IMG/VR virus record: IMGVR_UViG_3300042301_005288
Location: 1-22,575 of that record
Direction: 5' to 3' (one strand)
DNA length: 22,575 nt
From: a virus
Shown: one piece after another, positions 1 to 22,575 of the stretch
Numbering within the stretch: position 1 is the stretch's first letter
Layout: every line of letters begins with the position of its first letter
Program-made: the position numbers and the translations under genes
The notes under the pieces: model-generated
The model's input: the letters and a program-made list of their open reading frames with translations, nothing else
Databases searched by the model: none
Told to the model about the DNA's origin: nothing

Positions 1-125
1 ATCCGCCGACTGTTACTCTAATTGAAGGACGTGTATACGACTTTAAGGAAGGCACACTAGTTGGAAGAGACCAGAAATTCCATAGTGATTATTCATATCG
101 CAGAGCGATTATTATTGGGGAGTAA
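1..125 (+). CDS. 3' end of an unknown gene (partial)
   Basis: The frame beginning at base 3 is open from the left edge to a TAA at 123-125 and gives about 40 residues ending SYRRAIIIGE. The stretch looks like ordinary protein (charged, with aromatic and glycine residues), and its stop lies 4 nt before the GTG start of the next gene. The Shine-Dalgarno-like GGGGAG for that gene falls inside the last codons here, a common arrangement in packed phage operons. No family is recognisable from the fragment. It also shows that the longer in-frame extension of the next gene back to base 61 is an artefact. Confidence 0.6.
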   Translation, partial: PPTVTLIEGRVYDFKEGTLVGRDQKFHSDYSYRRAIIIGE

Positions 126-129
126 ACAT

Positions 130-954
130 GTGAATAAAAAACACAAAACTGTTATAGTTACTCCAGCAGGGCGTAAACGATATTTGGAAGTACTTTTAAA
201 AAATCTGATAAAGCAAAAAGATGATTTTTCAATTTGGCAACTTTGGATAAACACTGAAAACCAAGAAGACATCGATTATTGCAAATCATTGGAGAAGGAG
301 CACAGCTGGATTAAATGTTATGACTTGGATATTCCGTATCATGGAATTAATTCTATTCATACGTTTTTTAAATATACAACCGAATCAAACGTAGTATACA
401 TACGATTAGACGATGACATCGTCTATCTTGAAAAGAATTTCATTCGCAAATTAGCAAATGAAAGAGCCAAAGACCCTGAGCCTTTTTTGATCTACGGCAA
501 CATCGTAAATAATGCTATATGCGATCATATACATCAACGAATTGGCGCTCTACCATTAAGCATTAGTGAAATGTCATATGATTGCCTATGTCCAGTTGCA
601 TGGGCAAATGGCCAAGTTGCCGAACAAAAACATAAGAACTTTTTCAACCATGTTGAAAACGGAACTCTAAATGCATATAAGTTTAATCAATGGAATCTTA
701 GACCGCATGCTGCCGAGAGATGCTCTATTAATTGTATTTCATGGCTAGGCTCACGCTTTGCTGAATTTGGAGGTAAAGTTGGTGAAGACGAAGAAGCTTG
801 GCTATCAGTCGATAAACCGATGATGGATAAAACATCATACAACAAAATATATGGAAACGCGTTGTGCGTTCATTATGCGTTTTATACGCAGCGTGAACAT
901 GTCGATTCATGCCCGCACATCTTAGATAAGTACATAGAAATTGCTAGTCTTTAA
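130..954 (+). CDS. glycosyltransferase-like protein
   Basis: A 274-residue protein if started at GTG 130. I chose this start because GGGGAG at 117-122 sits 7 nt upstream and because starting at TTG 61 would overlap the preceding gene. The N-terminus (KTVIVTPAGRKRYLEVLLKNL, residues 6-26) resembles the first beta strand and helix of GT-A glycosyltransferases, and RLDDDIVYL (about 92-100) supplies the DxD metal and nucleotide-sugar motif. The C-terminal part has GEDEEAW, similar to the acidic motif near the acceptor site of many GT2-type enzymes. No membrane segment is visible. The likely role is sugar transfer onto phage DNA or a surface glycan; the substrate cannot be read from sequence. It sits directly upstream of phoH in the same direction. 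Confidence 0.6.
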   Translation: MNKKHKTVIVTPAGRKRYLEVLLKNLIKQKDDFSIWQLWINTENQEDIDYCKSLEKEHSWIKCYDLDIPYHGINSIHTFFKYTTESNVVYIRLDDDIVYLEKNFIRKLANERAKDPEPFLIYGNIVNNAICDHIHQRIGALPLSISEMSYDCLCPVAWANGQVAEQKHKNFFNHVENGTLNAYKFNQWNLRPHAAERCSINCISWLGSRFAEFGGKVGEDEEAWLSVDKPMMDKTSYNKIYGNALCVHYAFYTQREHVDSCPHILDKYIEIASL

Positions 955-963
955 ATAAAACAT

Positions 964-1731
964 ATGTCAGCTAATCCAGTCAGAAAAACAAAGAAGAAGA
1001 AACTAAGTGATCATTTCACCGCTGCCGAGGATTCAATGGGAAACACCATTGAATCCTCTTTAGCATTAAATTTTACGCTGAATTTCAAAATAAAAAAGCC
1101 GTTCCACTTTAATGAAAAGCATCTAGCTTTTTATGATTCTATTTGCAATGACAATACAAACATTTCATTTGTAGATGGTTCAGCTGGAACTGCTAAATCA
1201 TACATCGCGGTTCTTGCTGCTTTGGAACTATTCAAAGAAAAAAAGATAAAGCAGATTGTTTATATCCGAAGCGTCATTGAAAGTGCATCGCGTTCAATCG
1301 GCGCGTTGCCTGGCGAAGTTGATGATAAGTTCTTACCTTATGCAATGCCTCTTATTGAAAAGGCTAGAGAAATAACCGACGATGCAACCGCGCAACAGCT
1401 TAAGGCCGCGGGTATACTGCAAGCTATCCCTGTAAATTTCGTTCGTGGTTTAACATTCAATGATAGTATTGTTATTGTCGATGAAGCGCAGAACCTAACA
1501 CGCAATGAGATTGTAACTATCCTTACTCGCTTTGGTAAGAACACACGATATGTAGTGTGCGGCGACTTAAAGCAAACTGACATCGGAAAGATGTCTGGAT
1601 ACAAGGACATCTTTAACCGATTTGATACGCAGGATGCGGTGCGTCACGGTATGAACACGTTTCATTTTGGTGACGGCGAAATTGTTCGTAGCAAGATTCT
1701 CCGCTACATTGTTAGTGTACTGGAGGCTTAA
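964..1731 (+). CDS. phoH: PhoH-like P-loop ATPase
   Basis: A 255-residue PhoH-family protein. Walker A is GSAGTAKS (residues 72-79) and Walker B is IVIVDEAQN (about 169-177), followed by the family segment TRFGKNTRYVVCGDLKQTD. The region GALPGEVDDKF between them is also typical of PhoH. The first 45 residues are a lysine-rich, low-complexity extension. PhoH proteins are very common in phages; they bind ATP and have been linked to RNA metabolism or phosphate stress, but the phage role is unsettled. The start codon has no clear Shine-Dalgarno sequence. Its TAA overlaps the TAA of the opposing helicase gene inside a TTAA palindrome, so the two genes converge with no spacer. An RNA-related role would suit the other RNA enzymes in this window, but that is inference. 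Confidence 0.9.
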   Translation: MSANPVRKTKKKKLSDHFTAAEDSMGNTIESSLALNFTLNFKIKKPFHFNEKHLAFYDSICNDNTNISFVDGSAGTAKSYIAVLAALELFKEKKIKQIVYIRSVIESASRSIGALPGEVDDKFLPYAMPLIEKAREITDDATAQQLKAAGILQAIPVNFVRGLTFNDSIVIVDEAQNLTRNEIVTILTRFGKNTRYVVCGDLKQTDIGKMSGYKDIFNRFDTQDAVRHGMNTFHFGDGEIVRSKILRYIVSVLEA

Positions 1732-3437
1732 ACTAATCGGTCCATAAAGGTATCACTCAAGTATTGGCGCGAATACTTAAGGAAATCCTTAGCACGCGAA
1801 TCAAGTATGTAGGTCGTACTATAATCGTCAGCATGGCGTGTAGTACGACCTGCACTTTGTTCAAGCACTGATGCAGTTTCTCCAAAGTAAACATCGCGTG
1901 CAAATTTGAATCGGCGAGCCCATAGCGGACTGCCCACATTTGGAAATGCTAGCTTGGTAATTATGTTAAATCGACCTTTATCATCAGAAAGGTCAATACC
2001 CGTGAATAGCGATGGCCCCACAAGCACGGAGTCGCTTGGCTTGTTTTCCAGTTGATCAAGCAGCTCAAGTTTTTCAGCAGTATTTGAATATGTTAGTAGA
2101 CGATGTGAATGTCGGCTGTTAGCTTTAAGTTCTTCGGCAATCAAGTGGGTTACCGTATGAATAACACCGCGCTCATTGGAATGCGAATCAAGCAGTTCGT
2201 CAATTTTCTTTACAGCTTTATTGACACTGTCGCGCCCGCCTGAATATCCCATGTCAGCTGTATTGCACAGCACAATTGGAGATTTGTTTGAGTCCCACTC
2301 ACTATTTACATTGATGATATAGCACTTTGCAGGATCAAGCTTCCAGCGGTCAATCAACAGCTTTGGCTGAAGCGTAGCGGACATGTAAATACGAGTACGC
2401 GCAAAGTTTCGGAAGTGTCGATGAAACAGCAGATGGTCCGACATATTGTGGTATGCACGTTCACCGTCGTCATCGCATACAACAAGATTGCGTAGACCGT
2501 GTTGTGCAATCATTTGCGTATAATCCTCGACTTTACAATGATGGTCCTTAATATCATCGGCAAGCGTGAATAGACTCTTTACTTCGCGCGGTAGGTTCTT
2601 GTGCCAAGCCGTCAAGTTAGCATTGTCATATCCGCCAGGAATGTAAGAAGATGAAAGGCTTGTTTTGATTGTTTCAAGCGTGTTCTTTACAAGCGTATAT
2701 TCTGCATAAACAGTTTGCAGTGCAACATGATGGTCATGCGGATTTGACTTTTCCGGAATCTTTAGCGCTTCAGTGATTGCTGTGTAAAGCGGCTTTGTAG
2801 GTACATCATATGCATGTCCAATTTTATTTAGAGCACCAATGACTCCGTTTATACGATCGGCTGTTTCAGGCTTTAAGCGACATGCAAAATGACTTTCCAC
2901 AATGTCAGGTATCTTATGCGCTTCGTCACAAATGATTACGTCACGTGTACGAAATGGAGACTTGTCGCCCATCTTGCGCAGGACATAATTCATTTGAATT
3001 AGCCAATAGGAATAATTCATTAGTGAACGCGGAGATTGAATAGCAGCACGCCGGCGCTGAATGTAAGCGCAAGTTCCAGCGCAAGGTAATTCATTTGCCT
3101 CGGAGTATGATAATCCTAACGAACGGCAAACTCCTAGCGAGAATTTTTCTCCGTTAATGTCGCACGTGTATGTATCGACACCGCTGATTGATTTGACGTC
3201 GGAATGACGTGATTTGAACTTTACATTGCAATCATATTCATATTGTTGCTGTAAAGACTTTTCGCTTGTTAGAAGATATGACATATAGCCGCTCTCTGCC
3301 AAAATCTTAGAGAGTTCAAGCGCAATAAGACTCTTTCCTGTTCCTGTAGGCGCTTGAATGAATATGTCTTTCTTACCACTTGCCATTGCTTCACGCACGT
3401 GATCAAGGACATCTTGCTGTGCTGGCCGTAATTGCAT
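1728..3437 (-). CDS. DinG/XPD-like superfamily 2 helicase
   Basis: A 569-residue helicase counted from ATG 3437. Visible motifs: RPAQQ near the N-terminus, Walker A APTGTGKS (29-36), DEAH box CDEAHK (170-175), MSATL (motif III-like, C-terminal half) and QSAGRTTRH (motif VI, near the C-terminus). Four cysteines at about 92, 104, 119 and 123 lie between Walker A and the DEAH box, as in the 4Fe-4S domain of XPD and DinG, which marks this as an iron-sulphur helicase acting 5' to 3' on DNA if the family rule holds. It is the only minus-strand gene here. A perfect promoter lies so close upstream that the mRNA should begin at or next to the ATG. A TTG 27 nt further upstream (3464) lies inside that promoter and is not a credible start. 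Confidence 0.85.
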   Translation of the reverse strand: MQLRPAQQDVLDHVREAMASGKKDIFIQAPTGTGKSLIALELSKILAESGYMSYLLTSEKSLQQQYEYDCNVKFKSRHSDVKSISGVDTYTCDINGEKFSLGVCRSLGLSYSEANELPCAGTCAYIQRRRAAIQSPRSLMNYSYWLIQMNYVLRKMGDKSPFRTRDVIICDEAHKIPDIVESHFACRLKPETADRINGVIGALNKIGHAYDVPTKPLYTAITEALKIPEKSNPHDHHVALQTVYAEYTLVKNTLETIKTSLSSSYIPGGYDNANLTAWHKNLPREVKSLFTLADDIKDHHCKVEDYTQMIAQHGLRNLVVCDDDGERAYHNMSDHLLFHRHFRNFARTRIYMSATLQPKLLIDRWKLDPAKCYIINVNSEWDSNKSPIVLCNTADMGYSGGRDSVNKAVKKIDELLDSHSNERGVIHTVTHLIAEELKANSRHSHRLLTYSNTAEKLELLDQLENKPSDSVLVGPSLFTGIDLSDDKGRFNIITKLAFPNVGSPLWARRFKFARDVYFGETASVLEQSAGRTTRHADDYSTTYILDSRAKDFLKYSRQYLSDTFMDRLV

Positions 3438-3443
3438 ATCCTT

Positions 3444-3471
3444 ATTATAACAAACTGTAGCCAAATGTAAA
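3444..3471 (-). promoter_or_regulatory. minus-strand promoter of the helicase gene
   Basis: Reading the minus strand, TTTACA (3471-3466) and TATAAT (3449-3444) are separated by 16 bp. Only 6 nt separate the -10 hexamer from the helicase ATG at 3437, so the usual start of transcription would fall on or beside the start codon. This predicts a leaderless mRNA. The hexamers match the seven + strand promoters of this window, but the shared leader found after most of those is absent. Confidence 0.75.
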
Positions 3472-3496
3472 TGAGAAAAATTTTTGAATTTTGTTA

Positions 3497-3525
3497 TTTA
3501 CATGTGCGTGAAGTCTCTGTATAAT
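3497..3525 (+). promoter_or_regulatory. promoter P2 (TTTACA-17-TATAAT)
   Basis: TTTACA at 3497-3502 and TATAAT at 3520-3525 with a 17-bp spacer, back to back with the minus-strand helicase promoter. Unlike the other + strand copies it is not followed by the CTGTAAGG leader. Its transcript would enter the structured region 3546-3705, where no intact gene is found, so it may drive a small RNA or a short gene that is broken here. Confidence 0.65.
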
Positions 3526-3575
3526 AATTAAAAGTTCATTCGACGATGGCTGCATTAAAGGCTGCGAAAAAAACC

Positions 3576-3705
3576 ATGATATCCTCAAGATCCACCGAAG
3601 GTTCCCGAAGGGATCATCAAATACCTCAAGATCCATGAAAGGTGGATTAGAGTCATTTTTCCGACCTTCAACGGATATTCTGTCAGTAAAATGCCGAAAA
3701 AGTGA
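3576..3705 (+). other. possible broken small gene or structured RNA
   Basis: This stretch between promoters P2 and P3 has two readings. Coding: from 3580 one frame is open to TGA 3703-3705 and gives a natural-looking 41-residue stretch (…PKVPEGIIKYLKIHERW…SVSKMPKK), but it has no start codon; the ATG at 3576 is in a different frame, so one extra base near 3579-3582 would have to be explained. RNA: the 12-mer CCTCAAGATCCA occurs at 3583-3594 and 3624-3635, and both copies can pair with GGTGGAT (3641-3647) as mutually exclusive stems (ATCCACC 3590-3596, or ATCCA 3631-3635). A small hairpin TCCC-GAA-GGGA lies at 3603-3613. I cannot decide between the two. Confidence 0.3.
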
Positions 3706-3724
3706 AAATTTATGAAATTTCTTA

Positions 3725-3753
3725 TTTACATCTAAGAATATTCCGTTTATAAT
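3725..3753 (+). promoter_or_regulatory. promoter P3 with leader and SD
   Basis: TTTACA 3725-3730, a 17-bp spacer ending TTCCGTT, and TATAAT 3748-3753. The leader CCTGTAAGGAAACTACCAC follows, with AAGGA at 3762-3766, 9 nt before ATG 3776. Spacer end and leader match P4, P5 and P6 nearly base for base. Confidence 0.8.
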
Positions 3754-3775
3754 GATCCTGTAAGGAAACTACCAC

Positions 3776-4050
3776 ATGATTATCGAATCTGCCAAAATTA
3801 ACGCAAACAAATTTCGTTGGGAAAACACTGTCGGAACGGCAATGGCAAGTGATCTGGCTACCGTGCAGGTCAAGTCCCAATTCATCGGATTCATGATTGG
3901 TCGGACGATCAAGGACTGTATGTTATTGGCAAGAAAGAGAACAAAGCGTTCATCTTCTCCCGAGCAATGCGAGGTCACGAAAACGAAATTCTTGGATGGC
4001 TTTTCAACTCCGTCGATTATAAGTTCAGCTTGGTAATCTTCAACGATTGA
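3776..4050 (+). pseudogene. small phage gene interrupted by a -1 frameshift
   Basis: Promoter, leader and SD point to ATG 3776. The first frame starts MIIESAKINANKFRWENTVG and stays natural to about SDL at 3850-3856, then loses protein-like character although it runs on to 4036. The -1 frame is open from 3853 and reads GYRAGQVPIHRIHDWSDDQG onward, with further convincing protein (…VIGKKENKAFIFSRAMRG…) to TGA 4048-4050. Adding one G in CTGG at 3854-3857 joins them as …SDLGYRAGQVP…, a protein of about 91 residues. No standard slippery heptamer is present, so a one-base deletion or an assembly error in a G run is more likely than programmed frameshifting. The function is unknown. The next gene starts 11 nt downstream. 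Confidence 0.6.
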
Positions 4051-4060
4051 TAAATATAAA

Positions 4061-4678
4061 ATGCTATCATTCAAAACATACATCGCCGAAGGATTCACTA
4101 ACCTAATCCTTTCTAAGCACGACAAAGATCGTGAAAAATATGCGACCCAAGTATGGGATATGCTGCAGGTGTCGTATGCTAAGATTGGCGGAATCAAAGG
4201 TTCTGGATTCTCTTCGGTGGATGATATGATCAAAACAATTCCGTTTTGGAAACTATACTTTGATGGTGATCGTCTTAAAACTGTCATTCTTTACAAGGAT
4301 CGTGGCGGACGCAAGGTAATTGCTGTTGGAACTGATGGATCGCAAAAAGCACTGAAAGTTTTGGCTAATGTTATGCGTGAATCCTTTAAGGTCTCGTTTG
4401 GCGAATACTCTAAAGGTTTGCTGGCATTCATCATCAAGACAGTGCCACGTGAATTGCTGAAATCGTATGCTATTCCGAATAAAAAGGTTTCGGATATTCT
4501 TGATGATTCGGTGATTATCATTCCTACACAAGAATATGTAAATGATAACCTACAGTCTGTAGATCAGGCAATGTATACTCGCTTTAAAGATTGGCGTGAG
4601 TATTTCTATGTGAGAGAAATTGGAGGCACTCCTCTACTTAAGATGGCGATTGGAACGCCTGGAAAGCCAATCTTATGA
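4061..4678 (+). CDS. hypothetical phage protein, 205 aa
   Basis: I do not recognise a named family. The start MLSFKTYIAEG resembles the opening (…FKxYIxE…) of many proteins in T4-like and related myoviruses. The middle contains ILYKDRGGRKVIAVGTDGS, a beta-hairpin-like stretch, followed by a mixed helical region and a C-terminal IGGTPLLKMAIGTPGKPIL. No signal peptide or membrane segment is visible. There is no Shine-Dalgarno sequence before the ATG, only AT-rich DNA (GATAAATATAAA). The final 4 nt overlap the next gene (ATGA), so the two are probably translationally coupled and expressed from promoter P3 with the frameshifted gene. Confidence 0.75.
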   Translation: MLSFKTYIAEGFTNLILSKHDKDREKYATQVWDMLQVSYAKIGGIKGSGFSSVDDMIKTIPFWKLYFDGDRLKTVILYKDRGGRKVIAVGTDGSQKALKVLANVMRESFKVSFGEYSKGLLAFIIKTVPRELLKSYAIPNKKVSDILDDSVIIIPTQEYVNDNLQSVDQAMYTRFKDWREYFYVREIGGTPLLKMAIGTPGKPIL

Positions 4679-5268
4679 TCGTGTATTTACATGGCTTCAA
4701 CAGTGGGCATGATCCACACAATGTTAAGATTACTGCTCTGCGTAAACTTGACAAGGAAGTCCTTGGATTTTCATATGATACATTCTCTCCACGCGAAGAA
4801 GTCATACGGTCCATTGTTGATCGTATTAAGGAATATGCAGATGACCTACTAATCGTCGGAACGAGTCTTGGTGCATATTATGCTGATGCATGTGCTAAGG
4901 CTTTAGGAGTTCCATGCGTGCTGATCAATCCGTGTGTCGATCCTTACAACGCTTTTTCGGATCGTTCGCTTGAGACTGAATATGTCAATTATGTACATAA
5001 GACAGTTTCTCGTTTGACATCCGAAACTGTGGAATCCTGGAAAGGACATTCCATGACAGAGACCGTCGGGCATACATACATTCCGCTCGTTTTGCTAGCT
5101 GACGGCGACGAAGTATTTGATTCGAGTGAAACTGCCGAAACACTGCGGAATTATGAGGTAATGAGGTTTTTAGGTGGAACTCATCGTTTTGAACAAATTG
5201 AGGATTCGGTAAAATCTATTGAAATTTACCGAAACATGTGCAAAATTGCCGCAAATCTCAATTTTTGA
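4675..5268 (+). CDS. YqiA-like alpha/beta-hydrolase esterase (UPF0227-type)
   Basis: A 197-residue protein of usual length for the YqiA/UPF0227 esterases. It opens with MIVYLHGFNSG (oxyanion-hole strand and HG motif). The nucleophile elbow is VGTSLGAYYA with Ser64, the acid is probably Asp143 or Asp145 in LLADGDEVFD, and the histidine is His170 in LGGTHRF. That is a full Ser-Asp-His triad in the right order and spacing. Such enzymes hydrolyse short acyl esters or thioesters; the substrate here is unknown. It is probably cytoplasmic, with no signal peptide. It overlaps the previous gene by 4 nt and is the last gene before promoter P4. Confidence 0.8.
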   Translation: MIVYLHGFNSGHDPHNVKITALRKLDKEVLGFSYDTFSPREEVIRSIVDRIKEYADDLLIVGTSLGAYYADACAKALGVPCVLINPCVDPYNAFSDRSLETEYVNYVHKTVSRLTSETVESWKGHSMTETVGHTYIPLVLLADGDEVFDSSETAETLRNYEVMRFLGGTHRFEQIEDSVKSIEIYRNMCKIAANLNF

Positions 5269-5298
5269 AACTTTTTTCACTTTTGGTGCATTTTCTTG

Positions 5299-5327
5299 TT
5301 TACATTGGTCGGTTTTCCGTTTATAAT
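5299..5327 (+). promoter_or_regulatory. promoter P4 with upstream T-rich element
   Basis: TTTACA 5299-5304, a 17-bp spacer ending TTCCGTT, and TATAAT 5322-5327, followed by CCTGTAAGGCAACCACTAC and ATG 5353. Just upstream, 5269-5298 holds the T-rich block (AACTTTTTTCAC…TGCATTTTCTTG) that also precedes P6, P7 and P8. Here that block forms at best a weak hairpin, so a terminator cannot be claimed. Confidence 0.8.
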
Positions 5328-5352
5328 AATCCTGTAAGGCAACCACTACAAA

Positions 5353-5613
5353 ATGACCAATTTACAAATTCTTAAGTCTGATTTAGAAATGCATGTCGCT
5401 CGAAGGGAGCAGCTGGCAAATGGCAATGGCGGATTCTTTATTCGACGTGAAGGGTATCCAGTGACTGGTGTTCTTGCCAGTTATGATAAGATCATTGTAT
5501 CTCTTAAAAAAGAAATTGCCGATCTTGAAATAAAGAAGACTGCGCGTAAGCAGCCGCAGAAAAAGACCACGACCAAGAAGAAAACCTCTAGCAAAAAGAA
5601 AGCCGCTAAATGA
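5353..5613 (+). CDS. small coiled-coil protein with lysine-rich tail
   Basis: An 86-residue protein with no family I recognise. Residues 1-20 and 45-62 have helical heptad-like patterns (LQILKSDLEMHVARREQL; YDKIIVSLKKEIADLEI). From about residue 62 to the end the chain is almost only K, T, S, A and Q, like histone-H1-type tails that bind nucleic acid without sequence preference. The start is well fixed by promoter P4 and the AAGGC leader. The stop overlaps the RNA ligase start (ATGA, 4 nt), so the two are coupled. A role in holding nucleic acid near the ligase is possible but is inference. Confidence 0.75.
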   Translation: MTNLQILKSDLEMHVARREQLANGNGGFFIRREGYPVTGVLASYDKIIVSLKKEIADLEIKKTARKQPQKKTTTKKKTSSKKKAAK

Positions 5614-6641
5614 AACTTGCCTCAGTTGAACTCGTAAAAGAAATCAAACCTCATTCAAATGCTGACTCGCTTGAGATCGCCGTTGTCCTTGGGTATGAAT
5701 GTATCGTACCAATCGGTAAGTTTTCGCCGGGACAAGCTGTTGTGTTGATTCAGCCTGACGTTGTGCTTCCAGATGCTCCATGGGCAGAGGTTTTCCGGGC
5801 GCGATCAAATCGTGTCAAGGCTATGAAGCTGCGTGGAGTTTGGAGCTTCGGTATTGTCCTCAGTGTATTTGATATCGTCGATCACAACTCACGCGGTAGT
5901 GCGCAGCTGAAGCGTTGGCTGCTTCCAATTAACATCGGAAAGGATATCTCTGAGGAAATTGGAGTCGCTAAGTATGAACCTCCCGCGCCAAAGTCTCTTG
6001 ACGCTGCAGGACACTTGCCGTCTAGAATGCCAAAGACCGACGAAGAGCGTTATCAAAACCTGACTGACAGCCTGCCATACGGCGAACATGTTGACGTCAC
6101 GCTGAAGATTGACGGTCAAAGCGCTACTTACTTCTGTATCCGTGACGCGAATGCTGAAGGTGGATGGCGCACTGGAATTTGTTCTCGATCTCTTGAGATT
6201 AAGCCTGAGTGCAATAACAATTACACGCTCGCTGAACGTAAGTACAACATTCTCGAAAAGCTCAAGAACTATTGTACGTACCATAACGTCAGCCTTGCAC
6301 TACGTGGCGAGGTTTACGGGCAAGGCATTCAAGCCTTTGATGCAAATCCACACTCTAAGCTCCCGCTTGACTTTGCAGCATTTAGCGTATGGAACCACGA
6401 CACTCTAGCTTATGAAGGTCCCAATGACCCACATTACTACGAAAAGGTAGCAGCCGCTACGGTTGGCGAAATTCCCGTTGTACCGATGGTCGAGCGTCAG
6501 GTAGTTCTTACGTCTGAACTGATTGAAAAGTATGCACGTGGAATCGACAAGATTGAAGGCAAGCGTTTTGAAGGAGTTGTGATTAAGCATTCGCTTGGTA
6601 GCTTCAAAGTCATCAACCTTTCCTACGACGAACGCAAGTAA
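5610..6641 (+). CDS. RNA ligase, DRB0094/Rnl5 family
   Basis: A 343-residue protein matching the length and layout of the Deinococcus DraRnl (DRB0094, Rnl5) family: an N-terminal OB-type domain (residues 1-120) and a C-terminal nucleotidyltransferase domain. Motif I is LKIDGQSA with the AMP-accepting lysine at 166. RGEVYGQGIQ (232-241) corresponds to motif III, EGVVIK (321-326) to motif IV and SFKVIN (331-336) to motif V. In this family the enzyme seals 3'-OH/5'-phosphate nicks in RNA or RNA-DNA hybrids using ATP. It overlaps the upstream lysine-rich gene by 4 nt and the downstream gene by 1 nt. The window also encodes RtcB, which seals the opposite end chemistry (2',3'-cyclic phosphate with 5'-OH). 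Confidence 0.88.
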   Translation: MKLASVELVKEIKPHSNADSLEIAVVLGYECIVPIGKFSPGQAVVLIQPDVVLPDAPWAEVFRARSNRVKAMKLRGVWSFGIVLSVFDIVDHNSRGSAQLKRWLLPINIGKDISEEIGVAKYEPPAPKSLDAAGHLPSRMPKTDEERYQNLTDSLPYGEHVDVTLKIDGQSATYFCIRDANAEGGWRTGICSRSLEIKPECNNNYTLAERKYNILEKLKNYCTYHNVSLALRGEVYGQGIQAFDANPHSKLPLDFAAFSVWNHDTLAYEGPNDPHYYEKVAAATVGEIPVVPMVERQVVLTSELIEKYARGIDKIEGKRFEGVVIKHSLGSFKVINLSYDERK

Positions 6642-6877
6642 TGGATCACTTTGAATTTCGTTGGAAGCAGCGGCTCGGATATGCATTGCGAAAATCTGAA
6701 CGAAAAGATTTTCACAATGCTGTTCGTACCTCGCGCAAATTCATACATAAAGAACCAAACACGAGCGGAACTGTTTATGCAGTAAAGCATAAAGGCATAA
6801 ACATTGTTGTTGTATATGACCCGCTTCTTGACATTCTGATTACTGTCCTACCACCGTCAAATAACCATAAGAAATAA
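6641..6877 (+). CDS. small hypothetical protein, faintly DUF4258/RelE-like
   Basis: A 78-residue protein whose ATG shares one base with the ligase stop (TAATG). The pattern HFEFRWKQRLGYALRKSER…, then a glycine turn and VKHKGINIVVVYDPLLDILITVLP, recalls the helix-helix-sheet order of DUF4258 and other RelE/BECR-fold proteins, which end with strands carrying V-V-x-D and I-x-T-V. The match is only to general shape; no catalytic residues can be assigned with certainty. If correct it would be an RNA-cleaving or RNA-binding protein beside an RNA ligase. Otherwise it is an ordinary unknown phage protein. Confidence 0.7.
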   Translation: MDHFEFRWKQRLGYALRKSERKDFHNAVRTSRKFIHKEPNTSGTVYAVKHKGINIVVVYDPLLDILITVLPPSNNHKK

Positions 6878-6892
6878 TTTATATCTATTCAT

Positions 6893-7213
6893 ATGAAATA
6901 CTTGAACCAGATTGCAATACTTGCGAGCTTTAGTATTCTGCTATACTACACAAAATCATATGACTTCATCTATTGGGTTATGGCCGTATTGATCGGCACT
7001 ACGTATCTTCATCCGTTATTTGCGTTGATTAGTCGTTCATATCGCAAGCAATGGGATTCTCCGATCGATGTTGCACAGATGATTATTGCCGCAAGCGTCG
7101 CAATCTTCAACATGCGCGTGGTATTGAAGGATTCTTCGCTATGCACCTTTTATGGTGTCGGCGTTGGACTTTCGTTTATTGCGACTTCATATTTAATTAC
7201 ACGTAGAGCATAA
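6893..7213 (+). CDS. small membrane protein
   Basis: A 106-residue protein with three to four predicted membrane helices by eye: about residues 5-22 (NQIAILASFSILLYYT), 26-48 (FIYWVMAVLIGTTYLHPLFAL), a weaker one at about 62-76 (AQMIIAASVAIFNMRVV), and 85-100 (FYGVGVGLSFIATSYLI). Positive charges RSYRKQ follow helix 2, and RRA ends the chain. It would sit in the host inner membrane. No family is recognised. It starts after an AT-rich stretch (TATTCATATG) without a Shine-Dalgarno sequence and is followed after 1 nt by the next gene. Confidence 0.7.
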   Translation: MKYLNQIAILASFSILLYYTKSYDFIYWVMAVLIGTTYLHPLFALISRSYRKQWDSPIDVAQMIIAASVAIFNMRVVLKDSSLCTFYGVGVGLSFIATSYLITRRA

Positions 7214-7214
7214 C

Positions 7215-7433
7215 ATGGGAGAGGCTAAACGAAGAGGCACATTTGAAGAGCGTGCAGACAATGCCAAAGGCGAATCGTGGCGGCCAATCTACTGGACCGA
7301 AGAACGTCTTGATGAATTCAAGGAAAGCATGCGTAAGGAACTTGGAACATACATTGACAAAGTAAAATCTGACTTGTTTATGCCTCGAAAACCAAAGGAG
7401 AAAAAATTTAGAAAAATCAAAACAGGAGGTTAA
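7215..7433 (+). CDS. small charged protein starting MGEAKRRG
   Basis: A 72-residue, highly charged protein. The opening MGEAKRRGTFEER is like the MGEAKRR start of many short phage and proteobacterial proteins of unknown role. The centre is helical (WTEERLDEFKESMRKELG) and the tail is very basic (PRKPKEKKFRKIKTGG). It lies 1 nt after the membrane-protein gene. Its last codons contain the strong Shine-Dalgarno sequence of the following gene, which suggests coupled expression. Confidence 0.7.
   Translation: MGEAKRRGTFEERADNAKGESWRPIYWTEERLDEFKESMRKELGTYIDKVKSDLFMPRKPKEKKFRKIKTGG
7424..7430 (+). promoter_or_regulatory. full-strength Shine-Dalgarno site
   Basis: AGGAGGT lies 6 nt before ATG 7437. 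It is the only near-perfect Shine-Dalgarno sequence I found in the window; most internal genes have none and the promoter-proximal genes have weaker AAGGA or AAGGC. It suggests that the 254-residue protein downstream is made at higher level than its neighbours. Confidence 0.7.
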
Positions 7434-7436
7434 ATT

Positions 7437-8201
7437 ATGAAGACTATTCGGCATAACACTTACGAAACAAACAGCAGCAGCACTCACAGCATTACGATTG
7501 ACACTGAGAACTACAAGAATGTTCAAATCCCAAAGACGATGACAATTCCTCTTGGGGAGTTTGGCTGGGAATACACGAAGTTCAACGACTTCCTTACAAA
7601 GGCAAGTTACTTCTGGACGCTTGCTCTTTACAATGAAGATGTGAATGAACGCATGATTCGTCTTGCGGCTGATCATGGACTTGACTTGCAGTTCAAACAA
7701 TCAAAGGATGACTTCTACTATGTCGATCATGGTAGCGAGCATTACTCCGATTGGGTAAAGAAGAATCCAGAACTACTGACAGACGAAGGTCTTTGGAATT
7801 TCCTCATCAACGAAAGCTGCTGGATTATCCTTGGCAATGACAACAGCTATGATCCTCCAAATTGGCGTATCACTGAAAAGGCTGCAAAGGCATTGGAGTA
7901 TGAAGTCTACATCTGTTCAGTCGCAGCTGACGATTATGTCAATGTTAGTGACTGCACCTTTAAGACCGACAAGGGAACGATTGCAGAAAACAAAGGAGAG
8001 ATTGAACATCATGTGTTTTACATGCTTGACAATGAGCGCTCTGACCGAAAATGGGATGACCCATACCCAAGTATCAAGGAAGTCAGTGATGAAGGTATCA
8101 TCATGATTAGTTATGAAAAATACGATCATAATGCGAAAGAATACAAGGTTCACCGTACACGGAAACTGCGTGCTGTCGTAGAAAAAGTGAAAAAACTGTA
8201 A
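7437..8201 (+). CDS. shared-N-terminus family protein, copy 1
   Basis: A 254-residue protein that begins MKTIRHNTYETNSSSTHS, the same 17-18 residues as the genes at 9457 and 10005. After residue 21 the body differs from the other two. It is acidic and aromatic-rich (…WEYTKFNDFLTKASYFW…, DDFYYVDHGSEHYSDW, NDNSYDPPNWRITEK) and ends with a basic stretch (YKVHRTRKLRAVVEKVKKL). No signal peptide or membrane segment is visible. From memory, similar ETNSSSTHS starts occur in uncharacterised phage and bacterial proteins; the role is unknown. The start is fixed by the AGGAGGT site. It is the last gene before promoter P5. Confidence 0.8.
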   Translation: MKTIRHNTYETNSSSTHSITIDTENYKNVQIPKTMTIPLGEFGWEYTKFNDFLTKASYFWTLALYNEDVNERMIRLAADHGLDLQFKQSKDDFYYVDHGSEHYSDWVKKNPELLTDEGLWNFLINESCWIILGNDNSYDPPNWRITEKAAKALEYEVYICSVAADDYVNVSDCTFKTDKGTIAENKGEIEHHVFYMLDNERSDRKWDDPYPSIKEVSDEGIIMISYEKYDHNAKEYKVHRTRKLRAVVEKVKKL

Positions 8202-8208
8202 AAGATTA

Positions 8209-8237
8209 TTTACATCTGTTCATATTCCGTTTATAAT
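8209..8237 (+). promoter_or_regulatory. promoter P5 of the radical-SAM operon
   Basis: TTTACA 8209-8214, a 17-bp spacer ending TTCCGTT, TATAAT 8232-8237, then GTCTGTAACGCAACCACTAT and ATG 8263. The leader matches P3, P4 and P6 except that AAGG has become AACG, which weakens the Shine-Dalgarno pairing. It lies 7 nt after the previous stop codon, with no hairpin between. Confidence 0.8.
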
Positions 8238-8262
8238 GAGTCTGTAACGCAACCACTATATT

Positions 8263-9210
8263 ATGAAACCAACCTCAGCGAAATTGCTACACACTTACCA
8301 AAATGGTAATGTAACTGTGTCTCTTTATGAAGACGGCACCAAGGTTCGTGAATGGCCCGATGGTGAAGCTCCACGTGTGACTCATCCCGAAAGCTGTGAC
8401 CTCAAAATTACACAGTATTGTGACCTTGACAGCATCTGCGTCTACTGCCACGAAATGTCCAATAAGCAGGGCAAGCACGGCGACCTTGATCTTGTTGCAA
8501 AGATTTGGGAAACACAATACCCAGGCACCGAACTTGCGATTGGCGGCGGAAACCCGCTTGCGCATCCTGGCATCGAGAGTTTCCTTCGCACCGTTACTTC
8601 ACGCGGCATCATTCCAAATGTCACGATGAACATGCTTCACATGAAGAAGTTCGGACCGACGATCAGGCGCTTCCAGGAAGACCGCTTGCTGTATGGTCTT
8701 GGTATCAGCTACCGCGGTGGTGACGGATTTAAGTTCCTTCCTGACGACATTGACTACTCAAATGTTGTCTTCCACATGATCCTTGGAGTACATAGCCTTG
8801 GCGACTGTATGCAGGTTATCAAATGGTGCCGCGCTCGAGACATCAAGCCGAAGATCCTTCTGCTTGGATACAAGACGTATGGTAAAGGTAAGGATTACTA
8901 CAATCCCGAGCTCCAAAAGGAACTTGACCGTTGGAAAGGTTTTTCGCTGCAGCGTCTGTTTCTATTTGAAGGAGTAACAATCAGCTTTGACAATCTTGCG
9001 ATCACGCAGCTTGACTTGCAGAAGCAGGTCTCTAAGGAAGATTGGGAGCTGCTCTATCAAGGCGAAGATGGTAACCACACGTTCTACGTCGATGCAGTGA
9101 AGGGTGAGGTTGCACGTACTTCAACAAGCGACCTTCGCTACGCTATCACCGATGCCGCCACCGTCGTCGATATTTTCAACAAAGTCAAAGAAGAACACGC
9201 ATACGCATGA
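8263..9210 (+). CDS. radical-SAM protein with CX5CX2C motif
   Basis: A 315-residue protein. The cluster motif reads YCDLDSICVYCHE with Cys53, Cys59 and Cys62, which is CX5CX2C rather than the usual CX3CX2C. An extra Cys45 lies just before (ESCDLKITQ). ELAIGGGNPLAHP (about 90-102) matches the GGE-type SAM-binding strand. The remainder fits a TIM-barrel (NVTMN at the third strand, YGLGISYRGG, VVFHMILGVHS, KILLLGYKTYGKG). It should bind a 4Fe-4S cluster and cleave S-adenosylmethionine; the substrate is unknown. Residues 12-36 (YQNGNVTVSLYEDGTKVREW) form a small beta lead-in. It is first gene after promoter P5, and the next gene overlaps its end by 4 nt. Confidence 0.8.
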   Translation: MKPTSAKLLHTYQNGNVTVSLYEDGTKVREWPDGEAPRVTHPESCDLKITQYCDLDSICVYCHEMSNKQGKHGDLDLVAKIWETQYPGTELAIGGGNPLAHPGIESFLRTVTSRGIIPNVTMNMLHMKKFGPTIRRFQEDRLLYGLGISYRGGDGFKFLPDDIDYSNVVFHMILGVHSLGDCMQVIKWCRARDIKPKILLLGYKTYGKGKDYYNPELQKELDRWKGFSLQRLFLFEGVTISFDNLAITQLDLQKQVSKEDWELLYQGEDGNHTFYVDAVKGEVARTSTSDLRYAITDAATVVDIFNKVKEEHAYA

Positions 9211-9455
9211 AAATAAAACTCAAAGTATCACTAGACAAAACTCCACTATCATACGTCTTTGATGAAAGAGTCGTTACGGTTGAAAAGCTGCATGCTGTGC
9301 TGATCGCCATGATGAGCGAATGGTTTGGTGCAATGAACAAAGTTGGCGTAATTCAACAAATCACAAACAACACAATTGAGTATTGCAGCATTATGACAGA
9401 CAAAGAACATGTTTCTGGATCTATGTCGTTTAGTCTCGAAACAATCACTGAATAA
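9207..9455 (+). CDS. small hypothetical protein after the radical-SAM gene
   Basis: An 82-residue protein with no recognised family. The start overlaps the radical-SAM stop by 4 nt (ATGA), so the two are probably coupled. It has a beta-helix-beta look: strands KIKLKVSLDKTP and RVVTVEK, a helix LHAVLIAMMSEWFGAMNKVG, then strands NTIEYCSIMTD and GSMSFSLETI. No signal peptide or membrane segment is visible. As a conserved overlap partner it could be an accessory protein of the radical-SAM enzyme, which is inference from position only. Confidence 0.7.
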   Translation: MKIKLKVSLDKTPLSYVFDERVVTVEKLHAVLIAMMSEWFGAMNKVGVIQQITNNTIEYCSIMTDKEHVSGSMSFSLETITE

Positions 9456-9456
9456 C

Positions 9457-9990
9457 ATGAAAACAATCCGACATAACACATACGAAACAAATTCGTCCAG
9501 CACGCATAGCATTACGATCATCAGTAAGTCCAAAGATCGCAAGAGTAAATTTCGTCGTGCTGAGATTTTTGAGGATGGGATTCTCTATCCGGGTAACCTC
9601 AATGATTCTGAAGCATACACGCATATTCCTACAGGCGAAGAAGGCTATGTCGTGAAGTGTTATACTCCTCATCAAAAGGCTGCTCTTACTGTTCATTACC
9701 TCAATGCATGTGATGAGTATGTCAACTATGATTCCAGCGGTGATATTACAACAGAGCAATATAATGCTTTCAAGCTTGAGGCGATTCGTATTCTTTCTGA
9801 ACGACTTGGTCTTAAAGAGATTCGTGACTGGGAAGACTGTAACGGATTTTATTACAGCGGTGAAAATGACGAATGTCCAATCGTCGATGTTCTTGAAGAC
9901 GGCGATCGTATCACAGCGTTCAACAAGTTTGTCACTGACGTTATCCTCAATGAGGACATGCTGATGATTGACGAAGACATCCCCTACTAA
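9457..9990 (+). CDS. shared-N-terminus family protein, copy 2
   Basis: A 177-residue protein beginning MKTIRHNTYETNSSSTHS. I chose ATG 9457 over an in-frame upstream ATG at 9409 because it restores the shared N-terminus and follows the previous stop by 1 nt. After the shared part it has a short basic patch (SKSKDRKSKFRRAE), then an acidic body (TGEEGYVVKCYTPHQKAAL, NGFYYSGENDECPIVDVLEDG) ending MLMIDEDIPY. The body shows no clear similarity to copies 1 and 3. The nucleotide sequence of the shared start differs from copy 1 at many third positions, so the peptide and not the DNA is what is conserved. Confidence 0.8.
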   Translation: MKTIRHNTYETNSSSTHSITIISKSKDRKSKFRRAEIFEDGILYPGNLNDSEAYTHIPTGEEGYVVKCYTPHQKAALTVHYLNACDEYVNYDSSGDITTEQYNAFKLEAIRILSERLGLKEIRDWEDCNGFYYSGENDECPIVDVLEDGDRITAFNKFVTDVILNEDMLMIDEDIPY

Positions 9991-10004
9991 TAATTATAAC
10001 ACAT

Positions 10005-10544
10005 ATGAAAACAATCCGACATAACACATACGAAACAAACTCGTCTAGCACGCATGCTTACAGCGTGCAAGATTTGAACCTTAAGAACCGCCCTGACCTC
10101 AACATCATTCCTGGCGATGATGGATTCATTCGAGTCGGCTTTACCGAAATGACTGAGTCGACTCCTCAGAACAAGATTGGTCATATTCTTAATTACGCCA
10201 ATTCGGTTGGTGATCAAGAATTGTTTGATCGCGTCTGCAAGGTCGTCGAGGAATTCACTGGAGCAAAACTACTTGTTAGCGCTTCAGTCCGATTGAATAA
10301 CAAGTGGGAAAAGGTTGACAATCTGCGTGAAGTCACCAATCCTAAGTTCAACTTCGACACCGAGGAAGAATACGATTGGGAAACTCTAAATGATCGATGG
10401 TATTCATTTACAAACGAATATGGGCATGGCAGCATCAATGAGTTTTGTGGAGTCATGAATGAAATTGGTCGCACCGAAGAAAACCTGAAGATCTTTATCT
10501 TCTCATCTAACCAAGGAGTACATGTCGAATCCTACTATAACTGA
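10005..10544 (+). CDS. shared-N-terminus family protein, copy 3
   Basis: A 179-residue protein beginning MKTIRHNTYETNSSSTHA. The shared DNA is closer to copy 2 than to copy 1 (the first 33 bases match copy 2). The body is different again: DLNLKNRPDLNIIPGDDGF, a helical part FDRVCKVVEEFTGAKLL, an acidic stretch FDTEEEYDWETLNDRW, and a final strand LKIFIFSSNQGVHVE. It starts after TAACACATATG without a Shine-Dalgarno sequence, 14 nt after copy 2. Its end overlaps the start of the HD-domain gene by 23 nt. The function is unknown. Confidence 0.8.
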   Translation: MKTIRHNTYETNSSSTHAYSVQDLNLKNRPDLNIIPGDDGFIRVGFTEMTESTPQNKIGHILNYANSVGDQELFDRVCKVVEEFTGAKLLVSASVRLNNKWEKVDNLREVTNPKFNFDTEEEYDWETLNDRWYSFTNEYGHGSINEFCGVMNEIGRTEENLKIFIFSSNQGVHVESYYN

Positions 10545-11115
10545 AGTATCTGATCGCCTTGCAAGTCTTAAACTTGCGGCCGAAACTCTAGGTTGTGTCG
10601 ATCTTGCGTCTAAAGTTCTTGATGATAAAAACTTTCGTATTTGGAGTGGTTCTCATCATAAACTTGCGCACCATTATGGAGACGGTGGACTACTGACGCA
10701 TACCTTTGAGGTTGTCACTTTGTCATTAAATACCGCTCATCTCTATAGCGATGTTCATAAGATTGACAACAAGCAGCTGTTCTTAAGCGCGTTGTATCAT
10801 GACTATGGCAAGCTATGGGATTATGATCGCAGTGAAGATGGTAAATGGGTTCGTAATAACCATCGTCGCAAGATCCACCACATTTCGCGTTCAAACGTAG
10901 AATGGGTTTGCTGGGCAATTGCAATGGGAGCAGACGACGAATTGATTGATGCCGTTAGTCATAACATCTTATCGCATCATGGTTCACGTGAATGTGGTAG
11001 CCCAGTTGCTCCATACACACGTGAGGCGTGGATTCTACATCTCGCGGACTCCATGAGCGCGCGCGTTGATGATTGTGATCGTCTTGACTTGGTAACAATT
11101 AACAAAAATGCCTGA
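10522..11115 (+). CDS. HD-domain phosphohydrolase, YhaM-like
   Basis: A 197-residue HD-superfamily protein. Metal ligands are visible in order: H60 in GGLLTHTFEV, H93-D94 in ALYHDYGKLWD, H119/H120 in KIHHISRS, H152/H153 in ILSHHGSRECGSPVAP, and D176 in LHLADSMSARVDD. The GGLLxHT start and the SHHG…P…A…LHLAD… block are typical of the HD domain of YhaM-type 3'-5' exoribonucleases, here without the N-terminal OB domain of the full-length enzyme. An RNA or nucleotide substrate is likely but not proven. It starts at ATG 10522 behind AAGGAG, inside the end of the preceding gene, and overlaps the following gene by 8 nt. Confidence 0.8.
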   Translation: MSNPTITEVSDRLASLKLAAETLGCVDLASKVLDDKNFRIWSGSHHKLAHHYGDGGLLTHTFEVVTLSLNTAHLYSDVHKIDNKQLFLSALYHDYGKLWDYDRSEDGKWVRNNHRRKIHHISRSNVEWVCWAIAMGADDELIDAVSHNILSHHGSRECGSPVAPYTREAWILHLADSMSARVDDCDRLDLVTINKNA

Positions 11116-11347
11116 AGCACTACATATTCACCGTCGAGTAATTACTGACGGACCGTCCGCGATTGTTCAACAGATCCATTATGCTCTTACTGAGGAAGGA
11201 CTCGTTGACATATTGAAAATGACTGCTCATTATCTTCTTGATGATGGCAAGCTAAGCCCTAGCTTCTTCGGCGGTGAATTAACCCAAATTATGAGAATGT
11301 CTTTACTGAGCATATTGGTCGAAGACGGAGTTATTGACATACCATGA
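11108..11347 (+). CDS. small hypothetical protein, 79 aa
   Basis: No family recognised. The protein is mostly helical (SAIVQQIHYALTEEGLVDILKMTAHYLL) with a C-terminal amphipathic helix (TQIMRMSLLSILVEDGVIDIP) and no charge clusters, signal or membrane segments. It overlaps the HD-protein gene by 8 nt at the start and the next gene by 4 nt at the end (ATGA), so it is translated as part of the chain 10522-11894. Confidence 0.65.
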   Translation: MPEALHIHRRVITDGPSAIVQQIHYALTEEGLVDILKMTAHYLLDDGKLSPSFFGGELTQIMRMSLLSILVEDGVIDIP

Positions 11348-11526
11348 AAAAGAAACAGAAACAACCTGCAGTAATTGAAGCTGTAGATGAAGTACTTAGT
11401 CTGCTACGCGAAAAGTGGATGAACGAAAAGGACGACAAGAAGAAAGTTGAATTATCCAAGAAGATTGATTCGGTATTGGATGAACGTCTTCGCCTGATGA
11501 AACTACGTGACAGTGGAGAACTATGA
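11344..11526 (+). CDS. short charged helical protein, 60 aa
   Basis: A 60-residue protein that is almost entirely charged helix: a basic start KKKQKQPAV, then heptad-like EAVDEVLSLLREKWMNEK and KKVELSKKIDSVLDERLRLMKL, probably a helical hairpin or coiled coil. No family recognised. It overlaps both neighbours by 4 nt (ATGA junctions), which supports it as a real gene despite the length. Confidence 0.65.
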   Translation: MKKKQKQPAVIEAVDEVLSLLREKWMNEKDDKKKVELSKKIDSVLDERLRLMKLRDSGEL

Positions 11527-11894
11527 TTAGCATATTATCACTCGCAACTATCTTAGTGGTACATTGGATCTTTGACTTTTTTCTGCAGACGAGTTGGCAG
11601 GCAACAAATAAGTCAAAGAACAACATCGCGTTGGCCAGTCATGTTGGTGTATACTCAATTGGACTGATCTTGATCGTACTGCTAAACTTTGGATATTTCC
11701 AGCATCTAGGTTGCGCAATCGGATATGTCCTCCTAAATGCCGTTGCTCATTTTTTCACAGATTACGTGACTAGTCGTGCTTCAAGTTCTCTCTATGAAAA
11801 GGAAGAATACCATGATTTCTTCGTCGTGATCGGATTTGATCAGTTACTGCATTACCTGACATTGATTGTCACATTTGTGCTGCTAGTCGGCTGA
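11523..11894 (+). CDS. DUF3307-like inner-membrane protein
   Basis: A 123-residue protein with about four membrane helices (residues 3-22, 40-60, 64-80 and 102-122). The pattern HWIFDFFLQTSWQATNKSK, then a helix beginning ALASHVGVYS, LLNAVAHFFTDYVTSR and FFVVIGFDQLLHYLT places histidines and aspartates at the membrane edge exactly as in DUF3307-type phage and bacterial proteins. The biochemical function of that family is unknown. It is the last gene of the operon begun at P5; a strong terminator follows 23 nt downstream. Confidence 0.7.
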   Translation: MISILSLATILVVHWIFDFFLQTSWQATNKSKNNIALASHVGVYSIGLILIVLLNFGYFQHLGCAIGYVLLNAVAHFFTDYVTSRASSSLYEKEEYHDFFVVIGFDQLLHYLTLIVTFVLLVG

Positions 11895-11916
11895 TTTTCA
11901 ATAAGTTGCACAAATT

Positions 11917-11958
11917 TGCACAAAAGTGGGAACTTTTTTCACTTTTGTGCATTTTTTT
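11917..11958 (+). terminator. intrinsic terminator after the DUF3307-like gene
   Basis: A perfect 12-bp stem TGCACAAAAGTG (11917-11928) pairs with CACTTTTGTGCA (11940-11951) around an 11-nt loop, followed by a run of seven T at 11952-11958. Promoter P6 begins 2 nt later, so the end of one operon and the start of the next share one compact module. Confidence 0.85.
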
Positions 11959-11959
11959 A

Positions 11960-11988
11960 TTTACAAGGTGACATTTTCCGTTTATAAT
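11960..11988 (+). promoter_or_regulatory. promoter P6 with leader and SD
   Basis: TTTACA 11960-11965, a 17-bp spacer ending TTCCGTT, TATAAT 11983-11988, then TTCTGTAAGGCAACCACCAC and ATG 12016. It directly follows the terminator at 11917-11958. Confidence 0.85.
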
Positions 11989-12015
11989 AATTCTGTAAGG
12001 CAACCACCACAAAAT

Positions 12016-12192
12016 ATGATTACTCTAGCTCCAAAATACACGAAACATTCCATCCACCTTGGCGTTCAAATTTACAAACGCAAGGCTAACACTGGAACGA
12101 GCGGCGGCATGTGGCTCACCGATTCCACTACCTTCAAGTCTCTGGCAGGAGCCAAGGCTTGGTTGGAATATCGCGCTAGCCTCAATGCGTAA
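12016..12192 (+). CDS. small hypothetical protein, 58 aa
   Basis: The frame is open further upstream, but the promoter and leader place the start at ATG 12016. The protein is basic in its first half (YTKHSIHLGVQIYKRKAN), has a glycine-rich turn (GTSGGMWLTD) and ends with a helix (LAGAKAWLEYRASLNA). No family is recognised. It is the first gene behind P6 and so probably an early, well expressed product. Confidence 0.7.
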   Translation: MITLAPKYTKHSIHLGVQIYKRKANTGTSGGMWLTDSTTFKSLAGAKAWLEYRASLNA

Positions 12193-12226
12193 GAATAAAT
12201 TCAATCTCCTTTAACGCAATTACATT

Positions 12227-12583
12227 ATGACAAAATTTACAGGATTCAACAAAGCCACTGCTTCCGCTCTTCGTTCCGAACTCAACGCCGTTCTTGCCAA
12301 GTATGGTGCTGATGCAAATCTCGAGTTCAACATCGGAACTATTCGTTTCGGAGTTAGTGACGCCAAGATGCAAATTGAAACCAAGGTCAAAGGCGCAGTT
12401 AGCCGCGAAGACCGCGTCATTTCCAATTTGATCGCTTCATACGACCTCAAGGAAATTGGCCGCAACGGTGAAAAGCTCGTAAGCTACAATTCCAGAGCGC
12501 ATCGCTATCCAGTGATTTACTCGCACGGCGGAAAGCGTTATAAAACCTCGATTGAGCACATGAAGTTCCTCTTCGCTAAGTAA
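12227..12583 (+). CDS. conserved phage hypothetical protein (FNKATASALRSELNAVL start)
   Basis: A 118-residue protein. The start FTGFNKATASALRSELNAVLAKYG, the NIGTIRFG strand, and the end YPVIYSHGGKRYKTS recall a small family seen in many phages: a helix with a 'lr.el.a.l' pattern, then 'G.irf', then a C-terminal 'kyPV…GkryK' hairpin. I recognise it only from memory and know no function for it. No membrane or signal sequence. The start follows ACGCAATTACATTATG without a Shine-Dalgarno sequence, 34 nt after the previous gene. Confidence 0.7.
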   Translation: MTKFTGFNKATASALRSELNAVLAKYGADANLEFNIGTIRFGVSDAKMQIETKVKGAVSREDRVISNLIASYDLKEIGRNGEKLVSYNSRAHRYPVIYSHGGKRYKTSIEHMKFLFAK

Positions 12584-12620
12584 GAGAACTGATTGCTGCT
12601 CAAAACACTGATTACACTTT

Positions 12621-14039
12621 ATGACATTTGAATTTAATACTGCACTAGATCTGATCGGAAAGCTCGATGAAGCGTTCCCAGGAACGCAAAGTCTGATTGT
12701 CGGCGGAGCGGTTCGTGACTACTTTTTGAACGTACCCGCGCACGACGTTGACATTGCAACCAATGTTCCGTTTGAGCAGCTTGCGCTATACTTTGAGTTG
12801 CAGGACATCACGAAGAACACCGTGAATGCTCAGCCTGTTAGCATCATCGTTCATTGCGGCGTCGCTTTTGAAATTGCTCAGTTCCGCACTGACAGTATCG
12901 GTACTGACCGTAAGAGTAACGTCGCAACGGTTGTCAGCACCTTTGAAGAAGACAGTGCGCGTCGTGATATCACGATTAACGCAATAGGTCTTGACCGCAA
13001 TCAGAAGATCATCGACCCACAAGGTGGACGTCAAGATCTGATTAGAGAATTGGTCACGTGCGTCGGCGATCCAAACATTCGCTTTCAGGAAGATGCAACA
13101 CGTATTCTTCGGGTCTTGCGGTTTGCTGCTAAGCTAAACTTCGCTATTCACCCTGACACGCTTGACGCGGTTATTCGCAACCGTGGTCTACTCACTGATC
13201 GTGAACGTATTAGTCCAGAGAGTATCGCTAAGGAAATCTTTAAGGCTGCACATGATGGCGTAGTCTTTGCAAGATTTATTCGGCTGCTTGATCTAATGGG
13301 CATTAGTTCTCTAATCCTGCGTGAATGGATTGATCTGAATGGATTTACTCATGATCCTATTCACCATCCTGAAGGTGGAAGTACTGTTCAAGGTCATATT
13401 CTTGAGTGCCTTGTTCAAGGTGGATTTACGAATGATCCTGTGACTAACATCGGTATCTTCTGTCATGACCTTGGTAAGGCAGTCACTCGCGGGGTCAAGA
13501 GCAACGGACAGTCCAACTATCATGGGCACGAAGGTGCAGGAGTTCCTATTGTCGAAGCACTGTTTGACCGCCTGCGGTTTAACGATCTGTCTTCAGGCGA
13601 CAAGGAAGATATCCTCTTTGCCACCGAAAAGCACATGCTGATTCATAACCTTCGTGAACTTAGCACGCGCACAATTGCACGTCTGGTTCTTGCAAAGGGT
13701 TGGAATGTTCTGAAGCAAGTTGCCTTTGCTGATGAAGCAAGCCGTGGACCTGATCTTTTCAATGCAGATGAATTCACTCAAAGGATTGCTTGGGCCGAAG
13801 AAAAGGTTCGGAACATTGCTAAGAATCGCGATGAACTTCGCCTACGCGTCAAGGAACATGTTGATGGCAACAAGCTGCTGGAATGGTTCCCTGAACTGCA
13901 AAGCAATCGTAAACTCCTTGCGCCTCTTCTCGAGTTCCTTGCTGAATTCATTCTTGAATGCATCGACCTTGGAGAGATTCCTTCCCAAGATGACATCCGT
14001 CGCGTTGCCTCAAACGAACTTTTTTACAATCTAAATTAA
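12621..14039 (+). CDS. CCA-adding tRNA nucleotidyltransferase / poly(A) polymerase with HD domain
   Basis: A 472-residue class II nucleotidyltransferase. Motifs: GGAVRD (28-33), HDVDIAT with the two catalytic aspartates at 42 and 44, ARRDITINA (113-121), and the head-domain helix RFQEDATRILRVLRFAAKL (154-172). An HD phosphohydrolase domain follows: H259 in VQGHI, CHDLGK (281-286), and HGHEGAG near 301-307. This layout matches bacterial CCA-adding enzymes with an HD domain, which can also remove 2',3'-cyclic phosphates; whether it adds CCA or poly(A) cannot be told from sequence. It is likely to repair or mature tRNA 3' ends. It lies in the P6 operon with no Shine-Dalgarno sequence before the ATG. 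Confidence 0.9.
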   Translation: MTFEFNTALDLIGKLDEAFPGTQSLIVGGAVRDYFLNVPAHDVDIATNVPFEQLALYFELQDITKNTVNAQPVSIIVHCGVAFEIAQFRTDSIGTDRKSNVATVVSTFEEDSARRDITINAIGLDRNQKIIDPQGGRQDLIRELVTCVGDPNIRFQEDATRILRVLRFAAKLNFAIHPDTLDAVIRNRGLLTDRERISPESIAKEIFKAAHDGVVFARFIRLLDLMGISSLILREWIDLNGFTHDPIHHPEGGSTVQGHILECLVQGGFTNDPVTNIGIFCHDLGKAVTRGVKSNGQSNYHGHEGAGVPIVEALFDRLRFNDLSSGDKEDILFATEKHMLIHNLRELSTRTIARLVLAKGWNVLKQVAFADEASRGPDLFNADEFTQRIAWAEEKVRNIAKNRDELRLRVKEHVDGNKLLEWFPELQSNRKLLAPLLEFLAEFILECIDLGEIPSQDDIRRVASNELFYNLN

Positions 14040-14052
14040 CACGAAATACAAC

Positions 14053-14529
14053 ATGCGAAAAGAAAAACTATACATTGGCTCTATTGAGCAGCTTCGAGAG
14101 CACTTTACAACTCTACTTAACACTACCCACAACGCTCCGGCGAATAGAAGAGTTGAACAACTCCACTTCAATTTTGAATATCAATTGCAGGCAATTTTAC
14201 TAAAAGGTGGCATTAACTTTGGCGTGGTCTTTATGCTAAAAAACATGCCCGGTCGTTATATCGTTAGTAAATTTTGGGTTTTGATTAACCCAAATGAGTT
14301 TGAAGGTGGACTACACGTGAGCGACATTTATATCGGTAATCCGGATGAATTGATTGATTTTATTTCAGATGACGGAAGCGCATCTCGTAATGACATATGT
14401 CATCAAGTGCGTATCATAGAAAACGAGCTCTACGGATTTGGTGTTGTCAATATTTTTTCTGATACGGATCTCTCCATCAAAAATTACTATATTCTTTGCA
14501 TGACACATCCACCGTTGGGGGCAAACTGA
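14053..14529 (+). CDS. hypothetical protein, 158 aa
   Basis: No recognised family. The protein is a mix of helix (IGSIEQLREHFTTLLN) and strands (VSKFWVLINPNEF, GLHVSDIYIGN, YYILCMTHPPLG). Two cysteines are present (in DICHQVR and YILCMTH) without a clear metal-binding spacing. No signal or membrane segment. It begins 13 nt after the CCA-adding gene, after ACAACATG, and is followed after 23 nt by the Pth2-like gene. Confidence 0.65.
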   Translation: MRKEKLYIGSIEQLREHFTTLLNTTHNAPANRRVEQLHFNFEYQLQAILLKGGINFGVVFMLKNMPGRYIVSKFWVLINPNEFEGGLHVSDIYIGNPDELIDFISDDGSASRNDICHQVRIIENELYGFGVVNIFSDTDLSIKNYYILCMTHPPLGAN

Positions 14530-14552
14530 GGTACATCTTAAGAAATAACAAT

Positions 14553-14954
14553 ATGAGAATGTATTTTTTTGTAATGGGAAATTTGTCAGGACGGCAACAA
14601 GGGATTCAAGCGGGTCATGCTGCTGTTGAGTATTCACGGCATGCAGCTGACCGTGTTGAAGGATATGAGCAATATGCCGAATTTGCTGATGACCATAAGA
14701 CGTTCATCTTACTTGACGGGGGAGGTAGTCAGGATATGCCTATGCGCGCGCGTGAATTGCGATCGCTTAACATCAAGACTGCCTCATTTTATGAACCTGA
14801 CTTGAATAACTCTCTATCCGCAATCGCATTCATTCTTCCAGAAGAAATTTATGGCATCGACTTAGCTGATCCTGGGGGTGAAGGCGACGAGAGTAATCTT
14901 CGTCGTTACGCTATCAAATCATACATCTCAAAATTCCGACTCGCATCAAACTAA
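14553..14954 (+). CDS. Pth2/PTRHD1-like peptidyl-tRNA hydrolase family protein
   Basis: A 133-residue protein from ATG 14553. I chose this over an in-frame ATG at 14496 because the upstream part overlaps the previous gene and lacks domain similarity. MYFFVMGNLSGRQQGIQAGHAAVEYS matches the strand and helix of the Pth2 fold, in which xxGKxxAQxxHAA is the signature. HKTFILLDGG corresponds to the second strand and FYEPDLNNSLSAIAFIL to the acidic substrate-side strand. The second lysine-type motif of cellular Pth2 (GKG) is replaced by SGRQQG. It would release peptides from stalled peptidyl-tRNA, but the changed residue leaves activity open. It is close to the CCA-adding enzyme, so a tRNA-care theme is plausible. 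Confidence 0.65.
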   Translation: MRMYFFVMGNLSGRQQGIQAGHAAVEYSRHAADRVEGYEQYAEFADDHKTFILLDGGGSQDMPMRARELRSLNIKTASFYEPDLNNSLSAIAFILPEEIYGIDLADPGGEGDESNLRRYAIKSYISKFRLASN

Positions 14955-14963
14955 AAATACATT

Positions 14964-15203
14964 ATGAAACTGACATTTAAAACTAACACCGAATATCAAA
15001 ACGCAAAAACTCTTCTTGGAGGAAATGGTTATCAGTTCGCCTATTACATCGATGAACGCGAAATTCGTTTTTACACCACTGGATCTTTTCTCGATGCTGT
15101 AGCCTCAATTGGCGAAATTGGAATCCGCGAGGATACTCATTACTCCGTCGATTCTGAAGGATACCGCATGTCTGCTCTTGAGAACGGGTGGTCCGCCGGA
15201 TAA
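14964..15203 (+). CDS. small hypothetical protein, 79 aa
   Basis: No family is recognised. The pattern is alternating strand and helix: MKLTFKTNTEYQNAKTLL, FAYYIDEREIRFYTTG, then SFLDAVASIGEIGI. This beta-alpha-beta order is like many small phage regulators but has no diagnostic residue. It starts after AATACATTATG without a Shine-Dalgarno sequence. It is the last gene of the P6 operon; a terminator begins 12 nt downstream. Confidence 0.65.
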   Translation: MKLTFKTNTEYQNAKTLLGGNGYQFAYYIDEREIRFYTTGSFLDAVASIGEIGIREDTHYSVDSEGYRMSALENGWSAG

Positions 15204-15214
15204 ATCCTAATTTT

Positions 15215-15255
15215 CACAAAAATCTGAACTTTTTTCGGATTTTGTGCATTTTTTT
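15215..15255 (+). terminator. intrinsic terminator before the repeat-gene array
   Basis: The left arm CACAAAAATCTG (15215-15226) pairs with CGGATTTTGTG (15236-15246) with one bulged A and one G-T pair, followed by ATTTTTTT at 15248-15255. Promoter P7 starts 2 nt later, as at the 11917 terminator. Confidence 0.75.
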
Positions 15256-15256
15256 G

Positions 15257-15285
15257 TTTACATTCCATGAAAAACCTGTTAAAAT
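15257..15285 (+). promoter_or_regulatory. promoter P7 of the HREDGPA gene array
   Basis: TTTACA 15257-15262, a 17-bp spacer, and TAAAAT 15280-15285. The spacer end and -10 (CCTGTTAAAATAATTCTG) match P8 rather than P3-P6, so two sub-types of the promoter exist. The leader is CTGTAAGGAAACCACCG, then ATG 15310. I see no further promoter inside the array, so all seven repeat genes probably depend on this one. Confidence 0.8.
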
Positions 15286-15309
15286 AATTCTGTAAGGAAA
15301 CCACCGAAT

Positions 15310-15702
15310 ATGACTCCAGTATACATTAACATCGGCAAATATGGCGACAAGCATTACTACAAGGACAAAGCAATGACGATACATCATCGTGAAGACGGTC
15401 CTGCGGTTGAATACCCCGATGGAGATAAATCTTGGTACATCAATGGAAAACTTCATCGTGAAGATGGTCCTGCGGTTGAATATGCCGATGGAGGTAAAGC
15501 TTGGTTCATCGATGGAAAACGCCATCGTGAAGACGGTCCTGCAATTGAATTTGCCAATGGACGTAAAGCTTGGTACATCGATGGAGTTTCACTAAGTGAA
15601 CGAGAATTCCTCAAGCGAACTGCTCCAGAAATCGTCTTGACGATGGACGAGATTGCATCTAAGTTTGGGATTGAAGTGAGCAAGTTGAAGATCACTAAGT
15701 AA
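15310..15702 (+). CDS. HREDGPA repeat protein 1 (3 repeats)
   Basis: A 130-residue protein: an N-terminal cap (MTPVYINIGKYGDKHYYKDK…, 24-25 residues), three 23-residue repeats each opening HREDGPA and containing a W[YF]x[DN]GK turn, and a C-terminal cap with a VSLSEREFLKRTAPE linker and the helical TMDEIASKFGIEVSKLKITK. The repeats fit the MORN_2/YwqK-like beta-hairpin type. The N-cap (INIGKYGD) is identical to that of copy 5, while the linker resembles copies 3, 4 and 7. It has the promoter-proximal leader with AAGGAA and is the first gene of the array. The function is unknown. Confidence 0.85.
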   Translation: MTPVYINIGKYGDKHYYKDKAMTIHHREDGPAVEYPDGDKSWYINGKLHREDGPAVEYADGGKAWFIDGKRHREDGPAIEFANGRKAWYIDGVSLSEREFLKRTAPEIVLTMDEIASKFGIEVSKLKITK

Positions 15703-15739
15703 GTAAGTAAGGAACACGAAACGAACACTAAAACACATT

Positions 15740-16270
15740 ATGACTCCAGTATACATTATCATCAACGAATACAGAAGTAAGCATTACTACAAGGACAAAG
15801 CAATGACGATACATCATCGTGAAGACGGTCCTGCAATTGAACATGCCAATGGAGGTAAAGTTTGGTACGTCAATGGAAAACTTCATCGTGAAGATGGTCC
15901 TGCTATTGAATATGCCGATGGAGGTAAAGAATGGTACTCTAATGGAAAACGCCATCGTGAAGACGGTCCTGCGGCTGAATACGCTAATGTAGGTAAATTT
16001 TGGTACGTCGATGGAAAACTTCATCGTGAAGACGGTCCTGCAATTGAATTTGCCGGTGGACATAAAGAATGGTACGTCGATGGAAAACTTCATCGTGAAG
16101 ACGGTCCTGCGGTTGAATATGCCGATGGGAGTAAATTTTGGTATCTCGATGGAGTGGAACACGATGAACAAGAATTCCTCAAGCGAACTGCTCCAGAAAT
16201 CGTCTTGACGATGGACGAAATTGCTGCTAAGTTTGGTATCGAAGTTAGCAAGCTAAAGATCACTAAGTAA
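15740..16270 (+). CDS. HREDGPA repeat protein 2 (5 repeats)
   Basis: A 176-residue protein of the same family, with five repeats. Its N-cap is unique in having INEYRSKHYY. Repeat 3 has lost the conserved glycine (ANVGK in place of ADGGK). The linker VEHDEQEFLKRTAPE differs from copy 1, and the C-cap has EIAAKFG where all others have EIASKFG. The gap before it (AAGTAAGTAAGGAACACG, then CACTAAAACACATT) carries no promoter. Confidence 0.85.
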   Translation: MTPVYIIINEYRSKHYYKDKAMTIHHREDGPAIEHANGGKVWYVNGKLHREDGPAIEYADGGKEWYSNGKRHREDGPAAEYANVGKFWYVDGKLHREDGPAIEFAGGHKEWYVDGKLHREDGPAVEYADGSKFWYLDGVEHDEQEFLKRTAPEIVLTMDEIAAKFGIEVSKLKITK

Positions 16271-16293
16271 GTAAGGAACCCAAAACGAACATT

Positions 16294-16824
16294 ATGACTC
16301 CAGTATACATTATCATCAACGAATACGGAAACAAGTATTACTACAAGGACCAAGCAATGACGATACGCCATCGTGAAGATGGTCCTGCGGTTGAACTTGC
16401 CGGTGGAGATAAATCTTGGTTCATCGATGGAAAACTTCATCGTGAAGACGGTCCTGCAATTGAATACGCCGATGGAGGTAAAGAATGGTACGTCGATGGA
16501 AAACTTCATCGTAAAGATGGTCCTGCAATTGAATATGCCGATGGGAGTAAAGTTTGGTACGTCGATGGAAAACGCCATCGTGAAGACGGTCCTGCAATTG
16601 AATATGCCAGTGGAGGTAAATCTTGGTTCGTCAATGGAAAACGCCATCGTGAAGATGGTCCTGCAGTTGAACTTGCCGGTGGACATAAAGAATGGTACGT
16701 CGATGGAGTTTCACTAAGTGAACAAGAATTCCTCAAGCGAACTGCTAAAGAAATCGTCTTGACAATGGACGAGATTGCATCTAAGTTTGGGATTGAAGTG
16801 AGCAAGCTAAAGATCACTAAGTAA
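16294..16824 (+). CDS. HREDGPA repeat protein 3 (5 repeats)
   Basis: A 176-residue member with five repeats. The N-cap reads INEYGNKYYYKDQAM, with two changes found in no other copy. Repeat 3 opens HRKDGPA, the only break in the HRED motif in the array. The linker is VSLSEQEFLKRTAKE and the end KLKITK. The gene lies 23 nt after copy 2 (gap AAGGAACCCAAAACGAACATT). Confidence 0.85.
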   Translation: MTPVYIIINEYGNKYYYKDQAMTIRHREDGPAVELAGGDKSWFIDGKLHREDGPAIEYADGGKEWYVDGKLHRKDGPAIEYADGSKVWYVDGKRHREDGPAIEYASGGKSWFVNGKRHREDGPAVELAGGHKEWYVDGVSLSEQEFLKRTAKEIVLTMDEIASKFGIEVSKLKITK

Positions 16825-16854
16825 GGAACCCAAAACGAACACGAAACGAACATT

Positions 16855-17316
16855 ATGACTCCAGTATACATTATCATCGGCAAATACGGAAACAAGCATT
16901 ACTACAAGGACAAAGCAATGACGATACTTCATCGTGAAGATGGTCCTGCGGCTGAACATGCCAATGGATGTAAAGAATGGTACTCTAATGGAAAACATCA
17001 TCGTGAAGACGGTCCTGCGGTTGAATATGCCAATGGACATAAAGCTTGGTTCATCGATGGAAAACTTCATCGTGAAGATGGTCCTGCAGTTGAACTTGCC
17101 GGTGGACATAAAGAATGGTACGTCAATGGAAAACGCCATCGTGAAGACGGTCCTGCGGTTGAATATGCCGATGGACATAAAGCTTGGTTCATCGATGGAG
17201 TTTCACTAAGTGAACAAGAATTCCTTCTTAAAACCGCTAAAGAAATCGTCTTGACGATGGACGAGATTGCATCTAAGTTTGGGATTGAAGTGAGCAAGCT
17301 GAAGATCCAGAAGTAA
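16855..17316 (+). CDS. HREDGPA repeat protein 4 (4 repeats)
   Basis: A 153-residue member with four repeats. The N-cap IIIGKYGNKHYYKDKAMTIL is shared exactly with copy 7. The linker and C-cap are the second allele type, VSLSEQEFLLKTAKE… ending KLKIQK. The repeats end in K[HLR] before the next HRED, and one carries a rare cysteine (ANGCKEW). The stop codon opens a run of 11-bp direct repeats in the following gap. Confidence 0.85.
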   Translation: MTPVYIIIGKYGNKHYYKDKAMTILHREDGPAAEHANGCKEWYSNGKHHREDGPAVEYANGHKAWFIDGKLHREDGPAVELAGGHKEWYVNGKRHREDGPAVEYADGHKAWFIDGVSLSEQEFLLKTAKEIVLTMDEIASKFGIEVSKLKIQK

Positions 17317-17345
17317 CGAACACGAAACGAACACGAAACGAACAC
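17316..17345 (+). repeat. 11-bp tandem repeat between array genes 4 and 5
   Basis: The unit ACGAACACGAA occurs at 17316-17326 and 17327-17337, with a partial third copy at 17338-17345. Shorter versions of the same unit occur in the other gaps of the array (for example near 15710, 16840, 17900 and 18243). It overlaps the last base of the copy 4 stop codon. Such identical gaps could help unequal recombination between array genes. Confidence 0.75.
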
Positions 17346-17356
17346 TAAAACACATT

Positions 17357-17887
17357 ATGACTCCAGTATACATTAACATCGGCAAATATGGCGACAAGCA
17401 TTACTACAAGGACAAAGCAATGACGATACGCCATCGTGAAGACGGTCCTGCTATTGAACTTGCCGATGGAGGTAAATCTTGGTTCGTCAATGGAAAACGC
17501 CATCGTGAAGACGGTCCTGCGGCTGAAGATGCCGATGGACATAAAGAATGGTTCATCGATGGAAAACATCATCGTGAAGACGGTCCTGCAATTGAATATG
17601 CCGGTGGAGGTAAAGCTTGGTACTCCAATGGAAAACTTCATCGTGAAGACGGTCCTGCAATTGAATATGCCGATGGGAGTAAATTTTGGTTCGTCAATGG
17701 AAAACTTCATCGTGAAGACGGTCCTGCAGTTGAACATTCCGATGGAGGTAAAGAATGGTACGTCAATGGAGTGGAACACGGTGAACGAGAATTCCTCAAG
17801 CGAACTGCTAAAGAAATCGTCTTGACGATGGACGAGATTGCATCTAAGTTTGGCATTGAAGTGAGCAAGCTAAAGATCACTAAGTAA
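17357..17887 (+). CDS. HREDGPA repeat protein 5 (5 repeats)
   Basis: A 176-residue member with five repeats. The N-cap INIGKYGDKHYYKDKAM is the copy 1 type, but linker and C-cap (VEHGEREFLKRTAKE… KLKITK) are closer to copies 2 and 3. This is the clearest sign that N- and C-terminal caps have been exchanged between copies. Repeat 2 has the rare AEDADG variant and repeat 5 has VEHSDGG. Confidence 0.85.
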   Translation: MTPVYINIGKYGDKHYYKDKAMTIRHREDGPAIELADGGKSWFVNGKRHREDGPAAEDADGHKEWFIDGKHHREDGPAIEYAGGGKAWYSNGKLHREDGPAIEYADGSKFWFVNGKLHREDGPAVEHSDGGKEWYVNGVEHGEREFLKRTAKEIVLTMDEIASKFGIEVSKLKITK

Positions 17888-17921
17888 GTAAGGAACCCAA
17901 AACGAACACGAAACGAACATT

Positions 17922-18245
17922 ATGACTCCAGTATACATTATCATCAACGAATACGGAAACAAGCATTACTACAAGGACAAAGCAATGACGATACGCCATC
18001 GTGAAGACGGTCCTGCGGTTGAACTTGCCGATGGGAGTAAAGCTTGGTACTCTAATGGAAAACGCCATCGTGAAGATGGTCCTGCGGTTGAATACCCCGA
18101 TGGACATAAAGTTTGGTATCTCGACGGAGTGAAACACGGTGAACAAGAATTCCTTCTTAAAACCGCTAAAGAAATCGTCTTGACGATGGACGAGATTGCA
18201 TCTAAGTTTGGGATTGAAGTGAGCAAGCTCAAGATCCAGAAGTAA
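17922..18245 (+). CDS. HREDGPA repeat protein 6 (2 repeats)
   Basis: The shortest member: 107 residues with two repeats. The N-cap INEYGNKHYYKDKAMTIR is close to copy 3. The linker VKHGEQEFLLKTAKE and end KLKIQK follow the second C-cap allele. The two repeats are separated by exactly 69 bp like all others, so removal of repeats has kept the frame. The gap before it is AAGTAAGGAACCCAAAACG, then ACGAAACGAACATT. Confidence 0.85.
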   Translation: MTPVYIIINEYGNKHYYKDKAMTIRHREDGPAVELADGSKAWYSNGKRHREDGPAVEYPDGHKVWYLDGVKHGEQEFLLKTAKEIVLTMDEIASKFGIEVSKLKIQK

Positions 18246-18274
18246 CGAACCCGAAACAAACACTAAAACACATT

Positions 18275-18736
18275 ATGACTCCAGTATACATTATCATCGG
18301 CAAATACGGAAACAAGCATTACTACAAGGACAAAGCAATGACGATACTTCATCGTGAAGATGGTCCTGCAGTTGAACTTGCCGGTGGACATAAAGAATGG
18401 TACGTCAATGGAAAACGCCATCGTGAAGACGGTCCTGCGGTTGAATATGCCGATGGAGGTAAAGCTTGGTTCATCGATGGAAAACGCCATCGTGAAGACG
18501 GTCCTGCGGTTGAACTTGCCAGTGGAGGTAAAGAATGGTACGTCAATGGAAAACGCCATCGTGAAGACGGTCCTGCGGTTGAACTTGCCGATGGATGTAA
18601 AGCTTGGTTCATCGATGGAGTTTCACTAAGTGAACAAGAATTCCTTCTTAAAACCGCTAAAGAAATCGTCTTGACGATGGACGAAATTGCATCTAAGTTT
18701 GGGATTGATGTAAGCAAGCTAAAGATCTCTAAGTAA
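18275..18736 (+). CDS. HREDGPA repeat protein 7 (4 repeats)
   Basis: The last member: 153 residues with four repeats. The N-cap is identical to copy 4 (IIIGKYGNKHYYKDKAMTIL), and its first repeat (AVELAGGHKEWYVNGKR) is identical to the third repeat of copy 4, which points to recent duplication or gene conversion. The C-cap is the VSLSEQEFLLKTAKE type but ends FGIDVSKLKISK, a variant seen only here. Unrelated genes follow after 22 nt. Confidence 0.85.
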   Translation: MTPVYIIIGKYGNKHYYKDKAMTILHREDGPAVELAGGHKEWYVNGKRHREDGPAVEYADGGKAWFIDGKRHREDGPAVELASGGKEWYVNGKRHREDGPAVELADGCKAWFIDGVSLSEQEFLLKTAKEIVLTMDEIASKFGIDVSKLKISK

Positions 18737-18758
18737 GGAACTCTGATAAAATAAAAAT

Positions 18759-19106
18759 ATGAATCGTACAAGTAAACTATCTAGGCTTTTTAAATTCTTC
18801 TGGATGTCTCAAGCTGAACCTGATGAGACATGGGATAAACTATTGAATCTCCTGATTGATAAAGGAACTGTTACAAAAGTAGATAACTTCACAATTACAT
18901 TCGACAACGCCTTTACTGTTTGGACCTCCAATCACCCATACGCTAGTGGAATCCTTTATGTGTACAAAGGTAAGTACACTGACGAGAGACTACACTGCTC
19001 TAAGGCAACTAAAATTCGACTAGAGGATTTTTATTACAAATATCTAGAAGATACAAAAGCTCAAAGTTATGTAGAGAAAGAACTAAAGATCTATAAGAAC
19101 AAGTAA
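18759..19106 (+). CDS. hypothetical protein, 115 aa
   Basis: No recognised family. It has a basic N-terminus (NRTSKLSRLFKFFW), a helix (PDETWDKLLNLLIDKG), then a strand-rich middle (VTKVDNFTITFDNAFTVW, GILYVYKGKY) and a charged helical end (LEDTKAQSYVEKELKIYKNK). The stretch RLFKFFWM is hydrophobic but too short for a membrane helix. It starts after GATAAAATAAAAATATG without a Shine-Dalgarno sequence, 22 nt after the repeat array. Confidence 0.65.
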   Translation: MNRTSKLSRLFKFFWMSQAEPDETWDKLLNLLIDKGTVTKVDNFTITFDNAFTVWTSNHPYASGILYVYKGKYTDERLHCSKATKIRLEDFYYKYLEDTKAQSYVEKELKIYKNK

Positions 19107-19137
19107 GAACCAAAGGAACACCAATATAATAAACAAG

Positions 19138-19689
19138 ATGAAACTAATGAAACTAATGACAATCGTTGTGGCTGCTCTTATGCTGCCTTCGTGTATTGAA
19201 GAAACCCAGCCAAGTAATGCCAGCGGCAGTGTCTCAAAGAAGACTGTTGAGGTATCAACTGATGCTGATGGTTGGACTGTAGAACAGAAGAATATTGCTG
19301 AACGACTCAAGCGTGATAATGTCGCTGGAGCAATCAAGCATCTGTATGTGATTAGTCCTTATAGTGGTCAGGTGATTCTGTATTCCACCGTGAAAGGTAA
19401 GGTCACTTCATCTGGTAAGCGACTAACTCCTACAAGTGTATCAGCGGGTGCTTGGGAGTATGTCAACAGTCCTCATAGTGGTATGGGTGTCAATATTAAC
19501 GGGCAGACAAAATACACATCAGAAGTGCTACAAGATGATGGCTCTTATGGCAGTTCATGTGAATACATTTATTGGTTCAGCTCTAAGGGAACTTTCCATA
19601 GTCACTTCTTCACTGGTGGACAAATCATCCATGTTTCTGATCAACCAATTGCTGTAAAGAACATCACTCTTAACCTCGAAGACCGCTAA
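19138..19689 (+). CDS. phage lipoprotein 1
   Basis: A 183-residue protein with a signal peptide MKLMKLMTIVVAALMLPSC. The lipobox L-P-S-C puts the lipidated cysteine at 19. The mature part starts with a Ser/Thr-rich linker (EETQPSNASGSVSKKT) followed by a strand-rich domain (KHLYVISPYSGQVILYST, SSCEYIYWFSSKG, TFHSHFFTGGQIIHVSD). It would be anchored in the host envelope. The 5' end carries a 9-bp tandem repeat (ATGAAACTA twice, then ATG), so starts at 19138 and 19147 are both possible. AAAGGAA lies more than 15 nt upstream of both. It is followed after 1 nt by a second lipoprotein gene. Superinfection exclusion is a common job of phage lipoproteins, but there is no direct evidence here. Confidence 0.75.
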   Translation: MKLMKLMTIVVAALMLPSCIEETQPSNASGSVSKKTVEVSTDADGWTVEQKNIAERLKRDNVAGAIKHLYVISPYSGQVILYSTVKGKVTSSGKRLTPTSVSAGAWEYVNSPHSGMGVNINGQTKYTSEVLQDDGSYGSSCEYIYWFSSKGTFHSHFFTGGQIIHVSDQPIAVKNITLNLEDR

Positions 19690-19690
19690 T

Positions 19691-20155
19691 ATGAAAACCG
19701 TTGTATATATTTTTCTCTCTCTGGTAGCATGTACTGTCATCATTGGATGTAGTATCCTGAGTAAAGGATGTTCTTATGTTGGCAAGGCAACTGCTGTCGT
19801 TGAACAACAACTAGATCCGGCTCTTCTCTTGAAGAAGTATGAATGGTTCAAAAATGTAGCAGCAGAATGTGATAAGAAACTTGCTGATGTTCAGGTTTAT
19901 AAGTCCCGTCTCACTAGTATGGAGAAGTCCTATGAAGGCACCTCTCGTAAGGATTGGGATCGAACTGATAAAGAACAGTTTAATCTATGGGAGCAAGAAG
20001 TTGCGGGTGTCGTTGCCAGTTATAACAGCCTAGCTGCTGAATATAATGCAGCCATGTCCAAGATCAACTATGCCTTTACCAATATCGGATCTCTCCCAAA
20101 GGGAGCAGCTGAACCATTGCCGCGAGAGGTGCGATCATATACTCTTTCCTTTTAA
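19691..20155 (+). CDS. phage lipoprotein 2 with coiled-coil body
   Basis: A 154-residue protein. Residues 1-20 form a signal peptide ending VIIGC, with the lipidated cysteine at 20. After GCSYVGKATAV comes a long helical region: VEQQLDPALLLKKYEWFKN, CDKKLADVQVYKSRLTSMEKS, the WDRTDKEQFNLWEQEVAG segment, and VVASYNSLAAEYNAAMSKINYAF. From memory the 'LLKKYEWFK … SYNSLAAEYNAAMSK' pattern recurs in small phage and bacterial lipoproteins of unknown function. It is adjacent to lipoprotein 1 (1 nt gap), so the pair may act together at the inner or outer membrane. A strong terminator follows 26 nt downstream. Confidence 0.75.
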   Translation: MKTVVYIFLSLVACTVIIGCSILSKGCSYVGKATAVVEQQLDPALLLKKYEWFKNVAAECDKKLADVQVYKSRLTSMEKSYEGTSRKDWDRTDKEQFNLWEQEVAGVVASYNSLAAEYNAAMSKINYAFTNIGSLPKGAAEPLPREVRSYTLSF

Positions 20156-20181
20156 AAGAACTCTTAAGAGCTAAATCATCG

Positions 20182-20210
20182 AGGCGTATCCCCTCCGATA
20201 CGCCTTTTTT
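20182..20210 (+). terminator. strong intrinsic terminator after the lipoprotein genes
   Basis: A perfect 9-bp GC-rich stem AGGCGTATC (20182-20190) / GATACGCCT (20197-20205), a 6-nt loop CCCTCC, and six T at 20205-20210. Just upstream at 20161-20170 is the palindrome CTCTTAAGAG. The T-rich block before promoter P8 begins about 20 nt downstream. Confidence 0.92.
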
Positions 20211-20264
20211 GTCTGAAAATTTTGGAAAAAAATGAACTTTTTTTGGATTTTATGCATTTTCTTG

Positions 20265-20293
20265 TTTACATTCGTCTAAAAACCTGTTAAAAT
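20265..20293 (+). promoter_or_regulatory. promoter P8 with T-rich upstream block
   Basis: TTTACA 20265-20270, a 17-bp spacer, and TAAAAT 20288-20293, followed by AATTCTGTAAGGAAACCACC and ATG 20316. The upstream block (GAACTTTTTTTGGATTTTATG) matches the one before P7 but no longer makes a clear hairpin, so that block may be kept for promoter strength rather than only for termination. Confidence 0.8.
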
Positions 20294-20315
20294 AATTCTG
20301 TAAGGAAACCACCAC

Positions 20316-20492
20316 ATGTCGAACCTCGATTCCCTGCTTCCCGATTCTCTCGAACTTCTTGCAATGTTTGAAACCGCCGCTGCAATCGCAGCAGCAGCTT
20401 ATGCCGAAGAAGAGGATTCGCTCGAACTCGCTTTTCAAAAAGCTGCGAGTTCCGCAACGGTTGATTACATTATCTCTAACAAGAATCGCTAA
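20316..20492 (+). CDS. small alanine-rich acidic protein, 58 aa
   Basis: ATG 20316 lies 10 nt after the leader AAGGA of promoter P8, the same arrangement as at 3776 and 12016. The 58-residue product reads MSNLDSLLPDSLELLAMF…, then an alanine-rich helix (ETAAAIAAAAYAEEED) and a second helix (SLELAFQKAASSATVDYI), ending NKNR. It is acidic and probably two helices. No family recognised. Its promoter position marks it as a likely highly expressed early product. Confidence 0.75.
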   Translation: MSNLDSLLPDSLELLAMFETAAAIAAAAYAEEEDSLELAFQKAASSATVDYIISNKNR

Positions 20493-20496
20493 TACC

Positions 20497-20709
20497 ATGA
20501 CTGACCAACCACAATTTGATCGTGAACGCCACGGCGGACTATTTGACCGAGGCAGCGCTGATGCTTATTACCGCCGCGCTTTTTCCCCTCACTGGTATCC
20601 ACAAGGCACTGGTCGCGGTGAAGCCGTCATCAATCTGACAAGTGAGGAAATTGAAGAATACCGCAAAGGCTTCCAATACCAAGAATCAACCGGAGAATTT
20701 AAGTACTGA
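20497..20709 (+). CDS. small hypothetical protein, 70 aa
   Basis: The frame is open further upstream, but the upstream part overlaps the 58-residue gene. ATG 20497, 4 nt after that gene's stop, is the natural start. The product (MTDQPQFDRERHGGLFDRG…) is rich in charged and aromatic residues. The pattern FDRERHGGLFDRGSADAYYRR and EEYRKGFQYQESTGEFKY resembles small phage proteins with DRGxxDxYYxR, seen from memory and without known function. Its TGA shares one base with the next ATG. Confidence 0.7.
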   Translation: MTDQPQFDRERHGGLFDRGSADAYYRRAFSPHWYPQGTGRGEAVINLTSEEIEEYRKGFQYQESTGEFKY

Positions 20710-21026
20710 TGAAAATCAAATTCACAAGCGTCGATGTTACTCCGCAGCCGTCATTGCCCAAAAGAAAGTGGCTTGAGTATCGCGTGAACGGTGTTACGAT
20801 TGGATGTGCAATGACATTCATGTGTAACGGACGTTTCAATGCAGGTCGCCTTGGCCGAACATTTGATTGGAATCATACAGGTCTCGAGAAACTTCTGGGA
20901 ACCGAAAAGTACAATGCAAACCGTGATCGTTTCATATCTCCACGCGCAGACTTGGTTTATGGGACTGGTGCCACAATTCCTCTGAAGCGTGTAAAGGAAA
21001 TCTTTACCGCTGTCGCAACTGCTTAA
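20709..21026 (+). CDS. small hypothetical protein, 105 aa
   Basis: No family recognised. It has an N-terminal strand pair (MKIKFTSVDVTPQP, WLEYRVNGVTIGCAMTFMC), a glycine-rich middle (NGRFNAGRLGRTFDWNH), and a C-terminal helix (LKRVKEIFTAVATA). The one-base overlap with the upstream gene (TGATG) indicates translational coupling. It lies in the P8 operon ahead of the cREC and RtcB genes. Confidence 0.65.
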   Translation: MKIKFTSVDVTPQPSLPKRKWLEYRVNGVTIGCAMTFMCNGRFNAGRLGRTFDWNHTGLEKLLGTEKYNANRDRFISPRADLVYGTGATIPLKRVKEIFTAVATA

Positions 21027-21030
21027 TAAG

Positions 21031-21336
21031 ATGAAAGTTTTTCTCGATGACGAAAGAGTCACTCCGCAAGGATGGTTCCGAACATACAATCCCGACGACA
21101 CGATTGATTTGCTGCACGCTGGTCTGGTGACTGAGCTTAGCCTCGATCATGACCTTGGTGATGACGACGAAATCGGAACTGGATATGACGTGGTTCTTTG
21201 GATTGAGGAAGCCGTTGCTTTGCGAGGCTTTGTTCCTCCAATCATTCACGTTCACTCCGCAAACTCTTCGGCCGCCGCAAAGATGCGTGCTGGAATCGAA
21301 ACAATCCAAAGACTACACAATGCACTCTCCGTATAA
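21031..21336 (+). CDS. cyclic-phosphate-processing receiver (cREC) domain protein
   Basis: A 101-residue protein with a receiver-like fold. MKVFLDDERVTPQG (1-14) holds the paired aspartates plus arginine typical of cREC; LSLDHDLGDD (36-45) is the second acidic and histidine motif; TGYDVVLWIEE the central helix; and PIIHVHSANSSAAAKM (70-85) the conserved strand with HVHSAN. Family knowledge (Burroughs and Aravind) links cREC proteins to RNA repair, acting on 2',3'-cyclic phosphate ends. It is followed after a small gene by RtcB, which uses exactly that end as substrate. The call is firm on motifs; the reaction is predicted, not proven. Confidence 0.8.
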   Translation: MKVFLDDERVTPQGWFRTYNPDDTIDLLHAGLVTELSLDHDLGDDDEIGTGYDVVLWIEEAVALRGFVPPIIHVHSANSSAAAKMRAGIETIQRLHNALSV

Positions 21337-21487
21337 TCATAACAAAAGAATCTGTGAAAAGCGTAGTCGCGCATTTTCTAATGCAATGCGTCATCCAGTG
21401 CGCTCACGTAAATGGAATAAGTGGATGAATCGGTGGGTTAAACTTGCGACTCAACTCGTCGACTCGAAACTATCTGAACTCTCGTAA
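21320..21487 (+). CDS. small basic protein overlapping cREC, 55 aa
   Basis: Open from ATG 21320, which lies inside the last 17 nt of the cREC gene, to TAA 21485-21487. The product is short and very basic (NHNKRICEKRSRAF, RHPVRSRKWNKWMNRWVKLA), like a nucleic-acid-binding peptide. The frame is open further upstream, but that part is shadow of cREC. No family is known. Its overlap and position between cREC and RtcB make it a plausible gene; otherwise 21337-21547 would be empty. Confidence 0.5.
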   Translation: MHSPYNHNKRICEKRSRAFSNAMRHPVRSRKWNKWMNRWVKLATQLVDSKLSELS

Positions 21488-21547
21488 ATCTTTAAATAAT
21501 CCATAGTGATATTGCCTGTGGAAATTATTTATAAAAATGACAATCTT

Positions 21548-22575
21548 ATGAAACTATTAGGTTCAAACAACAATATTCCGGTTTTCGGCGATCCTCTCCA
21601 GAATGCCGTTGATCAGATGTCGAACTGTCTCGTCAAGGGTGGCTACAAGGCTGCACTTATGGCTGACCATCACCTTGGTTATGCTGTTCCTGTCGGCGGC
21701 GTAATTGCTTACAAGGACAAGATCTCGCCTTCAGGTGTAGGCTTCGACATCGGCTGCGGAAACAAGGCTGTGATGACTGACCTGCACTATGGAGATATCG
21801 CGGGTGATATGAACCGTATCATGGACGAAGTGTTTGATCGCATCTCGTTTGGAATCGGCCGCAAGAACAAGACTGATGTTGACCATGCGTTGTTTGACAA
21901 CGATGCTTGGACTGACATCGCTATGCTCGGCGAGCTGAAGGACATGGCGCGCGGACAGCTTGGTACTGTCGGCAGCGGTAACCACTATGTCGATATCTTC
22001 TATGATCAAAAGGGTCGCGTTTGGATCGGAGTTCACTTTGGTTCACGTGGTCTTGGTCACAAGATTGCTTCGCATTACATCAAGGCCGGCGGCGGTGTTG
22101 ACGGTATTAACGTCGATCCTGCTATCTTGGATGTGAATACTGACCTTGGTCGCGAATACATCGCTGCTATGAACCTCGCTGGTGAATATGCGTATGCTGG
22201 TCGCGATTGGGTCTGTGAAGAAGTTGCTCGTATCCTTGGTGCGTCTATCCTTGACAGCGTTCACAACCACCATAACTTCGCTTGGAATGAAACTCATGAC
22301 GGTGAAGACCTTTGGGTTGTTCGCAAGGGTGCTACTCCTGCTTTCCCAGGTCAACGTGGTTTTGTCGGTGGAACTATGGGTGAAAACTCAGTGATCCTCG
22401 AAGGCGTCGCGTCGGACCTTTCTTCCTCTACTCTGTATTCAACTGTTCACGGTGCAGGCCGAGTCATGTCGCGCACCGAAGCTGCTGGTAAGTCCAAGTG
22501 GAAGGGTGGAAAGAAGATCAAGATTTCGGAAGGCAAGGTCTCGCAGGCCATGATGGACGAATGGGTTAACAAGGC
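21548..22575 (+). CDS. rtcB: RtcB tRNA-splicing / RNA-repair ligase (partial, 3' end outside window)
   Basis: From ATG 21548 the frame stays open to the window edge, giving 342 residues. All RtcB hallmarks are visible: FDIGCGN (66-72) with the metal-binding Cys70, GSGNHYVDI (142-150), HFGSRGLGH (163-171), HNHHN (239-243), RKGATP (259-264) and HGAGR (301-305) with the histidine that accepts GMP. The enzyme joins 2',3'-cyclic phosphate or 3'-phosphate to 5'-OH RNA ends with GTP and Mn2+. No archease gene is in view. The ATG has no Shine-Dalgarno sequence; the 60 nt before it (21488-21547) is AT-rich with no terminator or clear promoter. Confidence 0.93.
   Translation, partial: MKLLGSNNNIPVFGDPLQNAVDQMSNCLVKGGYKAALMADHHLGYAVPVGGVIAYKDKISPSGVGFDIGCGNKAVMTDLHYGDIAGDMNRIMDEVFDRISFGIGRKNKTDVDHALFDNDAWTDIAMLGELKDMARGQLGTVGSGNHYVDIFYDQKGRVWIGVHFGSRGLGHKIASHYIKAGGGVDGINVDPAILDVNTDLGREYIAAMNLAGEYAYAGRDWVCEEVARILGASILDSVHNHHNFAWNETHDGEDLWVVRKGATPAFPGQRGFVGGTMGENSVILEGVASDLSSSTLYSTVHGAGRVMSRTEAAGKSKWKGGKKIKISEGKVSQAMMDEWVNK

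What the first reader, a model, noticed from the sequence alone, without database searches (positions are those of the whole stretch)
15310..18736. Seven tandem paralogs built from exact 69-bp HREDGPA repeats with fixed caps
Seven adjacent genes have 3, 5, 5, 4, 5, 2 and 4 copies of a 23-residue repeat; lengths fit 61 + 23n residues without exception. The caps stay nearly constant while the repeat number and the residues at about ten positions change. A one-promoter array of near-identical, frame-preserving, size-variable genes looks like a system for making protein variants by recombination, like other modular repeat binders. The known relatives are MORN_2/YwqK-type repeats; a phage array of this kind and its purpose are, as far as I know, not described.
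Basis: partly seen in the sequence, partly recalled or inferred. Interest (0 to 1): 0.85.

Follow-up and report, generated by a model that had tools for sequence, protein, structure and literature searches.

The report
Phage tandem array of MORN-like repeat proteins
A phage carries seven neighbouring genes for small proteins built from 2 to 5 copies of one 23-residue unit between fixed ends; similar arrays turn up in other large phages, and they look like sets of binding proteins reshuffled by recombination, with targets still unknown.

Summary
Seven same-strand ORFs (15310-18736) have 3, 5, 5, 4, 5, 2 and 4 in-frame 23-residue units; all seven fit 61+23n. The window and four contigs at least 99.9% identical to it agree, so the counts are stable at that distance. 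The fold is MORN-like by prediction (pLDDT 94.5; top PDB matches MORN1, junctophilin, radial spoke), but neither MORN_2 nor the MORN consensus is met; DUF6745 is the only Pfam family above its cut-off (5 of 7). It is not a one-off: related arrays, often with other caps and another length constant, occur in other viral contigs, four of which carry a T4-type capsid gene. Recombination is supported: a 69-bp repeat-number difference between contigs otherwise almost identical, a 157-bp tract shared between two arrays, and a 295-bp identity between genes of two arrays. Variation is concentrated at alternating hairpin positions (9, 11, 15, 17). Frequency-weighted pN/pS there is above 1 in several phages, but counting each change once gives no significant excess, so diversifying selection is suggested, not shown. 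Best reading: a recombining family of binding proteins, probably host-directed. Targets are unknown. My literature searches found no description of such arrays.

The parts
15257..15285 (+). sigma-70-like promoter candidate before gene 1 (TTTACA-17-TAAAAT)
   Evidence: consensus scan, 10 of 12 matches; total number of sites in the region not above chance
15310..15702 (+). array gene A1, 130 aa, 3 repeats
   Evidence: ORF and repeat spacing; DUF6745 29.5 bits
15740..16270 (+). array gene A2, 176 aa, 5 repeats; structure predicted
   Evidence: DUF6745 37.9 bits; AlphaFold2 pLDDT 94.5, pTM 0.79
16294..16824 (+). array gene A3, 176 aa, 5 repeats; in contig L009 this gene carries a 157-bp tract identical to array-B gene 2
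   Evidence: DUF6745 32.1 bits
16855..17316 (+). array gene A4, 153 aa, 4 repeats
   Evidence: DUF6745 27.9 bits
17357..17887 (+). array gene A5, 176 aa, 5 repeats
   Evidence: DUF6745 28.4 bits
17922..18245 (+). array gene A6, 107 aa, 2 repeats; identical over 295 bp (-5 to +289) to the first gene of array C on another contig; structure predicted
   Evidence: AlphaFold2 pLDDT 91.2, pTM 0.69; DUF6745 21.2 bits, below cut-off
18275..18736 (+). array gene A7, 153 aa, 4 repeats
   Evidence: DUF6745 22.0 bits, below cut-off

Best explanation
The array is a recombining multigene family of small MORN-like beta-solenoid proteins. Shown from sequence: fixed caps, 69-bp in-frame units, one 69-bp repeat-number difference between almost identical contigs, sequence tracts shared between genes of different arrays, variation concentrated at alternating strand positions, strong constraint on the scaffold. 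Predicted: a MORN-like fold. Inferred: the proteins are binders that use the solenoid surface, as MORN4 does with a myosin tail; each paralog has a different surface and length; recombination between units and between paralogs changes the set; and the targets are host (or competing-element) proteins that differ between strains, such as defence proteins or toxins. The constant C-terminal cap, which also ends a different-looking small phage protein family, would carry a shared function such as docking or stability.
For: Architecture 61+23n in 7 of 7. AlphaFold2 model of the 5-repeat copy matches MORN1, junctophilin and radial-spoke MORN proteins (Foldseek E 5.9e-5 for 6t68_A; VIA Z 8.4 for 7jr9_E over 123 residues, rmsd 4.8). 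MORN4's central groove binds a myosin 3a tail (passage in PMC7725318). Recombination: the second gene of array C has 4 units in L014 and 5 in L015, L020 and L021; L014's and L015's contigs differ there by exactly 69 bp plus 4 local bases, are identical over the 7,450 bases downstream held and over the neighbouring gene, and 99.8% identical over 8,000 bases upstream. L009 gene A3 differs from the window at 4 bases, inside a 157-bp tract identical to array-B gene 2 of the same contig; the junction occurs in neither copy. A6 and array-C gene 1 are identical over 295 bp. At six invariant residues the window's units never differ in codon (0.00), against 0.17-0.57 to seven other groups. 61 of 78 variable-codon pairs show all four combinations of their two commonest codons; 7 of 78 are associated at p<0.01, 6 of these within 9 bp. 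Surface: codons 9, 11, 15, 17 vary while 8, 10, 16, 18 keep their amino acid in the window; pN/pS of the first set has bootstrap limits above 1 in 7 of 12 groups. C-cap on another protein family. Other contigs carry such arrays with other caps.
Against: Counting each codon change once over ten groups gives 70 synonymous and 241 non-synonymous changes at codons 9, 11, 15, 17 with 76.1 synonymous expected (p = 0.23), which is what lack of constraint alone would give; no single group reaches significance. pN/pS is near or below 1 in L098+L097 (1.03), L129 (0.75) and L054 (0.56). In the orthologous pair L133/L138 the changed gene has 26 synonymous and 23 non-synonymous codon changes, so it looks replaced rather than selected. 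Codon homogenisation is clear only in the window: within the seven other groups the mismatch is 0.16-0.33, and window-to-L046 (0.17) and window-to-L069 (0.20) are about as low as within those groups (0.16 and 0.25). Only one repeat-number change was found among near-identical contigs, and it comes with a 4-base local change that a simple crossover between units 3 and 4 does not give. The relatives compared for variation are metagenome assemblies, in which repeats can be misassembled. No target and no expression data.
Confidence: 0.45

Rival explanations
1. Neutral accretion: tandem 69-bp units and whole genes multiply and are reshuffled by recombination; the surface positions vary because they are unconstrained, and the diversity itself has no role.
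For: Event counts at codons 9, 11, 15, 17 fit relaxed constraint (S 70, N 241, expected S 76.1). One record, of undetermined type, is packed with the family (25 of 40 non-overlapping ORFs in a 20-kb stretch), as expected if copies accumulate.
Against: Strong purifying selection on the scaffold (codons 2, 3, 5, 6, 7: S 61, N 12, expected S 21.2) and open frames in all seven copies: the proteins are used. Frequency-weighted pN/pS has bootstrap limits above 1 in 7 of 12 groups.
Confidence: 0.25
2. Immunity or antitoxin proteins: like YwqK (partner of the LXG toxin YwqJ in Bacillus subtilis), each paralog neutralises one variant of a toxin of the host or of a competing phage or element.
For: ywqJ-ywqK is listed among pairs of putative polymorphic toxins and antitoxins (passage in PMC8321402); that YwqK is a MORN_2-type protein is recalled. 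Arrays of variable small repeat proteins are what polymorphic toxin immunity could look like.
Against: None of the 15 window proteins outside the array that I scanned was recognised as a toxin; other window ORFs were not scanned. MORN_2 is not matched. This is one version of the binder model rather than excluded by it.
Confidence: 0.15
3. Scaffold or assembly proteins: MORN1-like proteins that polymerise or organise a phage structure, with repeat number setting length.
For: Closest solved folds include MORN1 and radial-spoke proteins, which are structural.
Against: Seven paralogs of different length side by side with variable surfaces; no virion gene recognised among the 15 other window proteins scanned.
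Confidence: 0.1
4. Assembly artefact of a repetitive region.
For: Several contigs start or end inside arrays (L012, L020, L022, L023, L031-L033). A published comparison found MORN-repeat proteins 37 times more often in long-read than in assembled marine data sets (PMC9238414, passages).
Against: The window and four contigs from four other metagenomes give the same seven genes with the same counts. The junction of the L009 tract occurs in neither parental copy, which plain collapse of repeats would not make.
Confidence: 0.05

Closest known systems
Canonical MORN repeat proteins (MORN1, MORN4, junctophilins, radial-spoke proteins, SETD7)
   Same: 23-residue beta-hairpin repeats stacked into an elongated sheet; best PDB matches of the model
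   Different: The repeat reads HREDGPAVEYADGGKAWYxxGK: GPA instead of GxG and no YEGEW (consensus seen in passages of PMC7725318). MORN4's groove binds a myosin tail; binding by the phage proteins is untested.
MORN_2 (PF07661) / YwqK-type proteins
   Same: Small MORN-type repeats; a 7-repeat relative in L126 scores 19.5 bits, E 0.001, under the cut-off of 29.6
   Different: No match to the window at E up to 10
MORN repeats in phage endolysins
   Same: MORN-type repeats in phages, mentioned with a reference in PMC9238414 (passage)
   Different: The cited endolysin work was not seen; the array proteins consist of repeats and short caps only
DUF6745 (PF20530)
   Same: Above the curated cut-off in 5 of 7 array proteins, through the DGPA-type stretch
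   Different: The best stretches cover 17 to 35 residues of the protein against a profile of 206; no paper in the library names it
MORN-type proteins of giant viruses (Harvfovirus, Mimivirus R871, Powai lake megavirus)
   Same: Predicted structures match with 29-51% identity for these
   Different: Whether they form tandem arrays with fixed caps was not examined
Agrobacterium jumbo phage Atu_ph07 and Celeribacter phage P12053L hypothetical proteins
   Same: The only named phages with a tblastn match (E <= 1e-5) among 50,697 records, for three different queries; Atu_ph07 has up to 9 matching places
   Different: Below 60% identity; the genome paper of Atu_ph07 has no occurrence of 'MORN', 'paralog', 'repeat' or 'duplicat' in its main text
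Lineage-specific paralog expansions in jumbo phages (e.g. about 35 zinc-ribbon copies in Bacillus phage G; passage of PMC7824862)
   Same: Many paralogs of one small protein in one large phage
   Different: Another fold; no variable number of internal repeats is mentioned in the passage

Membership tests
Canonical MORN repeat | 23-residue beta-hairpin repeat stacked in an elongated sheet | tested here: met
   Repeat spacing 23; predicted model, pLDDT 94.5, top Foldseek matches MORN proteins. A prediction, not a solved structure.
Canonical MORN repeat | GxG start, G at 10, YEGEW at 13-17 (PMC7725318, passages) | tested here: not met
   Unit sequences show GPA and KxWY instead; so called MORN-like, not MORN
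MORN_2 (PF07661) | score above the curated cut-off of 29.6 bits | tested here: not met
   0 matches in the window at E up to 10 and none in 7 of 7 proteins at E up to 1. None of 14 control genomes passed the cut-off either, so that search is a weak test.
DUF6745 (PF20530) | score above the curated cut-off of 27 bits over the domain | tested here: inconclusive
   5 of 7 proteins above, 2 below, with a short part of the profile matched
Diversity-generating retroelement target | reverse transcriptase (RVT_1) in the same genome | tested here: inconclusive
   0 of 10 records matched PF00078; it rang in 3 of 14 controls. The records may be fragments, so absence is not shown.
YwqK-type antitoxin | cognate toxin gene adjacent | tested here: inconclusive
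   No toxin among 15 scanned window proteins; small or new toxins would escape
Modular repeat binders | different paralogs bind different ligands | not testable with these tools
   needs binding experiments

The most novel reading that the evidence does not exclude
Many large phages carry a recombining repertoire of MORN-like binding proteins: lineage-specific fixed caps, a shared 23-residue module, and surface positions reshuffled between modules and genes, so that each phage population keeps a changing set of binders against variable host defence proteins, toxins or rival elements, with a constant tail that links every binder to one common outcome.
Probability: 0.2. Interest if true: 0.9.

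Novelty: new variant of a known kind. Interest (0 to 1): 0.62.

Why it matters
If the proteins are binders, the arrays would be a natural modular binder library in phages, on a MORN-like scaffold whose viral function is unknown, and they would point to unknown variable targets in the hosts. The family recurs in large metagenomic viral contigs and is nearly missing from named phage genomes, and repeats of this sort break contigs, which may explain why it has gone unnoticed.

Tried and rejected
Diversity-generating retroelement: no RVT_1 in 10 records, which may be fragments. MORN_2 membership. Plain positive selection: frequency-weighted pN/pS above 1, but the event count is not significant; kept as suggestive only. 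A first reading of the L014/L015 difference as one crossover between units 3 and 4 was dropped: the D5 codon and the 4-base change do not fit. Linking the window's phage to the 177-kb T4-like contig G007 by end overlap failed: the far ends of G004 and G008 gave no overlap in the 7 records searched each time (only a 43-base hit at 84% in G008), so 'same phage' stays an inference. The NCLDV capsid model gave 0 of 17, but nothing rang in the controls, so a giant-virus origin of records without Gp23 or terminase is not excluded. Terminase hits: 4 of 17. Literature: HREDGPA 0 papers; DUF6745 0; MORN repeat + bacteriophage 11 papers, 10 listed (passages of one seen); mixed terms 58 papers with 20 listed, 7, and 1 (listings only, and the one, a giant-virus paper with 'MORN' 5 times, was not opened); Atu_ph07 20 papers (term searches in two of them); YwqK 17 papers, 10 listed (passages of one); MORN structure 11 papers, 10 listed (passages of one). 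The VIA listing reaches Z 8.4 at best, a level the tool itself calls middling. The second model (2-repeat copy) was not searched against a library. NCBIfam gave nothing above cut-off for 7 proteins, two of them from the window.
Full report
OBSERVATION. Their lengths, 130, 176, 176, 153, 176, 107 and 153 aa, fit 61+23n for n = 3, 5, 5, 4, 5, 2, 4 in 7 of 7, and the units are spaced exactly 23 residues. The units have constant length, not constant sequence: 27 of the 28 are distinct at the DNA level. The window is a whole virus record of 22,575 bases. Other genes include PhoH, a helicase, an RNA ligase and a protein with a polyA-polymerase head domain. Megablast finds no match in 50,697 phage records.

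STABILITY IN NEAR-IDENTICAL CONTIGS. Four other contigs, at least 99.9% identical to the window over 11.5-12.7 kb (L034, L035, L036, L038), which hold L009, L010, L011 and L013, carry the same seven genes with the same counts. L012 starts inside the array and agrees as far as it goes. The array is therefore not an assembly accident of one sample, and its counts do not change at this distance.

MORE ARRAYS. About 6.5 kb to the left of the window's start, contigs G001, G003 and G008 carry a second array (B) of two genes, 130 and 158 aa. The 158-aa gene is an exception to 61+23n; its N-terminal region is altered. A third array (C; genes of 2 and of 4 or 5 repeats and a truncated third) lies on G006, G007 (177,639 bases) and shorter contigs. 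G007 has a T4-type major capsid gene (Gp23, E 5.5e-85) and a terminase. That G007 and the window belong to one phage is inferred from near-identity of their array genes; far ends of neighbouring contigs did not overlap.

RECOMBINATION. (1) The second gene of array C is complete in four contigs: 5 units in L015, L020 and L021, 4 in L014. L014 lacks exactly 69 bp, one of two identical neighbouring units, and differs at 4 bases in the next unit. The two contigs are otherwise identical over the preceding gene and spacer and over the 7,450 bases downstream that are held, and 99.8% identical over 8,000 bases upstream. (2) L009's copy of gene A3 differs from the window's at four bases in two pairs; they lie in a 157-bp tract identical to array-B gene 2 of the same contig, and the 35-base junction occurs in neither copy. 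(3) A6 and array-C gene 1 are identical from -5 to +289 (295 bp); they differ at -6 and beyond upstream and at +290, +299, +308 and the gene's end. (4) At six invariant residues the 28 units of the window use one codon each (mismatch 0.00), while the mismatch to units of seven other groups is 0.17-0.57. Within those other groups it is 0.16-0.33, so homogenisation is clear for the window and less so elsewhere. (5) 61 of 78 pairs of variable codons show all four combinations of their two commonest codons; 7 of 78 are associated at p<0.01, 6 of them within 9 bp. Recurrent mutation could also give point 5. Points 1 and 2 each rest on one metagenome contig with the rarer state.

STRUCTURE. AlphaFold2 on an alignment of 26 sequences gives pLDDT 94.5 and pTM 0.79 for the 5-repeat copy, hairpins followed by two C-terminal helices. 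The 2-repeat copy gives pLDDT 91.2 and pTM 0.69, though its five models ranged from 67.9 to 91.2. Foldseek against the PDB ranks MORN1, junctophilin-2 and radial-spoke proteins first (7 matches at E <= 0.001, best 5.9e-5); VIA-align gives Z 8.4 at best, which the tool treats as middling. In predicted viral structures the best matches are uncharacterised phage proteins and MORN-type proteins of giant viruses. In Pfam only DUF6745 passes its cut-off, in 5 of 7; MORN_2 does not match the window. The published MORN consensus (PMC7725318, passages) is not met. I therefore call the repeats MORN-like.

VARIABLE FACE. In 38 units (arrays A, C and gene B1), codons 9, 11, 15 and 17 vary and codons 8, 10, 16 and 18 do not change amino acid, the alternation expected for two strands of a hairpin with one variable face. 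Coordinates of the model were not at hand, so whether this face is the groove is not determined. I applied the same four codons to other contigs: pN/pS with bootstrap limits was 2.55 (1.78-4.40) in the window, 3.51 (2.41-4.85) in L046, 4.70 (2.58-13.22) in L060+L056+L121, 2.41 (1.65-5.17) in L126, 2.24 (1.45-4.08) in L125, 1.40 (1.04-2.02) in L135+L141, 1.30 (1.01-1.75) in L069, 1.24 (0.93-1.67) in L142+L140+L128, 1.52 (0.78-4.33) in L104, 1.18 (0.74-2.99) in L112/L153, 1.03 (0.88-1.17) in L098+L097 and 0.75 (0.56-1.02) in L129 (a thirteenth group, L137, had too few units). So the limits lie above 1 in 7 of 12. In one search four further groups gave 1.60 (L044), 1.37 (L062), 1.19 (L045+L047+L048+L050) and 0.56 (L054), none with limits above 1. 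Codons 8, 10, 16, 18 gave 0.00 to 0.33. The four codons were chosen on the window, so the window value is partly circular and the others are not; units are related, so the limits are too narrow. A stricter count, each codon change once, gives S 70, N 241, expected S 76.1 (p = 0.23) for these codons over ten groups, against S 61, N 12, expected S 21.2 for codons 2, 3, 5, 6, 7. Constraint on the scaffold is clear; diversifying selection on the face is not.

DISTRIBUTION. Six scans of viral contigs gave 25, 39, 47, 33, 12 and 2 loci, with overlap, and one of genome contigs gave 2, both on metagenome-assembled contigs. Among 69 distinct genes with the C-cap ending selected by my pattern, the window's own or its copies included, 46 fit 61+23n exactly and 13 have one residue more; 10 do not fit. 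Other contigs use other caps: L135 has six genes of 51+23n (6 of 6), L129 four of 43+23n with 5, 5, 7 and 14 units (4 of 4; for the arithmetic), L126 twelve genes in 5.9 kb. Of 17 records tested, Gp23 is on 4 (G007, G021, G032, G036) and terminase on 4 (G007, G018, G032, G036); 12 have neither and remain untyped. Among named phages only Celeribacter phage P12053L and Agrobacterium phage Atu_ph07 match three queries, besides an uncultured 642-kb record. At a syntenic place in a related virus, the two genes that follow the window's array (19123-20161) are 70.7% identical to L046:10693-11736; there they lie between one array gene with 4 units and three with 3, 2 and 2, whereas the window has seven array genes before them and none in the 2.4 kb after. 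Gene and repeat numbers therefore do differ between related viruses.

ALLELE REPLACEMENT. In another virus, contigs L133 and L138 share flanks at 94-99% ungapped identity; one array gene differs at 1 of 384 bases, the next at 58 of 426 (26 synonymous and 23 non-synonymous codon changes) with the same three units. This looks like replacement of one gene by a diverged copy.

CONSTANT TAIL. The C-cap (LTMDEIASKFGIEVSKLKI type) also ends proteins with a different head (judged by eye) on two other contigs, where they belong to a tandem family not all of whose members have the tail (L067/L105 and L068/L107). A shared tail on different heads is compatible with a common docking function, which is inference.

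MECHANISM AND VERDICT. The best reading is a recombining family of MORN-like binding proteins. Shown: architecture, recombination signatures, scaffold constraint. Predicted: fold. Inferred: binding, host-directed targets, benefit of diversity. Neutral accretion of unconstrained copies is the main rival and is not excluded. My searches found no description of such phage arrays (mostly listings and term searches in an open-access library). A long-read study reports MORN repeats 37 times more often in long-read than in assembled marine data and mentions MORN repeats in phage endolysins (PMC9238414, passages), which fits a family partly hidden by assembly.

Noticed in passing
L170:1-20000 and L169:1-12001 (record G034, 121,933 bases): An untyped viral record is packed with the family: 25 of 40 non-overlapping ORFs of at least 70 aa (49% of bases) in one stretch and 10 of 20 (33%) in another, 96 profile matches in the record. 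Neither Gp23 nor the terminase model matched it, so its identity is open.
   Followed up: partly
window 7437-8201, 9457-9990, 10005-10544: Three proteins of different length share the N-terminus MKTIRHNTYETNSSSTH and then diverge; two match phrog_28997 of unknown function, one of them weakly (E 3.5e-8 and 0.0062). A constant start on different bodies, a mirror image of the constant C-cap.
   Followed up: partly
L067:7665-9270 and L068:7620-8551: A second tandem family of small phage proteins (KVGDMFRV...SLKEDDGS...) carries the same C-terminal tail on some members.
   Followed up: partly
window 19138-20155 and L046:10710-11730: Two adjacent putative lipoproteins (by eye, from the N-termini) are conserved next to arrays in two viruses, with 70.7% DNA identity.
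   Followed up: no
L031, L032, L033 ends; L012, L020, L022, L023 starts: Contigs end or start inside array genes, so copy numbers of such arrays in assembled data may be underestimated.
   Followed up: no
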